From: an uncultured Caldilineaceae bacterium
GTDB lineage: Bacteria > Chloroflexota > Anaerolineae > Caldilineales > Caldilineaceae
DNA length: 64,000 nt
Assembly: GCA_951812725.1 (NCBI GenBank)
Contig: OX638330.1
Location: 3,699,405-3,763,404 of the forward strand
Direction: 5' to 3'
Part shown: positions 1 through 64,000 of the stretch, piece by piece
How the letters are laid out: each line of letters begins with the position of its first letter
How positions within the stretch are numbered: position 1 is the stretch's first letter
The notes under the pieces: generated by a model
Told to the model about the DNA's origin: nothing
Seen by the model: the letters and a program-made list of their open reading frames with translations, nothing else
The model's database searches: none
Position numbers and translations under genes: made by a program

Positions 1-314
1 CGCAGGGCTTGATTTCGCCGGTGGTTGAATACGATCACGTGTACTCCTGTGCGATCGTGGGGGGCGCGGTCTATCGCGGAAGTGACTATCTCGATTTGCA
101 GGGTGTATTCTTCTATGGCGACTTCTGCAGCGGCAGAATCTGGGGGCTGAGACGAGCTGGCGCCGATTCAAACCAAGGCATCTATGACGGCTGGCAGAGC
201 ACACTGCCCGTGAACGCCAAGGTCCCTGTCAGCAGCGTTGGCGAAGATGAAAAGGGCAACGTGTACGTCACTGGCTATCAGGATGGCGTGCTTTACATGA
301 TCACGGGAGAATAG
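1..314 (+). CDS. PQQ-dependent sugar dehydrogenase, C-terminal end (partial)
   Basis: Open from the window edge; the reading frame continues upstream of the first base, so only about the last 104 residues are visible. The segment with YRGSDYLDLQGVFFYGDFC followed by SGRIWGLR is typical of the last blades of the soluble glucose/sorbosone dehydrogenase (GSDH) beta-propeller, where a final GxYxYGDxCSGxIW-type motif precedes the C terminus. The family oxidises aldose sugars with PQQ, usually outside the cytoplasm. The catalytic residues and any signal peptide lie outside the window, so activity cannot be judged. A 140-base gap separates it from glcE. Confidence 0.75.
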   Translation, partial: QGLISPVVEYDHVYSCAIVGGAVYRGSDYLDLQGVFFYGDFCSGRIWGLRRAGADSNQGIYDGWQSTLPVNAKVPVSSVGEDEKGNVYVTGYQDGVLYMITGE

Positions 315-454
315 AGAGTTGAGGTTGCCTGTTACTCACGCCCGGTTTTTGGCCTCGCTGATGGACACCGATACACTGAATGCAGACCTACGGGAAACAG
401 CATTTCAATTCGCCGCCGACAAGGTGAAAGACAGTTGGGCGAGAAGCAGAGACA

Positions 455-1633
455 ATGACCACCGTTGCTGAAATTCAGGATGCAGTGCGAGAGGCGAGGC
501 GGGTGCGCGTTCGGGGAGGCGGCTCCAAACCGGCCCTGTCGCTGCGGGACTGTGAAGACGACGCGCAGTTGCTCAACCTGTCAACCCTAAAGGGGGTGGT
601 CGAGTACCAGCCGGACGAATACACCTTTACAGCCCGCGCCGGCACGTCAGTTGCCGAGATAGGGGCGATGCTGGCGGAAGAGGGACAGTACCTGCCCTTT
701 GATCCGCCGCTGGCCGAACGGGGAGCAACGCTAGGCGGGACGGTTGCGGCCGGGCTCAGCGGGGCGGGGCGTTACCGCTACGGCGGCATCCGCGACTTTC
801 TGATTGGCATTCGCTTTGTCGACGGGCAGGGGCAGGAGATCCGGGGCGGTGGTACGGTGGTAAAGAATGCGGCCGGCTTCGACTTTCCTAAACTATTTGT
901 CGGCAGCCTGGGGAGGCTGGGTGTTTTAACAGAACTGACCTTCAAAGTTTTTCCCCAGCCGCCGGCCTTTGCGACAGTCACCGCCGATTTTGGCACGCTC
1001 TCCGATCTGCTGTCCGCTCTGGACGCGGTGACGCGCAGCGCCATCGACCTGCACGCGGTCGATTTTGCACCAGCAGAGGATGGGTGGACACTGTGGGTGC
1101 GCATTGGCGGTCTGCTGGCCGCGTTGCAAGAGAGGGTGGAGGCATTGCAGGCGGTGGTCACGGCGGGAGCCGGCGAAACGCGCCGCCTTACAAATTTATT
1201 TGGCCAGGACGACGATATTTTGTGGCAACAGGCGCGGTCAATGACCTGGCTAAAGGACGGGATGGCGCTGGTGAAAGTCCCATTGACGCCACAGCGGATC
1301 CCGGCGATGGAGGAAGCGGTCAGCGGATGCAATCTCGCGTCGCGTCGGTATAGTGTCGGCGGGAACCTGCTATGGCTTGGTTGGCCCGACGAGGCGGTAC
1401 CGGCGTTGGATGGGGGAGAGCAGGACGAGCCGCAAGACCTCCACAGCCTTCTGCTAGGCCTGAACATGCAAGGTTTACTGCTCTTGGGGCGTGGGCGGCG
1501 CGCGCCGGAACCAAACAATGGAGACAACGCGGACAGCGGAGAGGACCCTCTGCTGGGCCGGCCGTTACAGAACGCATTCCTGAAGAGGATTGCCGCGGCA
1601 CTGGACCCGGCGGGAAAGTTTGATCCGTGGTAA
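455..1633 (+). CDS. glcE: Glycolate oxidase FAD-binding subunit GlcE
   Basis: 392 residues, close to the usual GlcE length. The N-terminal half is a PCMH-type FAD-binding domain: GGGSKPAL near residue 21, ATLGGTVAAGLSG at 91-103, VKNAAGFDFPKLF at 136-148 and LGVLTELTFKVFP at 155-167, the GlcE version of the FAD_binding_4 signature. The C-terminal half is the short cap that ends with DPAGKFDPW. In the family GlcD, GlcE and GlcF together oxidise glycolate (or another 2-hydroxy acid) to the 2-oxo acid and pass electrons to the membrane. The partner glcF lies one gene downstream; glcD is not in view and may lie elsewhere. The upstream AGAAGCAGAG is only a weak ribosome binding site. Confidence 0.9.
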   Translation: MTTVAEIQDAVREARRVRVRGGGSKPALSLRDCEDDAQLLNLSTLKGVVEYQPDEYTFTARAGTSVAEIGAMLAEEGQYLPFDPPLAERGATLGGTVAAGLSGAGRYRYGGIRDFLIGIRFVDGQGQEIRGGGTVVKNAAGFDFPKLFVGSLGRLGVLTELTFKVFPQPPAFATVTADFGTLSDLLSALDAVTRSAIDLHAVDFAPAEDGWTLWVRIGGLLAALQERVEALQAVVTAGAGETRRLTNLFGQDDDILWQQARSMTWLKDGMALVKVPLTPQRIPAMEEAVSGCNLASRRYSVGGNLLWLGWPDEAVPALDGGEQDEPQDLHSLLLGLNMQGLLLLGRGRRAPEPNNGDNADSGEDPLLGRPLQNAFLKRIAAALDPAGKFDPW

Positions 1634-1662
1634 CAACAGCCATCATATAGAGGAGAAAACTG

Positions 1663-2631
1663 ATGAGAGCGATTCGTATCCAAGAGGTAGGCGACCCCGA
1701 TGTGCTTCAATGCGTTGACCTGCCTACACCGGAGCCTGGCGCAGGCGAGGCGCGCGTAAAAATGGAAGTGGCCGGTGTCAACTTTATCGACACCTACCAC
1801 CGCAGAGGATGGTATCCGATGCCCCTGCCATTCACTCCTGGCGTCGAAGGCGCGGGGATTGTCGATGCAGTCGGCGAGGGTGTAACTGAAGTGGCGGTTG
1901 GGGATGCCGTGGCCTACGGGATGTCGCCCGGGTCATATGCCGAATATGCCATCGTCCCCTCCAGAGTGCTGGTCCATCGCGGCGCGGGGGTAAATGCGCA
2001 ACATGGGGCGGCGGCGATGATCCAGGGGATGACCGCACACTACCTGGCGTGCACCACCTATCCGCTCAAGCCGGGCGACACCTGCCTGGTACATGCTGCG
2101 GCCGGCGGCACCGGCGCCCTGTTGGTGCAAATCGCCAAATTGCGGGGCGCGCGCGTGCTTGGCACGGTTTCGACCGAGGAAAAGGCGCGCATCGCTGAGG
2201 CAGCCGGGGCGGACGCCACGATTCGCTATACCGAAGTGGACTTTGCCGAAGCAGTGCGTGACCTGACCGGAGGCGAAGGTGTCGAGGTCGTATACGATTC
2301 GGTCGGCATCGCCACTTTCGACAAGAGCCTTGATTGCCTGAAGCCGCGCGGGTACATGGTGCTGTTCGGCCAGGCAAGCGGCGTTGTGCCGACGCTGGAT
2401 CCGCAGATTCTCAACCGGAAAGGCTCTCTGTTCCTGACCCGGCCCACGCTGGCCTCCCACATGCTGACGCGGTCAGAGCTTGAAGGGCGGGCTAATGACG
2501 TCTTCAACTGGATCGCGGAAGGCAAGCTGGAATTTCGCATCGACCGCACCTTCCCTCTTGAGGACGCCAAGGGCGCCCACGAATACCTGGAAGCGCGCCA
2601 GACCAAGGGCAAGGTACTGTTGACGACATAA
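1663..2631 (+). CDS. qor: NADPH:quinone oxidoreductase, zinc-independent MDR family
   Basis: 322 residues, usual for quinone oxidoreductase 1. It has an N-terminal GroES-like domain ([14 protein letters not shown] near 39-52, typical of Qor) and a Rossmann domain with AAAGGTG at 145-151 for NADPH. The structural zinc cysteines of alcohol dehydrogenases are absent. It probably reduces quinones or alpha,beta-unsaturated carbonyls in the cytoplasm. A good ribosome binding site (GAGGAGA) precedes the ATG. It sits 29 bases after glcE and 64 bases before glcF, so the three probably form one transcript. Its presence between two subunits of one enzyme is unusual; a link to quinone-coupled glycolate oxidation is only a guess. 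The stop codon overlaps an ATG (TAATG). Confidence 0.88.
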
Positions 2632-2691
2632 TGCCAGACATCACAGTGTCAGACATCACAGTGTCAGACACACAAGTGCCAGAGCCACCAA
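2632..2691 (+). repeat. Four tandem 15-bp repeats between qor and glcF
   Basis: Four consecutive 15-base units (2632-2646, 2647-2661, 2662-2676, 2677-2691) of the form TGYCAGACATCACAG. The first two differ at one base and the last two are more diverged. The array fills almost the whole gap between the qor stop and the glcF start. Because 15 is a multiple of three, an ATG overlapping the qor stop (2631) reads through the array as a short frame with repeated Ile-Thr-Val-Ser-Asp that ends inside glcF. This is probably replication slippage; a role in spacing or coupling translation is possible but unsupported. Confidence 0.85.
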
Positions 2692-2695
2692 TGCC

Positions 2696-3952
2696 ATGCG
2701 CCACTCGATTCCGGTAGATTCGCTCGGACCGCAAGCGCCGTCGATGGCGGAAGCCGTTGCCAGTTGTGTCCATTGCGGCTTCTGTCTGCCCGCGTGCCCA
2801 ACCTACCTTGCGTTGGGCGAAGAGATGGACTCGCCGCGCGGGCGCATTCTGCTGATGAAGGGCGCGCTCGAAGGCGAACTGTCGCAGGAGGAGGTCCTTC
2901 CGCACGTGGACCGATGCCTGGGCTGCCTGGCGTGCGTCACTGCATGCCCCTCCGGGGTGGAGTACGGCGACCTGCTGACGCCTTTTCGCGAGATGGCGGA
3001 GAAGCAACGGAGCCGTACCCGGATGGAGGAGTTGACGCGGACGCTGACCAACCAGACTCTTCCGTATCCGGGACGTTTTCGGGCCGCGGCCGCCTTGGGG
3101 CGCTATACGAAAATATTCAAGCCGTTTCTGCCGGCGGCGCTGCGAACGATGCTCGATCTGCTACCCGAACGGCTGCCGCCGCGAGACAAGCTGCCGCGGT
3201 TGGCGCCGGCCCGGGGGGAGCGGCGGGCGCGGGTGGCGCTGCTGAGCGGCTGCGTGCAACAGGTGCTGACCCCTGGAATCAACCGCGCTACGGTAGATGT
3301 TTTGACCAGCAACGGCGTTGAAGTGGTGATCCCGCCGAGTCAGGGCTGCTGCGGCGCGCTGTCGATGCATACGGGCGCGGCGGAACAGGCCCGGGGATTC
3401 GCCAGACGCAATTTCAATGTCTTCAAACTGGACGACGTAGACGCGGTGGTGACCAACGCGGCCGGATGCGGCTCCGGCATGCACGAGTACCCGCTATTGT
3501 TCGCAGGTGAAGCGGAAGAGCAAGTGGCGCGGGACTTTGCCGCCAAGGTGCAGGATATCACCGTCTTCCTGGATGCTCTTGGCATCGACTCGCCGGCTCC
3601 GCTGCCGGCGCCGATGACGGTTGCCTACCACGACGCTTGTCACTTGGCACACGCCCAAGGGGTAACGGACGCGCCAAGGCGCCTGCTGTCGGCTGTTCCA
3701 AATCTGACGCTGGTGCCGATCCCGGAGGGAGAGATCTGCTGTGGGTCTGCGGGGAGCTACAACATTGAACAGCCGGAGATTGCGGCCCAGTTGGGCCAGC
3801 GCAAGGCCGAAGCCATTCTCAGCACGGGGGCGCAGGCGGTGGTAACCGGCAACATCGGATGCATGACCCAGATCGAGAGCCACCTGCGGCGACTTGGAAA
3901 GCCCCTGCCCATTTACCACACGATCGAGCTTCTGGCCGGCAGTGAAGTGTGA
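2696..3952 (+). CDS. glcF: Glycolate oxidase iron-sulfur subunit GlcF
   Basis: 418 residues. Two [4Fe-4S] ferredoxin motifs, C24-x2-C27-x2-C30-x3-C34-P and C74-x2-C77-x2-C80-x3-C84-P, are followed by two CCG (cysteine-rich) domains: [10 protein letters not shown] with [11 protein letters not shown], and [12 protein letters not shown] with CCGSAGSYN. This is the GlcF/LutA-type arrangement that carries electrons from a flavin subunit towards quinone at the membrane. Together with glcE it supports a 2-hydroxy-acid oxidase complex. The start at 2696 lies just after the 15-bp repeat array and has no clear ribosome binding site of its own, so translational coupling to upstream genes is plausible. 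Confidence 0.92.
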
Positions 3953-3985
3953 TTAGAAAACTGCGGCTGGATAGCTATTTCTCCA

Positions 3986-4260
3986 AGTAACAGCTCAGCC
4001 ATTTATTTTGGCTGGGCCGTCATCGTTGGCGCCGTTCAGGCTAGTGGTGATGCAACTGGCCAGGAGCGGCTATCTTGTTCTACATCCGCATTGCTGCAAT
4101 GAAAGCGTACTGGCGGTAAGGCGTCGTTTGGGAGGGGGCGTTGCGGGGGCGTCCCCCTGCACAAGAGAGGGCCGAAGGCCCGACCGCCCAAAAGAGAGCA
4201 GTGAGTGAAGAGGAGTGAGAAGAGAAGAACGCAGCTATTCGCCTCAGACAGGGTCGCGAG
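3986..4260 (+). repeat. Interspersed structured repeat, copy 1
   Basis: 275 bp between the convergent ends of glcF and the aminotransferase-like gene. It matches copies at 18587, 29156 and 46981 over its length, most clearly at the 5' end (GTAACNGCTCAGCCA), at TTCAGGCT, in the core, and at the 3' end (TCGCCT...CAGGGTCGCGA). The core has hairpin 1 at 4143-4160 (arms GCGGGGG and CCCCCTGC, with one G-T pair) and hairpin 2 at 4169-4181 (GGGCC-GAA-GGCCC). A GGGCG at about 4136-4140 can pair with CGCCC at 4185-4189 to enclose both. No open reading frame is conserved among the copies. Confidence 0.85.
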
Positions 4261-4561
4261 ATGGCGATGGTGGGGTAGTTACGATTTGAGAAGGCAAGAA
4301 CCAGCGTCAACTCGATTGCGGCAAGCGGAATTCTTAACCGGACAGCAACCCCTTTTTGCAAACCGTTTAACCCGCAGGGCCTAACATAATAGTCGAAGCA
4401 GCCAACCTCCTACTTCAGGGCAGGGATGGCAATCCGGCTTTGACGCAGGGCATCTCCTCAGGACCTTCCCGGCTACGCCAGGATAAGTGTGGCCGGGGCC
4501 CGAAGGTGTGGGCCGTTCGGGGGGATGGATTACACCTTCTCCCATTATTTGATCGGCCTTC
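4261..4561. other. Non-coding gap between convergent genes
   Basis: About 300 bases between repeat copy 1 and the end of the minus-strand aminotransferase-like gene. I see no credible gene, promoter or clear terminator hairpin here. The G-rich stretch at about 4490-4525 has no run of T after it. Confidence 0.4.
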
Positions 4562-5467
4562 TTATTCGGTCAAGATCGGGAAGCCGGCGCTGCTGGTCTG
4601 CTCAGCGTACAGTTGGCGCAGGCGGTCGGTGACGGGACCGCGCTCGGCGCTCCCGATTGTGCGTCCGTCCAACTCGATCACTGGGGTCAGTTCGCCCATC
4701 GTGCCGGTGCAGAACAGTTCGTCGGCCCGGTAGAGCTCCGGCAGTGAAATATCGCGCACTTCGGCCGGTATGCCATGCGTTTGACAGAGATCCAACACCG
4801 TCGCGCGGGTGATCCCTTCGGGACAAGAATGTGTGTGGGGGGTGGCGACTATGCCGCGTTTGACGAGGAACAGGTGGGTCGCGTTGGTTTCGGAGACAAA
4901 GCCGTTAAGATCGAGCATCACTGCATCATCGACACCGGCGGTGTTTGCCTGGATTTTGGCCAATATCGAGTTGAGCATATTGCAGGAGTGAATGTTCTGA
5001 TCAAGACAATCAGGGGGGATGCGGCGGATGCCGGAGGTGATCAGGCGAATTCCACCCCGTTCATAGACGGGCGGTTTGTGCTCGGCAAGAACGATCAGGG
5101 TCGTTCCACTCGTGTTTATGCGGGGATCCATGCCGCTGGTGTACTTGACGCCGCGGGTGAGTGTCAGCCGGATATGGACGTTGTCCTGCATGTTATTGGC
5201 TACCAGGGTGCGCCGCACCTGCTCCACTATTTCCTCATTGGAGGGAACTCGGTCGTAGGCAAGGGCCTTGGCGCCGTCCTGCAGCCGATCCAGATGCTCC
5301 TGCAGCTTGAAGATGCGCCCGTCGTACAGGCGCAGGCCTTCCCAGACGGCATCACCATTCTGCACGGAGGAGTCGAAGGGGCTGACACCGGCCTCGTCTC
5401 TGTGGACGAGTTTTCGGTTGATGTTTACCAACAGGTCGCGGTTGGCTTCGTAAAATTTCTGCAGCAT
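4562..5467 (-). CDS. Fold-type IV aminotransferase-like protein lacking the catalytic lysine
   Basis: 301 residues, class IV (branched-chain / D-amino-acid aminotransferase) fold along the whole length. WEGLRLYDGRIFKLQEHLDR at 42-61, LTLTRGVK at 101-108, the cofactor-binding VSETNATHLF at 191-200 with Glu193, GITRATV at 218-224 and TGTMGELTPVIELDG at 254-268 are all present. In this family a Lys in a (D/N)-I-K-S motif forms the Schiff base with PLP; here the aligned residue is His160 (NIHSCNMLNSILAK), and the codon is clearly CAC. Either it is not a transaminase or it uses another mechanism. It lies 50 bases after a sulfotransferase-like gene on the same strand, last in a probable four-gene operon. 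As I recall, plant BCAT-like proteins carry these two domains fused in the same order. Confidence 0.82.
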   Translation of the reverse strand: MLQKFYEANRDLLVNINRKLVHRDEAGVSPFDSSVQNGDAVWEGLRLYDGRIFKLQEHLDRLQDGAKALAYDRVPSNEEIVEQVRRTLVANNMQDNVHIRLTLTRGVKYTSGMDPRINTSGTTLIVLAEHKPPVYERGGIRLITSGIRRIPPDCLDQNIHSCNMLNSILAKIQANTAGVDDAVMLDLNGFVSETNATHLFLVKRGIVATPHTHSCPEGITRATVLDLCQTHGIPAEVRDISLPELYRADELFCTGTMGELTPVIELDGRTIGSAERGPVTDRLRQLYAEQTSSAGFPILTE

Positions 5468-5517
5468 TGTTCAGAATCCCAAGGCCGAGTAATCGCTGCC
5501 AAGCAGGACGGCGCCGG

Positions 5518-6261
5518 TCAGTGACTACGACCTGCGGTAGTCAGGCGGAAACGGTAGAGTTCCTGATAGATCTCCTGCGCCTGGGCCAGAAGGTCTTCCA
5601 AATGCGGAGGCGGTGTTTCGTCTTTGGGACGGTAGGGGGCGAAACCGGTCGACTTTTCGACGGCAGCGTACCAGTAGGGCGCCCAGACGCCGTCGCTGTC
5701 GCGGCGGCCCGGCGGCCATGAGAGCATACGCTCGGAAAACGGCACTGAAACGGCGTCACACAACTGGTTGAGAATGCCGCGGGGATCTTCCAGCACATCC
5801 TGGCTGTCGATGACAGGCGGGATCGAGCCGCTTTGGTGGCGGACGGCCTCGAACAGCCGCAGCAGCTGGGGGAAGCCCAGATCCATCAGGGAGGGCTGCG
5901 ACCGCACTTTGATGTATGAGGTTATGACCTCGGCCGGCGCCCGGATCAGAAAGCAGTTTGCCAGCTTGCCCACCCAGTCCAAGCTGATATGGTCCAGCAT
6001 GTGGTGGGCCATATGTTTCTGGTACCAGATCGCTGCGCCCTCGGGCAGTGGATCTTCGGTCAGGTTGCGGGCGACGGTGCGCCAGTTGGTTTCATAGCTG
6101 GCAATGATATCGTCTCGCCCCGGGTGATCCATGCCGGTGGCCTGCAGGAAATGGGCGTAGAAGGGTTCGTCGGATACTACCGTTTCGGGCCGGTTTTCCC
6201 ATGCGCGCATAATCGCCGTTGAAATTGTGCGCGGCGCACACCACATGGCAATCCGAGTCAT
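5518..6261 (-). CDS. Sulfotransferase-like P-loop protein
   Basis: 247 residues from the chosen ATG, which is preceded by TTGAGGACC; a TTG four codons upstream is a weaker start. The N terminus has MWCAPRTISTAIMRAW, the PxRSxST-type 5' phosphosulfate-binding loop of sulfotransferase-like P-loop proteins, followed by DEPFYAHFL. The region CFLIRAPAEVITSYIKV near the middle corresponds to the RxPxxxxxS 3' phosphate-binding strand. Whether it binds PAPS is unknown; many members have no known activity. It lies directly upstream of the fold-IV aminotransferase-like gene and 55 bases downstream of the orphan gene, so it is probably co-transcribed with both. Confidence 0.78.
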   Translation of the reverse strand: MTRIAMWCAPRTISTAIMRAWENRPETVVSDEPFYAHFLQATGMDHPGRDDIIASYETNWRTVARNLTEDPLPEGAAIWYQKHMAHHMLDHISLDWVGKLANCFLIRAPAEVITSYIKVRSQPSLMDLGFPQLLRLFEAVRHQSGSIPPVIDSQDVLEDPRGILNQLCDAVSVPFSERMLSWPPGRRDSDGVWAPYWYAAVEKSTGFAPYRPKDETPPPHLEDLLAQAQEIYQELYRFRLTTAGRSH

Positions 6262-6316
6262 AAAGGTCCTCAAGCTGCTGTGGAATTGGTTATGTTGTTA
6301 GCGGAAAGTAGCTGCA

Positions 6317-7045
6317 CTAGCTACTTTCCACCGACGTTGTTGCTCCCGCCCATCCTGCCAGCGTTTCTGCCAGCAGGCGGTAGCGCGCGAGGAGAGCGAG
6401 ACTATATGTATTGGAACTGAGAATGACATGCGGCCTATCCGAATCAGGCTCCAACAACTCAAAACGGATATAGCTGAGCCCTGTCTGTTCCTCTGCGCCG
6501 TTTCCCTCAGCGGCCAGGGGGCCGAGTTCGGAGATGGCGCCGTTGCCTCCATTCTGGAAGTGCAGGTGGGCGATATCTCCATTGCTTGCAACCGACGCCG
6601 CGTCAGCACCCCCTTCGAGCACGGGTGGCGCCTTGATTCCCTGGCTCAGACTGTGCTCCTCCTGCGCCGCCCTGGACGGGGAATCTTGGGTGTCCAGAAA
6701 GCCGGACTCGGAAGGCGAGGCAACTTCCCAGGATATGACTCGGGCAGCCTGCTCGGCGGGCTGAGCGTCGGAGTCAGTCTGCTGGGCGCCTTGGCGGAAA
6801 TGGATCCTCAACTGGGCGGAGTCAGCGACATTCCAGGCTACTACACCATCACAGGTTTGGACACAAGCGACCCGGCTGCGCAAGTAGAAGTGGAGAGTAA
6901 CCAGGTCGTCGGCGTCAACTTCAAAACTCGGCTTCTTTCTCCGCAGCCGCCGGGGGAGAGATTTCGACAGTTGAGGCAGAGGAGAATCCGAGGGGAAAGC
7001 ATATGAACGTACACGTACAAACTCTCTATCTATCAACCTAATCAT
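6317..7045 (-). CDS. Hypothetical protein coupled to the oligopeptidase gene
   Basis: 242 residues, no family recognised. No signal peptide or membrane segment is evident. The N-terminal third (FEVDADDLVTLHFYLRSRV, CDGVVAWNVADSAQLRIHF) and the C-terminal third (GLSYIRFELLEPDSDR, SLALLARYRLLAETLAG) look folded, with a low-complexity Ser/Ala/Glu-rich stretch between them. The start codon overlaps the stop codon of the upstream peptidase gene in an ATGA arrangement, which supports this frame over a 192-codon plus-strand frame covering the same bases. The coupling suggests co-expression with the peptidase; function unknown. Confidence 0.6.
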   Translation of the reverse strand: MIRLIDREFVRVRSYAFPSDSPLPQLSKSLPRRLRRKKPSFEVDADDLVTLHFYLRSRVACVQTCDGVVAWNVADSAQLRIHFRQGAQQTDSDAQPAEQAARVISWEVASPSESGFLDTQDSPSRAAQEEHSLSQGIKAPPVLEGGADAASVASNGDIAHLHFQNGGNGAISELGPLAAEGNGAEEQTGLSYIRFELLEPDSDRPHVILSSNTYSLALLARYRLLAETLAGWAGATTSVESS

Positions 7046-9192
7046 CGTCCACCGCTCCTGTCACTACATTCGACAGAATCAGTGGTGTCAAGAATAAACG
7101 CATATTCCAAGGCGACCTCCTCAAGGTAGTCGTAGCGGCCGGACTTGCTGAAATGACCGGCTCCCATTTCGGTTTTTAGCATAAGCGGGTTGTTGTCGGT
7201 TTTGCATGCCCGCAGCTTGGCCACCCATTTGGCTGGCTCCCAATATTGCACTCTCGGATCGTTCAGGCCTGCGGTGGCAAGGATTGCCGGATAATCTTGG
7301 GCCTCAACATTATCATAGGGGGAATAACTCTTCATATAGTGGTAGTAGTCCGGCTCGGCCGGGTTGCCCCACTCTTCCCACTCGATGACGGTCAGGGGGA
7401 TGGTGGCGTCGAGCATCGTGTTGACCACGTCGACAAATGGTACGCCGGCGACGACGCCAGCGAACAGGTCCGGCCGCAGGTTGGTTACGGCGCCCATCAA
7501 CAGCCCGCCTGCGCTGCGACCGCTGATCACCAGGGACCGAGGTGAAGTATAGTTGCGGTCGATCAGGGCTTCGGCACAGGCGATGAAATCGGTAAAGGTG
7601 TTCATCTTCTTGAGGTATTTGCCGTCTTCTTTCCACTGCCTTCCCATTTCGCCGCCGCCGCGAATATGACCGAAGGCAACGACAAAGCCACGTTGCAATA
7701 GGCTGACGTGGTTGCTGCTGAAGGATGGATCATAGCTCATCCCGTATGAGCCGTAGCCGATGAGAAGGCAGGGGTTACAACTGTCCTGCTTAAGGTCGGC
7801 TGGATAGACGAGCGAGATGGGCACTTTGACGCCGTCGGGCGCGGCTGCCCAGATGCGCTCGGTCGTGTAGGCGGAAGGATCGTAGCCCGCCACTTCGTCC
7901 TGTTTGCGCAGCGTGCGTGTGCGATCTTCCATATCGTAGTCGAAGACCGTCGGCGGTGAGACGAGAGAGGTATATCGATAGCGCAAGGTCTTTGTGGTGA
8001 AATCTGGATTCGGGCCAGGGGAGACCGTATACACCGGCTCCAACTGCTCGACGCGGTGGGCGTTGGAATGTTGACCCGCGAAAAAGGCTCCGTCGCGCAG
8101 ATCCTGAATCCTGATGTGTGTAAGGCCGCTCTTCCGCTCCCAGATCACCAGATAGTCCTGGAAGGGTTCGACTCTGTCCAGCATGACGTCGGTGGAATGG
8201 GGGATCATCTCCTGCCAGTTCTCGCGAGCGGGGGCGTCGATGGGCGCCGCCATTACACGGAAGTTTTCCGCTTCCCAGTTTGTCAGGATGAAGAAGCGTT
8301 CGTCCCCGGTTGGACTTCGATGGTGGGTAACGAAGTACTCCATATCCTGCACGCGCGGTTGCACCAGAAAGGGCTGACCGTCGCTGTGGTCGGCGTCGAT
8401 GGCATAGACCTCGGATGTTACGGCGCTGCCCAGGGCGAGGAAAATGTAGCGTTCGCTCTTTGCCTTGTAGAGCCGCAGGAAAAAGCGCTCGTCCTCCTCG
8501 TGGTAAACGACCTCGTCATCGGTGGCGACTTCACCAAGGTGGTGCCGGTGCAGCTTGTATGGCCGCAAGGCTGGGTCGAGCGTAGTGTAGTAGAGCGTGC
8601 GATTGTCGTTGCCCCATTCCAGCCCGTAGTAGGTATTCTCGATCTGGTCCGGCAGCAGATCGCCGGTTGCCAGGTCTTTGACACGCAGCGTGTATGTTTC
8701 CGAGCCATCGGTATCGAGGGCGAAAGCCAGGAGGGAATGATCGGGGCTGACTGCGAAGTTCCCCATTTGCAAGTAGTCGTGCCCCTCGGCCTCGACGTTG
8801 AGATCGATGAGGACCTGTTCGTCCGCGTCGAGGCTGCCCTGTTTGCGGCAGTAGATTCGATACTGCTTGCCTTCCTCTTCACGGTAATAGTAGAAGTAGC
8901 CGCCGTGCGCCACCGGAACGGACTCATCGGTTTCCTTGATACGGCTCTTCATCTCGTCATAGAGAGTGCTTTGCAGTGCTTCGGTATGGGCCAGCATTGC
9001 TTCGGTGTATTTGTTCTCGGCTTCCAGGTAGGACAGTACCGCGGGGTTGTCGCGTTCCCGCAGCCAATAGTATTGATCGACGCGTGCGTCGCCATGGTGT
9101 CGATGCGTTACGGTCTGGACGGGCGCCACCGGTGGCGCCAGGTCAGATTGAGGGTTTGACACAACCGCAAACACGTCAGGCTTATCTGACAT
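7042..9192 (-). CDS. ptrB: Oligopeptidase B / prolyl oligopeptidase family (S9A)
   Basis: 716 residues, typical for oligopeptidase B. The N-terminal part is a seven-bladed beta-propeller (about 70-420), the C-terminal part an alpha/beta hydrolase. Catalytic residues fit Ser560 in GRSAGG, Asp645 in LNDPRV and His680 in GAGHFSKSGR. GSYGMSYDPSFS and HIRGGGEMGRQWKEDGK are family signatures around the oxyanion region. It cleaves short peptides, usually after basic residues in the OpdB branch, in the cytoplasm; no signal peptide is seen. A GAGGAG site precedes the ATG. It is the first gene of a probable minus-strand operon reaching 4562. Confidence 0.9.
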   Translation of the reverse strand: MSDKPDVFAVVSNPQSDLAPPVAPVQTVTHRHHGDARVDQYYWLRERDNPAVLSYLEAENKYTEAMLAHTEALQSTLYDEMKSRIKETDESVPVAHGGYFYYYREEEGKQYRIYCRKQGSLDADEQVLIDLNVEAEGHDYLQMGNFAVSPDHSLLAFALDTDGSETYTLRVKDLATGDLLPDQIENTYYGLEWGNDNRTLYYTTLDPALRPYKLHRHHLGEVATDDEVVYHEEDERFFLRLYKAKSERYIFLALGSAVTSEVYAIDADHSDGQPFLVQPRVQDMEYFVTHHRSPTGDERFFILTNWEAENFRVMAAPIDAPARENWQEMIPHSTDVMLDRVEPFQDYLVIWERKSGLTHIRIQDLRDGAFFAGQHSNAHRVEQLEPVYTVSPGPNPDFTTKTLRYRYTSLVSPPTVFDYDMEDRTRTLRKQDEVAGYDPSAYTTERIWAAAPDGVKVPISLVYPADLKQDSCNPCLLIGYGSYGMSYDPSFSSNHVSLLQRGFVVAFGHIRGGGEMGRQWKEDGKYLKKMNTFTDFIACAEALIDRNYTSPRSLVISGRSAGGLLMGAVTNLRPDLFAGVVAGVPFVDVVNTMLDATIPLTVIEWEEWGNPAEPDYYHYMKSYSPYDNVEAQDYPAILATAGLNDPRVQYWEPAKWVAKLRACKTDNNPLMLKTEMGAGHFSKSGRYDYLEEVALEYAFILDTTDSVECSDRSGGR

Positions 9193-9486
9193 ACGATCTC
9201 CTCACCTACAATTGTACCGAACTTCACAAAGGGGGGTACTGGGCGACTATTATAAAGTATCAATGTTAGATGCCCTATTTTTGAGAGTAGTGAAAAATTT
9301 GACAAAGATTCAGGCGTCGTGTAGCCTAGCACCCGTTCCTCCAGCCAGATCCCCAGCCGTGCTGACGCGGTGGGGCCACAGACACAATTACCAATTCAGC
9401 CAGCAGTTTTTCGGCCTGGTTCCCGGTGCGGCTATCAACGATAGCCGCTGCCATCTATTGTTCCGGCGTAGGCAGGAAAGAGTACA
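9193..9486. promoter_or_regulatory. Divergent promoter region
   Basis: Gap between the oligopeptidase operon (minus) and the sugar ABC transporter (plus). For the minus strand there is a perfect TATAAT at 9249-9254 but no good -35 box. For the plus strand TTGACA at 9299-9304 is followed after 17 bases by TAGCCT at 9322-9327, with only three of six matches in the -10. Both are sequence matches only. Confidence 0.35.
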
Positions 9487-10500
9487 GTGTTAAACGAGAA
9501 GCAGTTGGACGGGCAGACCGCTCCGTCGCCCAGCTCGTCCAAGTCGAAACAACCAGCGTCTACACCAGCGCGAATCATCGGCAGGATCTTCGGCAACGAG
9601 CGGGAGCTAAAGACGAACCTCTCGCTGCTTTCGATGTCGTTGCCGGGCGTCGTTCTGCTGTTCATTTTTGCCTACCTTCCGATGTTGGGCATAGTCATTG
9701 CCTTCAAGGACTATCGCTTCAATCTGGGTATTTTCGGCAGCGAATGGGTCGGTTTCCAGAATTTCCGCTTTCTTTTCGGAACGGACGCGGCACTACGGAT
9801 TACCCGCAATACTATGCTGATGAATATTCTTTTCATCGGCACAATAACGGTCTGCGCGTTAGTGGTTGCCATTCTGATGAACGAAGTTTACCGCAGCCGT
9901 ATGAGCAAGTACTATCAAACGATGCTGTTTTTCCCCTACTTTATTTCGTGGGTGATTGTCAGCTATTTCGTCTTTGCCTTTCTCAATGGTCAGACAGGGC
10001 TGATAAACCAGTGGATAGATGCCCTGGAAATAAAACGGATCGCGTGGTACCGTTCGCCGGAGTACTGGCCTGCGATCCTGGTGCTTGCCAATCTGTGGAA
10101 CGGTATTGGTTTCAGCAGCATCATTTATCTGGCCGGAATCCTCGGTATTTCGCCCGAGCTATTCGAAGCGGCAAAAATTGACGGTGCCGGCAAGCTACAA
10201 CAGATCCGCCACATTACGTTGCCAATGCTGTACCCTATGATCATAATCTTGACGCTGCTGGCGATTGGGCGCATCTTCCACGCTGATTTCGGCCTGTTTT
10301 TCTTTTTGCCAAGGGACAATCCGCTGCTCTACTCCACGACTGACGTCATTGACACCTTTGTTTACCGCTCTCTGGTGGAGCTTGGTGAGATCAGCATGGC
10401 AGCGGCAGCGGGCTTTTACCAGTCATTTGTTGGATTCTTGCTCGTGGTGGGCGCAAATTGGGTTGTTCGCCGGTTCAATGAGGACTATGCGTTGTACTAG
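9487..10500 (+). CDS. Sugar ABC transporter permease, LplB type
   Basis: 337 residues with a GTG start preceded by AGGAAAG. After a polar N-terminal tail there are about six membrane segments, the first at LLSMSLPGVVLLFIFAYLPML. The EAA loop that contacts the ATPase is AAKIDGAGKLQQIRHITLPM in the last third. The family imports oligosaccharides or sugar acids together with an LplC-type permease and a lipoprotein binding protein, both of which follow. No ATPase gene is present, so a shared MsiK-like ATPase encoded elsewhere is likely. Confidence 0.9.
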   Translation: MLNEKQLDGQTAPSPSSSKSKQPASTPARIIGRIFGNERELKTNLSLLSMSLPGVVLLFIFAYLPMLGIVIAFKDYRFNLGIFGSEWVGFQNFRFLFGTDAALRITRNTMLMNILFIGTITVCALVVAILMNEVYRSRMSKYYQTMLFFPYFISWVIVSYFVFAFLNGQTGLINQWIDALEIKRIAWYRSPEYWPAILVLANLWNGIGFSSIIYLAGILGISPELFEAAKIDGAGKLQQIRHITLPMLYPMIIILTLLAIGRIFHADFGLFFFLPRDNPLLYSTTDVIDTFVYRSLVELGEISMAAAAGFYQSFVGFLLVVGANWVVRRFNEDYALY

Positions 10501-10512
10501 GATGCCGCTGCC

Positions 10513-11421
10513 ATGACAGTTACGACCAGCCGCCAGCAGACACCGATGAACCGTTACCGACTGCAAGCTTTTTTGGGCAGGTTCGCGGTGCATGCCGTGT
10601 TGACGGTGGTCGGGCTTACCTGCCTGATCCCGTTGATACTTGTCGTCAGCATATCGCTATCCGACGAACTGCGACTGGCGAAGGAAGGTTACCAGCTGCT
10701 GCCGGTCGGCTTTACCACCTTTGCATACGAGTACATCCTGCAGCAGCCTGGGCAGATTTTGCGGTCGTATGGGGTAACAGCATTTGTAACTGCTTTTGGC
10801 ACGATAGCAGGGCTTCTGGTCTGCTCGCTGCTAGCCTGGCCGCTGGCACGCAAAGATTTCAGACTGCGCGGGCCGCTTTCGTTTTATGTCTTTTTTACGC
10901 TGCTTTTCAACGGCGGCATGGTCCCTTTCTACATTCTTGTAACGCGTTATCTGGGCCTGAAGGACAACATTTTTGTCTTGATTTTGCCGTATATGGTCAC
11001 AGCCTGGTATGTGCTGATAATACGGACCTCCTTTGCCCAATTGCCGACGGAGTTGCTGGATGCAGCCCGAATTGACGGCGCCGGCGAGTGGCGTATCTTC
11101 TTCCAGATCGTCGTGCCGCTCTCCAAGCCGGTGCTGGCAACAATCGGTCTCTTTTTTGTGCTGCGCTACTGGAACGACTGGTTTTTGGCGCTGTTGTTCA
11201 TAGACGACAGTTCGATGTATCCGCTCCAGTATCTGCTGTACGTGCTGATGGCCAACATCAATTTCATGGCGTCCAATCCGCAGACTACGGGAATGCCGAT
11301 CCCAACGCTTTCGGCGCGCATGGCGATGGCGGTATTGGCATTCGGCCCAGCGCTATTTACTTTTCTGCTTTTGCAGAAATACTTTGTCCGCGGCATCACT
11401 ATCGGGGGATTGAAAGGTTAG
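10513..11421 (+). CDS. Sugar ABC transporter permease, LplC/YtcP type
   Basis: 302 residues, 12 bases after the first permease. Six predicted membrane segments, the first at AVLTVVGLTCLIPLILVVSI. The LplC-type periplasmic loop (SDELRLAKEGYQLLPVGFTT) and the EAA loop (DAARIDGAGEWRIFFQIVVP) are clear, and the protein ends in GITIGGLKG, a common tail in this family. It forms a heterodimer with the upstream permease. Confidence 0.9.
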   Translation: MTVTTSRQQTPMNRYRLQAFLGRFAVHAVLTVVGLTCLIPLILVVSISLSDELRLAKEGYQLLPVGFTTFAYEYILQQPGQILRSYGVTAFVTAFGTIAGLLVCSLLAWPLARKDFRLRGPLSFYVFFTLLFNGGMVPFYILVTRYLGLKDNIFVLILPYMVTAWYVLIIRTSFAQLPTELLDAARIDGAGEWRIFFQIVVPLSKPVLATIGLFFVLRYWNDWFLALLFIDDSSMYPLQYLLYVLMANINFMASNPQTTGMPIPTLSARMAMAVLAFGPALFTFLLLQKYFVRGITIGGLKG

Positions 11422-11573
11422 TGTTGATTGTGGTGACGCCGACGCAGCTGATTGCGCGAATGAACGATCAGAGTAGCGATGCGATGACGGAAAGAAACTC
11501 TATCCGTTGACCATAAGACACAATCTTGCGTAGATCATTCAACAGACTGTTCACTTACAAGGAGAAGAAACAA

Positions 11574-13115
11574 ATGACCCGACACCGTGTTTTGGCCGTT
11601 CTAAGCGTTCTGCTGGTCGCTTCACTGGTACTCACGGCCTGCCCGGCCCCTGCGCCGGCGGAATCGGCTGGGGCCGAAGGCCAGCAAGAGGCCGCCGCGC
11701 CGATGCCTGCTGACGGACTGGTGAATATCACCTACTCCTATGGCAGCCGCGGCATCCCGGCCGACCTGCAGATGGTGGAGGATGCGATGAATGAGATCCT
11801 TCACGAAAAGATCGGCGTACACCTTACCCTTGAACCAATCGACTTCGGCGCGTTCAACGACAAAATGCAGTTACGTCTGTCCGCGGGCGAAGAGTGTGAC
11901 GTTATTTTCACGGCGCCTTGGATCAATAGCTACGCCAACAATGTCGCCAACGGCGTTCTTGCACCTTTGGACGATTTGCTGCTGAATCATGCCCCGGGCT
12001 TGTGGGGCAGCATGCCGGCCACGACCTGGGATGCGGCGCGAGTCAACGGCGTGATCTATGGCGTCATCAACCAGCAGATTTTCCCGAAACCCTGGGGCGT
12101 CCATCCACGCAAGGACCTGGCTGAGAAGTACGGCCTCGATCTGGATTCGGTAACGAAGTGGGAGGATATGGAGCCCTGGTTGGCTGATGTGCGCGACGGC
12201 GAGGGCATCACGCCTGTATTCGTTGCCGCGCCGGGGCGGGGACTCTTCCTTTCCCAGTACTATGGTTTCGACCCCTTGGATGACGGCATCCATTTTCTAG
12301 GTATGAAAGCTGATGACGATACGCTGACCGCTGTAAATATGGTGGATACGGTCGAGTTTCAGATGGCGGCCGATTCGACCAAACGCTGGGTGGATGAAGG
12401 CTATATGCCGCTGGAGCCACTGCCCAATGACGAGGCACAGTCCGCATTCCGCGCGGGCCAATATGCGATGGGCTATCATGTGGAAAAGCCGGGCAACGAC
12501 GTTGAGGCGCAGAACGCCTACGGTTTCGAGTTCCTACTCAAGAACCTGACAGTTCCCCTGATTCTGGATACGGCCGGCGCTACCGCAACGATGAACGCAG
12601 TCTGCTCCACCTCCAAGAATCCGGGCAAAGCGATGGAGGTTCTGGAGGAGTTCAACACGAACGTCCATATCTATAACCTGCTCTCCCGGGGCATTGAAGG
12701 CGTGCACTGGGTGTGGGAGGATGAGGCCAATCAGGTGATGCGATACCCCGATGGTGTGGACGGCAGCACCAGCACCTACAATCCGAACACTGACTGGATG
12801 TTTGGTAACCAGTTCAATGCCTACTACCGGGACGCCAAGCAAGTCGGAGCATGGGAAGCGACCAAAGAGATGAACGATACGGCATTCCCATCGGAAGCTC
12901 TGGGTTTCGTGGTGGACCGCGAGCCGATCAAGACCGAAATCGCTCAGACATCGGCCGTTTACAACGAATTTGTTCTGCCTATCCAGTATGGTTGGGTCGC
13001 CTATGCGGATGGCGCGGCTGAGGCCATTGAGAAGTTGAACGAGGCCGGCGCGCAGACCATCATTAACGAAGTAAATCGTCAGCTGCAGGAGTGGCGGGCA
13101 AAGAATCCAAGGTAA
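11574..13115 (+). CDS. Extracellular solute-binding lipoprotein for the ABC importer
   Basis: 513 residues from the ATG behind AAGGAGAAGAAACAA; an in-frame start 16 codons upstream lacks such a site. Signal peptide MTRHRVLAVLSVLLVAS with lipobox LTAC and an Ala/Pro-rich linker, so a lipid-anchored cluster-B binding protein (LipO/YtcQ type, the partner of LplB/LplC permeases). The ligand is unknown; the downstream genes suggest an oligosaccharide or uronic-acid sugar. It lies 152 bases after the second permease and is followed by a 15-bp perfect hairpin. Confidence 0.88.
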   Translation: MTRHRVLAVLSVLLVASLVLTACPAPAPAESAGAEGQQEAAAPMPADGLVNITYSYGSRGIPADLQMVEDAMNEILHEKIGVHLTLEPIDFGAFNDKMQLRLSAGEECDVIFTAPWINSYANNVANGVLAPLDDLLLNHAPGLWGSMPATTWDAARVNGVIYGVINQQIFPKPWGVHPRKDLAEKYGLDLDSVTKWEDMEPWLADVRDGEGITPVFVAAPGRGLFLSQYYGFDPLDDGIHFLGMKADDDTLTAVNMVDTVEFQMAADSTKRWVDEGYMPLEPLPNDEAQSAFRAGQYAMGYHVEKPGNDVEAQNAYGFEFLLKNLTVPLILDTAGATATMNAVCSTSKNPGKAMEVLEEFNTNVHIYNLLSRGIEGVHWVWEDEANQVMRYPDGVDGSTSTYNPNTDWMFGNQFNAYYRDAKQVGAWEATKEMNDTAFPSEALGFVVDREPIKTEIAQTSAVYNEFVLPIQYGWVAYADGAAEAIEKLNEAGAQTIINEVNRQLQEWRAKNPR

Positions 13116-13160
13116 AGACAAGCGCTGCACGACTGAAAAATAAGTGTAAGCGCCTATTCC

Positions 13161-13201
13161 GTTCACCGCTGCGCCCAGTACAATTTGGCGCAGCGGTGAA
13201 C
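13161..13201 (+). other. Strong hairpin after the binding-protein gene
   Basis: Perfect 15-base inverted repeat, GTTCACCGCTGCGCC at 13161-13175 with its complement at 13187-13201 and an 11-base loop, starting 45 bases after the stop of the binding-protein gene. There is no run of T, so it is more likely an mRNA-stabilising or processing hairpin than a classical terminator. Confidence 0.8.
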
Positions 13202-13278
13202 GCGGACATGCCGCCGGTGGATCGTTTGCAGGCGGAACCTGACAACCCACAATCTCACCAACAAGAGAGGTGAGCCTC

Positions 13279-15195
13279 GTGCTTACACTCACTGCCAGCG
13301 TCCCTCTCGATGCACCGCCCGCCTGGGCCGTGCTGGAGCGGACGCTTTTTGATCTGATGGACAAGTCCGTACATCCCTTTTTGGAGAAGTACACACGGCC
13401 TGACGGGACTCTGATCTGGGCCGACAGGTGGAGTAACTCACGCGACGGCGCCGATGATTTCTACGAGAGCTCTTACAATTGGCCTCTTTACTACCTGATC
13501 GGAGGCGGCGATCACCTGCTCACACAGGGGCAGCGCCAGTGGGACGCTATCACGAAACAGCTGACGGAACTCGGCCCGGTGCTGGACGAGTATGAGCGGG
13601 GCTATGATCAGTTCCACCAGAGCGAGAGCTACATATATTTTTATTTTCTTTGTCTGGCCGATCCGACCAACGAGCGTAACCGTGAGCGAGCCGCGCGGTT
13701 TGCCGGCCTGTTCCTGAACGAGAACCCGAACGCGCCAAACTATGACCCGGAACGCAATCTGATCCGGGCCCCGCACAACGGCAGCGGCGGCCCGCGTTGG
13801 GGCTTCAGCGACAGCCCGGAGCCAAGTTACGGCTGGAGCGCAAGCATGCGCACCTACGGCCTCCCGTACACCGACATTCCGGGCGTGGGCGAATATGATG
13901 ACCTGAAGGACCCAGTCCTGTCTCGCCGCATGGGCGAGGCGATGCAGGAACGCATGGGCAAAGGGGACGTGGTCGGCAACCTGATGGTGACAAGCCTGAT
14001 TGCGAACGCTTTTCTGCTCACCGGCGAGGAGAAGTACAGGCGTTGGATTGTGGAGTACGTGGACGCGTGGCGGGACAGGGCCGCCGACAACGGTGGTCTA
14101 CTGCCGGACAATGTGGGGCTTTCTGGTGAGGTTGGCGAGTATATGGATGGGCGTTGGTACGGCGGTCTTTATGGCTGGAGCTGGCCGCACGGATACTACA
14201 ACATTGGCATGGCCGCGACCGTCAGCGGTGGCAATGCCTTTCTGCTCACCGGCGACAAGGCGTATCTGCAACTGGCCAACGAACAGTATGATGCCATCTG
14301 GAATTTGGGCGAGATGCGCAATCCCCACGGCGAGGCGATGAGCCTGAAGAGCCACTGGGTGGACCAGCTGGGTGACGATGAGGAAGGGATTTTTGTCGTC
14401 CCTTACCGGCACAACGACGAGGGCTGGTTCGACTATCAGCCGATGTCGCCGGTCTACCCCGCGGCTGTGTGGAATATGACGATGGATCCCGCCGACTGGG
14501 AGCGAATCGAGGCGCTGCGACAGGCGGAGAAGTACGACTGGCGCCGCGTTCAGGGATTCCGCAACAAGGAGGACAACGGACACGAACAGCCCTGGCTGCG
14601 TTTTCTGGCGGGAGACAACCCCGACTATCCCGAGCAGATGCTGGCCGCCACCTACGGGCAGGTCTGCCGCCGGCTGGAGTTAATCCGAGAGGACGAGGAG
14701 GATCTGACGCAGGTATACATCCATCACTGGCAGCAGCTCAATCCGGTGATCACAGAGGCACTGGTGCAACTCACGCTGGGCGCGCCGCAGATCATCTACA
14801 ACGGCGGGCTGCTTCACTGCCGGCTGCGGTATTTCGACGCGGACCGAAAACGGCCGGGGCTGCCGCAGGACACGGCCGCGCTCGTTTCAAGACTGGAGGC
14901 GGATCGCACAGTGGTGGAGCTGGTTAATCTTAGCCCGTACGAGTCGCGAAGCGTCATTCTGCAGGCCGGAGGATTCGGCGAGCACCGTTTCGAAACAGTC
15001 CGGTACACGAAGCGGACGAGTAGTTACCCAGGCCAACAGCAGGCCTACCAATCGCCTGAAGTCGAGCAGACGACCGAGGAGGCTACGGTCGATGACGTCT
15101 ACTTGCAGGTTGAACTCCCGCCGGCGACGCGAATTGAGCTGGATTTCAAGACGGCTCGGTATGTCAACGAGCCTTCATACAAGCTGCCTTGGTAA
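13279..15195 (+). CDS. Unknown carbohydrate-active-like protein of the sugar locus
   Basis: 638 residues from the GTG at 13279, which has GAGGTG six bases upstream; a GTG three codons earlier is possible. No signal peptide, so cytoplasmic. The sequence is rich in aromatic and acidic motifs such as FYESSYNWPLYYLIGG, DQFHQSES, PSYGWSASMRTYG and GLYGWSWPHGYYNIGMA, with repeated helix-pair-like units in which each FLLTG(D/E) is followed by a YxxW/YLQLA helix. This suggests an alpha/alpha-toroid as in many glycoside hydrolases and polysaccharide lyases, with a C-terminal beta-rich domain. I do not recognise the exact family and see no assignable catalytic residue. Its place between a sugar importer and a sugar-acid dehydratase supports a role in breaking down the imported ligand. 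Confidence 0.65.
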   Translation: MLTLTASVPLDAPPAWAVLERTLFDLMDKSVHPFLEKYTRPDGTLIWADRWSNSRDGADDFYESSYNWPLYYLIGGGDHLLTQGQRQWDAITKQLTELGPVLDEYERGYDQFHQSESYIYFYFLCLADPTNERNRERAARFAGLFLNENPNAPNYDPERNLIRAPHNGSGGPRWGFSDSPEPSYGWSASMRTYGLPYTDIPGVGEYDDLKDPVLSRRMGEAMQERMGKGDVVGNLMVTSLIANAFLLTGEEKYRRWIVEYVDAWRDRAADNGGLLPDNVGLSGEVGEYMDGRWYGGLYGWSWPHGYYNIGMAATVSGGNAFLLTGDKAYLQLANEQYDAIWNLGEMRNPHGEAMSLKSHWVDQLGDDEEGIFVVPYRHNDEGWFDYQPMSPVYPAAVWNMTMDPADWERIEALRQAEKYDWRRVQGFRNKEDNGHEQPWLRFLAGDNPDYPEQMLAATYGQVCRRLELIREDEEDLTQVYIHHWQQLNPVITEALVQLTLGAPQIIYNGGLLHCRLRYFDADRKRPGLPQDTAALVSRLEADRTVVELVNLSPYESRSVILQAGGFGEHRFETVRYTKRTSSYPGQQQAYQSPEVEQTTEEATVDDVYLQVELPPATRIELDFKTARYVNEPSYKLPW

Positions 15196-15206
15196 GAGGG
15201 ATTCAA

Positions 15207-16352
15207 ATGAGGATTACCGCACTCGATACAGTATGCCTCTCGCGCATGCATGAACCGGAACGGCAGTGGATCACTGCCCAATATCGCACTGTGAAGGCCG
15301 ATTGCGCGGTAGTGAGGGTACACACAGAAGAGGGACTTGTCGGCATCGGTGAGGCAAGCGCCTACGGGGTGCCGCCGCGAATCGCCGAATGGGTGGACTG
15401 GCTTGCGCCGACGCTGATAGGCAAGGATGCGACTGACCCCGGGACACCGCCGCATCCAAATGGAAGGGACCGCGCCCATGACGCGGCTGTGGCCGGGATC
15501 GACTGCGCCATTTGGGATCTGCGGGGGAAGGCGGCGGGCAAGCGAGTCAGCGAATTGCTTGGCGACAGCCCCGCGGCTTCGGTACCCATGTACGCGTCGA
15601 GCGGCTGCCGTTATGATTGGCGCGATCGTCCCGAACAGCTGATTGACGAGGCGCTGGCGTACGTTGAACAGGGTTTCCCGGTTATGAAGTTCCGCATCGG
15701 CACAGATTGGGCGTGGGACGGCGTGAATGTTGACCGCTTTCTCGGCCTGGTGCGAGAGTTGCATCAGGAGGTGGCGGGCAGGATGGAACTGGCCCTGGAC
15801 GGCAACTGTCGTTTGACGATGGACGAGGCGCTGCCGATTGCCAAAGAGCTGGACAGGATGGGTTTCGCCTGGTTGGAGGAGCCGATCCCCTGGAGCGATA
15901 TCGACGGCTACGCCACACTGGCCGCAAGGGTGGATATGCCTGTAACCGGCGGGGAGAGCTTCACGACGCTGGAACAGTTCCGGCCGTACATTGAGAAGCG
16001 TGCTTACGACATCGTGCAGCCGGACGCGGGCGTCAGCGGTCTGACCGAGTTGGTGCGGATCGCAGAGCTGGCGGCGCATCACGGCCTGAAACTTTATCCA
16101 CATTCGTGGCATAATGGGCTGATGGCGATGGCGCACGCACACGCGATTGCTGCCTTGCCAAACCTGGAGATTCTCGAGGTCTGTCAGATTCAGGGGCCGC
16201 TGCAATGGGGAATCGCGGCACAGCCGCCGGAAATGAGCGGTGGGCAGCTTCTTTTGCCTGATCGGCCCGGTCTGGGCATTGAGTTGGCGGAGGAGGTTGC
16301 TGAGAGGTACCCTTACATCGAAGGGCATTACGCCCTGACGGTTGATCGATAG
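15207..16352 (+). CDS. Mandelate racemase/muconate lactonizing enzyme family dehydratase
   Basis: 381 residues, enolase superfamily. Metal ligands fit Asp198 (LALDGN), Glu224 (WLEEP) and Glu250 (GGES). The acid/base residues of the mandelate-racemase group are present: K161-x-R163 (VMKFRIG) on one face and Asp273 (VQPDAG) with His299 (YPHSWH) on the other. Most members dehydrate sugar acids such as gluconate, galactarate or rhamnonate. The chosen ATG has AGAGGG upstream and starts 11 bases after the preceding gene, so they are probably co-transcribed. The substrate cannot be read from the sequence. Confidence 0.9.
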   Translation: MRITALDTVCLSRMHEPERQWITAQYRTVKADCAVVRVHTEEGLVGIGEASAYGVPPRIAEWVDWLAPTLIGKDATDPGTPPHPNGRDRAHDAAVAGIDCAIWDLRGKAAGKRVSELLGDSPAASVPMYASSGCRYDWRDRPEQLIDEALAYVEQGFPVMKFRIGTDWAWDGVNVDRFLGLVRELHQEVAGRMELALDGNCRLTMDEALPIAKELDRMGFAWLEEPIPWSDIDGYATLAARVDMPVTGGESFTTLEQFRPYIEKRAYDIVQPDAGVSGLTELVRIAELAAHHGLKLYPHSWHNGLMAMAHAHAIAALPNLEILEVCQIQGPLQWGIAAQPPEMSGGQLLLPDRPGLGIELAEEVAERYPYIEGHYALTVDR

Positions 16353-16437
16353 TTGAAGAACTGTAGTGGCAGGCGTGGATTGGCGGTTGCGAGTTGTTCG
16401 CAACCGCCGTCAAGTTACTGGAATCTGAGAATCCTAC

Positions 16438-17595
16438 ATGAAAAAACTACGCGTAGCTGTCGTCGGCATGGGCATCGGCAGGCCCAACGGTCTAGCTCTG
16501 GCACACAACCCGCGGGCGGAGGTGGTTGCGCTGTGCGATTTGGTCGAGGAGCGCATGAACGATTTCGCTTCGCTTCTGCCGCAGCCGGACGAGGTGCGTT
16601 TGTACAATGACTTCGACGCACTTTGCCGCAGCCGGGAGATTGACGCCGTATTCATCGGCACGCCCAATCAGTTGCACGTGCCGATGGGGCTGAAAGCGGT
16701 GGCCCACGACAAGCATGTTTTGGTGACCAAACCGCTGGCTGACTCGGTGGCGGCGGCGGAGCGGCTGGTGGAAACTGCGGAGGCGGCCGGTGTCGTCAAT
16801 ATGATGTCTCTGTCCACACGTTTCTCGGCGGAGATACAGTACATGGGCGCGCTGGCGCGACAGGGAATTTTCGGAGACCTCTATTATGCGCGCGCCCGCA
16901 GCGTCCGCCGCAGCGGAATTCCCTCTTGGAACCTTGGCTTCATCCGCGAGGGCGGCGGCGCGTTCCGCGATATGGGTGTGCATGTGCTGGACTCGGCCTG
17001 GTGGCTGCTGGGGATGCCACGGCCGTTGAGCGTGACCGGCGTCGCTGGCGCAAAGTTCGGACCGCGCGGGTTTGGTTACTTCGGGCGTAAGGCCGCGGGT
17101 GAGGCATCTGCTGCGCCGGAGAGTTACTACAGCCAATTTGCCGCAGACGACTACGCGGGCGGCTTCATCCGTTTCGAAGATGGCAGTGCGCTGCAGGTCG
17201 AGAGCTTTTGGGCCTCCCACCAGCCTGGTGACCTGCAAATCGAGCTGTTCGGCGACGAAGCGGGGGCTCAAGTGCGTCCGCCGACGCTTTACACAAACGG
17301 CCCTGTTCCGCCGGCCGTCGTAGAAACTGCGAAAGAGTTTGATGCCGTACCTCAAGCTGGCCGCAGTCTGAACGATGAAGACCGCCCTCTGGATATCACG
17401 TTCGATGGCCTTACAAAGGAGAAGAGCAGCGCGTGGAACGCGATCGCCGATCACTTCATCTCCTGTATTCTGGACGGCATCCCATGCGAGGCGCCGCTGC
17501 GGCATGGGTTGACTGTGCAGGAGATGATGGAAGGCCTTTTGAGCAGCGCAGAGACGGGTCGGGAACTGCGACTCGACGATGTAAAGGTTTCGTGA
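16438..17595 (+). CDS. Gfo/Idh/MocA family NAD(P)-dependent oxidoreductase
   Basis: 385 residues. N-terminal Rossmann domain with VVGMGIGRPNG at 8-18 and a TKP motif at 97-99, where the family usually has EKP; the Lys that helps catalysis is kept. A C-terminal alpha/beta domain (FRDMGVHVLDSAWWLLG) follows. Such enzymes oxidise or reduce hydroxyl groups of sugars, inositols or sugar acids. It lies between a dehydratase and a dioxygenase in the sugar locus and probably acts on the same substrate. Confidence 0.88.
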   Translation: MKKLRVAVVGMGIGRPNGLALAHNPRAEVVALCDLVEERMNDFASLLPQPDEVRLYNDFDALCRSREIDAVFIGTPNQLHVPMGLKAVAHDKHVLVTKPLADSVAAAERLVETAEAAGVVNMMSLSTRFSAEIQYMGALARQGIFGDLYYARARSVRRSGIPSWNLGFIREGGGAFRDMGVHVLDSAWWLLGMPRPLSVTGVAGAKFGPRGFGYFGRKAAGEASAAPESYYSQFAADDYAGGFIRFEDGSALQVESFWASHQPGDLQIELFGDEAGAQVRPPTLYTNGPVPPAVVETAKEFDAVPQAGRSLNDEDRPLDITFDGLTKEKSSAWNAIADHFISCILDGIPCEAPLRHGLTVQEMMEGLLSSAETGRELRLDDVKVS

Positions 17596-17636
17596 GCCTC
17601 TACTTCGGTGAGGCGGGATAAGCATGGAGGATGGAG

Positions 17637-18548
17637 ATGCCGGTATTGGATGAAAAGGATTGGGCGTTTTGGGAAGAGAACGGCTATGTCGTAATCCCGC
17701 AGGCGGTGCCGCAGGAGAATCTGGACGCACTTGTCGAACAGATTTGGACCTTCCTGGAAATGGAGGAGGCTGAACAGGACTCCTGGTACAGGTACAAGCC
17801 CTATACGCGTGAGGATCTCTGTTCGCCAATCTCGCAGGCTGGCATGGTGGAGATGTACCAGCATCAGACACTGTGGGACAACCGTCAGAATCCGCGCATT
17901 CATCAGGTATTCAGCGAGATCCTGGGCACGGAGAAGCTGTGGGTATCACTGGATCGTGCCAATATGAAGCCCCCCGACAGAGCCGACAAGCCGGAGTGGG
18001 GCCATAAGGGCATGATTCACTGGGATATTGACACTGGCGAGGTGCCCTTGCCAAATGGCGCGGAGGATATGGCAGCAACCTGGCGCCCCGATCCTGCTAC
18101 CCACCTTGGGGTGCAGGGCGTGCTCTATCTGACTGATACCGGCCTTGACCAGGGTGGCTTTCAGTGTATTCCCGGCTTCCACAGGACGTTCTACGAGTGG
18201 GAAAAGACGCAGCCAGCCGACCGCAATCCCCGCTTTCCAGACATGACTGGCCTTGACATCAAAGTCGTGGAGGGCAAAGCCGGTGATCTGGTCATCTGGC
18301 ACCGGCTGTTGGCGCATGGCAACGGTCACAACCGCTCGACGCGGCCGCGGTTAGCTCAGTACATTACGATGTCGCCGGCGCCGGAGAAGGACGAGGAGCA
18401 GCGGGCGGCGCGATTACGCTCGTGGCAGGAGTGCCGCCCGATGGCCAACTGGCAGGGAGACCTGCGTGATTGGGAGCACCGGCATCAGACGCCGGCCAAG
18501 CTGACGCCGCTAGGACGAAAACTGCTTGGGGTGGATTCCTGGACCTGA
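17637..18548 (+). CDS. Phytanoyl-CoA dioxygenase (PhyH) family protein
   Basis: 303 residues from the ATG behind GGAGG; an ATG two codons upstream lies too close to that site. The N-terminal FWEENGYVVIPQAV is the usual PhyH opening. Iron ligands fit His128-x-Asp130 (MIHWDID) and His227 (RLLAHGNGHN), with an Arg shortly after (STRPRLAQY) for 2-oxoglutarate. The family comprises Fe(II)/2-oxoglutarate hydroxylases of varied small molecules. It is the last gene of the sugar locus, followed by repeat copy 2. Confidence 0.88.
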   Translation: MPVLDEKDWAFWEENGYVVIPQAVPQENLDALVEQIWTFLEMEEAEQDSWYRYKPYTREDLCSPISQAGMVEMYQHQTLWDNRQNPRIHQVFSEILGTEKLWVSLDRANMKPPDRADKPEWGHKGMIHWDIDTGEVPLPNGAEDMAATWRPDPATHLGVQGVLYLTDTGLDQGGFQCIPGFHRTFYEWEKTQPADRNPRFPDMTGLDIKVVEGKAGDLVIWHRLLAHGNGHNRSTRPRLAQYITMSPAPEKDEEQRAARLRSWQECRPMANWQGDLRDWEHRHQTPAKLTPLGRKLLGVDSWT

Positions 18549-18586
18549 TTGAAGGGATTCCCTGAAGGTTAGTTCTTCGATTCCGG

Positions 18587-18863
18587 GTAACTACTGAGCC
18601 ACAGTACTCGACCGGCTAGTCACCTTTGGGACCATTCAGGCTCTTGGTGACGGAACTGGTGTACTGTCGCCGCACTGCTGGCCAGCCGACCCGCAGCGAT
18701 GAAGGCAGACGGTAGGTGAGGCATGGTTTTGGAGGGGGGCGTTGCGGGGGCGCAGCCCCTGCACAAGGGAGGCCGCTTGCGGCCGACCGCCCATAGACTT
18801 GAATAGAGTAGAGAGAAGCGAGGAACGAGTAAACACCTTCGACCGCCTTGCTCCAGGTCGCGA
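18587..18863 (+). repeat. Interspersed structured repeat, copy 2
   Basis: 277 bp between the PhyH gene and the convergent regulator gene. Same ends as the other copies (GGGTAACTACTGAGCCA; CAGGTCGCGA). Core hairpin 1 at 18744-18762 has arms GCGGGGGC and GCCCCTGC around GCA. Hairpin 2 at 18771-18784 is GGCCGCTTGCGGCC, a different sequence from copies 1 and 3 but still fully paired. GGGCG before the core can pair with CGCCC at the end of GACCGCCC (18785-18792). Confidence 0.87.
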
Positions 18864-19056
18864 TTGCCGAGCGTTGAAGAAATGCTCGCGGTCACGGGAT
18901 ACCGCCGATTTTTGGGGTGCGAATCGACCGTGTCAGAGTAGATATGACGTGCATGAGTTGGTAATCAGACATGTTTGTCCTGGCCGCGAGGAACTGTAGG
19001 CGGGTGGCTCCGTTGCGCAAATTCGCAATTGCACTTTGCTTGAACCTGGCACTTTA

Positions 19057-19137
19057 TGCAGACCACTCAATACAATTGAGAGGTCTGCATTGAGGGCAAC
19101 GGGCATCTGCCAGGCTCCATTTCGCTCGGAGCCTGGC
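19057..19137. other. Two consecutive strong hairpins in an intergenic region
   Basis: The first pairs TGCAGACCACTCAAT (19057-19071) with 19075-19089 over 15 positions with a single mismatch and a 3-base loop. The second pairs GCCAGGCTCC (19109-19118) perfectly with 19128-19137 around a 9-base loop. No T run follows either on the plus or minus strand. They lie about 190 bases after repeat copy 2 and 105 bases beyond the end of the regulator gene. They could be a structured RNA or the convergent terminator zone; the rest of 18864-19241 holds nothing else I can name. Confidence 0.7.
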
Positions 19138-19241
19138 GAGAATTCCGTAAAACGGTCTCATAGCATTTGAGTTTCAACCCCATTGCCAAGACTCACCCCT
19201 GCGTACGTCTTCAGGCACTAAACCTACCCTTAACTGACAGG

Positions 19242-20198
19242 TTAAGACCTTTCAAGCAGGCCTCCGCCTCGTACGCCGAAATCCCTGCGCAAATCACTCG
19301 AGCAATTGCACGTATGCATGGCATGGAGTGTAGGATTCGGCCAAGGCGTCAATGCGAGAGGACGGTTGCCCTTATCCGCCAAGTTCTGGAATACGGCGCC
19401 TGTGTCGCGATTCTGGGGCACGAAGGTGGCCAGGTAGAGGTCGCCACAGGCACTCAGGCTTATGTTGGTGAAGACGGTGTAGGCTACCGGCCCATAGACG
19501 CTATGGGTGTAGAAATGGCTGCGCAGGCGGCTGTTATCGTCTTCAACGCGTCTGCGGCTAGCCGCCCAAAGCATTTGGAAGTCTGGATAGGCTGATAGGG
19601 TGGAGAAAAGGTCGCGAAAGTGGGTGGTATGGCGATATCGCAGGGTCATGACCCGCCACTGACGCATGTTGGCGAGTGCGATGGCCTGCCACCCGGGACC
19701 CAGCACGCTTCGAATTGGTGCATCCGGGGCCAGTAACAGTGAGAGAATATTGACGTTACCGGCGGAACTTCTTGCCGCATTGAACTGTGACCAGTTGAGC
19801 CTGTGAAAGTCGAGGACGGCGCGGTTTGCGCCGACCAAGTCACCAAACGAGTCCATGAGGAAAGCCGGTGTACAGATTGTGCCCAGCGTTGCCCAGACTC
19901 GGGAAAAGACTTCCTGGTGTTTGAGGTCGGCACGCACGATTGCATCGTCTGTGATCTCGCTGGCCATGGCGAAAAATTCGCGGCGTTCCAGCGAAGTAAG
20001 TCTGAAGGCTCTCGCCAGCTCCTGAAGCGTAGCCCTGTCAAGCCGCACCTGGCTGCCTCGTTCAATTTTGCCTACGATTCTTGTGGTTAGTCCCGTCTCC
20101 TCTGCCAGTTTCTCCTGGCTCCAGCTGTTGCCGTTATCGAAGTCCAACTGCTCCTTGCGCAGTGCGGCAACGACTTTCCCAAACATTTTGCGTTCCAC
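19242..20198 (-). CDS. XRE-family regulator with MmyB-like ligand-binding domain
   Basis: 318 residues. An N-terminal helix-turn-helix (about 5-65; SQEKLAEETGLTTRIVGKIERG) is followed by a domain with AFLMDSFGDLVGANRA and LSAYPDFQMLW, resembling the PAS-like MmyB domain (PF17765) common in XRE regulators of actinobacteria and Chloroflexota. The GTG start has GGAGG five bases upstream. An inverted repeat 18 bases before the start may be its own operator. The target is unknown; the divergent lipoprotein pair is the nearest candidate. Confidence 0.83.
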   Translation of the reverse strand: MERKMFGKVVAALRKEQLDFDNGNSWSQEKLAEETGLTTRIVGKIERGSQVRLDRATLQELARAFRLTSLERREFFAMASEITDDAIVRADLKHQEVFSRVWATLGTICTPAFLMDSFGDLVGANRAVLDFHRLNWSQFNAARSSAGNVNILSLLLAPDAPIRSVLGPGWQAIALANMRQWRVMTLRYRHTTHFRDLFSTLSAYPDFQMLWAASRRRVEDDNSRLRSHFYTHSVYGPVAYTVFTNISLSACGDLYLATFVPQNRDTGAVFQNLADKGNRPLALTPWPNPTLHAMHTCNCSSDLRRDFGVRGGGLLERS

Positions 20199-20215
20199 AG
20201 CTTCCTCCGCTCTCT

Positions 20216-20246
20216 ATTGCCAGACACGACGCTGTGATCTGGCAAT
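20216..20246 (-). promoter_or_regulatory. Inverted repeat and -10 box upstream of the XRE regulator
   Basis: Perfect 9-base arms, ATTGCCAGA (20216-20224) and TCTGGCAAT (20238-20246), with centres 22 bases apart, about two helical turns. A perfect TATAAT for the minus strand lies just upstream at 20261-20266, so the repeat would fall in the start of the transcript. That suits either autorepression by a dimer or a 5' leader hairpin. The -35 region is poor. The remaining 20267-20866 holds no gene, hairpin or promoter I can support. Confidence 0.5.
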
Positions 20247-20866
20247 TCCCTCTACCTAAGATTATATCACTCTGGATACCAACTAAAAGTGAGCATTCTC
20301 CCAAATCTGAAAGTCTGGTCTCCCGATATTGGTACCTATGAGTATGACAGGCGCTAGCGAAGAGAGTTACTCTATATTGTGGAAGGCTACAACAGTTCCT
20401 GTTCCGCACCGCACGAGAGTCATGGGGGACGCAGGCAACAGATATTCTGCACGAAACAGATCGCGAAATAGTGCTCGCGAATATGGGCCGAGGGATTCGA
20501 GCTTTTGTTAAAGCGGGTGGGTGTCTTCGTCATAAACACGGCAAACCAGAAGGGCCCTAGTGGCCTCGAAGGGAAATCATAATCCAAAGTGCCATTGCCT
20601 GCGTGAGAATTGAATTTCGTTTAGCGGCAGAAGGGCACGCGGCACACGCATAGAGTAACTGGAAAGCGAGGGCCGGGATAAGAGCTGCTGTCGCGACCGG
20701 GTTGCCTGCCAAGTCTTGCCGCTAACGGGTGACAAAGAGTAATCGTGCAGTGCGAGGAAACTTCAGGTTGCTATCGCCTGACCTCAAGGCCCCTCTAATT
20801 GAAACGAAGAGCGGCGTGGATTGTCGGAATGCAGACGCTGCTTCAGATGTGCAAGGAGGCAGGACA

Positions 20867-21580
20867 ATGTTCAAGACGTTTCTGGTTGTCGGACTGGCAC
20901 TTCTCGCTGTGGGCTGTGTCCCAATCCAGCTGGTGCCTCCAGAAGCTGGCACCGAACAAGAAGCATCTGAAGATTTGATCCAGCACCTCGAAAGCTGTGA
21001 TCCGAATTTTTCGATCCTTAAGGTTGGTAACAGCGCATACGATATACCGTCCAACAATGTGCCAGATTACATTGACATTCTCAGTGTGGAATCCAGCCTG
21101 GACGGGGAGATCCTTACGGTCGTGATCTATCTGAAGAGCATTCCCCAAGAATTGGCAACAGATAGGGAAAGTCACTCTGACTCGGCCAAAGATACGGGCA
21201 AGGAGGAAGATCCTTATGTTTACTATTGGAACGTCAATATCGACGTAGACGGCGCCGCCAGAAGCCCAAATGACCTTTCACTTTTCGACTACATGTTCAG
21301 TTCGGGCGTTTCCCTGGGATCACTTAGCTCGGAAAAACTACCCACAGCTATCGACTTCGAAGACGCGGTGAGTTTCGACTTCTTTGAATTCGAGCACCTG
21401 GTTGACCGAGAGCAGCTTCCTCACTTGCACCATGCAGGACCCGCCCAACTAAATGTTTCCTACAAGGACAATTCCCTCACTTTCAGGAGTAAGGTTCCGG
21501 GGATAACGAACAATTCAACCCTTTTCTTTTATGCTGGCGATGACTTGCGCCGACACGACGGGATTTCATGCGAAACATAG
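20867..21580 (+). CDS. Putative lipoprotein, paralogue A
   Basis: 237 residues from the ATG after AAGGAGGCAGGACA. Signal peptide MFKTFLVVGLALLAVGC with lipidated Cys17, so anchored on the outer face of the membrane. No known domain recognised. The middle contains PDYIDILSVESSLDGE and VVIYLKSIPQELATDRE, and the end NNSTLFFYAGDD with HDGISC. These segments recur in the next gene, so the two are tandem duplicates. The frame is open for 46 codons further upstream, but without a start context as good. Confidence 0.72.
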   Translation: MFKTFLVVGLALLAVGCVPIQLVPPEAGTEQEASEDLIQHLESCDPNFSILKVGNSAYDIPSNNVPDYIDILSVESSLDGEILTVVIYLKSIPQELATDRESHSDSAKDTGKEEDPYVYYWNVNIDVDGAARSPNDLSLFDYMFSSGVSLGSLSSEKLPTAIDFEDAVSFDFFEFEHLVDREQLPHLHHAGPAQLNVSYKDNSLTFRSKVPGITNNSTLFFYAGDDLRRHDGISCET

Positions 21581-21699
21581 CCGATACTTCGGCCTGGAGG
21601 GCACTTTGTGCCAGTCCTGCTTTCAAGCCGACGATGCGGAACAGAAGTGGACGAAGTTTGGAACCAGAGTTCGCCTTCATCTGCCAAGGAGACAAGCTC

Positions 21700-22371
21700 A
21701 TGTTCAAAATCGCTATTGTCGTTGGACTCGCACTTCTCATTGCGGCCTGCGTACCTATACCAGAAGAGCCACAGGCGGCGTCATTACCACCGCAGGCGGC
21801 AGCGCAACGCGCTGACTGTCCCGGCGGCTACCTAGACATGTTGCCCGGCCAGAGTGCCAGCGACCCGATGCTAAGTTCGTTGCCAGGTTACATTGATATT
21901 GTTGGCGTGGATTCCAGCCTAGAGGGCGACACTCTGACGGCCATATTTTATCTGAGGGAGATTCCGGAAGAGTTGGCATTCGACAGAGAGGATGTCGAAG
22001 ACATGAACCTGGAATATATGTGGACTGTTTCAATCAACATTGAGGGCAATTCATTAGCTTCATTCGATCATACCGATTACTCTTTGGCCGCTTTTCATGC
22101 CGCAAGAAGGGAATCGGCAGATACGCCCGCCATTCTCCGCCCATTCAAAGATGAGGTGGAGATTATGGTTTGGAAACACAAGCACTTTCCCGATAAGAGC
22201 GAAACGCAGCTGTTAGAGGTGCCGGTCAATCCGCGCTTGATCGTTTCTCAGGAAGACAACATGCTTACTCTAATCGGCCGGATTAAGGGTATCAATAACG
22301 AGTCGACCATTTCGTTTTCGACTTTCGATATCTTGCTCGGACATGATGGTGTCTCGTGCCGGCCCAGTTGA
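21700..22371 (+). CDS. Putative lipoprotein, paralogue B
   Basis: 223 residues from the ATG after CCAAGGAGACAAGCTC. Signal peptide MFKIAIVVGLALLIAAC with lipidated Cys17. It shares with paralogue A the signal sequence, PGYIDIVGVDSSLEGDTLTA, FYLREIPEELAFDRE and the C-terminal NESTISFSTFD with GHDGVSC. By eye the two are clearly homologous but well diverged. Function unknown; a secreted sensor or substrate-binding role would only be a guess. Confidence 0.72.
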   Translation: MFKIAIVVGLALLIAACVPIPEEPQAASLPPQAAAQRADCPGGYLDMLPGQSASDPMLSSLPGYIDIVGVDSSLEGDTLTAIFYLREIPEELAFDREDVEDMNLEYMWTVSINIEGNSLASFDHTDYSLAAFHAARRESADTPAILRPFKDEVEIMVWKHKHFPDKSETQLLEVPVNPRLIVSQEDNMLTLIGRIKGINNESTISFSTFDILLGHDGVSCRPS

Positions 22372-22574
22372 AGTAATCATTTCGGTCGCCCTCGATGCCC
22401 CGCGAGGGGGGCCGATAATGTGAATCAGACACTGTCCCAGAAGGCCGACAGGTATTAGAACAGACCGACCGGTTTTTGCAACTGGTGAATATGAGTGATT
22501 TGTTGGAAGGAGCGTTGGCGCCTTGCAAAGATAGCAGGTAACGCCCCGAAGATCGGCATGTTGGGCAAAAGCAG

Positions 22575-22613
22575 GGCTAGAGCACGAAACGGCAAAGGTT
22601 TCGTGCCCTAGCC
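22575..22613. other. Long hairpin between lipoprotein B and the GT39 gene
   Basis: GGCTAG (22575-22580) pairs with CTAGCC (22608-22613) and CACGAAAC (22583-22590) with GTTTCGTG (22598-22605), separated by a 2x2 internal mismatch, around a 7-base loop. A smaller inverted repeat CCCTCG/CGAGGG is at 22389-22408, just after lipoprotein B. Neither has a following T run. Apart from the promoter at 22678, the gap 22372-22795 holds nothing else I can name. Confidence 0.6.
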
Positions 22614-22677
22614 TGCCGCAAACTGTGTGCAATTAGCCCAATTTTCCGCGTTTTCCCCTTAGATTTGCCCCTTTTTT

Positions 22678-22706
22678 TTGAACCCCCCATTTGTCTGGAG
22701 TAGAAT
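22678..22706 (+). promoter_or_regulatory. Sigma-70-like promoter for the GT39 gene
   Basis: TTGAAC at 22678-22683 (four of six -35 matches), a 17-base spacer, and TAGAAT at 22701-22706 (five of six -10 matches). The expected start is near 22713, about 83 bases before the gene. Confidence 0.5.
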
Positions 22707-22795
22707 GTCCAGTGCTCAGAGGCTGCCGTTGGCGTCTTTCAGGGCGTTGTTCCTACTTTCCTCACAGCGAATGATTAAACGATAGCGACGGAATC

Positions 22796-24319
22796 GTGCA
22801 TTCCACCTTGCACTCTACAGCTGCAGAGCGACAGCCTGCCAGCATGTTCCGCAACCTGAAAGCGCTGCCTGACATTTTGCGGGCTGGGACAGGGCATCAG
22901 CGCTATCTGTGTATCCTGGTTGTGGTGGGTTTCGGTCTGCGGCTGGTGATGCTGGACCGCTTTCGTTTTCACCAGGATGAGGCGCTCTACAGCTACTGGG
23001 CGCTGCACTTTCTCCATGATGATCCCCATTTTCTGGAACAGTGGATCGACAAGCCACCTTTGTTTATCTGGCTGCTGGCCTACTGGTTCAAGGCTTTTGG
23101 CACTTCCGAGGCCAGCGCGCGGCTGCTGAATGTCGGCATCAGCATGGTCACGATCCCGGTTGTGATGGCCATCGCGAGGCGAGCATGGACGACGGCCGCG
23201 GGCGTGGTGGCAGCGACGGTCTTCGCGCTGAATCCGTTTGCGATCAGCTATAGTCCGACGGCATTCACCGATCCTCTGCTAGTGCTGGCTGGCGTATGTT
23301 CACTGTACGCGGCGCAAAGATCGCGCGGGGTCTTGACGGGACTATGCCTGGGCGCGGCGATCATGACCAAGCAGCAGGGTGTCTTGTTTGTGCCGCTGGC
23401 GCTGGCCGTTTTGATAACGGGGAACCCGAAAGCCAAGCCCATCCTGGCCGCGGCGGTGCGCGTGAGCGGTGGGATTGCACTGACAGTTCTGCCAGTTCTG
23501 TACTGGGACAGTTTGCGCTGGGCGGTCGCGCCGTCGCCGTGGGATCTGAGTGTACGCAACTATGGCGCGCTCGAGGTGGTCTCGATCGACCATTTGCTTG
23601 GGCGCTTTGCGCGCATCGCTGAACTGCTTTGGTATCTGACGGCCAGTCACATTGTGTGGATCGTCTTGGTAAGTGCTGCCGTGCTGGCAGCGGTGTATGC
23701 GCGGGGGACAGACCATTTTCCGCGACGAAATACAGTTATAGCAGTACTGCTGTGTGGCTGGATTGGAGTGTATTGGGCCATTCATGCTGCGTTCAGTCTG
23801 CCTCTTTGGGATCGGTACTTCCTGCCGATAGCGCCGGTATTCGCGATTCTCTGCGGATGGGTCGGGGCCAGAGTCCTGTCGCTCAGTTCCGACGTTTGGA
23901 GACCAGCGGTAATCGGGTTGTGGATGGTGTTATTGCTGCCCGGTGCTATGCAGGCGGCCAGGGGCGGACTCCCGATTGGCGGTGATCATGGCGCGTACGA
24001 TGGGCTGCGTGAGGTATCTGGCTGGCTGGATAGCAATAGTCCAGCAGGGGCCGTTCTGTATCATCAGACGCTGAGCTGGCATCTCCAGTTCTACCTATAT
24101 GAGAATCCGCGTGACTATACCGTGCGCTGGTTTGCAAGCCCGGTGGCGCTGGCAGATGATGCCGCCAAGAGGGCGCAGCAGGCCAGGTTTGTAATCGCTC
24201 CGGCCTGGCGGCCTTTGCGAAACTCCCATCCTCATCTGTCGGCGCGCGAGTTGGCTTTGGTTCGAAGGTTCAAGACAGAGCAGTTTGCTGTCTATGAACT
24301 CGTGTTGAACCGACGTTAA
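22796..24319 (+). CDS. Glycosyltransferase family 39 (ArnT/PMT-like) membrane protein
   Basis: 507 residues, GT-C fold with about ten membrane segments from residue 38 on. The first extracytoplasmic loop carries HQDEALYSYWA, whose Asp-Glu pair is the usual GT39/GT83 catalytic position, followed by EQWIDKPPLFIWLLAY, typical of polyprenyl-phosphate-sugar dependent enzymes. It probably transfers a sugar from a lipid carrier to a protein or lipid outside the membrane. The start is uncertain: GTG 22796 gives a 16-residue longer N terminus than ATG 22844, and neither has a clear ribosome binding site. Confidence 0.82.
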   Translation: MHSTLHSTAAERQPASMFRNLKALPDILRAGTGHQRYLCILVVVGFGLRLVMLDRFRFHQDEALYSYWALHFLHDDPHFLEQWIDKPPLFIWLLAYWFKAFGTSEASARLLNVGISMVTIPVVMAIARRAWTTAAGVVAATVFALNPFAISYSPTAFTDPLLVLAGVCSLYAAQRSRGVLTGLCLGAAIMTKQQGVLFVPLALAVLITGNPKAKPILAAAVRVSGGIALTVLPVLYWDSLRWAVAPSPWDLSVRNYGALEVVSIDHLLGRFARIAELLWYLTASHIVWIVLVSAAVLAAVYARGTDHFPRRNTVIAVLLCGWIGVYWAIHAAFSLPLWDRYFLPIAPVFAILCGWVGARVLSLSSDVWRPAVIGLWMVLLLPGAMQAARGGLPIGGDHGAYDGLREVSGWLDSNSPAGAVLYHQTLSWHLQFYLYENPRDYTVRWFASPVALADDAAKRAQQARFVIAPAWRPLRNSHPHLSARELALVRRFKTEQFAVYELVLNRR

Positions 24320-24380
24320 TCCGGCTGCCGCCGGCTGCTTCTCATCGGACAGATGGCTGCAACCATACTTGTTGTCAGAA

Positions 24381-24389
24381 TGGTACAAT
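24381..24389 (+). promoter_or_regulatory. Possible extended -10 promoter
   Basis: TGGTACAAT fits the extended -10 pattern TGnTATAAT with one mismatch. It lies 84 bases before the ADP-ribosylglycohydrolase start. No -35 box is needed or seen. Confidence 0.3.
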
Positions 24390-24472
24390 GGTGTCAGGAG
24401 GAAAGGTTTTTTGCTGGGTGGCAGATGCCATCCCAGTCTTGAGAGATGGATACAATCAAGGGGACAGAGATT

Positions 24473-25450
24473 ATGAGTGAAGTCATACCAGATGCCGAGA
24501 AGGCAAACGGTTCTGGCGTCGTTTCGCGGGCGCAGGGCTGCCTTCTTGGCCAGTTGATAGGGGATGCGCTCGGCAGCCTGGTGGAGTTTCAGCCACCGGG
24601 ACGGATACGCCGCAGTTATCCAGGCGGCGTGCGAGATATGGCTGACGGCGGCACGTGGAATACGATAGCGGGCCAGCCCACTGACGATTCTGAGATGGCA
24701 CTGCTGTTGGCGCGATCGCTTGTAACTTTGGGCGGGTTCGATCAAGAAGAGGCGAGAAAGGCGTACGTGTATTGGCTGGATTCTGGTCCTTTCGACGTTG
24801 GCAACACTATCCAGAGCGGTCTGACAGGTTGGCTCAGTCCGGATAGCCAGGCCAACGGGGCGATGATGCGGATCAGCCCTTTGGGGATCTTTGGCGCCAA
24901 ATACCCGTTGGAGCAGGTGGCGGAATGGGCGCGCCAGGACGCGGTTCTGACCCATATCCATCCGGTCTGCCAACAGGCCAACGCGCTTTTCGCGATGGCG
25001 ATAGCGCACGTGGTGAGGACGGGATGCAGTGCCAGTGATTTGTATCAGGAGATTGTGGGTTGGGCGGAGAAAATGGAGGTGGACAACAGTTTGAAGGAGA
25101 CGATTTCCGCTGCGGCCGACTCTCCGCCTGACGATTTTGTTAGCTTGCAGGGGTGGGTGCTGATCGCCTTCCGCAACGCACTCTGGCAGCTTCTCAACGC
25201 CGAAAACGTGGAGGAGGGTATCGTGGATAGCGTCATGCGAGGGGGAGACACAGACACAAATGCGGCGATCTGCGGGGCGCTTCTGGGCGCGGTGTATGGA
25301 CGAGAGGCGATCCCTGATCAATGGATCGAAACGATCAGGGGCTGCCGACCCCAAGCGGGAATGCCCGGCGTGTATAAACCGCGTCCCGAATGCTTCTGGC
25401 CAGCGGATGCACTGGAGTTGGCCGAGCAGTTGATAGCACATGCTGACTGA
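24473..25450 (+). CDS. ADP-ribosylglycohydrolase family protein (DraG-like)
   Basis: 325 residues from the ATG behind AAGGGGACAGAG; an ATG nine codons upstream is possible. The helical DraG fold is indicated by AQGCLLGQLIGDALGSLVEF at 20-39, the magnesium-binding TDDSEMA at 70-76 and GGDTDTNAAICGALLGA from 257. The family removes ADP-ribose from proteins or small molecules, and some members act on other ribosides. No partner ADP-ribosyltransferase is nearby. The next genes encode a DUF1907 protein and an enolase-superfamily enzyme, so a nucleoside or sugar salvage role is possible. Confidence 0.88.
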   Translation: MSEVIPDAEKANGSGVVSRAQGCLLGQLIGDALGSLVEFQPPGRIRRSYPGGVRDMADGGTWNTIAGQPTDDSEMALLLARSLVTLGGFDQEEARKAYVYWLDSGPFDVGNTIQSGLTGWLSPDSQANGAMMRISPLGIFGAKYPLEQVAEWARQDAVLTHIHPVCQQANALFAMAIAHVVRTGCSASDLYQEIVGWAEKMEVDNSLKETISAAADSPPDDFVSLQGWVLIAFRNALWQLLNAENVEEGIVDSVMRGGDTDTNAAICGALLGAVYGREAIPDQWIETIRGCRPQAGMPGVYKPRPECFWPADALELAEQLIAHAD

Positions 25451-25500
25451 CGTTGGTCCGAATCATCATTTAGGGAATTGGAAGATTGGCGGAGATGGCA

Positions 25501-26490
25501 ATGGAAGCGATGAAACGGGTGACTATGTGGTCACCGCCATTGGAGGAGTTGGCGCCATACGTGCGGGATGGGTTGGAGGCCAACTACGCCCAAGTTGATG
25601 TTGAAGTAGTTGACTGCCCCGATCTGCGGACACTGGGTTGCGCCAGCCCCGGCATCGGCGGGTCGACGGTGTTGCTGGAGGTGGGTGGGGAACCTTACGC
25701 GCACAACCCCAGGTACCGGCACGTCACTTTCGACATGGCTGAAATGGCGTACGACTGCGGCCAGGCCGACGGCAGTGTTTTCGGCGCGGGCATGGCTTAT
25801 CCGGGCGTATTGGAAGGGCATTGCGGGGAGGTCATCGCCACCTTGCAAGCGGGTGGGGTCAACCGGTCGAAGGTCGCTCGCGTCGGGCGACAGCGCGAGT
25901 GTATCGTCGAGCCTTATGCGTCCACGCGCCACAGCGGTCTCTCCAACCTCTTCCTATCGGCGGGCCGGCCGGGTCCGGTGCTCAAGGTCAGTGTAGAGAA
26001 GAGGACTGGCAGCGAACGTTCCTTTACACAGGCGCTGCGGAAGAGTCTGCAAGGCCATCCGGACATTGGCGCTGCCGGCGCGCGGCAGGTGGGTATGGGC
26101 GGCGTCTTTGTCATCGAAGCAGGCCAGATCCGCTCCCATGTGATGCCGGATTACGAATGCATTGCCCACAAGTACTACGACACTGAGACTGAGGAGGTAG
26201 TCTCCGACTTTCTCCAGTTTTATGAGCACATGGGCCCAGACCTGCTCTGCCTGGCCGTCTTTTGGACGGGGGACCCCACCGGCGGACAGTTGCATTTGCG
26301 GGAATCGGGAGAGCATACGCACTTTTTCCATATGGGGGAGCTCAACCAGGCAGGCCATTACCATTATGATGTCAGCCCCGAAACTATCCGCTACACGGGC
26401 TATTTCAATGTTGCAGCTGAACTGGTGCGCATCGGCGACATTTATGCGGAACTTGAACGGCAATCAAAACAAACTGACGAGGGGCGATGA
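25501..26490 (+). CDS. C11orf54/PTD012-like ester hydrolase (DUF1907 family)
   Basis: 329 residues from ATG 25501 (GGAG six bases upstream); TTG 25486 and ATG 25495 are alternatives. The protein follows the vertebrate C11orf54 sequence along its length as I remember it: PPLEELAPYVRDGLEANY, VVDCPDL, LLEVGGEPY, GRPGPVLKVSVEKRTG, GMGGVFVIEAG with SHVMP, and the zinc site EHTHFF...GHYHYD (His272, His274, His286, His288). The human protein has a zinc site and shows esterase activity in vitro; its true substrate is uncertain. The last codons overlap the start of the next gene, so the two are co-translated. Confidence 0.83.
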   Translation: MEAMKRVTMWSPPLEELAPYVRDGLEANYAQVDVEVVDCPDLRTLGCASPGIGGSTVLLEVGGEPYAHNPRYRHVTFDMAEMAYDCGQADGSVFGAGMAYPGVLEGHCGEVIATLQAGGVNRSKVARVGRQRECIVEPYASTRHSGLSNLFLSAGRPGPVLKVSVEKRTGSERSFTQALRKSLQGHPDIGAAGARQVGMGGVFVIEAGQIRSHVMPDYECIAHKYYDTETEEVVSDFLQFYEHMGPDLLCLAVFWTGDPTGGQLHLRESGEHTHFFHMGELNQAGHYHYDVSPETIRYTGYFNVAAELVRIGDIYAELERQSKQTDEGR

Positions 26491-27602
26491 TGAAGATTCA
26501 AGAGGTAAGGGCAGTTGGTCTGCGCGGGGCGACGCCAGAGGGCGGCTGGAGCGAAGAGCTGAAGGAGGAGGACTGCATCCACACACTTGTATTCATCGAG
26601 ACGGATGAAGGCGTCACCGGTATCGGCTCCGTCTTTACCAACGATGGGCTGGTATTGGCGGCGCTGGAAGTGCTGCGCCCGCTGCTGAACGGGCAGTCGG
26701 CGATCGAGCCGGAACGGGTAAGCGAGCATCTGCACCAGAATACGTTCTGGATGGGGCGCGGCGGCAGCGTAACCCACACGATCAGCGGCATCGATATCGC
26801 GCTGTGGGACATTTTGGGCAAGGTGACGGGGCAGCCGGTCGGGCGCCTGTTGGGTGGGCGCTACCGCGAGCGGGTGCGGCCCTATGCCTCGCTGCTGATG
26901 GACCAGCCTGCCCCGCTGCGTGATGAGTTGGAGCAGTGGAAGGAACAGGGATTCCGCGCGTTCAAGATGGGGTGGGGGCCATTTGGCCGCGTCAGCGACG
27001 CACTGGACGAGCAGATCGTGGCCACCGCCCGCGAGGTTGTGGGGGACGACAACCAGTTGATGGTGGACGCGGGCGGAAGCGACGCCCACTGGCAGGGCCG
27101 CTATACCTGGGCACTGCGTTGTGCGGGGATGTTGGCCGATTACGGCGTGGACTGGTTTGAGGAGCCTTTACGGCCGGACGACCTGGAAGAATTCATCCAT
27201 TTACGTCGCAACACGACGATCCCGATTGCCGGTGGTGAGGTACTGACGCGGCGGCAGTCATTCCTTCCCTTCCTCCAGCAGGGCGCATTCGATATCGTAC
27301 AGCCGGATGTCGCCAAAGTCGGGGGCATTAGTGAGGAGCGCAAGATCGGCTGGATGGCGCAGGAGAATGGTGTGCGTTTGATCCCGCACGGCTGGAACAC
27401 TGCTTTGGGACTGGCGGCGGACCTACAGCTGGCCTCGGCGCTGGCGGATACCGACCTGGTGGAGTACAAGACCGGCTCGCCTTATATCGACGAGATTGTG
27501 GTGGGTGGCTGGCAGCTGGATGAGGATGGAATGCTGTCGATTCCTGATGGGCCGGGTCTGGGAATCGAGTTGGATATGGACGCGGTTGGGCGCTACTCAT
27601 AG
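26487..27602 (+). CDS. Enolase-superfamily enzyme (mandelate racemase/muconate lactonizing family)
   Basis: 371 residues, overlapping the preceding stop codon by four bases (ATG at 26487 or 26490). Metal ligands fit Asp194 (LMVDAGG), Glu225 (WFEEPL) and Glu251 (AGGEV), with Asp274 (VQPDVAKVGG) and His301 (LIPHGWNT) as a catalytic dyad. The usual KxK/KxR pair is reduced to a single Lys: K160 is followed by Met-Gly. This resembles sugar-acid dehydratases that rely on the His-Asp face. It is co-translated with the C11orf54-like gene, suggesting a shared pathway. The substrate is unknown. Confidence 0.87.
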   Translation: MMKIQEVRAVGLRGATPEGGWSEELKEEDCIHTLVFIETDEGVTGIGSVFTNDGLVLAALEVLRPLLNGQSAIEPERVSEHLHQNTFWMGRGGSVTHTISGIDIALWDILGKVTGQPVGRLLGGRYRERVRPYASLLMDQPAPLRDELEQWKEQGFRAFKMGWGPFGRVSDALDEQIVATAREVVGDDNQLMVDAGGSDAHWQGRYTWALRCAGMLADYGVDWFEEPLRPDDLEEFIHLRRNTTIPIAGGEVLTRRQSFLPFLQQGAFDIVQPDVAKVGGISEERKIGWMAQENGVRLIPHGWNTALGLAADLQLASALADTDLVEYKTGSPYIDEIVVGGWQLDEDGMLSIPDGPGLGIELDMDAVGRYS

Positions 27603-27654
27603 GGGGAATGCGTGAGTCTTGTGCACTTAGAATGCGGGGAGCGGGCAAGTTGAT

Positions 27655-28980
27655 TTAGACGGCCGGGCGAGTTCGCCAGACGCGTACCTGCTTTTTGCCG
27701 AGAATAAGCCACCAGACGGTCACTGTTTCGGAGGTGAAGCCGGCAAGTAAGGACGCCACTCCTAGAACCGCGCCTTGCACGCCGAAGAGTGGCAGGATTA
27801 GAAGGGCGACGAGAATTGCGCCCGTGCGCATGGGCGCGCCAACTGCCATCGGAAAGGTGTGCCGCTCCATGAAGGCGATGCTGTGAAAATGGGCGCGGTG
27901 AATCACCACAAACGGGAAGAATGTGTAGATCTGAAGAGGCACGCGACTGAGCTCTGCCAGGGCGGGCGTCAGGCCGATGACCTGCTCAAGTAGTATCGTT
28001 CGCAGCGGCGTCCAGAAGAGCAAGAGACAGATGGCGGTAGCGACGAGTCCACACCAGTAGGCGTAACGGAGGAATGGACGGTAGGAACGCAGTTCCGAGT
28101 AGAAGGGAGGCACGAGCGCGCGCAGTTCATTGAGCCAGCGGTAGGTCCACTGACCGAGAGTATAGGCTACGGTCAAGGCCGCCAAGGCCTCTGCGCCGTG
28201 GGGGCCGCGGACGACGAACAGGTTGATGAGCGGCCGGCTGGACTCTTGCATGAAGTTCATGAGCGCAATCGGCCAGGTAAAGCGAAAGAATTCTGCATAG
28301 GTGATCGGGGGACGCTCCAACTTGGCGGGCAGGCCGCTGCCAAAGAAACGCCAGAGATAGAAGAGGATGGTGATAGACTCGGTCAGGATTGTGGCATAGA
28401 GAACGAGAACTGGCAGCCAGATCGGATGGGTGCGGATCGCCTCGATCTGCAGTAGTGCAACGACGGTTACGAACCCGGCGGCGACGCTCAAGGCAGTGGC
28501 GACGCTGATCTGGCCGGTGTGTTTGCCACGGGTCAACACGCCGGTGGCGAGTTGGGTTGTGCCCCGCAGCAGCGGCATCGGCAGCAACCACAACATCATC
28601 AGGCGCACGCGATCGCCGGTTTCAGGGTCGATGCTATGGAGGCCTTCAAGCAGTTGGCGGCTGATCGATGTGCCGCCGAGCAGCCACTGGACGGCCATCA
28701 TCAGTAGAGCCAGCAGGCCGACATAATGCAAGCCCCGCCAGAAGTCGCGTTTATCTTCCACCAAGACCAGCCCGGCGTAGCGTATTTGGGCGAGCGGGCT
28801 GGAAAGCGTTGTAACCAGTCCCCATGCCAGCCCGAAGGCAGCCAATACACGGATCGCGTCGGGCATACGCGCCATGCCGGCGTTGATTGTCTGCGCGCCG
28901 AATTCGAAGATGAGAATTGTCAGGACTAGAGGGAGAAGGAAACGAGTAAAGCGCAGATACATGAAGTGCAGGCCAAGCAT
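27655..28980 (-). CDS. ANKH (progressive ankylosis) family membrane transporter homologue
   Basis: 442 residues from the ATG chosen at the first hydrophobic stretch; the frame is open for 45 more codons upstream but that part does not look coding. About twelve membrane segments, MATE-like. Segments recall animal ANKH in order: FLLPLVLTILIFEFGAQTIN, AGLVLVEDKRD, ESSRPLINLFVVRGPHG, ELSRVPLQIYTFFP and LGVASLLAGFTSE. Animal ANKH exports pyrophosphate, ATP or citrate; the substrate of bacterial members is not known to me. It is convergent with the enolase-family gene upstream and faces away from repeat copy 3. Confidence 0.75.
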   Translation of the reverse strand: MLGLHFMYLRFTRFLLPLVLTILIFEFGAQTINAGMARMPDAIRVLAAFGLAWGLVTTLSSPLAQIRYAGLVLVEDKRDFWRGLHYVGLLALLMMAVQWLLGGTSISRQLLEGLHSIDPETGDRVRLMMLWLLPMPLLRGTTQLATGVLTRGKHTGQISVATALSVAAGFVTVVALLQIEAIRTHPIWLPVLVLYATILTESITILFYLWRFFGSGLPAKLERPPITYAEFFRFTWPIALMNFMQESSRPLINLFVVRGPHGAEALAALTVAYTLGQWTYRWLNELRALVPPFYSELRSYRPFLRYAYWCGLVATAICLLLFWTPLRTILLEQVIGLTPALAELSRVPLQIYTFFPFVVIHRAHFHSIAFMERHTFPMAVGAPMRTGAILVALLILPLFGVQGAVLGVASLLAGFTSETVTVWWLILGKKQVRVWRTRPAV

Positions 28981-29155
28981 CTCGCGCAGTGCCTCAAGGC
29001 AGGCGAGGAGGCTGTGCGGACGCAGAACGCCCTGCTGGTGGTTGACGGATTGTGTATATGCAGCATTTGAGATTATCACACAGGGAGGGGCTGCATGCCA
29101 ACGATGGCGGCACACGCAGGAAAGGGTGCGGTCTTCATTAAGTTTTCAGTTTTCG

Positions 29156-29434
29156 GTAACTGCTCAGCCACATACGGTGTTTGTATTGACTGCCTTTTAT
29201 TTTCGTCTCAGTTCAGGCTGTCTGATGACGCATCCTGTTGGCGGCTGCCAGGTTGGTTGAGCCGCACTGCTGGCTTGAAGGCGTAGCGGTGGGTGAGGCA
29301 TGTTTTTGGAGGGGGGCGTTGCGGGGGCGCAGCCCCTGCACAAGGGAGGGCCGAAGGCCCGACCGCCATAATACAAGAAGATAGTATGGAGAAGGTAGAA
29401 GAGAGGCACCTGCGCTCGCCTGACTCAGGGGCGC
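29156..29434 (+). repeat. Interspersed structured repeat, copy 3
   Basis: 279 bp in the 628-base gap between the divergent ANKH-like and GH13 genes. Ends GTAACTGCTCAGCCA and TCGCCTGACTCAGGGGCGCG match the other copies. Hairpin 1 at 29321-29339 (GCGGGGGC-GCA-GCCCCTGC) and hairpin 2 at 29348-29360 (GGGCC-GAA-GGCCC) form the core. The outer closing pairs are one shorter here (GACCGCCA). Upstream of the core it shares TTGGCGGCTGCCAG and GCACTGCTGGC with copy 4 at two-to-three-base differences. The rest of the gap, 28981-29155 and 29435-29608, holds nothing I can name. Confidence 0.88.
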
Positions 29435-29608
29435 GAAATGACTTACGCGGGGTAGCAGAGGCAGGCTCGTGTGAAGCGATCAGGGAAGGGGCATTAGAGA
29501 CGGGGCGGTGCATTGACAACCGCTTGTGGCTGTGCAAGAATCAGACATATTGCGATGGGCAAGGGAATCCCTCACTTCGGCCTCCTCACTATTGGCAGTG
29601 GTAACTCA

Positions 29609-31201
29609 ATGAGTATTAAAACTCCAGAATGGGTGAAGCACGCAGTTTTCTATCAGATCTTCCCGGATCGTTTTTGTCGCAGCTCGCGTTTGCGGCAATC
29701 TCCCGGGATCCAGTTCAAACCGTGGGGCTCGCCGCCATCGGAGCAGGGCTTTCAGGGTGGTGATCTGCTAGGCATTGTTGACCGTCTGGACTATCTAACG
29801 GATTTGGGGGTCAATGCGCTTTATCTGAACCCGATCTTCAGTTCGGCCTCAAATCACCGTTACCATACGTTTGACTACATGCAGATAGATCCCCTGCTGG
29901 GCGGGGAGGCAGCTTTTCGCGAGTTACTGGACCAAGCCCACGAACGGGCGATGCGGGTGGTGATTGACGGTGTCTTCAACCATTGCGGGCGCGGATTCTG
30001 GCCGTTCCATCACATTTTGGAGACCGGGAAGAGATCGCCTTACTTTGACTGGTTCCGGGTGAAAGGCTGGCCGCTGCGCCCCTATCACAGCAGTGAAAAA
30101 CAGCCCCACAACTACGCGGCCTGGTGGAATCTGCCCGCTCTGCCGCAGCTGAACACCAGTAATCCCGGCATGAGGCAATATCTGCTCGACGTTTCCCGCC
30201 ACTGGATTGCGTTTGGCGCAGACGGTTGGCGTCTGGACGTTCCGGAAGAGATCGACGATCCACCCTTCTGGCGGGAGTTCCGGCGGGTGGTGAAGGAGGC
30301 AAATGCCGACGCCTACGCGGTTGGTGAAATCTGGCACGAGGCCGAGGATTGGCTGCAGGGAGATCGGTTTGACGCGGTGATGAACTACGTCCTGAGTCGC
30401 GCTGCCTATGGCTACTTCGGGGCTGAAACACTGCGCCGCGACTTCCGGCCGGGCGGCTATACGATTGAGACGCTGGATACGCCGGCATTTGCTGCCGAAA
30501 TCGAGAGGATGCTGGAGCGCTACGACTGGCAGGTAGTAACCGCCCAGCTCAACCTTATGAACAGCCACGATACGGCGCGCAACCTGTGGGCTCTCAACGG
30601 CGACGCCAGCGGTGTGCGGCTGTGTTTGCTGCTGCAGATGACGCTGCCAGGAGCGCCTTGCATCTACTACGGTGAGGAGATAGGTATGAATGGCGGCCCC
30701 GACCCGGGCTGCCGCGGGGCATTCCCGTGGGAAGAGCAGGAAAGTTGGGATTGCGAATTGCTTGACTTCCACCGGAAGGCGATAGCTCTGCGGCACAGCC
30801 ACCCCGCCTTGCGAACCGGAACCTACAGGACACTTGTCGCGGCAGGCGACATATTCGGTTTCAGCCGCTCGTTGAGCGGGGGCCAGGGGCTGCTCCCTCC
30901 AAGCGCAGGCGAAGCCAACGAGAAATCAGACAGGCTGATCGTCCTGTTTAACCGCGCAAGGTCGACGGCGCGGCTGGCGGTTCCGCTGAAGACCGAGGAT
31001 CAGGCCGGCGGCGAAGACGATGCTTCACCGCAACTGTCTTTTCGCGTAATCTGGCCGCCTGAGAGCTGCGGACAACTGCATAGTGTAGAAAACGGCACAC
31101 TGTGGGACCTGACAATTCCGCCCAGAGAGTCACTGATATTGGAGGGGACGGCTGCTGTGGGGTCCGAAACTTTGGAGCAGGAGCGTCATGGAAACGGTTA
31201 A
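29609..31201 (+). CDS. GH13 alpha-amylase family glycosidase (neopullulanase-like)
   Basis: 530 residues, cytoplasmic. The N-terminal WVKHAVFYQIFPDRFCR is the usual opening of the neopullulanase/cyclomaltodextrinase branch. Catalytic residues fit Asp210 (DGWRLDV), Glu240 (AVGEIWHEA) and Asp321 (NSHDTAR), with VIDGVFNHCG at 118-127 as conserved region I. The CBM34 N-terminal domain of many neopullulanases is missing. It probably cleaves maltodextrins or cyclodextrins after import. The ribosome binding site is weak. The 3' end overlaps the lipid-kinase start by 14 bases. Confidence 0.88.
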   Translation: MSIKTPEWVKHAVFYQIFPDRFCRSSRLRQSPGIQFKPWGSPPSEQGFQGGDLLGIVDRLDYLTDLGVNALYLNPIFSSASNHRYHTFDYMQIDPLLGGEAAFRELLDQAHERAMRVVIDGVFNHCGRGFWPFHHILETGKRSPYFDWFRVKGWPLRPYHSSEKQPHNYAAWWNLPALPQLNTSNPGMRQYLLDVSRHWIAFGADGWRLDVPEEIDDPPFWREFRRVVKEANADAYAVGEIWHEAEDWLQGDRFDAVMNYVLSRAAYGYFGAETLRRDFRPGGYTIETLDTPAFAAEIERMLERYDWQVVTAQLNLMNSHDTARNLWALNGDASGVRLCLLLQMTLPGAPCIYYGEEIGMNGGPDPGCRGAFPWEEQESWDCELLDFHRKAIALRHSHPALRTGTYRTLVAAGDIFGFSRSLSGGQGLLPPSAGEANEKSDRLIVLFNRARSTARLAVPLKTEDQAGGEDDASPQLSFRVIWPPESCGQLHSVENGTLWDLTIPPRESLILEGTAAVGSETLEQERHGNG

Positions 31202-32123
31202 GGTCATTCTCAATCCGTACGCGGGGCGCGGGCACGGCGGGCAGGAAGCCGGCGCGATCGAGGCCGCGTTCCGCCGCGGGAATGTCCCCTTTGAGATGGC
31301 GGAAACTACTGCCCCTGGGGAGGCGGTTTCTCTGGCGCGGCAGGCGCGGCTGGACGGGTACGGGATCGTGGCTGCCGCGGGTGGGGACGGAACCGTCCAT
31401 GAGGTTGTCAACGGCCTGGCACTGGCGACGGAGGAGGGCGATACAGTGCAAGGGTTGGCTGTGATTGCGGCGGGCAGCGGGAACGACTTTGCCGATGTGG
31501 TGGGCGCGGCCCGAGACTATGATGAAGGCGTACAAGCCATCCGTGAGGGCAACACGCGTTGCGTCGATCTTGGGCTGGTCGAAGCCTTCGACGGAGACGA
31601 CACGTTGCGGCGTTACTTTGACAACAATCTGGGGGTAGGTTTCGAGGCGCAGGTAACGGTGGAGAGCCGCAAGATCAAACGGCTGCGAGGTTTTGCCATC
31701 TATCTGTGGGCGGCGTTGCGAGCGCTGCGGGCCTACGACCAGCCCCATTTTGAGGTTGGTTGGACGGACGGCGACGGCAATACGCATGAGGCGGCCAAGC
31801 CCATGTTGCTGGTCAGCGTTGGCAATACGCACCGCACGGGCGGGGCTTTCTATTTGACGCCGGATGCTGTTATGGACGACGGATTGCTCGATCTGGCTTA
31901 TGCCGACGCGCTTTCTCAGATTGGAATCCTGAACCTTCTGCCCAGAGCGATGACGAGGGGAGGGCTACACAGTCAGAAAGCCGTGAATTTCAGCCGATTG
32001 CGATCCGCCTGTATTGCGATACGGCAGCCTGTCCCAGTGCATACGGATGGCGAGATTCTGTCGCGCGGGATCGAGAAACTGACCATAGAGGTGCAGCCCG
32101 GCCGACTGCAAGTAATTGTATGA
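31188..32123 (+). CDS. Diacylglycerol kinase-like lipid kinase (YegS/DagK family)
   Basis: 311 residues. VILNPYAGRG at 6-15, the nucleotide-binding GGDGTVHEVVNG at 65-76 and GSGNDFA at 96-102 define the soluble lipid/diacylglycerol kinase family. The C-terminal beta-sandwich (DNNLGVGFEAQV, KPMLLVSVGNTHRTGG) is complete. It probably phosphorylates diacylglycerol or a related membrane lipid. It starts inside the GH13 gene, so the two are translationally linked. Confidence 0.9.
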   Translation: METVKVILNPYAGRGHGGQEAGAIEAAFRRGNVPFEMAETTAPGEAVSLARQARLDGYGIVAAAGGDGTVHEVVNGLALATEEGDTVQGLAVIAAGSGNDFADVVGAARDYDEGVQAIREGNTRCVDLGLVEAFDGDDTLRRYFDNNLGVGFEAQVTVESRKIKRLRGFAIYLWAALRALRAYDQPHFEVGWTDGDGNTHEAAKPMLLVSVGNTHRTGGAFYLTPDAVMDDGLLDLAYADALSQIGILNLLPRAMTRGGLHSQKAVNFSRLRSACIAIRQPVPVHTDGEILSRGIEKLTIEVQPGRLQVIV

Positions 32124-32253
32124 AGTGGGTATAATTCAAGCTGTCGTCCTTAGCGTTTGGTCGATGTCTATACAGACTGAGACCACCACTGGTCAGACAT
32201 TTCGCTAAGAAAACTTGGATGCACCCTATGATATTCCCCGTGGACACTCCTTC

Positions 32254-32262
32254 TGGTATAAT
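32254..32262 (+). promoter_or_regulatory. Extended -10 promoter upstream of the membrane-protein gene
   Basis: TGGTATAAT is a perfect extended -10 (TGnTATAAT). It would start a transcript near 32269 with a leader of about 114 bases before the gene at 32383. No -35 box is evident. A second TATAAT at about 32130 lacks the TG. Confidence 0.45.
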
Positions 32263-32382
32263 TAAAGTGGCGGATTAGCAGACTACCCCATCGCCTTGTG
32301 GGCGCTGTCCGATTTTCGATCGGTTCTAGTGACCCGAGGGCTAATCAGTCCTGCCGGTAGCACGAAGGAGTACAGGTAGACT

Positions 32383-33336
32383 TTGACAGCATCAGAGAAG
32401 TTCGGCGCGGCTGCAGAAGAGATGAGGGGCAGGCGCACAGCAGACGATGTGCCTGGCACGAATGCCGAACAGGAGTCTGTTCAGGCGGCGGTACCGGCAA
32501 CATGCAGCAGCGCATTGCTTGATGCCCGACTCTGGCTAGAGCTTTCCCCTTGGCGTATCTCTGCTGCCTGGTCGCTGGCGGCGGCGGTATTGGCCGCTGG
32601 AATCGGCGATGTAAGCCGAACAGTCTCTCCGCAAATTCTTGTTCTTCTTTTCCTGCTGGTCGATCCCTTATGGGGGAACATGTGGGGCGGGTTAGCAACG
32701 CCTGAGGCTCTGCCCCGTATACATTTCAGTATGCAGCACAGGCGACCGTGGCTGCCCTTTCTGGCCATGGGGTCACCGGCTGCGCGCCTTTTTGGAATGC
32801 ACGGTCCCGGCGTTCTTTCGGTCTTGGCGCGGGCTTGGGTACCTGGGGTGCTGGTCGCCTTTGCGGTCGCCTTTGCAGTCGGGATGCCGGCTGTGTGGGC
32901 CACGGTCGTTGTGCTGGGCTTCGCAGTGATTGGCTGGCTTCAGCGTTATGTTGCATTGATGCCCCCTTCCGTGCTGCACAGTCTGGTCGTGGTCGCGGCG
33001 CCTTGGGCACTGGGCATGACCGTTTTCGGTCTTAATCTCTGGAGCGTCTACCACTGGGCATTGATACTGCTATGGACGGTGCATGTGTGGGGCGCAAACC
33101 ACAGTCTGGATGTTACGGGCGCGCGCAGTGGACTGGGAGCCTTGGCATTTGCTCAGGCTGGAATCGCTCTGTTGATGATCATAGGTCAGGCGCCCCTACC
33201 TTTGGCAGTGCTTGGCATTCTATGGTTGGCAACATGGATGGCCATATTTCGCGGCCAGTCACTTGTTAACCTTCAGGCCACGTGGACGGCGGCGCTGCTG
33301 GTTAGTGCCGCGGGGATGGCTCAGACATCTTTTTGA
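32383..33336 (+). CDS. Polytopic membrane protein of unknown function
   Basis: 317 residues with a TTG start nine bases after AGGTAGAC; other starts are possible. A polar tail of about 65 residues is followed by roughly eight hydrophobic segments, including ISAAWSLAAAVLAAGIG, LVAFAVAFAVGMPAVW and AGIALLMIIGQAPLPLAVLG. PWLPFLAMGSPAARLFGMHG forms a conserved-looking loop. I do not recognise a family. It lies between a lipid kinase and argF on the same strand, 143 bases before argF. Confidence 0.6.
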   Translation: MTASEKFGAAAEEMRGRRTADDVPGTNAEQESVQAAVPATCSSALLDARLWLELSPWRISAAWSLAAAVLAAGIGDVSRTVSPQILVLLFLLVDPLWGNMWGGLATPEALPRIHFSMQHRRPWLPFLAMGSPAARLFGMHGPGVLSVLARAWVPGVLVAFAVAFAVGMPAVWATVVVLGFAVIGWLQRYVALMPPSVLHSLVVVAAPWALGMTVFGLNLWSVYHWALILLWTVHVWGANHSLDVTGARSGLGALAFAQAGIALLMIIGQAPLPLAVLGILWLATWMAIFRGQSLVNLQATWTAALLVSAAGMAQTSF

Positions 33337-33479
33337 CAGTGAGATGCACTGGCGCGGGTTTGCGCAGGCCAAGTATGCCAGAATCGGAACTTTGCGAGTG
33401 AATCGGTCGTCTATATTCACGGAAGCCCCTATCTCTTCAGTCGCAGGGGGTATCCAGACCTTAATTTCAGGAGAAGATT

Positions 33480-34415
33480 GTGATAGCTAAGCCCCTCAGC
33501 CACTTTACAGGCATAGATATATTGACCAGCGAACAGTTCTGGGGGCTTCTGAAGCTGGCCAGGCAGTTGAAAGATGAGTGGACGCAGTGCGGAGGCAATA
33601 GACCGGTCCTGGCAGGAAAGTCGCTGGCGATGCTATTTGAGAAGCCTTCGCTGCGTACGCGTGTTAGTTTTGAGATGGGCATGCAGCATCTTGGTGGTTA
33701 TGCGTTTTATCTAAGCCCGGCAGAAATTGGCCTGGGAACGCGGGAGAGCCCAGCGGATGTAATCCGCGTATTGAGCGGTTACGTAGACGGCGTGATGGCG
33801 CGCGTATTTGCTCACCGCTCTATTGAGGAGATGGTGGAGTGGGGCAGTGTTCCCGTTATCAACGGCTTGAGCGATTTCAGCCATCCTTGTCAGGCTCTGA
33901 CGGATGTATTCACCATCTGGGAGCAGCTGGGCACGCTGGAGGACAGAACGCTGGTGTACGTGGGTGACGGCGCCAATAATGTTGCGACAAGCCTGCTGAT
34001 GGCCGCGGGCAAGGTCGGTCTGAACGTGCGCATTGTCTCACCACGCGGTTACGTTCCCTCTGGGGAGGTGTTGACGGCAGCGGAGGTAGAGGTCGAAATC
34101 ACAGACGACCTGAATGGCGTAAGGGGAGCTGATGTCCTGTATACGGATGTCTGGGTCAGTATGGGTGATGAAGATGAGCGGGAAGAACGGATGGAGGACT
34201 TGCCACCCTTCCAGGTCAACTCGGAGTTGGTGCGACGGTCGGAAAATGAAGAGGTGCTTGTTATGCATTGTCTGCCAGCACACCGGGGTGAAGAGATAAC
34301 CGATGCAGTAGCAGACGGGAGCAGTAGCCGCCTCTTTCCGCAAGCCCACAACCGGCTGCACGCGCAGAAGGCAGTGCTTGCTCATTTGCTGGGAGGAGTG
34401 GAGTTGCCTTCATGA
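33480..34415 (+). CDS. argF: Ornithine carbamoyltransferase
   Basis: 311 residues, GTG start preceded by AGGAGAAGATT. Carbamoyl-phosphate site [12 protein letters not shown] at 54-65 and HPCQALTD at 135-142; ornithine-binding TDVWVSMG at 222-229; catalytic HCLPAHRG at 263-270. These distinguish ornithine from aspartate transcarbamoylases. It converts ornithine and carbamoyl phosphate to citrulline in arginine synthesis. No other arginine genes are adjacent. A nested inverted repeat directly follows the stop. Confidence 0.93.
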
Positions 34416-34479
34416 ACTGAAGTCAGGTCCCTGCATTCTGTGATGGCGCAGGGGGAAGAACATTAGCGACTTCAGTTTT
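34416..34479 (+). terminator. Nested inverted repeat after argF
   Basis: ACTGAAGTC (34416-34424), starting right after the argF stop, pairs with GACTTCAGT (34468-34476), followed by TTT. Inside, CCCTGC (34429-34434) pairs with GCAGGG (34448-34453). The layout fits a large, possibly branched terminator or leader structure before cdaA; the T run is short. Confidence 0.5.
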
Positions 34480-34610
34480 CGGTGTGCTTGCCAGATAGTG
34501 CGCAGCATCCCAACTTTGAAAGGGACCCAGAAACTGTGTCAGATCTTGCTGGGTCATACGGGTGGCAGAAACGATTCTAATATGGATTTGTCCGGGGTAA
34601 AGAGGGTGAC

Positions 34611-35429
34611 ATGACTGACTTTGTGGCAATTCTCAGTCGCCTTACCGACTGGCAAAATATCGTAGATCTCTTCCTGCTGATGCTGATCTTCTACGCGCTG
34701 CTGCACTTGTTGCGGGGGACGCAGGCAGCGCAGCTTGTATTGGGGATCCTGATCATCGGCATTCTGGTGTTTGTTCTCGTCCGAACGGTTGAGTTGACGG
34801 CGTTCAGCTGGCTATTACGAAATAGTTCCCTCGTGATTTTTGTGTCGATCCCCGTAATCTTCCAGCCTGAGATCCGTCGCGTCCTTGAACAGGTAGGGCG
34901 GAGGACGCCATTCTTTTTGCGCCGAACGAATGGCGGGACCGAACCCCTGATCAACGAGATTGTCCGTTCTTGCGAGCAGCTGTCGGCGCGGCGCCACGGG
35001 ACTTTGCTGGTGCTGGAGGGGAGCGGCGGGTTGATGGAGTATATCGACCGCGGGGTCGGGATTGACGGAGAGCTCACTGATGAGCTGCTGCTGACCATCT
35101 TCTTTCCGGGCACCCCTCTCCACGACGGGGCGGTAATAGTCCAGAACGGCAAGGTATCGGCAGCATCCTGCATTTTGCCCCTGACGAATCGCAATCTCAC
35201 GGACAGACAGTTGGGCACGCGCCACAGGGCGGCTATCGGAATCACCGAATTAACGGACGCGATGAGTGTTGTTGTTTCTGAAGAAACGGGGGCGATTTCG
35301 ATTGCTAGAGGCGGGCGCATGGCCCGTCGTCTGGATGCAAATGAATTGCGGCGCAAGCTGACAGAGTTTTATGATCCACGGCCTATAATGGGCAATGCAG
35401 AAACCGGGGAATTTCTTGCTGAGGTTTAA
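34611..35429 (+). CDS. cdaA: Membrane diadenylate cyclase CdaA
   Basis: 272 residues. Three N-terminal membrane segments (about 18-80) precede the DAC domain with catalytic DGAVIV at 172-177 and RHRAAIG at 204-210, as in CdaA/DacA. It makes cyclic di-AMP from two ATP at the membrane. Good site GAGGGTGAC before the ATG. It is followed by the cdaR gene, the usual regulator pair. Confidence 0.94.
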   Translation: MTDFVAILSRLTDWQNIVDLFLLMLIFYALLHLLRGTQAAQLVLGILIIGILVFVLVRTVELTAFSWLLRNSSLVIFVSIPVIFQPEIRRVLEQVGRRTPFFLRRTNGGTEPLINEIVRSCEQLSARRHGTLLVLEGSGGLMEYIDRGVGIDGELTDELLLTIFFPGTPLHDGAVIVQNGKVSAASCILPLTNRNLTDRQLGTRHRAAIGITELTDAMSVVVSEETGAISIARGGRMARRLDANELRRKLTEFYDPRPIMGNAETGEFLAEV

Positions 35430-35454
35430 TGATATTCGGCGATATAGTCGCTCC

Positions 35455-36849
35455 ATGAAACCGACGACGACGCTGCTTTTGTCGGTGCTTTTGGCGTTTG
35501 TCGTCTGGTTTATCGCCATCGATCAGGAAAACCCGATGATTCGGCGAGAGTATGAAGAGCCGATACTGATCGAAGTACGAAATATGGGAGCAGGACTGCA
35601 GAGCTTGCAAGACTTGTCCAATCGTACGGCGGTGCTAACGCTGCGGGCGCCCCAGCGCTCGTTGGAATCGCAGCAAGCGGACGATTTCAGCGCGGTGATA
35701 GATTTGGCACGTTTGTCTGTGGGAAGCCACGAGGTAGAGGTAGAGGTCATTGCTCTGAATCCCGACGTGGAAGTGATCGCGCATGAACCCCGGCAACTGC
35801 GGGTGCAGCTGGAGCCTGTAATTTCCAGGTTTGTTCCGGTAGAGGTAGAGGTGATGGACAGCCCGGCGTTCGGGTATGACTGGCAAGAACCGCTATCGGA
35901 GCCGGCGGAGGTCGAGATATCCGGCCCGCGGACACTTGTAACGCAAGTGCGGTCGGTAGTTGCCACGGTCTTCTTGCGCAATGCCAAGAGCCAGGTTGAA
36001 CAGGTTCGGCCACTCAGCGCCCGCAACGCCCAGAACCTGGAGTTGGAAAGGGTAGAGGTTGAACCAAATTCGGCGCGGATTGTTGTGCCGGTAGTGCAGC
36101 CACCCGGACGCAAGGAAGTGGTTGTGCGCGCTGATGTACAGGGCGCGCCATCGGCGAACTATCGCTTGACCGGTGTCAAAGTGGAGCCGCCTACGGTGGT
36201 TTTGCTTGGCAGTCCGAACGCGCTGCGGGATGTTCCCGGATACGTGGAGACGAGGCCGCTCATGATCGAGGGCGCTATTGGAGAAGTACGGGAACGGCTG
36301 ACGCTTATCCTGCCTGAGAACGTTTCCACTCTTGAGGACAGTGTGTCTGTTACGGTTGGGGTGGCGCCGCTGGAAAGCAGTTTGACAGTAACACGCCATC
36401 CGGTTGTACAGGGAGCAGGCGATGACATGCGAATCACTGTTTCGTTAGAAGAGGTCGAGGTCATTGTTAGCGGCCCTCTGCCGCGATTGGAACTGCTAGG
36501 GCCGGAAGAGGTGCGTGTGCTTCTCGATCTGACGGGACTGTTACCGGGCAGCCATTTGGTTCAACCTACGGTTGTGGTTCCGGAAGGAATCGTTGAAGAG
36601 GGCGTAATACCAGAAGCGATCGAGGTGTTGATTGAATCATTGGTCACACCGACGCCCACGGAGACACCTGTGCCAGACGAGACTCCAGCTACGCCGGTTC
36701 CTGAGACTGCTGAACCGCCTGCCCCGCCGGATGCGGAGTCAACTGCGACGGCACCAGCGCCGGAAGCAGGAACAGTGGAACCTTCGCCTGTGCCGGCGCC
36801 AGAAAAGACCGAACCGCCGCCCACTGCAACGCCCGAGTCGTCCAGTTGA
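35455..36849 (+). CDS. cdaR: YbbR-like protein CdaR, regulator of CdaA
   Basis: 464 residues from ATG 35455; ATG 35395 would overlap cdaA and add 20 basic residues before the same membrane anchor (LLLSVLLAFVVWFIAID), and neither has a clear ribosome binding site. Several YbbR repeats of about 80 residues follow outside the membrane. The C-terminal 70 residues are rich in Pro, Thr and Glu (TPTPTETPVPDE), a low-complexity linker common in this lineage but absent from Firmicutes CdaR. CdaR binds and regulates CdaA. Confidence 0.85.
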   Translation: MKPTTTLLLSVLLAFVVWFIAIDQENPMIRREYEEPILIEVRNMGAGLQSLQDLSNRTAVLTLRAPQRSLESQQADDFSAVIDLARLSVGSHEVEVEVIALNPDVEVIAHEPRQLRVQLEPVISRFVPVEVEVMDSPAFGYDWQEPLSEPAEVEISGPRTLVTQVRSVVATVFLRNAKSQVEQVRPLSARNAQNLELERVEVEPNSARIVVPVVQPPGRKEVVVRADVQGAPSANYRLTGVKVEPPTVVLLGSPNALRDVPGYVETRPLMIEGAIGEVRERLTLILPENVSTLEDSVSVTVGVAPLESSLTVTRHPVVQGAGDDMRITVSLEEVEVIVSGPLPRLELLGPEEVRVLLDLTGLLPGSHLVQPTVVVPEGIVEEGVIPEAIEVLIESLVTPTPTETPVPDETPATPVPETAEPPAPPDAESTATAPAPEAGTVEPSPVPAPEKTEPPPTATPESSS

Positions 36850-36850
36850 A

Positions 36851-38224
36851 ATGAAACAGCGAAAGGCAGTAGTCGCGCTAGTGGGTCGCCCTAATGTGGG
36901 TAAATCAACCCTGTTCAACCGTCTGATTGGCGCGAGAACAGCGATAGTTGAAGATTTGCCTGGGACGACCCGCGACCGAATCTATGGGGAGGCGGAATGG
37001 AGCGGAGTCTCCTTCGTCGTGATCGATACGGGGGGCCTTGAAGCGCAGAAGACCGCCGAGTATCGGGCGGAGCGGCCGGGGGTGGCACCGCTGGCGCGAG
37101 ACTCGTCCCGCTTCGTGACCGAGATCACGAACCAGGCGCAGATCGCGGTTGAAGAAGCAGATGTGATCGTTTTGGTTGTGGATGGGAAAGACGGTCTGAC
37201 AGCCGCCGACGAAGACCTGGCCGAGTTCTTACAGCAGACGACCAAACCCATCCTACTTGCCGTAAACAAGGCGGAAAGCGAGCAACGACGACAGAACGCG
37301 GCGGAGTTCTGGGCGCTTGGTGCTGGCGAACCGATCCCGATCAGTGCATTCCATGGAATCGGGGTTGGTGATTTGCTCGACCTGATTGCGGCCGAGCTGT
37401 CCGACAGCCCGGTCAGGGATGAGACGGAAGTGGATGATGTTGCAATCGCCCTGGTGGGCAGACCGAATGTGGGAAAGAGCAGTCTGCTGAATACACTGCT
37501 TGGACAAGACAGGGCGATCGTCAGCGAAATCGCTGGTACCACGCGCGACCCAATTGACACCGAGATGGTCTACCATGGCCAGAATATCACCTTGATTGAC
37601 ACGGCGGGAGTCCGACGACGGGGACGGGTGGAGCCGGGCATCGAGAAATACAGTGTACTTCGAAGCATGCGAAGTATCGATCGCGCTGACGTAGCCTTGC
37701 TTCTCATAGACGGCGTCGAGGGCGTCACCGCGCAGGATGCCCATATCGCAGGCCATGTGCTGGAGGCGCACAAAAGCGTCGTTGTTCTGGTGAATAAATG
37801 GGACATCGTTGAAAAGAACACGCAGACGATGGTAGAGTATACGAGAAGAGTACGCGAAGATTTGAAGTTTCTTGACTACGTGCCTGTGCTCTTTATCAGT
37901 GCTCTAACGAGGCAGCGTGTGCAAAAGGTTCTGCCGACAGCGCTCGCCGTGGCGGCAGAACGAAGGCATCGCATTCCCACGTCGGAACTGAATGGCGTTA
38001 TCCAGGATGCCTATCACCGTTCACCTCCGGCAACCAAACAGATGCGGCCATTCCGAATCTACTACGCAACGCAGGCCAGCGTCGAGCCACCTACCTTCAT
38101 ACTGTTTGTCAACGACCCGGAACTGGCCCATTTCAGTTATTTGCGATACCTGGATAACCAGTTGCGGCGGCATCACCCATTTGTCGGAACGCCGATCCGA
38201 ATTCGCCTGCGTCCCCGCTCGTAA
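36851..38224 (+). CDS. der: Ribosome assembly GTPase Der (EngA)
   Basis: 457 residues starting one base after the cdaR stop. Two Era-like GTPase domains: GRPNVGKS at 12-19 and 203-210, DTGG at 59-62, DTAG at 250-253, NKWD at 315-318 in the second domain, and a C-terminal KH-like domain. In the first domain the base-recognition motif NKxD reads NKAE (139-142), an Asp-to-Glu change. There is an insertion after DTGG (65-90). Der acts in 50S subunit maturation. Confidence 0.93.
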   Translation: MKQRKAVVALVGRPNVGKSTLFNRLIGARTAIVEDLPGTTRDRIYGEAEWSGVSFVVIDTGGLEAQKTAEYRAERPGVAPLARDSSRFVTEITNQAQIAVEEADVIVLVVDGKDGLTAADEDLAEFLQQTTKPILLAVNKAESEQRRQNAAEFWALGAGEPIPISAFHGIGVGDLLDLIAAELSDSPVRDETEVDDVAIALVGRPNVGKSSLLNTLLGQDRAIVSEIAGTTRDPIDTEMVYHGQNITLIDTAGVRRRGRVEPGIEKYSVLRSMRSIDRADVALLLIDGVEGVTAQDAHIAGHVLEAHKSVVVLVNKWDIVEKNTQTMVEYTRRVREDLKFLDYVPVLFISALTRQRVQKVLPTALAVAAERRHRIPTSELNGVIQDAYHRSPPATKQMRPFRIYYATQASVEPPTFILFVNDPELAHFSYLRYLDNQLRRHHPFVGTPIRIRLRPRS

Positions 38225-38425
38225 CGGTTATTCTGTGACAGCCAGGTGGGCTGTGCAGGTTGTGCCTGAAGGCGACGATAAGGGAATTACTTTAGAGCCA
38301 CGCTAAACGCGTAGGCAGCACGGCGGGAAGCGCCGGCCTTTCGACCGTATGCACGACATTTGGTTACAGACCGAGCCACGAGGTGAAGCAACTATTTCCT
38401 CAACCATTGTCTCCAAGAGCTACCC

Positions 38426-39388
38426 ATGTTTCTAACTAACTGGCAGCGCTTAACGAATACGACAAAGACCTTTCGCACTGAAATCACGCTGCTCGTGGCT
38501 CTGGCGGCATCTGCGGGATTCTTCGGTTATCTGGGCTATGGACTGCTCGAATTGCCGGTAGGCCCTGTCTCCTTTTCGGCCGATCAGGCGATGGTTTACG
38601 TGGAGAAACAGATGTCGTACGGGCCCCGAATTACCGGCACTTCCGCGAGCCGCGAGATGGGCGATTGGGTCGTTCAAGAGTTGAATGATAAAGGATGGAA
38701 TGTGCTGATCCAGCCGTTCCGGCCGCTGGAGGATGTGGAAGGGCGCAATATCATCGCGTACAAGGGCTCGGGGCCGGTGATCATTCTGGGGGCGCATTAC
38801 GATACGCGAATCATTTCTGATCACGACCCGGATCCCGCGAATCGCGACAAGCCTGTACCCGGCGCGAATGACGGCGCGTCCGGCGTAGCCGTGCTGTTGG
38901 AGATGGCACGCACACTGGATGTGGCAAGCACCGACCACACGATCTGCCTGGCGTTTTTCGATGCTGAAGATAACGGGTACATTCCCGGCTGGGACTGGAT
39001 TCTGGGCAGCCGCTATTTCGTCGAAAATCTGGACGAGCTGGGGCAGTGTCAGTCGCCGCGGTATACGGTGATCGTTGACATGATCGGGGACGCCGATCAA
39101 GAGCTTCTGTGGGAACCCAATTCCGATCGACGACTGACTGAGGCCATCTGGTCAGTTGCGGCACAGTTGGGGTATGGCGAGTGGTTCAGCCTCGAACCGG
39201 GCACCCCTTTGCTGGACGATCACACGCCATTTATCGAGGCCGGATACACGGCCATCGACATCATCGACTTTACTTATCCTTACTGGCATACGATTGAGGA
39301 CACGACTGATAAACTGGGTGTGGAGAGCTTCGAGCGCGTAGGCGCCACACTTGAGGTGTGGCTGGAAAATGGCGCGCCCGGGCCGTAG
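38426..39388 (+). CDS. M28-family zinc peptidase / glutaminyl cyclase-like protein
   Basis: 320 residues. One N-terminal membrane segment (ALAASAGFFGYLGYGLLEL) places the domain outside. Zinc-site motifs follow the M28 order: GAHYDTR, GANDGASGVAVLLEMAR, FFDAEDNGY, IVDMIGD and DDHTPF. The FFDAEDNG...GSRYFVENL region resembles glutaminyl-peptide cyclotransferases, so either aminopeptidase or cyclase activity is possible. The gap 38225-38425 before it holds nothing clear. Confidence 0.83.
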   Translation: MFLTNWQRLTNTTKTFRTEITLLVALAASAGFFGYLGYGLLELPVGPVSFSADQAMVYVEKQMSYGPRITGTSASREMGDWVVQELNDKGWNVLIQPFRPLEDVEGRNIIAYKGSGPVIILGAHYDTRIISDHDPDPANRDKPVPGANDGASGVAVLLEMARTLDVASTDHTICLAFFDAEDNGYIPGWDWILGSRYFVENLDELGQCQSPRYTVIVDMIGDADQELLWEPNSDRRLTEAIWSVAAQLGYGEWFSLEPGTPLLDDHTPFIEAGYTAIDIIDFTYPYWHTIEDTTDKLGVESFERVGATLEVWLENGAPGP

Positions 39389-39526
39389 TGGGCAATATAC
39401 CCAGATTCGGTGTGGGTTGAAGACAAGACGCCCTTCATGGCATTTTTTTGTGATGGTGTGAGGATCTTCTATACTTTCGGATAGGTGTAACCGCGCGCAA
39501 TCACTGACAAGGCTAACGATAACAGT

Positions 39527-40486
39527 ATGGGTCCAACCATTTTTGAACTCGAAATCTTCGGCAGAGTATTTGCTCCGGGTTGGTATGGAGTATTCATTGT
39601 TGGTGGGGCGGTGATTGCGGCGTGGCTATCTGGGCGGCTATCCCAGCGCGCCGGCGAAAATCCCGATCATATCTGGAACCTTCTGGCTTGGACGCTGCTC
39701 TTGGGAATAATCGGCGCCCGTTTGTATCACGTTTTCAGCACGCCGGCCGAAGGACCAGGTTGGGCCTTTTACCGCGAGAATCCATTTGAAATCATCAGAT
39801 TATGGGGCGGGGGAAAAGGAGGATTCGGATTCACAGGTTTGGGCATCTACGGTGGGCTGATTGGCGGCATTGTTGCTATTGTCCTTTATACCAAGCGGAA
39901 CGGGCTAAGCTTTTTGAGCTATTTGGACTACATTGGGCCCAATGTGCTGGTTGCCCAGGCGGTTGGACGAATGGGAAATTTTGCCAATCAGGAACTGTAT
40001 GGGCAAGCCACGGATCTGCCGTGGGCGTTCCACATCAACCCCATACATCCTTGCCAGCGACCAGCTGGAGCGCCGGCCTGCGGCGTCGCCGAAATCCCAC
40101 AAGCCACGATAGACTGGTATGCCAGCAACGGCTTTCACCCGACGTTTTTCTATGAAGCCGGTTGGAGCATTTTATTGTTTGGGCTGCTATATCTTATCTA
40201 TTGGCAGTTCGGGCATAAGCTGCGGCGAGGCGATGGGGCGCTCCTGTATTTCATCGCATACCCGTTAGGCCGCTTCTGGGTCGAATACTTCCGGCCTGAT
40301 GCGTGGGTGATGGGGGAACTGGCTACTGCCCAGTGGATCGCGATCATCAGTGTTGCAATAAGCATAGCGCTCCTCGCTGTGCGCCACTACGGCTGGTCGG
40401 CCCAAAACAATCAGGACGAGTCTTTGATTGCGCTGAGCAGGCATAACGCCACGCCAGGTGTTCGCCTACCGGCGCAGGCCGCTTGA
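39527..40486 (+). CDS. lgt: Prolipoprotein diacylglyceryl transferase
   Basis: 319 residues with seven membrane segments. The Lgt signature GRMGNFANQELYG at 147-159 includes the essential Arg148; Tyr67-His68 in ARLYHVF and GLGIYGGLIGG at 105-115 are also conserved. It attaches diacylglycerol to the lipobox Cys of the many lipoproteins in this window. The loop with HPCQRPAGAPACG at about 174-186 is longer than in enteric Lgt. Confidence 0.94.
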   Translation: MGPTIFELEIFGRVFAPGWYGVFIVGGAVIAAWLSGRLSQRAGENPDHIWNLLAWTLLLGIIGARLYHVFSTPAEGPGWAFYRENPFEIIRLWGGGKGGFGFTGLGIYGGLIGGIVAIVLYTKRNGLSFLSYLDYIGPNVLVAQAVGRMGNFANQELYGQATDLPWAFHINPIHPCQRPAGAPACGVAEIPQATIDWYASNGFHPTFFYEAGWSILLFGLLYLIYWQFGHKLRRGDGALLYFIAYPLGRFWVEYFRPDAWVMGELATAQWIAIISVAISIALLAVRHYGWSAQNNQDESLIALSRHNATPGVRLPAQAA

Positions 40487-40617
40487 ACTGCCTTTGCCTT
40501 TGAAAGCAAAGCAAGAAGAGATCGCACAGTGCGTCCGAGCGGGCGGGACCAAATGCCCGGAACCCTGGCGCAGAATGTCGTGCCACCAGTTGCGCGTTTG
40601 CGCATAAACCACCTCAG

Positions 40618-40905
40618 TCAGGCGACCATTTCGATATAGTAATCGAGAACTTCGGCGTCAAGGCGCCAGTTTTCGACGCGTACCGCGATCTTTTCCAGTT
40701 GCCTGTAGGCTAGCGCGCCGTTCTGGCTGACACATACCACCTCCACGACCGCCCGACTCAAAGTATCCTGACCATCAGCTTCACAGACCGATACATTGTA
40801 GTCGCGGCGCAATCGGGCGATTAGGGGTTTGACGATGCCCCGCTTCTCTTTCAGTGAACTGGTGAGGGGCAAGTAGAGTTCGAGGGTCAGATGCCCGATT
40901 GCCAT
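40618..40905 (-). CDS. DUF503 family protein (YlxP-like)
   Basis: 95 residues, a complete member of the DUF503 family (YlxP): [38 protein letters not shown], and a C-terminal [18 protein letters not shown]. In other bacteria the gene lies with ribosome assembly genes (rbfA, infB). Here it follows the lipM-like gene by six bases and is probably co-transcribed. Biochemical role not established to my knowledge. Confidence 0.85.
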
Positions 40906-40911
40906 ATCACA

Positions 40912-41745
40912 CTACCGCTGATGGGTCCAGTCCGGATCTGCGTAGCGGAGGCGGATGAGTTTGGCGCTACGCCGCAGCTCGCCGGACGAGAGAGTGCCCG
41001 GTTCGAGGTCTTGGTCCAGGGCTGACGCGAACCCTCCCGCCATTGCCGCAGCCACATGGGGAAATGCAAGCCGCTCCGAGTCGGGCGGCAGATCCATCGC
41101 TTCCGCCAGTGTGGCCGCTTGCTGGCGCAACTGTTGCCGCAGGCGGTCTTTGGCGGAGCACGAGAGAGCAAGGACGTCCACGAGGCGGGTGACGTCGCCG
41201 CAGAGGGGCAAGCTGCCGTGCTGAAGCACATAACCTTTGCGTCTGCTCTGGGCGCTGCCCATCAGTTTACGGCCCCCTGCGGTGATTTCATAGGCGCTAG
41301 GTGTCTCGAAGCAGGCGGCCGACAGTTCGCGTCCGGCACGCGTGCGACCGCCGGCCTTTTTGGCCGTGAGGCCCAGCGTTGAAAGACCGGAAAGCAGCGC
41401 GTTGCTGAATCGCAGGTAGGCGTCCATTACGCCCCCTGCCATGTGGGGATCTTGAGCTGGCCCGGCGACGGAATAGGTCAGTTCGTCGACATGCAGAATT
41501 GCCCGCCCACCGGTAGAGCGCCGCACCAGGTCGTAGCCGCGGTCGGCGACCTGAGTTTCGTCGACATCGGCTAGCTTCTGGTGGCGGCCCAGGCTGACGG
41601 TGGGAGGATTCCAGCGATAGAATCGCAGTGTGGGTAGAACGGTGCCGGCGGCCGCTGCCTCGGCGATGGCCTCATCGACAGCCATGTTGGCCGCGCCGGA
41701 GCGGGGAGAATCGTCAATGAGAAGACGCCAGGGTAAGGTTGACAT
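40912..41745 (-). CDS. lipM: Lipoate-protein ligase / octanoyltransferase LipM-like
   Basis: 277 residues, cofactor transferase fold. [18 protein letters not shown] at 75-92, Cys145 in ACFETPS and Lys160 in GRKLMGSAQ fit LipM-type octanoyl-[GcvH] transferases, whose acyl intermediate sits on that Cys. A lipoate ligase (LplA) role cannot be excluded. It would supply lipoyl groups to GcvH or 2-oxo-acid dehydrogenases. A DUF503 gene follows. Confidence 0.85.
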
Positions 41746-41846
41746 TGCGAAACGCCGGTAGTTAATGGCCGGTGATGCGGAGCCTGAGATACATCCAGAT
41801 CCTGAAATCTCTGAGTAGACGGCGACTGAACATCGACCGGGGCAGT

Positions 41847-42818
41847 TCAGCCAGCTTGCATGGGAATCTGTTCGACGCGGGCAGTGACTCCGTCCACCAT
41901 GACTTCAACGCCTTCGACATTGTGGGGCCGTTTAAGCACAGCCAGCGCCACCGGCCCGGCCGTGGGGCTGTAACCGCTGCTGGTGACTGTACCGACAGCG
42001 CGATCGTTTACGCTGACGGAGGCGCCTTCCGCTAGGGGCCTTTCGCTCTGTAAGCTGACCAAAGTGCGAGTCACTTTGTCGTAGGTGAGTTGTCGAGCGA
42101 TGATTTCCTGTCCGGTGTAGCATCCTTTGTTCTCGGCGCATACCCAGGTCATGCCCGTTTCCAGCGGAGAGAAAGCTTCAGTCAGTTCTTGTCCAGGTCG
42201 AGGTCGGCCCAGTTCGATGCGGCGGGCTTCGTAACTGTCGCTGTCGACGAGAGGCAGGGCTCCTGAGCGGGTCAACCGCTCCTGGAGCGCGTCCGACATT
42301 TGGACGGGTGCGATGATTTCGTAGCCGGGGAGGTCAAAGCGCTCCTGACGCAGGACGGTAACGCCGTCAGCTTCGAGGAACTGGTCGTCGGATGTCGGCT
42401 GGGGCAGTCCGGCGGCAAGAAGCGACTTCCCCGCTGACGGGCCGAGCAGGCGGAGGCGGCATAGGTTGCCGCTCTCGTCGGAGACGGTCACCTTGTCCAT
42501 GAAGAATATTTGCCCTTGCAGGCGCTGGCGCAACGCATCTGCCTGTCCTTCTGACGGTAGCAGCAAGAGGTCCTCCTGGCGACAGAGGACGGAGAAGACG
42601 GCGTCGATGCGCGCCACGGGACTGGTGAGGATAGTCAGGGCGGCCTGCCCCGGCTGCAGGCGAGCAATATCGTTGGTTGTCATTCTTTGGAGGAAGTCGG
42701 CCCGGTCCCGATTCCCCAGAACGAGAACTCCGAAATTGGGCCGCGGCTGCAGGGCAGAACCGGAAGCCAGAGCCTGGTATTCACGGTCGCTCACAGAAAC
42801 TGCAGTCAAATCACTCAT
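41847..42818 (-). CDS. ygfZ: Folate-binding YgfZ/GcvT-like protein
   Basis: 323 residues from the ATG behind GGAGGATCCT; a start 14 codons upstream lacks such a site. GcvT-like fold with the YgfZ signature KGCYTGQE at 231-238, including the redox-active Cys. YgfZ proteins use tetrahydrofolate to help assemble or repair certain Fe-S enzymes. The next gene downstream encodes a lipoate-pathway enzyme; lipoyl synthase is one such Fe-S client, which makes the pairing sensible though unproven. Confidence 0.88.
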
Positions 42819-43070
42819 AGGATCCTCCGAATCATTCTCTACTTTGGTTCCCGGTGTCACTCCCAGGAGGCTCTCCCCTTACACAAGCCAGAAGAACTGG
42901 CTACCAGTAAATGCTGGAGAGTGTCTTGCACGTGAATTGGAACCGGCTGACAGGCTCCAGAATCGACCTCTGTCAGTCCGCGTCGGGCTGTCATGGGGTA
43001 CTATAGTTCATTCCGTGCGTATCCCACAGAACGAGAAAAGGACGAAGATGATTGAGGGGGTAATTTACCT

Positions 43071-44399
43071 CTATTCTCCTTCCTCAGTCTTCGCTGTCTG
43101 GCTCTCCAGGAATTTCAGCACCTGCCAGAACATCTCTTGGCCGGACTCGGTCATATCGTCGCCGATCTGAAGGTAATGGCTGACATCCTCATAGTATAAC
43201 ACCTCAACATAAACGCCTGAGGCCCGCAGTGCCTCTTCCAGTTCGTATGCCTGATTGATGGGAATTATGCGGTCTACATCGGTGTGGATGATCATGGTTG
43301 GCGGCAGCTGGGAGGCGGTGTAGACCGGCGAGTAGTAGAGGAAAGGCAGGGGATAGATGTTAGCCGGCCCCAGAGCAGGGATCACATATCGAAATCTTTC
43401 GGGAAGGGTCAGGCGGTGGGCGTAGAAGTCAGAGCTGCCGGAAAAGGCGTTGCTGATGCCGCCCAGCGTCAGCCAGGCAGCGAACTGGTCGCGCTCATCC
43501 CGCAACAGCCGGTTTACGATGGCGCTGCTGAAACTGCCTCCCAAAGCCACTGCCGGCGCGTCGGCCAGGTCAACGCCCAGGTGGCCGCCGCGGGCCAATG
43601 CCAATGCGAGACGAGCGTCCTCGGCATGGGCGGCCACATCCAAGCCCCACACACCGGAAGGGGAAAGCGCCAGGACCGAGTATCCGGCATCAGCCAGGGC
43701 CACATTTACCGGAGCCCAGTCGTCGACCCAACCGGGGAAGAGACCGAACAACAAGGGCAGCTTCTCACCGGAATCGGGGAATGGTCGATATAACCGCAAG
43801 GATATAATTCTGGCCCCTGCGCGGGTAAAGGCGATGGAGCGTTCCCAGGCCACTGCGCCGGCGGGAAAGGGGGCCGTCTTGGTAACCGGTTCGCTGACCC
43901 AAAGATCGGCTGCATCCGGTAAGGGGGCGGGCAGAGGGAGCGGCCTGTGCTTTTGCAGGGTGAGGGCGGGTGCGCGGGCCGTTTCGCCCGGCCGCACGGT
44001 GACTGGATAGGGGAGGCCAAAGGTGCCGCTGAGGGCAGTTTCGGCGAAGGTCGGGGCAATGGAGGCAGGCACGTACTGGCCGGGAGGGATGTTGTCGATA
44101 CGATAGTGGCCAGAGTTGTCGGTGCGAGCGGTAAAGGGCGTGCCTGTGCGCGTGGCTACTAGGACGACAGCACCCGTAACCGGCTCACCCGCGAACAGGA
44201 CCTGGCCGGAAAGGCTGCCCTTCTGTATGGAAGGAGGAGGCTCGACCGGGCCGCCCAAGCGTTCCTCGATCATATAACCGATCACATGCATCGTCGGAGA
44301 GGGTTCACAGGCCGCGAGCAGCGCGGCGAGCAGGAGGAGAAGGGCCAGCCGCGGTGGATTCGTTCGAATGCGGCAGAGGAAAGAACTGGCTGTATTCAC
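43071..44399 (-). CDS. Lipoprotein with carboxypeptidase-regulatory-like domain and alpha/beta hydrolase domain
   Basis: 442 residues from GTG 44399, chosen because it gives a compact signal peptide (PPRLALLLLLAALLAAC); the frame is open 63 codons further but that part looks non-coding. After the lipidated Cys comes a CarboxypepD_reg-like beta-sandwich (GSLSGQVLFAGEPVTGAVV, NSGHYRIDNIPPGQYV), then an alpha/beta hydrolase with nucleophile Ser in LGGSFSS, Asp in IHTDVDRI and His in YEDVSHYL. Probably an exported esterase or peptidase. The downstream neighbour is ygfZ, 250 bases away. Confidence 0.75.
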   Translation of the reverse strand: MNTASSFLCRIRTNPPRLALLLLLAALLAACEPSPTMHVIGYMIEERLGGPVEPPPSIQKGSLSGQVLFAGEPVTGAVVLVATRTGTPFTARTDNSGHYRIDNIPPGQYVPASIAPTFAETALSGTFGLPYPVTVRPGETARAPALTLQKHRPLPLPAPLPDAADLWVSEPVTKTAPFPAGAVAWERSIAFTRAGARIISLRLYRPFPDSGEKLPLLFGLFPGWVDDWAPVNVALADAGYSVLALSPSGVWGLDVAAHAEDARLALALARGGHLGVDLADAPAVALGGSFSSAIVNRLLRDERDQFAAWLTLGGISNAFSGSSDFYAHRLTLPERFRYVIPALGPANIYPLPFLYYSPVYTASQLPPTMIIHTDVDRIIPINQAYELEEALRASGVYVEVLYYEDVSHYLQIGDDMTESGQEMFWQVLKFLESQTAKTEEGE

Positions 44400-44529
44400 T
44401 ACGATGTCATATGGCAAATAGGTGGAGCATTGGGCGGCTTGACAGAGGCAGTATAACACGCCGTGAACAACGAAATCAAAGGAAGTTATCGGCAAGAGGT
44501 AGAGGGTACTGGCGGCGATGGCAGGTGAG

Positions 44530-44558
44530 TTGCGACCGCTGACATGGACAGCTATACT
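44530..44558 (+). promoter_or_regulatory. Sigma-70-like promoter for the LLM oxidoreductase gene
   Basis: TTGCGA at 44530-44535 (four of six), a 17-base spacer and TATACT at 44553-44558 (five of six). It lies in the 327-base gap between the divergent hydrolase and flavin oxidoreductase genes; the leader would be about 160 bases. Nothing else is recognisable in 44400-44726. Confidence 0.5.
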
Positions 44559-44726
44559 TGCATGCACTGGTCTCTCCAAGCTTACCAATTCATCAGTATC
44601 CAGACACAGGGCTTGCCTCGCTGCTTTTCGCAGTTGGCTAAGGAGTTCCTCGCTTCCGCCCGGCTGCGCGCCCCTGATCCGATGGAGGACTGACGAGCAA
44701 AAAACTCATCTAAAGGAGCCAACGAT

Positions 44727-45668
44727 ATGCCCTCAGTAGACTTTGGCTGGCACGCGCCATCCTTCCCGACGGACGGGAGCAGCGCCGACAGTTTCTTGGA
44801 ACAGCTGCATTCACATCTTCAACTGATGGACGGCCATTTGACGTCTGTTTGGGTAGACGATCACGTGCATCCCTGGGGTACGTTTGTGCCGCGGGATACG
44901 CCAGCCACGGAGGTGGTGACGACACTGGCCTATTTGGCGGCCCGCTATCCGAGCTTTGACTGGGGGAGCCTGGTCCTCTGCCAGTCCTACCGGAACCCGG
45001 CGTTGACGGCAAAGATGGCTGCCTCTCTACAGTGGCTGACGGGGGGGCGCTACATTTTGGGGATTGGGGCCGGCTGGCTGGTGGAGGAGTACGAGGCATA
45101 CAACTGGCCGTTTCCGCGTGCGGCTGCGCGCATACGCCAGCTGGAAGAGACGATTGAGATCGTCAAGCTTCTGTGGACGGAGTCACCTGCCAGTTACGAG
45201 GGACGCTACTATCGCATCGACAACGCTTACTGCCATCCGCAGCCAAGTCCGTTGCCGCCGGTGATGGTTGGCGGGGGCGGCGAGCAGTTGACGCTGCGCG
45301 TGGTGGCGAAACACGCTGACTGGTGGAATTTGCCGGGAGGGACACCGGAAACCTTTGCGCACAAATCGCGCGTGTTACGTGGGCACTGCGCGGCGGTGGG
45401 ACGCGATTTCGATGAGATTCGGAAGACGATTTCGTTGCCCCCGATCGCAGTCCATCGAACGGAGTCTGTAGCCCGACAGCAGGCGGATGCGACCCCGTAC
45501 GCTCAAGGCAGAGGGGCCCTGATCGGCACGCCGGACCAAGTGGCGGCACAGTTACAGGCGTATGTCGATGCCGGCGTCAGTCTGTTTCAGATTCGAATTG
45601 CCGACTACCCTGAAACTGCCGGTACGGAGTTGTTTCTCCAAGAAGTGCTGCCGCGTTTCGCGGATTGA
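44727..45668 (+). CDS. LLM-class flavin-dependent oxidoreductase
   Basis: 313 residues, bacterial luciferase-like TIM barrel. SVWVDDHVHPWG near 50, GGRYILGIGAGWLVEEYEAY near 109-128, RIRQLEETIEIVKLLWTE and a C-terminal GTPDQVAAQLQAYVDAGV are standard. It uses F420 or FMN; the ligand cannot be decided from the sequence. Strong ribosome binding site AAAGGAG. The following Gfo/Idh/MocA gene is 66 bases away on the same strand. Confidence 0.87.
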   Translation: MPSVDFGWHAPSFPTDGSSADSFLEQLHSHLQLMDGHLTSVWVDDHVHPWGTFVPRDTPATEVVTTLAYLAARYPSFDWGSLVLCQSYRNPALTAKMAASLQWLTGGRYILGIGAGWLVEEYEAYNWPFPRAAARIRQLEETIEIVKLLWTESPASYEGRYYRIDNAYCHPQPSPLPPVMVGGGGEQLTLRVVAKHADWWNLPGGTPETFAHKSRVLRGHCAAVGRDFDEIRKTISLPPIAVHRTESVARQQADATPYAQGRGALIGTPDQVAAQLQAYVDAGVSLFQIRIADYPETAGTELFLQEVLPRFAD

Positions 45669-45734
45669 ACGTTAAGAGACCCGCACGGTTCCCTCGCGGT
45701 CTGGTTCCGTAGTTTGCTCACTGGTTTACGGCTC

Positions 45735-46913
45735 ATGGACGAAAAAATAGGCGTTGGCATTGTAGGGTTGGGGCTGGCAGCGACGGCGCATATCAGGGGA
45801 TATCTGAGCCACCCCGCGGCACATGTATTGGCGGTCTGTGACTCAGACCGCGGAAGGGCAGCAGCGTTTGGCGCGCGGTATGGTATCGAGCGGATATATA
45901 CGTCTTTTGCGGATCTGTTGGCGGACGCCGATGTAGATTTGATCGATATTGCTACGCCTACTTTTTTGCACGCGACGATGACGCGGCAGGCTGCGCAGGC
46001 GGGCAAACACATCCATTGCGAAAAGCCATTCTGCCGCAGTGCGGCCGAAGGGATGGAGGCGGTGCAGGCGGCGGCGGAGGCCGGCGTCAAGCTGTTGGTG
46101 GGCGAGACATATGTCTTTCTTTCATCTCATATGAAGGCACGTGCACTCATCGAAAGCGGCGCTATTGGCCGCCCTCTGCAGATTCGGCAGCGTCACGGGG
46201 CATGGCGTCGACGGGCGCAGCACGAGTTACACATAGACGCGGAGGCGCGGGCGTGGCGGCTGGACGGCGAGCAGTCGGGCGGAGGGAGATATCCGTGGAT
46301 TTTCGATCACGCGGTGCATTTCTTTGCGACTGCTGAGTATCTGATGGAGGACGCGACGATCGAGGAGGTCTACGCGGTGGCGGCGGCTGGAAGCAATGAG
46401 GGGAGGCGCGCGGGCGCGTCCCACGACCCATACCGGACGGCCGAGTTGGATATTCCCATAATCATCTGGCGCTACGCGGATGCGGAGAGGCAGGGCGTGT
46501 GGATGCGGGCGGACCCGCTCAATGGCAAGTATGACTCTATGTACGGCTTGAGTACAACCATTGTGGGCGAGACGGGCATGATCGAGGTGCTGGGAGAGGG
46601 AGGGCACAATCTGCTCTGGGAAGGGAAACAGCAACATCTGATTCTACACCGGGAGGGGCAAGAAACTGTGTGTTTCCGATTCGACGAAGGCGAAGATCAG
46701 GTGTGGGACTCGGAGATCAGCTACTATGGGCAGGGGCATGTTAGTCAGGTTCATCACCTGATCGATGCGATTCTCGATGATCAACAGCCGCGCTACGGCG
46801 GCGAGGACGGCGTGCACGCGGTGCGCTGTACGCTGGCACTGATCCGGTCGGCTGAGGAAGCAAGGCCGGTTCGGGTTGCAGAGGTAGACGAAACTTTCAC
46901 GGCGTATGGGTAG
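45735..46913 (+). CDS. Gfo/Idh/MocA family oxidoreductase
   Basis: 392 residues. VGIVGLGLAATAH at 7-19 is the NAD(P)-binding loop and CEKPF at 95-99 carries the catalytic Lys97. The C-terminal domain contains GGRYPWIFDHAVHFF, where the Asp and His are typical of the sugar-binding site. It probably oxidises a sugar or cyclitol. With the SMP-30 lactonase beyond repeat copy 4 it could form an oxidation and lactone hydrolysis sequence. The ribosome binding site is not clear. Confidence 0.88.
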   Translation: MDEKIGVGIVGLGLAATAHIRGYLSHPAAHVLAVCDSDRGRAAAFGARYGIERIYTSFADLLADADVDLIDIATPTFLHATMTRQAAQAGKHIHCEKPFCRSAAEGMEAVQAAAEAGVKLLVGETYVFLSSHMKARALIESGAIGRPLQIRQRHGAWRRRAQHELHIDAEARAWRLDGEQSGGGRYPWIFDHAVHFFATAEYLMEDATIEEVYAVAAAGSNEGRRAGASHDPYRTAELDIPIIIWRYADAERQGVWMRADPLNGKYDSMYGLSTTIVGETGMIEVLGEGGHNLLWEGKQQHLILHREGQETVCFRFDEGEDQVWDSEISYYGQGHVSQVHHLIDAILDDQQPRYGGEDGVHAVRCTLALIRSAEEARPVRVAEVDETFTAYG

Positions 46914-46980
46914 GGCAAAGCCAAAGGTCGGGCCGAGGCAAAGTGAACGGCTCTGAAAGGACGACTGCACGTAGGCTTGT

Positions 46981-47257
46981 TTATACTAATCCGCATACAG
47001 TGTGTGTCTTGACAAACTCTACATCTTAGCCGCCATGCGGGCTCTGTGAAGGTGTATTCGGTTGGCAGCCGCCAGACTGGTTGGGGGGCACTGTTGGCAT
47101 GCCACGATGGTGGGAAAGAACCAGCAACGTGGATAGCCAGGGCGGGGCGTTGCGGGGGCGCAGCCCCTGCACAAGGGAGGGCGCTTGCGCCCGACCGCCC
47201 ATAATAAAACAATGAGGGGAGAGAGTGCACCTTTGCTTGCCTCGTTCAGGGTTGCGA
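46981..47257 (+). repeat. Interspersed structured repeat, copy 4
   Basis: 277 bp between two plus-strand genes. The left end is the most diverged, but GCATACAGTGTGTGTCTTGA aligns with copy 3 (CATACGGTGTTTGTATTGA), and TTGGCAGCCGCCAG with TTGGCGGCTGCCAG. Hairpin 1 at 47152-47170 is identical to copies 2 and 3. Hairpin 2 at 47179-47192 is GGGCGCTTGCGCCC, a third fully paired version. GGGCGG before the core can pair with CCGCCC at 47195-47200. The gap on either side, 46914-46980 and 47258-47347, holds nothing else I can name. Confidence 0.85.
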
Positions 47258-47347
47258 ATCAGTTGCGGCTGAGAAGTTGCGTAGGCTGCAAAAAATAGTT
47301 CAGATGTCTCACTGTTGAACCTGCATATTGTCCAAAGGAGGAGGAGT

Positions 47348-48226
47348 ATGTCTAAAGGAGTTGATCTTCTCATTGATGCCCACGCGCTTGTCGGGGAAGG
47401 CCCGATCTGGGACGCCGATGCCAACGTATTATGGTGGTTGGATATCATGGCCAGCAAGCTATATGCCTACGACCCGGAAACGGGCAGTAACCGGGAGTGG
47501 GACGTGGGACAGCACGTGGGAACGGTGGTGCAGCGGGCGTCGGGCGGGCTGATGCTGGCTCTGCGGGACGGCTTTGCCGCTTTTGACCCGGACAGCGGCG
47601 CGCTGGAGATGCTTGCCGATCCGGAGGGGCATCTGCCGGGCAACCGATTTAATGACGGCAAGTGCGATCCCGCCGGCCGATTCTGGGCCGGTACGATGGC
47701 CTACGAAGATCAGGCGGATCAGGGAAGTGTTTATAGAATGGACACTGACCACAGCGTTCACAAGATGATCGGTGATATCGGTATTTCGAACGGCATCATC
47801 TGGAGCCTGGATGAGAAGACGATGTACTACACCGATTCGCTGGATTTCGCCATTCGCGCGTATGACTACGACGACGGGACGGGCGCTATCAGCAATGAAC
47901 GGGTGATAATCAGTATTCCCGAAGAGATGGGCTTTGCTGACGGCTTTACGATCGACGAAGAAGGGATGCTGTGGGTGGCACATTATGGGGGAAGCCGTGT
48001 GCGGCGCTGGAATCCGGATACGGCTACAGTGTTGGCAGAGTTCGAATTGCCGACATCCAGTATTACGGCTTGCGCGTTCGGCGGTGCGAATCTGGATCAG
48101 CTTTACATCACCAGCGCTTCGTTCCGGATGAGCGACGCGGAGAAGGCAGAACAGCCTCATGCGGGCGGGTTTTTCGTAGCGGATGTGGGTGTGCGCGGCG
48201 TTGCAGCAGACAAGTTTGGGGGCTGA
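47348..48226 (+). CDS. SMP-30/gluconolactonase family lactonase
   Basis: 292 residues from the ATG behind AAAGGAGGAGGAG. Six-bladed propeller with the divalent-metal residues of the family: Glu in GEGPIWD (about 17), Asn in RFNDGKCDPAGRFWAGTM, Asn in ISNGIIWS and Asp in GFADGFTIDEEG. It hydrolyses sugar lactones to the acids, probably after oxidation by a Gfo/Idh/MocA or sugar dehydrogenase. No signal peptide. Confidence 0.9.
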   Translation: MSKGVDLLIDAHALVGEGPIWDADANVLWWLDIMASKLYAYDPETGSNREWDVGQHVGTVVQRASGGLMLALRDGFAAFDPDSGALEMLADPEGHLPGNRFNDGKCDPAGRFWAGTMAYEDQADQGSVYRMDTDHSVHKMIGDIGISNGIIWSLDEKTMYYTDSLDFAIRAYDYDDGTGAISNERVIISIPEEMGFADGFTIDEEGMLWVAHYGGSRVRRWNPDTATVLAEFELPTSSITACAFGGANLDQLYITSASFRMSDAEKAEQPHAGGFFVADVGVRGVAADKFGG

Positions 48227-48336
48227 GGGGCAGACGAAAACGCTCTCAAGCGGTTGCATCGGGAACATATTGGCCGAACATTTCGTCCCATTATCCAGGC
48301 TTATTGCAACATGCTGAGATGGCGGGAGTGTGATCA

Positions 48337-49248
48337 GTGGGACGAACTCGACAGTTATTTCCGGTATTGCTGGTTCTGTTTGGGCTGACTTGCGCAGCTT
48401 GCGGGGCTGCCTCGATGGAGGACGGAGTCTTTAATGAATCGTTCGCGGAAAGCGCTCCCGCGATGGCGACTGAAGACGAATCCGCGGCACAGACTGCAGG
48501 TGATGGCGCGGCTGATAGTGTAGTAGAGACCCGCCAGATCATCGCCAATGCCAACATTTCGCTAGTTGTAGCGAAGACGGAGGCGGCGATGGCGGGCGTC
48601 GAGCAGATCGCGACTGATTTGGGCGGGTATCTGTCAGATGTCGATATATCCAAAGGGAGGTACGGCCAGACAGAAGAGCTGCGCGGCTCGATGACGCTGC
48701 GGGTGCCGTCTGTCAGCCTGGAGGAGGCGCTGGAGCGGTTGCAGGCGCTGGCGACGGATGTGAACTATCTGAATATAAACCGGCAGGATGTGACCGACCA
48801 GTACAGCGATCTCGATGCGCGGTTGCGCAATCTGCGGGCTACGGAGACGGAGTTGCTGGCGCTGCTGACGGAGGTGCGGGAAAGGCCGAATGCCAAGGTA
48901 GAGGACATTCTGGCCGTGCATCGCAGCCTGACGCAGATCCGGGGAGAGATTGAGACACTGCAGGGGCGCAAGAACCTGCTGGACAATCAGATCGGTTTTT
49001 CGACGGTGTGGGTTGAGTTAATCCCCGACAGCATCAACCGGCCAATTGTGGAAGAGCCGTGGAGCGCGAGCGGGCCGGTGCGGAACGCGCTGCGGGCACT
49101 GGTTTCGACGTTGCAAGGGTTGCTGACAGCGCTTATCTGGGCAGTCATTTACTTGACGCCACTGCTGCTGGTTGTGCTGGTACCGCTGGCGATTCTGATT
49201 TGGCTGGTGCGTTTTTGGGTGGTACGGCGACGCAGGAACGAGGCTTAG
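48337..49248 (+). CDS. DUF4349 lipoprotein
   Basis: 303 residues, GTG start. Signal peptide with lipobox TCAAC, an acidic Ala/Ser/Glu linker (about 25-65), then the DUF4349 core: IIANANISLVVAKTEAAM, GYLSDVDISKG, GSMTLRVPS, DVTDQYSDLDARLRNL and a coiled-coil stretch (160-210). A C-terminal membrane segment (LIWAVIYLTPLLLVVLVPLA) and a basic tail follow. Function of the family is unknown; it is a common envelope protein in Chloroflexota and Firmicutes. Confidence 0.88.
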   Translation: MGRTRQLFPVLLVLFGLTCAACGAASMEDGVFNESFAESAPAMATEDESAAQTAGDGAADSVVETRQIIANANISLVVAKTEAAMAGVEQIATDLGGYLSDVDISKGRYGQTEELRGSMTLRVPSVSLEEALERLQALATDVNYLNINRQDVTDQYSDLDARLRNLRATETELLALLTEVRERPNAKVEDILAVHRSLTQIRGEIETLQGRKNLLDNQIGFSTVWVELIPDSINRPIVEEPWSASGPVRNALRALVSTLQGLLTALIWAVIYLTPLLLVVLVPLAILIWLVRFWVVRRRRNEA

Positions 49249-49284
49249 CGAAGCTGAACGAGGATGAGGCGACGCGCAGTCGTG

Positions 49285-50139
49285 TTAGCCTTTGAGCGCG
49301 CCGAAGGTCAGGCCGCCGGTGATATATTTCTCCAGGGCCATGCCGGCTGCTACCACGGGGATGACGCTGACGAGGGAGATTGCGCTCATGTTCCACCATT
49401 CGGTGTAGCCGGTCTGGCTGACCTGCATGGTCATGAAGAGCGGGATGGTGATGGCTTCACGGAAGGTCAGGGTGAGGGCGACGAGGTATTCGTTCCAAGC
49501 GCCGATCAGGGAGAGGACGAATACGGCCACGAGGCCGGGCGCGGCCAGGGGCATGGCGATGCGGAAGAGGACGCCGAGACGGTTGGCCCCGTCTATCATG
49601 GCGCTTTCCTCGATTTCGATCGGCAGCCCTTCGAAGAAATCGCGCATAACCCAGACGATGAAGGGAATCGCACCGCTGCTGTAGACGATGATCAGTGACA
49701 GACGGGTGTCAAGCAGGCCCAACTCGCGAAACATCACAAGAAAGGCGAGAATAAAGAGCGCGCCGGGGAACATGCGCTGGGACATGAAGCCCAGAACGAT
49801 GGAATTGTTGCGGCCGCCGTAATCGAAACGGGCCAGAGCATAGCCGGCGCATGAGCCGATTAGCAGGGCGATCGTCGACGAGATGAAGGCGATGAGCACG
49901 CTGTTCATAAAGGGATCGAGGAACCAGGTGAGCCGGTCTACGAAGAGGTAACGCCAGGCGTGCAGCCCGGGTTGAAAGTCGATAAAGGGCATGTAGGTCG
50001 CCCTGATCGACATGTCAATGGCGTTCTTGAAAGAGGTGATCACCACCCAATACATGGGGAAAAGGAGGATGAACGACCAAAACAGCAGAATGACGTAGGA
50101 TACGATCGTGCGAAACCGTTTCTGTGCACTGAGTCCCAT
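49285..50139 (-). CDS. Sugar ABC transporter permease, MalG type
   Basis: 284 residues; the start overlaps the stop of the upstream permease by one base (TGATG). The frame is open further upstream but only as a shadow of that gene. Six membrane segments, EAA loop ESAMIDGANRLGVLFRIAMP, C-terminal TGGLTFGALKG. It partners the MalF-type permease. The gene is convergent with the DUF4349 gene and separated from it by 36 bases. Confidence 0.92.
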   Translation of the reverse strand: MGLSAQKRFRTIVSYVILLFWSFILLFPMYWVVITSFKNAIDMSIRATYMPFIDFQPGLHAWRYLFVDRLTWFLDPFMNSVLIAFISSTIALLIGSCAGYALARFDYGGRNNSIVLGFMSQRMFPGALFILAFLVMFRELGLLDTRLSLIIVYSSGAIPFIVWVMRDFFEGLPIEIEESAMIDGANRLGVLFRIAMPLAAPGLVAVFVLSLIGAWNEYLVALTLTFREAITIPLFMTMQVSQTGYTEWWNMSAISLVSVIPVVAAGMALEKYITGGLTFGALKG

Positions 50140-51065
50140 CAGTCCTTCCCCATCGCTCTTCTTGTCATAACCAGGTATGCCCCGCCGAAGATCATCAGCA
50201 CCAACAGCAGGAAGTAGGCCTGGCTGCTGCCAAAGGCCAGATCTCCGCCTTTGACACCGGTGCGATAGATGGCGAGCGTCACTGATTCGGTGGCTTGCCC
50301 TGGCCCGCCGCCGGTCAGCACCATGATAATCTCGACGACTTTGAAAGCATCGATAATACGAATCAGGAGCGCCGTCATCGTGATCGGCATGATGAGGGGT
50401 ACGGTGATGCGCCAGAACCCCTGCAACTGATTGGCGCCATCTACGCGGGCGGCCTCGTGCAGGTCGGGCGGCACCCCTTTCAGCGCGGCCAGCAGCATCA
50501 GGATCATGAAGGAGCTCCACTGCCAGACGTCAATGGCCATCAGCGCGACCATCGCCCAGGTGGGACTGGTCAACCAGGGAACGCCTTCAAAGCCCATATT
50601 ACGCAGGATGTCATTGATGGGGCCGATGTCCTCCTGGAACAACATGCGGCCAACGATAAAGGATACGACGACCGGACTGACCATCAGAGGCATCAGGAAC
50701 CAGGTGCGAAACAGTTTCTGGCCGCGGGTAATGTTGTTCAGCGCCAACGCGACCGTCAGGCCGATGATCAGTTGTGCGGGCACTACCCCGAGCATGAAGA
50801 CGACGGTATTGCGCACAGTGCGCCAGAAGGAGCGGTTGCTCAGCAGCTTCTCGAAATTGGCCAAACCGATAAATTTGGTCTCGAAGTCACCGATGCGGTA
50901 GAGGTGCAAGTCCGTAAAGGCGGCGTAGAGGGTCCACAGCACGGGGATCGCCAGCAGGATGAGGATGATGGCGACTGCTGGCAGCAAGAAGATCCACTTC
51001 CAGTAGTTATCCCGGATTTCGAAGCGAGAGCGTTTCGAGGGGTAGATTCGGGGTTCAGTTGCCAT
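50139..51065 (-). CDS. Sugar ABC transporter permease, MalF/UgpA type
   Basis: 308 residues, six membrane segments, the first at WIFLLPAVAIILILLAIPVL. EAA loop EAARVDGANQLQGFWRITVP. It forms the channel with the MalG-type permease for a carbohydrate. No ATPase gene is present here either. A 138-base gap with a large hairpin separates it from the binding-protein gene upstream. Confidence 0.92.
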   Translation of the reverse strand: MATEPRIYPSKRSRFEIRDNYWKWIFLLPAVAIILILLAIPVLWTLYAAFTDLHLYRIGDFETKFIGLANFEKLLSNRSFWRTVRNTVVFMLGVVPAQLIIGLTVALALNNITRGQKLFRTWFLMPLMVSPVVVSFIVGRMLFQEDIGPINDILRNMGFEGVPWLTSPTWAMVALMAIDVWQWSSFMILMLLAALKGVPPDLHEAARVDGANQLQGFWRITVPLIMPITMTALLIRIIDAFKVVEIIMVLTGGGPGQATESVTLAIYRTGVKGGDLAFGSSQAYFLLLVLMIFGGAYLVMTRRAMGKD

Positions 51066-51136
51066 GAGTACGCTACGTGTTCCACCGGCTGGTCCGACCG
51101 CTACGCCGAGAAGAGAGAAAAGTGCTATGGTTCGCG

Positions 51137-51190
51137 GTCAGAGGCCAGCAACCGGCGGTGACACATCGCCACCGGCCACTGACCTCTGAC
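51137..51190 (-). other. Large hairpin between binding-protein and permease genes
   Basis: Outer arms GTCAGAGGCCAG (51137-51148) and 51179-51190 pair at 11 of 12 positions. Inner arms CCGGCGGTG (51152-51160) and 51167-51175 pair at 8 of 9, around ACACAT, with a 3x3 internal loop between. It begins 13 bases after the stop of the minus-strand binding-protein gene. The position matches the malE-malF intergenic hairpin of enteric bacteria, which protects the upstream message. Confidence 0.8.
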
Positions 51191-51203
51191 ACAATTCTTA
51201 CGG

Positions 51204-52721
51204 TTACTTGCCCAAGGTGCGGGCGTACAGTTCGGCCTGATGCTGGAGGCCACCCATGCGTTCGCTAATCTCGTTGAAAGCGGCCGCGACTTCGTCCAAG
51301 GCATCCTGGGGCGGAAGTTCATTGGCCAGCGCCTTGGAGACACCCAGTTCAAGCGCGTCGCGATACTGCACCCAGCCGCCGAAGGCCTGGTCGGTGACGG
51401 CGTTGGGATGGTCGAGGGTTTCGCGGGCGGCGTTCAGATAGTCCATCGCTACTTCTTCGCCCAACTGCAGGGGGCCAGTGGCAAATTCTTCTACGGCTTC
51501 CATCTGGCTGAAGCGGTAGGGGCTGGCGCCGGTGAGGTCGGTGACGAAGGCCAGGCCACTTTCGGGCTTGGTCAGATGGGTGACAAAATCCCAGACGGCA
51601 TCGTAAGCCAGGTCGTCAACCTGAGCGGAGACGGCGATTACCCAGCCGCCGAAGGCGTGGAAGGGCGCATGGCTGGGCACGTCGAAGTAGTCCCATTCGC
51701 CCGACTTGGAGTTGAAGACCTCGTGAGAGCCGGGCAGGATGTTGTAGCCCTGCAGGCCCTGGATGACGGAGGTCTCAGGGGCGGTGGCGCTAGTGACAGC
51801 GTCCCAGTTGTAAGTCTGGGCGACGCGCCCACCGTTCATGGCATTAAGGGAGTCACCATAGGTGAAGTTGGTGCCGCCGGGAGGCGCCCAGGTCTGCATT
51901 TCTTCGACCCATTCGGTCAATGCACGGACGAAACCGGGATTGTTAAGGCGGGCTTCGCCGGTGTCGAGGTCGATGAAGTAGGAGTCGTCGTCGGGATGCT
52001 TGGCGTAGGCGGTGGCGCGAGAGTTGAAGCCCCACCAGAGGGTATCGCCGCGCTTGGTCATGCAGGCGGCTCCGAAGTCGTCGTCCTCGCTGTTTTCGTT
52101 CCAGTCCCAGCCGGTGAAGAATTCACAGATATTGCGCCATTGGTCCCAGGTCACGGCGCCTGTATCAGGCGAGAGATCGTAGCCAAAGGCGTCCTTGAAG
52201 CGGCTGTTGTTGTCTTCGTTGGCGAAGAGATCTTTGCGGAAGGAGTAGTAGTGGATATCGCCGTCGTAGGGGAGGGCGTAGATCTTGCCTTCCCAAGAGA
52301 GGGTATTGACGATACCGGGCAGGACGTCGTCAAAATCGATGGCCTCGAGGACCAGGTCCGGAATTTCCTGCAGTGCGCCGGCGCTGATGACATCAGCACG
52401 GGCGTTGCTGGGGAACTGGAAGATGTCGGCCAAGTAGGTGTCAGTGGCGACGGACTGCATAATCTTGTCGGTCAGCTCCTGCTGGCCGAAGGCGCCACGT
52501 TCGAGTTCGTAGCCATTTTCCTCTACCCACGGCAGCATGAATGCTTCGACGCGGGCGCCCATGCCGTCCAGACCGGCGTAGCGGATTACGATCTTCTCTG
52601 TGGACATGGCTTCGCCGCCGCCGGCGGGTGCGGCGGGCGCGGCACAGGCGGCCAGGGCAACGGCGCCGGCAGCGCCACCGGCCAAGCGGAGAAATTGACG
52701 TCGACTAAATCTGTTTTCCAT
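51204..52721 (-). CDS. Sugar-binding lipoprotein of the MalF/MalG-type importer
   Basis: 505 residues. The N terminus RFSRRQFLRLAGGAAGAVAL followed by AAC combines a twin-arginine motif with a lipobox, so it may be exported folded and then lipidated. The mature part is a cluster-B/D binding protein (IFQFPSNARADVISAGALQE; WEGKIYALPYDGDIHYYSFR). The ligand is probably an oligosaccharide. The site AAGGAGACAAGAAGA precedes the ATG. It is first in the minus-strand transporter operon. Confidence 0.9.
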   Translation of the reverse strand: MENRFSRRQFLRLAGGAAGAVALAACAAPAAPAGGGEAMSTEKIVIRYAGLDGMGARVEAFMLPWVEENGYELERGAFGQQELTDKIMQSVATDTYLADIFQFPSNARADVISAGALQEIPDLVLEAIDFDDVLPGIVNTLSWEGKIYALPYDGDIHYYSFRKDLFANEDNNSRFKDAFGYDLSPDTGAVTWDQWRNICEFFTGWDWNENSEDDDFGAACMTKRGDTLWWGFNSRATAYAKHPDDDSYFIDLDTGEARLNNPGFVRALTEWVEEMQTWAPPGGTNFTYGDSLNAMNGGRVAQTYNWDAVTSATAPETSVIQGLQGYNILPGSHEVFNSKSGEWDYFDVPSHAPFHAFGGWVIAVSAQVDDLAYDAVWDFVTHLTKPESGLAFVTDLTGASPYRFSQMEAVEEFATGPLQLGEEVAMDYLNAARETLDHPNAVTDQAFGGWVQYRDALELGVSKALANELPPQDALDEVAAAFNEISERMGGLQHQAELYARTLGK

Positions 52722-52915
52722 TCTTCTTGTCTCCTTGAAAATGCGAAATGGATATAGGGATATGGCAAATGAGATAGTGCTCTAGTTTGGAGCGATTTAC
52801 AGGGAGATGGGTACAAAAACGAAGTGCCGAGCTTAAGCAAATACCAAGAAAGAAGTCTAGCGGAAAGAAACAGGATTGTCAAAAAATAGGGAGTCTCATT
52901 TTTCGCAGACGGCAG

Positions 52916-52944
52916 TTGAATCTTCCGCTTCGAACCAGTATACT
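52916..52944 (+). promoter_or_regulatory. Sigma-70-like promoter for the aldo/keto reductase gene
   Basis: TTGAAT at 52916-52921 (four of six), a 17-base spacer and TATACT at 52939-52944 (five of six). It lies in the 309-base gap between divergent genes. The start would be near 52951, 80 bases before the ATG at 53031. I found no comparable promoter for the minus-strand importer operon in the same gap. Confidence 0.5.
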
Positions 52945-53030
52945 GCGACACAGGGCGGAAGGGCAGCCGGTAGTAAGGTAACGCAAGACAGGAAAGTCCA
53001 GGATTCGCTTCCTAACAGGAGGAGAGAGGG

Positions 53031-54032
53031 ATGCAATACGTGAATTTCGGCAGCGCGGGTGTGAAGGTTTCGCGGGTGGCGCTGGGGTTGGGTCTACGGG
53101 GGCAGGGAAACGAAAAGGAGGCACGCAATCTAGTCGCGGCCGCGCTGGACCAGGGGGTGAATCTGTTTGATTGCGCCAACGTCTATGGTCTGTCGGACGA
53201 TCGGGCAAACAGAGGGACGTCGGAGGAGCTGTTAGGGAAGGCTCTGCACGGGCGACGCGATGAGGTGGTGATAACGTCGAAGGTGCGCGGGGCGATTGGC
53301 GACGGTCCTAACGACATAGGGCTTTCGCGTTACCACATTCTGCGCGAGGCGGAGCGTTCGCTGCGGCGGTTGAATACAGATCGGATCGATGTCTACTTGA
53401 TCCATGGTCTGGACGAAACTACCCCGGTAGAAGAGACGTTTCGGGCACTGGACAGCCTGGTGCAGCAGGGAAAAGTGCGCTATGTGGGCATCTGCAATCA
53501 CCAGGCGTGGCAAATTGTGCAGACGCTGCGGGTGCAGGAGCGGCTGAATGCGGCGCCGCTGATCACGGTGCAGAATCCCTATAATTTGCTCAACCGGGAA
53601 TTGGAGCGGGAGATGTTTCCGATGGTGGCGGAGATGGGGCTGGGGGTGATGGTTTACAGCCCGCTGGCGGTGGGTCTGCTGAGCGGCATTTACCGACGGG
53701 ATACGATGCCGGAGGAAAATAGTTTGTGGGGCGGGCGGCGCCGGCACGCTATTCAGGATGTCTTGCGGGACAGGGCGGCGGACGTAGTTGAGGAGGTAGT
53801 TGCTGTGGCTGAGCGGTTGGGGGCGACGCCGGGCCAGGTTTCGCAGGCGTGGATACTATCGCATCCGGAAGTGACTTGCATAATCTCCGGCGCAGATGTG
53901 CCGGCACATATAGAGGACACGGCCGGCGCGGCGGGTCTGGAATTGCCGGCGGAGGATATCAGGCGGTTGAATGTAGTGTCAGCGGGGCTGCAGACGGTCT
54001 TGGATGGGTCGATTTTTGAGCCGGACCGGTGA
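53031..54032 (+). CDS. Aldo/keto reductase
   Basis: 333 residues, TIM barrel of the AKR superfamily. Catalytic tetrad fits Asp47 and Tyr52 (FDCANVYG), Lys84 (ITSKVRG) and His125 (YLIHGLDE). The NADPH-binding end WILSHPEVTCIISGADVPAH is complete. It is similar in shape to AKR11/12-type potassium-channel-beta-like reductases. The substrate is unknown; the neighbouring sugar importer hints at carbohydrate. Strong AGGAGGAGAG upstream. Confidence 0.9.
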   Translation: MQYVNFGSAGVKVSRVALGLGLRGQGNEKEARNLVAAALDQGVNLFDCANVYGLSDDRANRGTSEELLGKALHGRRDEVVITSKVRGAIGDGPNDIGLSRYHILREAERSLRRLNTDRIDVYLIHGLDETTPVEETFRALDSLVQQGKVRYVGICNHQAWQIVQTLRVQERLNAAPLITVQNPYNLLNRELEREMFPMVAEMGLGVMVYSPLAVGLLSGIYRRDTMPEENSLWGGRRRHAIQDVLRDRAADVVEEVVAVAERLGATPGQVSQAWILSHPEVTCIISGADVPAHIEDTAGAAGLELPAEDIRRLNVVSAGLQTVLDGSIFEPDR

Positions 54033-54096
54033 GGGATTGGGTTTCGGCGAAAAGTAACCGTTTGAGGTGTTTGTCTCAGGGAGACGCGTCGGCGTC

Positions 54097-54555
54097 TCAG
54101 GCAACGTCCTGTGGTTGGAGATGTTCAATCTCGATATTGATCCCATTCCACTTTTCGCGGAGGTATTCGGCGACGAGGCGCCGGTGACAGTGGTGGGGCT
54201 TGTGCTCGCTGCATAGGAGACAGGCGTTGTCGAAGAGTTCCGGCTGGAACTCTTCTTCGATTTTGCGGGCAAGCATGAGGGCACGAAATGAACGCTCATA
54301 AGCATCCCACGGTCCCTTCTTTTTCTTGAAGGCGTCGAGGATGTCCTGGGTAGGCGCGAGTTGGGGCAGGTGGAGGTAGTCGATCTCGCCTAGTTCGCGC
54401 AGGAAATACTGGAGATCTTTCTGCTTGGCAAAGCCGGAGAGTTGCGATCGGTTGTTGAGGCGAGTATCAATCAGGGTGCGTACCCCAGATTTCTTGAGCT
54501 GAGTAAAGAATGTCTCGGCGCTCTTCTGGGTAAAGCCGATTGTGAAGAGTTTCAT
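54097..54555 (-). CDS. DUF488 domain protein
   Basis: 152 residues. TIGFTQKSAETFFTQLKKSG, LIDTRLNNRSQLSGFAK and CLLCSEHKPHHCHRRLVAEY are the DUF488 signatures. The last, with two Cys and several His, looks like a metal or redox site. Function unknown. It is convergent with the aldo/keto reductase gene. Confidence 0.88.
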   Translation of the reverse strand: MKLFTIGFTQKSAETFFTQLKKSGVRTLIDTRLNNRSQLSGFAKQKDLQYFLRELGEIDYLHLPQLAPTQDILDAFKKKKGPWDAYERSFRALMLARKIEEEFQPELFDNACLLCSEHKPHHCHRRLVAEYLREKWNGINIEIEHLQPQDVA

Positions 54556-54625
54556 GTTACATTTCGTCAGTTGAATCTTCGAACCTTACTCCTCTCAATT
54601 CAGTAATCCGATCCAGAAATTCGAA

Positions 54626-56251
54626 CTAGACTACCACGGCCATGCCTTCGTTGCCGGTGTCGGCGGCGCCGGAGAGCGCGCCGGTTAGGGGGTCGATGTG
54701 GAGGGCGTGGACCAGAGCCAGGCCGCCGTGACTGTAGGGAATGTGGGCGGCAGGATGGCGCTTGGTGACTTCGTCGAGGACCCAGATGGGGATGCGGCGT
54801 TGACAGGTTATGGCGTCGAGCTGGCAGTCGAAGCGAGGGGCGTGAACGGCCCGCTCGATATCCATCCCGAAATCGATGACGTTGAGGATCACCTGCAGGA
54901 CAGAGGTGATAATGCGAGTGGCGCCGGGCGCTCCCAGGACGAGGAGAGGCTGGGCGTCGCGGTTGGGGGATTCTTTGCTGTAGACGATGGTTGGGGTCAT
55001 GCCGGTGGTACGGCCTTTGCCGGGAGCGATGGAGTTGGGATGGCCGGGCAGGGGGTGGAAATTGACCATCGAGTTGTTGTACATGAAGCCCAGCCCCGGG
55101 GTGATGACTCCCGATGATGCGCCGAGCGAATGGGTGAGTGAGACGCAGTTGCCCTGGGCGTCGATTACGGAGAGGTGGGTGGTGTGCGGGGTCTCGGGCT
55201 GGGAGGGATCGGGGTCGATAGGCTGGCCGCTGTCGATGCGCTCGCGCCAGAAGACGGCCCGCTCGTGCGACATCATCCAGTCGAGAGGGACATCTTCGAA
55301 GTCGGTGTCGGCCATGTGCGGGTTGCGGTCGGCGAAGGCAGCTTTCATTGCGAGGCCGACGGTGTAGATGTAATCGGCCGAATTGTGGCCCATAGCGGCG
55401 AGGTCGTACTCCTCCAGGATGTTGAGGATGGCGATCAGGGTTGGGCCGCCGTGGGGCGGTGTTGCGCTGGTGACGCTGTGGCCACGGTAGCTGCCCCGCA
55501 CTGAGGCATCTTCGCGCATTCGGTATTGTTCGAAGTCCTGCCGGGTGACGAAGCTGCCGTTGGCTGCCAGGTCGGACGTCATGCGCTCCATCAGTTGACC
55601 GTGGTAAAAGTCTTCACTGCCATGTTGGACGATGTGGCTGAGGGAGTCGGCGTAGTCCGGGTTGCGAAGAATTTCGCCGGTGTCATAGGGTTGGCCATCC
55701 TCGCGCAGGTAGATGCGGCTGGCCTCGGCGTTGCTGCGGATATAGTCCCGCAGGCTCATTCCCTCCCAGTACTGGTTGGAGCGTTTCCAGCCGACGGCGA
55801 GGGAATCGGAGACGACAAAGCCGTCGTGAGCGGTGCGGATGGCCGGTTCGGCGGCCTGGCCGAAGTCGATGGTACCCCAGCGATCGAGCAGGCTGGCGAA
55901 CATCTTGACGGAACCGGGGGTACAGACGGATGTGTAACCGGCTTCATTGACATTGCCTTTGAGGAAGTAGCCCCAGCCGCCAGGATTGGGGCGGATGAGC
56001 TCGTCGACCCACATATCGTCCTGCACGAGGGCGCCGGCCAGCGCGGGCGCGTCGATCCCGAGAGAAACTGCTTCGCCGGCCAAGTGCAGATTGATGACGG
56101 CGTAACCGCCGATGCCGCACATTTGCGGGGTGACGACGGCCTGCACGAGTGCGGCGGTGACAGCGGCATCGATGGCATTTCCGCCGGACATGAGGACCTT
56201 GGCGCCGGCTTCTACGGCGAGCGGTTGCTGGGCAGAGATTGCGGCAGGCAT
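54626..56251 (-). CDS. ggt: Gamma-glutamyltransferase family protein
   Basis: 541 residues, complete Ntn-hydrolase proenzyme. Thr357 in PHTTHLSVID is the expected self-cleavage site and nucleophile; NNSMVNFHP, GKGRTTGMTPTIV and LVLGAPGATRI (the GSPGG-like loop reads GAPG) follow. No signal peptide, so probably cytoplasmic, unlike enteric Ggt. It may process gamma-glutamyl compounds or act as an acylase-like relative. The upstream NYN gene is 90 bases away on the same strand. Confidence 0.9.
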   Translation of the reverse strand: MPAAISAQQPLAVEAGAKVLMSGGNAIDAAVTAALVQAVVTPQMCGIGGYAVINLHLAGEAVSLGIDAPALAGALVQDDMWVDELIRPNPGGWGYFLKGNVNEAGYTSVCTPGSVKMFASLLDRWGTIDFGQAAEPAIRTAHDGFVVSDSLAVGWKRSNQYWEGMSLRDYIRSNAEASRIYLREDGQPYDTGEILRNPDYADSLSHIVQHGSEDFYHGQLMERMTSDLAANGSFVTRQDFEQYRMREDASVRGSYRGHSVTSATPPHGGPTLIAILNILEEYDLAAMGHNSADYIYTVGLAMKAAFADRNPHMADTDFEDVPLDWMMSHERAVFWRERIDSGQPIDPDPSQPETPHTTHLSVIDAQGNCVSLTHSLGASSGVITPGLGFMYNNSMVNFHPLPGHPNSIAPGKGRTTGMTPTIVYSKESPNRDAQPLLVLGAPGATRIITSVLQVILNVIDFGMDIERAVHAPRFDCQLDAITCQRRIPIWVLDEVTKRHPAAHIPYSHGGLALVHALHIDPLTGALSGAADTGNEGMAVVV

Positions 56252-56340
56252 AGAATTCAGGCTCCTATTGGGAAAGGTGGAGTTAGCGTGGAGTCGCTGC
56301 CAGTCAGTATAGCGCGGTCAGGGGAAGATGGCGACTGCGG

Positions 56341-57177
56341 TTAGAGAGAGCAGACGATGCGAATGTTGGTTGCGGTGAGTTCACTCTGGTCCCGTTCGGA
56401 GGGGATGAGCCGAAATTCGAAAATATGTTCTCGGCTTGGAAGGTAGTCTTTAACTGAATCATCCTGCATCATCGAGAAATGAAAGAAGGCGCTTTCATAG
56501 GGAGATTCTGGGTTCTTGCGTTTGTCTACTAACCACAGGTGGGGCGACACCTTGGTAAGGAAGCGCATGTAGCCAAAGCCTTTATCCTCGTTGTAGTAGT
56601 AACACCAGCCGCGCACAGTAGAATCAGGTTGGCCCCACTCGGCCGCGCCATTGGGTAAGGGGAGGAGATTGGGGATCAGATAGCCGGACATGAACAGATC
56701 GACCTCTTGACGAAGATTGCCGGAAACATTGTCGAAGGCGACCACTTCGACGCGGCAACCCTTATTCTGAAGCGCGCGGACGACTTGGACGAAATCGCCG
56801 TCACCGGTTGCGATCAGCACTCTGTCGAGGTTTTCGGATTGGAGCAGCGCGTCCACCGCCAGGTCCAGGTCGGAATTGGCCTTGGCATAGCGGTTGCCGG
56901 CTTCGTCATCGTACCAGCGGACTTGCTTGATAATCACTTTATATCCGAGATCCCGAAGTGCTGAGTGAAAGCGGAACGCACCAACGCGGTAGTCGAAATC
57001 CCATTGGGCGCGTTCGGTGTCGTGGGTTACGTAGGCATTCAGACGCACTGGTTCACCCATATCCCGGCAGGCAAATTCGCGCAAAACATCATACTGCATG
57101 CGTGAACCGCCGTTGCGATAGATGTTGGCGGCATCAACATAGACTCCGACCTTTACCTGCGACTGGTGCCAAGCCAT
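56341..57177 (-). CDS. NYN-domain nuclease fused to a cold-shock-like domain
   Basis: 278 residues. The N-terminal NYN/LabA domain (1-170) has the acidic residues of PIN-like nucleases: Asp15 (VYVDAANIY), Asp103 and Asp105 (ANSDLDLAVDAL), Asp126 and Asp128 (ATGDGDFVQV). The C-terminal 90 residues look like an OB-fold cold-shock domain: VRGWCYYYNEDKGFGYMRF at 188-206, AFFHFSMM at 230-237 and a final ELTATNIRIV. The pairing suggests an RNA-binding ribonuclease. The gap upstream has a TATAAT for the minus strand at 57256-57261. Confidence 0.82.
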   Translation of the reverse strand: MAWHQSQVKVGVYVDAANIYRNGGSRMQYDVLREFACRDMGEPVRLNAYVTHDTERAQWDFDYRVGAFRFHSALRDLGYKVIIKQVRWYDDEAGNRYAKANSDLDLAVDALLQSENLDRVLIATGDGDFVQVVRALQNKGCRVEVVAFDNVSGNLRQEVDLFMSGYLIPNLLPLPNGAAEWGQPDSTVRGWCYYYNEDKGFGYMRFLTKVSPHLWLVDKRKNPESPYESAFFHFSMMQDDSVKDYLPSREHIFEFRLIPSERDQSELTATNIRIVCSL

Positions 57178-57469
57178 ATAAAATCCCTTTGAAAAATGTG
57201 ACTAAACTGTGAGTGAGTAACTGTTTGAAAATAAGTATAGCTTCTGTACAACCAAATTATACTTCAAAGTTGCTGATCTGTACGAGTGATATGAAAGATG
57301 ATAGGGCAGAGTAGCGGTTTTTCAGCCTTTGTGAGCAGGCATATTCGGTTATTGTATATTGGACGGGTTCGGGTAAGATAGAACGGACTTGGGCCAAGGA
57401 TTGGCAGCGGAAGATCGGAGGCGGGGTTGCGCCTTTGGAGCGAACCGCCCAGTTAGAGGAACAGCAATA

Positions 57470-58042
57470 ATGTTAAGGGCACTTCTGAGAATATCCGGGC
57501 TCATTGACAGACTTTCGGAGTTTGTCGGTGGCTTGTCGGTGCAGCTAGTGATCATAACGGTGGCAGTTGGATTCTACAATGTGCTGGTACGCTATCTCGG
57601 GAGTTACATAGGCGTGCAGCTGTCCTCCAATCTATTTATCGAGTTGCAATGGTATCTGTATTCACTGGTATTTTTTCTGGGATTCGCCTATATCCTCAAG
57701 AACGGTATCAATGTACGGGTAGATTTCATTTATGCGAATTGGAGCAGGAAGCGGCAAGCGCTTGTGGACTTTTGGGGACACTTGCTCCTACTCGTGCCTT
57801 ACTGCGTTATAGGCATTTGGGTGACCGTAAATCCGGTGATTACTTCCTGGCGACAGTGGGAACAGTCGCCAGATCCGAGTGGTCTACCGCGTGCGCCACT
57901 GAAGACGATGATAATCGTCGCCTTTGTACTATTACTGTTGCAGGCGATATCGGAGTTGATCAAACTGTTCGCGGTTTTGCGAGGGGCGGAGGATGAGATT
58001 GAAGAGTTGGCGGAGCACCAGGAGGCACTACGGATAGAATAG
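57470..58042 (+). CDS. dctQ: TRAP transporter small permease DctQ
   Basis: 190 residues from the ATG after AGAGGAACAG. Four membrane segments; FYNVLVRYLG, ELQWYLYSLVFFLGFAYIL and NGINVRVDFIY are the DctQ core. It pairs with DctM, 98 bases downstream. TRAP systems import organic or sugar acids using an ion gradient. Confidence 0.92.
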   Translation: MLRALLRISGLIDRLSEFVGGLSVQLVIITVAVGFYNVLVRYLGSYIGVQLSSNLFIELQWYLYSLVFFLGFAYILKNGINVRVDFIYANWSRKRQALVDFWGHLLLLVPYCVIGIWVTVNPVITSWRQWEQSPDPSGLPRAPLKTMIIVAFVLLLLQAISELIKLFAVLRGAEDEIEELAEHQEALRIE

Positions 58043-58140
58043 GGGCACGCGGTGCATTTGCAGTAGTGCGCGGCTGGACGTTGGACTGATGCAGTTGTAG
58101 TGGGTTCGTGATCACACGGGTTATACCAAAGGGAGTGGCT

Positions 58141-59481
58141 ATGGGGTTGGAATGGCTGGCGCTGGTGATGTTCGTACTGTTCTTTGTGCTGATCCTGTAC
58201 GGATATCCAGTGGCGTTTTCTTTCGCGGGGACCGCCTTCGTCTTCATGTTGATCGGCTGGGCGTTGGGCATCTTCAACATGAATTGGATCAAGTTGTTGC
58301 CCAACCGCTGGTTCGGTACGATGTCGGACTTTACGTTACTGGCAATAATATTTTTTGTCTTTATGGGGGCGATCTTTGAGAAATCGGGGCTGGCTGAGCG
58401 GCTGTTGACGACGGTCGGCATATTGCTGGGATCGTTGCGGGGCGGACTGGCGCTGGCGGTTGTATTGGTGGGGACATTGCTGGCGGCGGCAACAGGAGTG
58501 GTCGCGGCAACAGTTATTGTGATGGGACTGTTGTCACTGCCGATCATGGTGCGCTATGGATATAATCATAGGCTGGCGACAGGAATCATTACGGCGTCGG
58601 GGACTATGGCGCAGCTGTTGCCGCCCAGCCTGGTCCTGGTGGTGCTGAGCGATCAGATTGGAGTGGGGGTGGGTGACCTGTTTGTAGGGGCGTTGATTCC
58701 TGGGTTGATCCTTTCCGGCCTTTACGCTTTGTACGTGATTGGGATCGCGATAGTTCGTCCGCAGGACGCGCCGGCTCTGCCGCCAGAGGCGCGCACGGTA
58801 CAAGGCGCGGCGCTGATGCGCCAGACGTTAGTTGCAGTGGTTCCGCCAATTCTGCTGATTTTTTCAGTGTTGGGCAGCATTTTTCAAGGTATCGCCACAC
58901 CGACCGAAGCAGGGGCGGTTGGAGCAATCGGCGCCTGCATACTCACTGCGTTCAACCGCAATTTGAATTGGAAGCTGATCAAGGATGCAGCCCGCTCTAC
59001 GGCCAATATTACCGCGCTGGTAATAATGATTTTATTCTGTTCGACCTTTTTCGGGCTGGTCTTCGACCGACTGGGCGGACAAGATTATGTGCAGGCCCTG
59101 CTGACAAGTCTACCGGGCGGATTCTGGGGATTTGTGATTGTGGCCAACATTGCAATCTTTCTGTTGGGCATTAATCTGGAGTTTATTGAAATCAGTTTTA
59201 TCGCCATGCCTCTGTTTGTGCCCGCGGCGCTGGAGCTGGGTTTTACAAATGCGCAGATGGTCTGGTTCGGGGTGATGATGGCGATCAATTTGAATATGGC
59301 GTTCATTTCACCGCCAGTAGGATTTTCGCTGTTTTATTTGCAAAGCGTGGCGCCGCCGGAGGTGAAGACCGCGGACATTCACAAGGGCGCGTTGCCGTTT
59401 ATGGTGCTGCAAGGCATAGCCCTTTTGATCGTGATCCTGGTTCCGGAGACGGTTACCTGGCTGGTGGACACTGCATCATAG
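58141..59481 (+). CDS. dctM: TRAP transporter large permease DctM
   Basis: 446 residues from the ATG after AAAGGGAG; an earlier in-frame GTG lacks such a site. About twelve membrane segments; [37 protein letters not shown] and [16 protein letters not shown] are DctM hallmarks. It is convergent with the dctP genes and separated from them by a bidirectional terminator. Confidence 0.93.
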
Positions 59482-59498
59482 GTGACGCAGACGCAAAA

Positions 59499-59531
59499 GG
59501 GGCGAGCGTTTCTCACGCTCGCCCCTCTTTT
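59499..59531. terminator. Bidirectional rho-independent terminator
   Basis: Perfect 11-base stem, GGGGCGAGCGT at 59499-59509 and ACGCTCGCCCC at 59515-59525, with a 5-base loop. It is followed by TCTTTTT on the plus strand and preceded by AAAA, so both dctM and the convergent dctP gene can end here. It lies 45 bases after the stop of dctP. Confidence 0.93.
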
Positions 59532-59569
59532 TGTGCAACTACAAGAAAACTGGCGTCACTGCGCGAACA

Positions 59570-60700
59570 TTACCGGCTTCGGCCCACGTATTGCAGGTAA
59601 CCGCGCTCGGCCAAGCCGTGCCAGGCCTGAATCGCGTCGCGGAAGGCGGACCATTCCTTGAAGATCGATGCGAACTCGGGGTCCGCGGCGGCGGTCTCGG
59701 CGAACAGTTCGGAAGCGGCCTCTTCGGCAGCCTTCATTACGTCGTCGGGGAAGGGCAACAGTGTGACACCGCCGGAGTCGATCAGGCGGTTCAGAGCAGC
59801 CGGGTTCCTGGCGTCGTAGCGGGCCATCAAACTCAAATTGGCCTCGTATGCGGCGGACTTGAGCGCTTCCCGGTACTGCGGCGGCAGGTTGTTCCACTCG
59901 TCCAGATTGATCTGGATCTCCACGGAGGAGCCTGGATCCCACCAGCCGGGGTAGTAGTAGTAGCTGGCGACCGTATGGAAGTTCATTAGCTCGTCTTCAT
60001 ATGGCCCTACCCACTCGGCGGCGTCGATGGCGCCGCTCTGCAGAGCCTGGAAGATCTCACCACCTGACAACAACTGCACGGCTACACCTAACCGCTCCAT
60101 AACCTGGCCAGCAAATCCAGGAATGCGCATTCTCAACCCTTCCAGGTCTGCGACGGAACTTATCTCCTTATTGAACCAACCCCCCATCTGGACACCGGAG
60201 TTGCCGGCCGGGAACTGAATGATATTGAACTGGACCGCATAGGCCTCATGCAATATTTCCAGTCCTCCGCCTTCATACAACCAGGCGTTCTGTTGACGGG
60301 CCGTCAGACCGAAGGGCAACCCTGAGCCAAATGCAGTGATCGCACCCCTGTTGGCATAGTAGTGGGAGACGGTGTGGCCGATGGGGACGGTGCCTTTTTC
60401 GACGACGTTCAACACTTCCAGAGGGGGCGCCAGCTCACCGGCGGCGTGGGGCCGGATTGTGAACTTGCCGTCTGTCAGGGCAGCGACGCGATCGGCGACC
60501 AAATGCGCACTCCAGAAAATTGAATCGAGATTGGCCGGCCAACTGGTGGCCATTTGCCACTCGATGTTCGGCAGGCTGGCGTCTTCCGCCACGGCGCGTT
60601 CGACCTGAGCCGGCGGGATGATGCCGGCCTGCTCGCAGCCAGCAATGCTTAGGGCGGCAGCGCTCGTCGCGGCCAGCCCAAGGAATTGTCTCCGCTTCAT
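59570..60700 (-). CDS. dctP: TRAP solute-binding protein DctP, paralogue 1
   Basis: 376 residues from the ATG with AAGGAGAAAG upstream; a 22-codon upstream extension is unlikely. Signal KRRQFLGLAATSAAALSIAG with Cys, combining a twin-arginine pattern and a lipobox. Mature motifs such as [39 protein letters not shown] and [16 protein letters not shown] match the TakP/7-type 2-oxo-acid binding proteins. It is about the same length as paralogue 2 and very similar to it along the whole sequence. It probably delivers an organic or sugar acid to DctQM. Confidence 0.9.
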   Translation of the reverse strand: MKRRQFLGLAATSAAALSIAGCEQAGIIPPAQVERAVAEDASLPNIEWQMATSWPANLDSIFWSAHLVADRVAALTDGKFTIRPHAAGELAPPLEVLNVVEKGTVPIGHTVSHYYANRGAITAFGSGLPFGLTARQQNAWLYEGGGLEILHEAYAVQFNIIQFPAGNSGVQMGGWFNKEISSVADLEGLRMRIPGFAGQVMERLGVAVQLLSGGEIFQALQSGAIDAAEWVGPYEDELMNFHTVASYYYYPGWWDPGSSVEIQINLDEWNNLPPQYREALKSAAYEANLSLMARYDARNPAALNRLIDSGGVTLLPFPDDVMKAAEEAASELFAETAAADPEFASIFKEWSAFRDAIQAWHGLAERGYLQYVGRSR

Positions 60701-60777
60701 TGCGGCTTTCTCCTTCCCCTGCGCGTCAGCAGGAAAAGCCGGGGGAGTCACAGTTATCGTGTGCATGGTTGATTGAA

Positions 60778-60807
60778 ACGGGGAAGCCTTATGCTGCGCT
60801 TCCCCGT
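60778..60807 (-). other. Hairpin between the tandem dctP genes
   Basis: Perfect 10-base stem, ACGGGGAAGC at 60778-60787 and GCTTCCCCGT at 60798-60807, with a 10-base loop, 48 bases after the stop of the upstream (minus-strand) dctP paralogue 2. On the minus strand only TTT follows, so it may partly terminate or stabilise the upstream message. Confidence 0.75.
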
Positions 60808-60855
60808 GTCCTGTCTATTCATATTTTCAGATAATATACGCAATTCATGCGCAAA

Positions 60856-61995
60856 TTACCGGCTTCGGCCTACGTATTGTAGGTAGCCGCGCTCGGCCAG
60901 ACCGTGCCAAGCCTGAATCGCAGAACGGAAGGCGGACCATTCTTTGAATATCGAGGCGAAGTCGGCGTCATCGGCGGCGGTCTCGTCGAACAGCTCGAAG
61001 GAGGACTCTTCGGCAGCCTGCATCACATCATCCGGGAAGGGTAGCATCGTGATGTCGGCGTCATTGATCAGGCGGCTGAGCGCTGCCGGATTCTTGGCAT
61101 CGTAGCGCGCCATCATGGTTGTATTGGCGGCGTAGGCGGCGGTCTTGAGGACCTCCTGATACTGCTCAGGCAGCTTGTTCCACTCGTCCAGGTTGATCTG
61201 GATCTCGAGCGATGGGCCCGGCTCCCACCAGCCTGGGAAGTAGTAGAAGCTGGCGGCTTTGTGGAAGCTCAGCTTTTCGTCATCGTAAGGGCCGACCCAC
61301 TCGGCGGCGTCGATTGCGCCGGTCTGCAAGGCCTGGAAGATCTCCCCGCCGGGCAGCACCTGGACGGTTACGCCCAAGCGATCCATGACGCGGCCGCCGA
61401 GGCCGGGGATACGCATCTTCAACCCTTCCATGTCGGCGACTGAGTTGATCTCCTTATTGAACCAGCCACCCATCTGCACGCCGGTGTTGCCGGCGGGGAA
61501 TTGGATGGTATTGAACTTTTCGGCGTAAACAGCTTGCAGCATTTCTAGGCCGCCGCCTTCATACAGCCAAGCGTCCTGCTGGCGGGAGGTAAGGCCGAAG
61601 GGCATGGCTGTGCCGAAGGCTGTGATCGGGCTCTTGCCCACGTAGTAGTAGGAGGCTGTATGGCCAATGGGCACGGCACCCTCTTCGACGACATTCAGCA
61701 CTTCGAGTCCGGGCGCCAGCTCGCCGGCGGCGCGGGCCTCAATCTGGAACTTGCCTTGCGTCATGGCTGCCACGCGCTGGGCAACCGTCTCGGCGCCGCC
61801 AAAGATGGTGTCGAGAGCCGGCGGCCAACTGGTGGCCATCTGCCATTCGATTTCGGGGAGGCTTGAATCATCTGCCACGGCGCCTTCGATCTGACCGGGC
61901 GTCATGACACCGGCCGTTTCACAGCCGGCAACGGTCAGGGCGGCTGCGCCTACCGCACCTGTTGCGGCCACTTTCAGGAATCTTCGTCGATCCAT
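60856..61995 (-). CDS. dctP: TRAP solute-binding protein DctP, paralogue 2
   Basis: 379 residues, ATG behind AAGGAGAAAAT. Signal [20 protein letters not shown] with AGC lipobox. Shared runs with paralogue 1 include [21 protein letters not shown] (versus EDEL) and the last [18 protein letters not shown], so a recent tandem duplication. It lies downstream of an SDR and a TIM-barrel isomerase on the same strand. Confidence 0.9.
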
Positions 61996-62242
61996 TTCGA
62001 TTTTCTCCTTGCGCTTAGAAATGTATAGAAAGAGTATGTGCGAAAAGCACCGTAATTGTACTCAGGCCGGGGCATTCTTACAAGAGCAGACATTGACAGG
62101 TGTCGGGTAGCAGAAGGTGGTGTGTTTTGCCGGAGAGGAGCCGGTGTCGGGCACAGTTTCTGCGTGATGTTAGCGTCGAAAACCGGCCCGAATGGCGACG
62201 GTTGCCTGAACTGCCGGAGGCAGCGCTAGTTGGATGCGGGGT

Positions 62243-63058
62243 TCAATCCTCAGCGTTCCAGTCCTGGCCGTCAAGATGTGCGCCGAAGGACATATAGGCA
62301 GTGGTGCCGCCGTCGACGTAGATGGTCTGGCCGGTGACGAATTCTGCGCCGTCGGAGGCGAGGAAAGCGGCTAGAGGTCCGATGTCTGCCGGTTCGCCCA
62401 AGCGGCCCCAGGGCACGGTGGCTTCGAAGATTGCGGGGTTGTAGTCGGGAATGTCCTCGTGGTAGCGGGGCACTTCGATGAGACCTGGGGCGATGGCGTT
62501 GACGCGCACTTTTTGCGGAGCCAGTTCGACGGCCAGATGGCGGGTGAGTGCAGCGACAGCGCCCTTGGTGGCGGCGTAGACGGCGTAATCGGGGACGCCT
62601 GCGTGGGCATGCACTGACGCAAGGTTGATCACTGAACCGCCGCCGTTCTGCAGTATATAGGGCAACGCTTGTTGGGTGCAGAAAACCTGACTGCGCACGT
62701 TGATGGCGAAAAGCTTTTCGAAGTGGTCGGGGGTGATTTCGGCGATTGAGCGCGTTTCGGTCAGGCCGGCGTTGTTGACAAGTACATTGAGGCCGCCGAG
62801 GAATTCGGCAGCGGTCTCTACGACTTCGGTGCAGACTGCGGCCGATAGGGTGAAATCGCCTTGGACGGCGGCGGCTGTTCCGCCGGCTGCCTGAATCTGC
62901 GCAACTGCGGCGGCGGCGCCCTCGTCGCTGAAGGGGTAATGACAGACTACGGCTGCACCTTGACGGGCCAGTTCGAGGGCGATGCCCTGGCCAATTCCGC
63001 CGCGATCGACGCCGGTTACGAGCGCCCGTTTGCCGGCGAGGGTATCCTGGCTGCTCAT
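62243..63058 (-). CDS. SDR-family oxidoreductase
   Basis: 271 residues, classical short-chain dehydrogenase. Cofactor loop TGVDRGGIG at 15-23, NNAG at 95-98, Ser148 (NLASVH), and Y161-x3-K165 (VYAATKG). The family reduces or oxidises sugars, acids or acyl thioesters; NADP use is not clear. The last residues ([17 protein letters not shown]) are an unusual extension. It is 91 bases downstream of the isomerase gene and precedes dctP, suggesting a sugar-acid catabolic unit. Confidence 0.88.
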
Positions 63059-63149
63059 TTCACTTCTCCAGCTTATGGATTGAGCGTAGAGACAATAGGC
63101 GCGGAGGGCCCTTTCACGCCACAGTCAACTTTCATATTCATGTCGGCCT

Positions 63150-63968
63150 TTATTTCTCATGTTGCTTCAGATAGGAAAGGCTCTGTCTGATACCCCTTAA
63201 CGGATCGCTGCCGCCGCGAAATTCGAAGATGTAATAGACGCGCTGGGGAAGACGGTTGAGCGCGGTGAGAATGTCGGTGAGTGGCAGCACGCCTGCGCCG
63301 AGGTGGATTGGGGGATCGGCGGGATTGGCGGTTTTGTCTTTCAGATGGGCGGCGATGATGTGGTCGGCGAGCGAGTCGATTGCGGCGACCACATTCTGGC
63401 CGTGGTTGGGATAGTTTCCCATATCCAGATTGGTCCGGAGGGCGGGCGAGGCCAAACGGGTCAGGGCGCCTTGGATCTCGGCCAGCGTGCCACCTGGTGT
63501 GCGGGCATAGTTTTCGAGGGCGATGATCGTGCCTTGTGCGGCGGCGTATTCGACTGTTTGGTGGGCGCGAGCCCAGGCGGGGTCGTCGTCAGCCGGGGGT
63601 GTTTGACCAGGGAAGAAACGCACGATGGGCGCGCCCAGGGTTGCGGCGGCGTCGATGTCCTGGCGCAACTGCAGCGAGGCTGCCGCGTCGCCGAAGAGGG
63701 TGGCCTGTGTGGCGTATGTGACCAGGAGCCCGGCATCGGCGATGCGTCGGGCCGCCTCTGCCAGCTCGTCGTGGAGCCGGGGCCAAGTTTCGCGCCGCAG
63801 TTCGACGCCATCGGCGCCGGTTTGAAGGGCGATATCGATGACTTCCCAAACGGAGCGCTGGCCGCTTTTGAGCTCATCCTCAAACTGCATGGCAGAGATC
63901 AGAATTGGTCTATTGGAGGATCCCGCTGCGTCCGCATCAGGGGCGGCGCGCTCTGATTGGCTGGTCAA
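63150..63968 (-). CDS. Sugar phosphate isomerase/epimerase-like TIM-barrel protein
   Basis: 272 residues, TTG start with AGGAG eight bases upstream. Xylose-isomerase-like (AP endonuclease 2) barrel: GADGVELRRETWP near 50-62, VRFFPGQTP, IALENYARTPGG, TNLDMGNYPNHG and IIAAHLKDK supply the Glu, Asp and His residues that usually bind the metal. It probably isomerises or epimerises a sugar or hydroxy-acid. It is the first gene visible of the minus-strand group; the window ends 32 bases upstream. Confidence 0.82.
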   Translation of the reverse strand: MTSQSERAAPDADAAGSSNRPILISAMQFEDELKSGQRSVWEVIDIALQTGADGVELRRETWPRLHDELAEAARRIADAGLLVTYATQATLFGDAAASLQLRQDIDAAATLGAPIVRFFPGQTPPADDDPAWARAHQTVEYAAAQGTIIALENYARTPGGTLAEIQGALTRLASPALRTNLDMGNYPNHGQNVVAAIDSLADHIIAAHLKDKTANPADPPIHLGAGVLPLTDILTALNRLPQRVYYIFEFRGGSDPLRGIRQSLSYLKQHEK

Positions 63969-64000
63969 GATCGCTTCTCCTGGAGAGATGAAGGTGAGGG

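Follow-up and report, generated by a model that had tools for sequence, protein, structure and literature searches.

An IS66-type MITE of a Caldilineaceae genome, with hairpin alleles apparently exchanged whole between copies and a core oriented with respect to replication

The window, i.e. the whole stretch of 64,000 nucleotides analysed here (C1:3699405-3763404), belongs to the genome of an uncultured Caldilineaceae bacterium, assembled as a single contig of 5.95 Mb (completeness 98.2%, contamination 6.5%). It contains four copies of an element of 285-300 bp, present in about 430 copies in the chromosome, and putatively non-coding and of variable length. Features of the window are listed in Table 1. 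Each element carries a conserved core with two hairpins; in copy 2, the second hairpin is directly followed by GACCGCCC, up to position 18792. This copy has an ortholog at the same site in a related genome (MPML locus L092, 93.7% identity over 8 kb). Between it and an open reading frame (ORF) resembling a helix-turn-helix regulator lies a 23-nt inverted repeat, and further on, two tandem, related ORFs for small lipoprotein-like proteins share about 70% nucleotide identity in two blocks (20852/21685 and 21060/21881), an apparent local gene duplication.

Table 1. Features of the window (positions counted from its first nucleotide).
Feature	Position	Strand	Description	Basis
MITE copy 1	3987..4282	+	full length, both TIRs, decayed 8-bp duplication; hairpin 1 GGGGG-CGT-CCCCC	
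Hairpin 2, copy 1	4169-4181		allele A, GGGCCGAAGGCCC	
MITE copy 2	18587..18895	+	left end GTAACTACTGAGCC at 18587; right end decayed, approximate	TIR pattern
Conserved core, copy 2	18734..18792	+	GGGGGG-CG...CGCCC closing stem, hairpins 1 and 2, linker CAAGGGA	column identity
Hairpin 1, copy 2	18743..18763	+	TGCGGGGGC-GCA-GCCCCTGCA	read directly; formed in RNA and DNA folding predictions
Hairpin 2, copy 2	18771..18784	+	allele B, GGCCGCTTGCGGCC	read directly
Inverted repeat	19049-19097		23 nt, 83% complementary, 3-nt loop	
Helix-turn-helix regulator-like ORF	19242-20198	-		
Two lipoprotein-like ORFs	20729-22371		tandem	
MITE copy 3	29156..29450	+	left TIR GTAACTGCTCAGCC at 29156; right end decayed, approximate	
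Hairpin 2, copy 3	29348-29360		allele A, GGGCCGAAGGCCC	
MITE copy 4	47000..47281	+	approximate ends	
Hairpin 2, copy 4	47179-47192		allele C, GGGCGCTTGCGCCC	

The repeat core is present far above chance: its 21-nt motif GGGCGCAGCCCCTGCACAAGG has 431 matches in the genome with at most two mismatches, against 0 for a reversed-pattern control, and shuffled versions of the window gave 0 matches to 24-nt core motifs. Elements were surveyed in the window and in 139 further stretches, each of 20 kb, which together make up 2.84 Mb of the genome. In this sample, cores are flanked by TIRs (GTAACTACTMAGCC ... GGCTKAGTAGTTAC), and among 104 TIR pairs, mostly spanning 277-315 bp, 52 are bordered by exact 8-bp target duplications. 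When elements of 270-320 bp were defined by their TIRs only, 87 out of 90 contained the core. An empty site was also found, where TCATATCT is single (L222), the same sequence being duplicated around a MITE elsewhere in the genome (L104). Finally, a 1569-bp IS has the TIRs of the MITE (GTAACTACTMAGCC), and three sampled copies of it encode a protein of 496 amino acids with the domains DDE_Tnp_IS66 (PF03050, E 4e-40) and zf-IS66 (PF13005, E 2.6e-10). Given the shared TIRs, the 8-bp duplications, the empty site and the IS66 transposase partner, the repeat is therefore a non-autonomous, IS66-type MITE. Judging from the common ends, it would be mobilised in trans by the IS66-family transposase. Like other MITEs derived from the IS66 family, it has GTAA...TTAC-type TIRs, an 8-bp duplication, a size of about 290 bp and, in its own genome, a full-length IS whose ends match. 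It differs from them by a core that is missing from the autonomous IS and is better conserved than the ends, and by an orientation that follows the replichore in 97-98% of cases. In one of the IS66-like transposases (L187:13431-14999), the sequence QQFIPF at residue 194 resembles the beta-clamp binding motif Qxx[LMI]xF.

Five sampled elements, of up to 520 bp, have two cores, and one MITE of 1131 bp (L112, genome positions 213291-214422) has five, placed about 208 bp apart with CTGCAGTGGTCAGTGGTCAGTG heptamer arrays in between, which indicates that cores also expand in tandem. The core pattern is limited to relatives of the same genus (12 of the 41 genomes searched, all in one of 25 genera). 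Exact core matches in named genomes were to the Caldilineaceae bacterium MAGs MPML01 ('bin5', hereafter MPML) and OY282376.1. Caldilineaceae MAGs of this kind are associated with sponges, and a literature search found nothing on repeats of sponge Caldilineaceae.

Over 87 full-length elements, column identity reaches 0.965 for the core, 0.93 and 0.92 for the two TIRs, and 0.77-0.80 along most of the remaining sequence. In 12 ortholog pairs with MPML, differences were counted at 5 of 420 core positions, 138 of 2140 body positions of the MITE, and 328 of 4554 positions outside; core and body differ in rate (p about 1e-6), the core rate being biased low, perhaps twofold, because loci of MPML were retrieved through 25 nt of the core that had to match exactly. 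Both purifying selection and gene conversion are possible causes of this conservation. In folding predictions, the core of about 58 nt forms two stable hairpins, with a third stem closing them. As RNA, both alleles that were folded came out at a predicted -36.3 kcal/mol, with z-scores of -1.6 to -2.2; as DNA, the predicted energy of the core hairpin is about -18 kcal/mol. A search of Rfam with gathering and relaxed thresholds returned no relevant match to the core, a putatively functional sequence.

The orientation of cores relative to GC skew was scored in 20-kb chunks (187 agree, 29 disagree) and in 130-kb neighbourhoods (161 agree, 16 disagree). All 16 discordant copies of the latter count fall within four segments, at ~0.9, 1.7-1.85, 3.37-3.66 and 5.49-5.54 Mb. 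Outside these mixed segments, which were drawn post hoc and widened (0.85-1.2, 1.65-2.0, 3.37-3.66 and 5.48-5.63 Mb), 144 of 148 copies fit the replichore orientation. With the leading strand defined by positive skew, following the usual convention (dnaA is at 4.85 Mb), about 97% of copies outside the mixed segments have the G-rich strand of the core on the G-rich, leading strand, and hence on the template of lagging-strand synthesis. In a complete relative (G012), 98 of 100 copies among those listed are consistent with a division into two arcs, 2.56 and 2.84 Mb long, as would be the case for replichores. The mixed segments are possibly stretches of replichore that were recently inverted. In the segment at 3.37-3.66 Mb, MITEs on the minus strand mostly keep recognisable TSDs and copies on the plus strand are mostly eroded.

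Outside the mixed segments, orientation was 24:1 for copies with perfect target duplications, 40:2 for imperfect and 80:1 for partial ones. Young copies are thus as polar as eroded ones, and the bias is apparently established upon insertion or shortly afterwards. Gene orientation was rejected as the cause of this polarity, as only about 49% of genes, oriented with a home-made ORF/hexamer gene caller, are co-oriented with the skew (855 with, 897 against). The IS with the same ends was found in a 2:2 ratio in unmixed regions (p = 0.008 relative to the MITE, a contrast based on six IS copies in all, four of them in unmixed regions). Because these few IS66 copies show no bias, the bias appears to be tied to the interior of the MITE. 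However, this polarity is not specific to the hairpin core, since other intergenic arrays are equally polar. In intergenic CCACGAAGGGCCGCGAAG arrays, decamers of the CCACGAAGGGCCGCGAAGAACTGCAAC type are found 116:1 on the leading-strand side as judged by GC skew, at few loci (L184, L152 and L121, at ~3.273-3.278, 1.914 and 0.597 Mb), and represent another repeat, not a transposon, whose polarity strictly follows replication. The GTGGTCAGTGGTCAGTG heptamers, which make up the CTGCAGTGGTCAGTGGTCAGTG arrays of the five-core MITE, are strand-polar 18:0. Polarity may be general for non-coding repeats in this genome.

A replichore polarity of 97-98% is unusual for an IS66-type MITE, even though orientation-biased transposons are known, and a literature search found nothing on MITE orientation relative to replication direction. 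In the review PMC5371812 (citing Gomez et al. 2014), orientation is described as reflecting replication direction for IS200/IS605, for the TnsE pathway of Tn7 and for ISs that bind the clamp. The MITE resembles these elements in that its orientation is tied to replication direction, but its autonomous IS66 partner is unbiased in the few copies at hand, and its bias exceeds, in our judgement, what one would expect of a DDE element. Insertion linked to the replication fork, or very early filtering, would be the most economical account. With the G-rich strand of the core on the lagging-strand template, both predicted hairpins could form there.

Alternatively, the core might be a polar DNA signal selected by the host, of the KOPS, SRS or Chi kind, spread by the MITE and kept polar by removal of wrong-way copies. 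The polarity observed in two chromosomes, a core better conserved than the TIRs and the unrelated polar repeats of the same genome would all suit such a signal, as would the AAGGGAGG linker, which we take to resemble known translocase signals. However, core octamers are no clear outliers among the skewed words found outside the MITE, being skewed like other G-rich words, and the equal polarity of young and old copies (24:1 versus 80:1) favours a bias set at insertion, so that we regard a host-selected signal as unlikely. KOPS and SRS, as described in PMC2680272, are short G-rich motifs whose polarity runs from the origin towards the terminus. The strong replichore polarity of a G-rich sequence is common to both cases, but here the sequence is a structured core of 58 nt, borne by a transposon and not known to be bound by a protein.

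We now turn to the hairpins themselves. The first-pass annotation had described, in the four window copies, a second hairpin whose stem positions switch together, and had taken this as selection on the fold. Direct reading confirmed the four sequences and the paired switches. Hairpin 2 exists as three common alleles, all perfectly paired: A, GGGCC-GAA-GGCCC; B, GGCCG-CTTG-CGGCC; and C, GGGCG-CTTG-CGCCC. Of the roughly 220 copies in the sample of our genome, 148 have A, 48 have B and 17 have C, plus about 10 rare variants; the corresponding A/B/C counts are 27/19/4 in MPML and 8/3/0 in OY282376. Hairpin 1, supposed to be almost invariant, also has versions with paired changes, namely GGGGGC-GCA-GCCCC, GGGGGG-TGT-CCCCCC, GGGGGG-GCA-CCCCCC and the one of window copy 1, and GGGGC-GGA-GCCCC is found as well. 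The adjacent GGGA, supposed to be fixed, reads GAGA in window copy 1, and the suggestion that the two hairpins bind different partners found no support.

The covariation is real. Across 37 different haplotypes of the core, 96.4% of cells are paired as in the structure; two-sided changes occupy 13 cells, against a mean of 3.4 in shuffles, none of 500 reaching 13, and the covariation score is 0.089 against 0.039, with all slid versions scoring far lower, these cells being inherited alleles and not events. Yet it comes without stepwise compensation. The three alleles differ en bloc and are reshuffled among elements: pairs of copies at least 95% identical outside the core (over the remaining ~200 bp) have the same allele in 41% of cases, against a random expectation of 49%. 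Between MPML and our genome, the hairpin-2 allele differs in 2-3 of the 12 ortholog pairs. One pair has A versus B (L077 and L113) though 111/115 and 64/64 bases are identical around the core, and another also has A versus B (L063 and L185), with 110/115 identical bases upstream; MPML is a draft MAG with contig breaks at cores, and misassembly is possible for these two pairs. The unlinking within our genome holds nevertheless, because it is independent of the MPML assembly. The alleles recur in related species and are unlinked to element lineage.

Within alleles, stem substitutions (13/2912) are as frequent as those at linker and 5' outer sites (17/4640, p = 0.58), which is the pattern that the first-pass annotation had itself named as speaking against its reading. 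In addition, no compensated stem change was found within any hairpin-2 allele among our copies typed by allele. Selection on the stem fold is therefore not supported, and of the original interpretation, paired covariation stands but fold selection acting through compensation does not. Copies would rather trade entire hairpin alleles, through short-tract gene conversion or recombination across the identical core. Such exchanges could give the appearance of compensatory changes, and would help to keep the core uniform. We infer this process from the unlinking of alleles, the A/B differences between orthologs and the equal within-allele rates devoid of compensation, rather than from an exchange event observed directly. 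A bolder and less probable reading would have hairpins maintained as exchangeable cassettes through gene conversion.

If the core were transcribed, for instance in 5' UTRs, and functional as RNA, paired changes could be truly compensatory. GCUUGC and C(GAA)G are known as stable loops, and this adds to the equal predicted energies of the two alleles tested and to the covariation above shuffles. Moreover, genes downstream are co-oriented with the core more often than the background (110:47 versus 330:296, p = 1e-4), which would fit a transcriptional role. Nevertheless, stems and linkers mutate equally and no hairpin-2 allele contains a compensated stem change; orientation tracks replication, not genes; and the fold has no Rfam match and z-scores that are just -1.6 to -2.2. 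Selection on an RNA fold is improbable in our opinion.

Template switching is a documented origin of compensatory changes that affect several bases of an RNA stem at once (PMC8794818). One arm of a DNA hairpin, corrected from the other during replication, would yield such a change in a single event, without selection, and both the stable DNA hairpin predicted here and the en bloc differences are in line with this mechanism. It does not explain why the loop, GAA or CTTG, is replaced together with the stem; furthermore, the same three alleles recur in three species, and among the few broken stems seen, none was re-paired. We therefore hold it to be quite improbable as the source of the alleles.

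Lastly, a REP/REPIN-like element moved by a Y1 transposase (TnpA-REP, or RAYT), evoked by the short hairpins in hundreds of intergenic copies and by the replication-linked orientation known for ssDNA transposons (PMC5371812), can be dismissed for this genome, barring a Y1 gene in sequence that the assembly lacks, since a Y1_Tnp (PF01797) profile search found nothing here but gave matches in five control genomes, and since TIRs and 8-bp duplications denote a DDE element, moved as a TIR/TSD unit.

Taken as a whole, our reading of an IS66-type MITE of Caldilineaceae, whose hairpin alleles are swapped whole between copies and whose core is oriented by replication, has in our estimation a probability of roughly 0.6. 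Covariation is normally taken as a strong sign of a selected RNA fold, but a shuffled set of paired alleles mimics this signal, which calls for caution when covariation tests are run on repeats. The polarity of the MITE, unlike that of the few IS copies, offers a testable case for replication direction setting, or filtering, the orientation of a transposon, and the orientation of the MITE could serve to mark recent replichore inversions.
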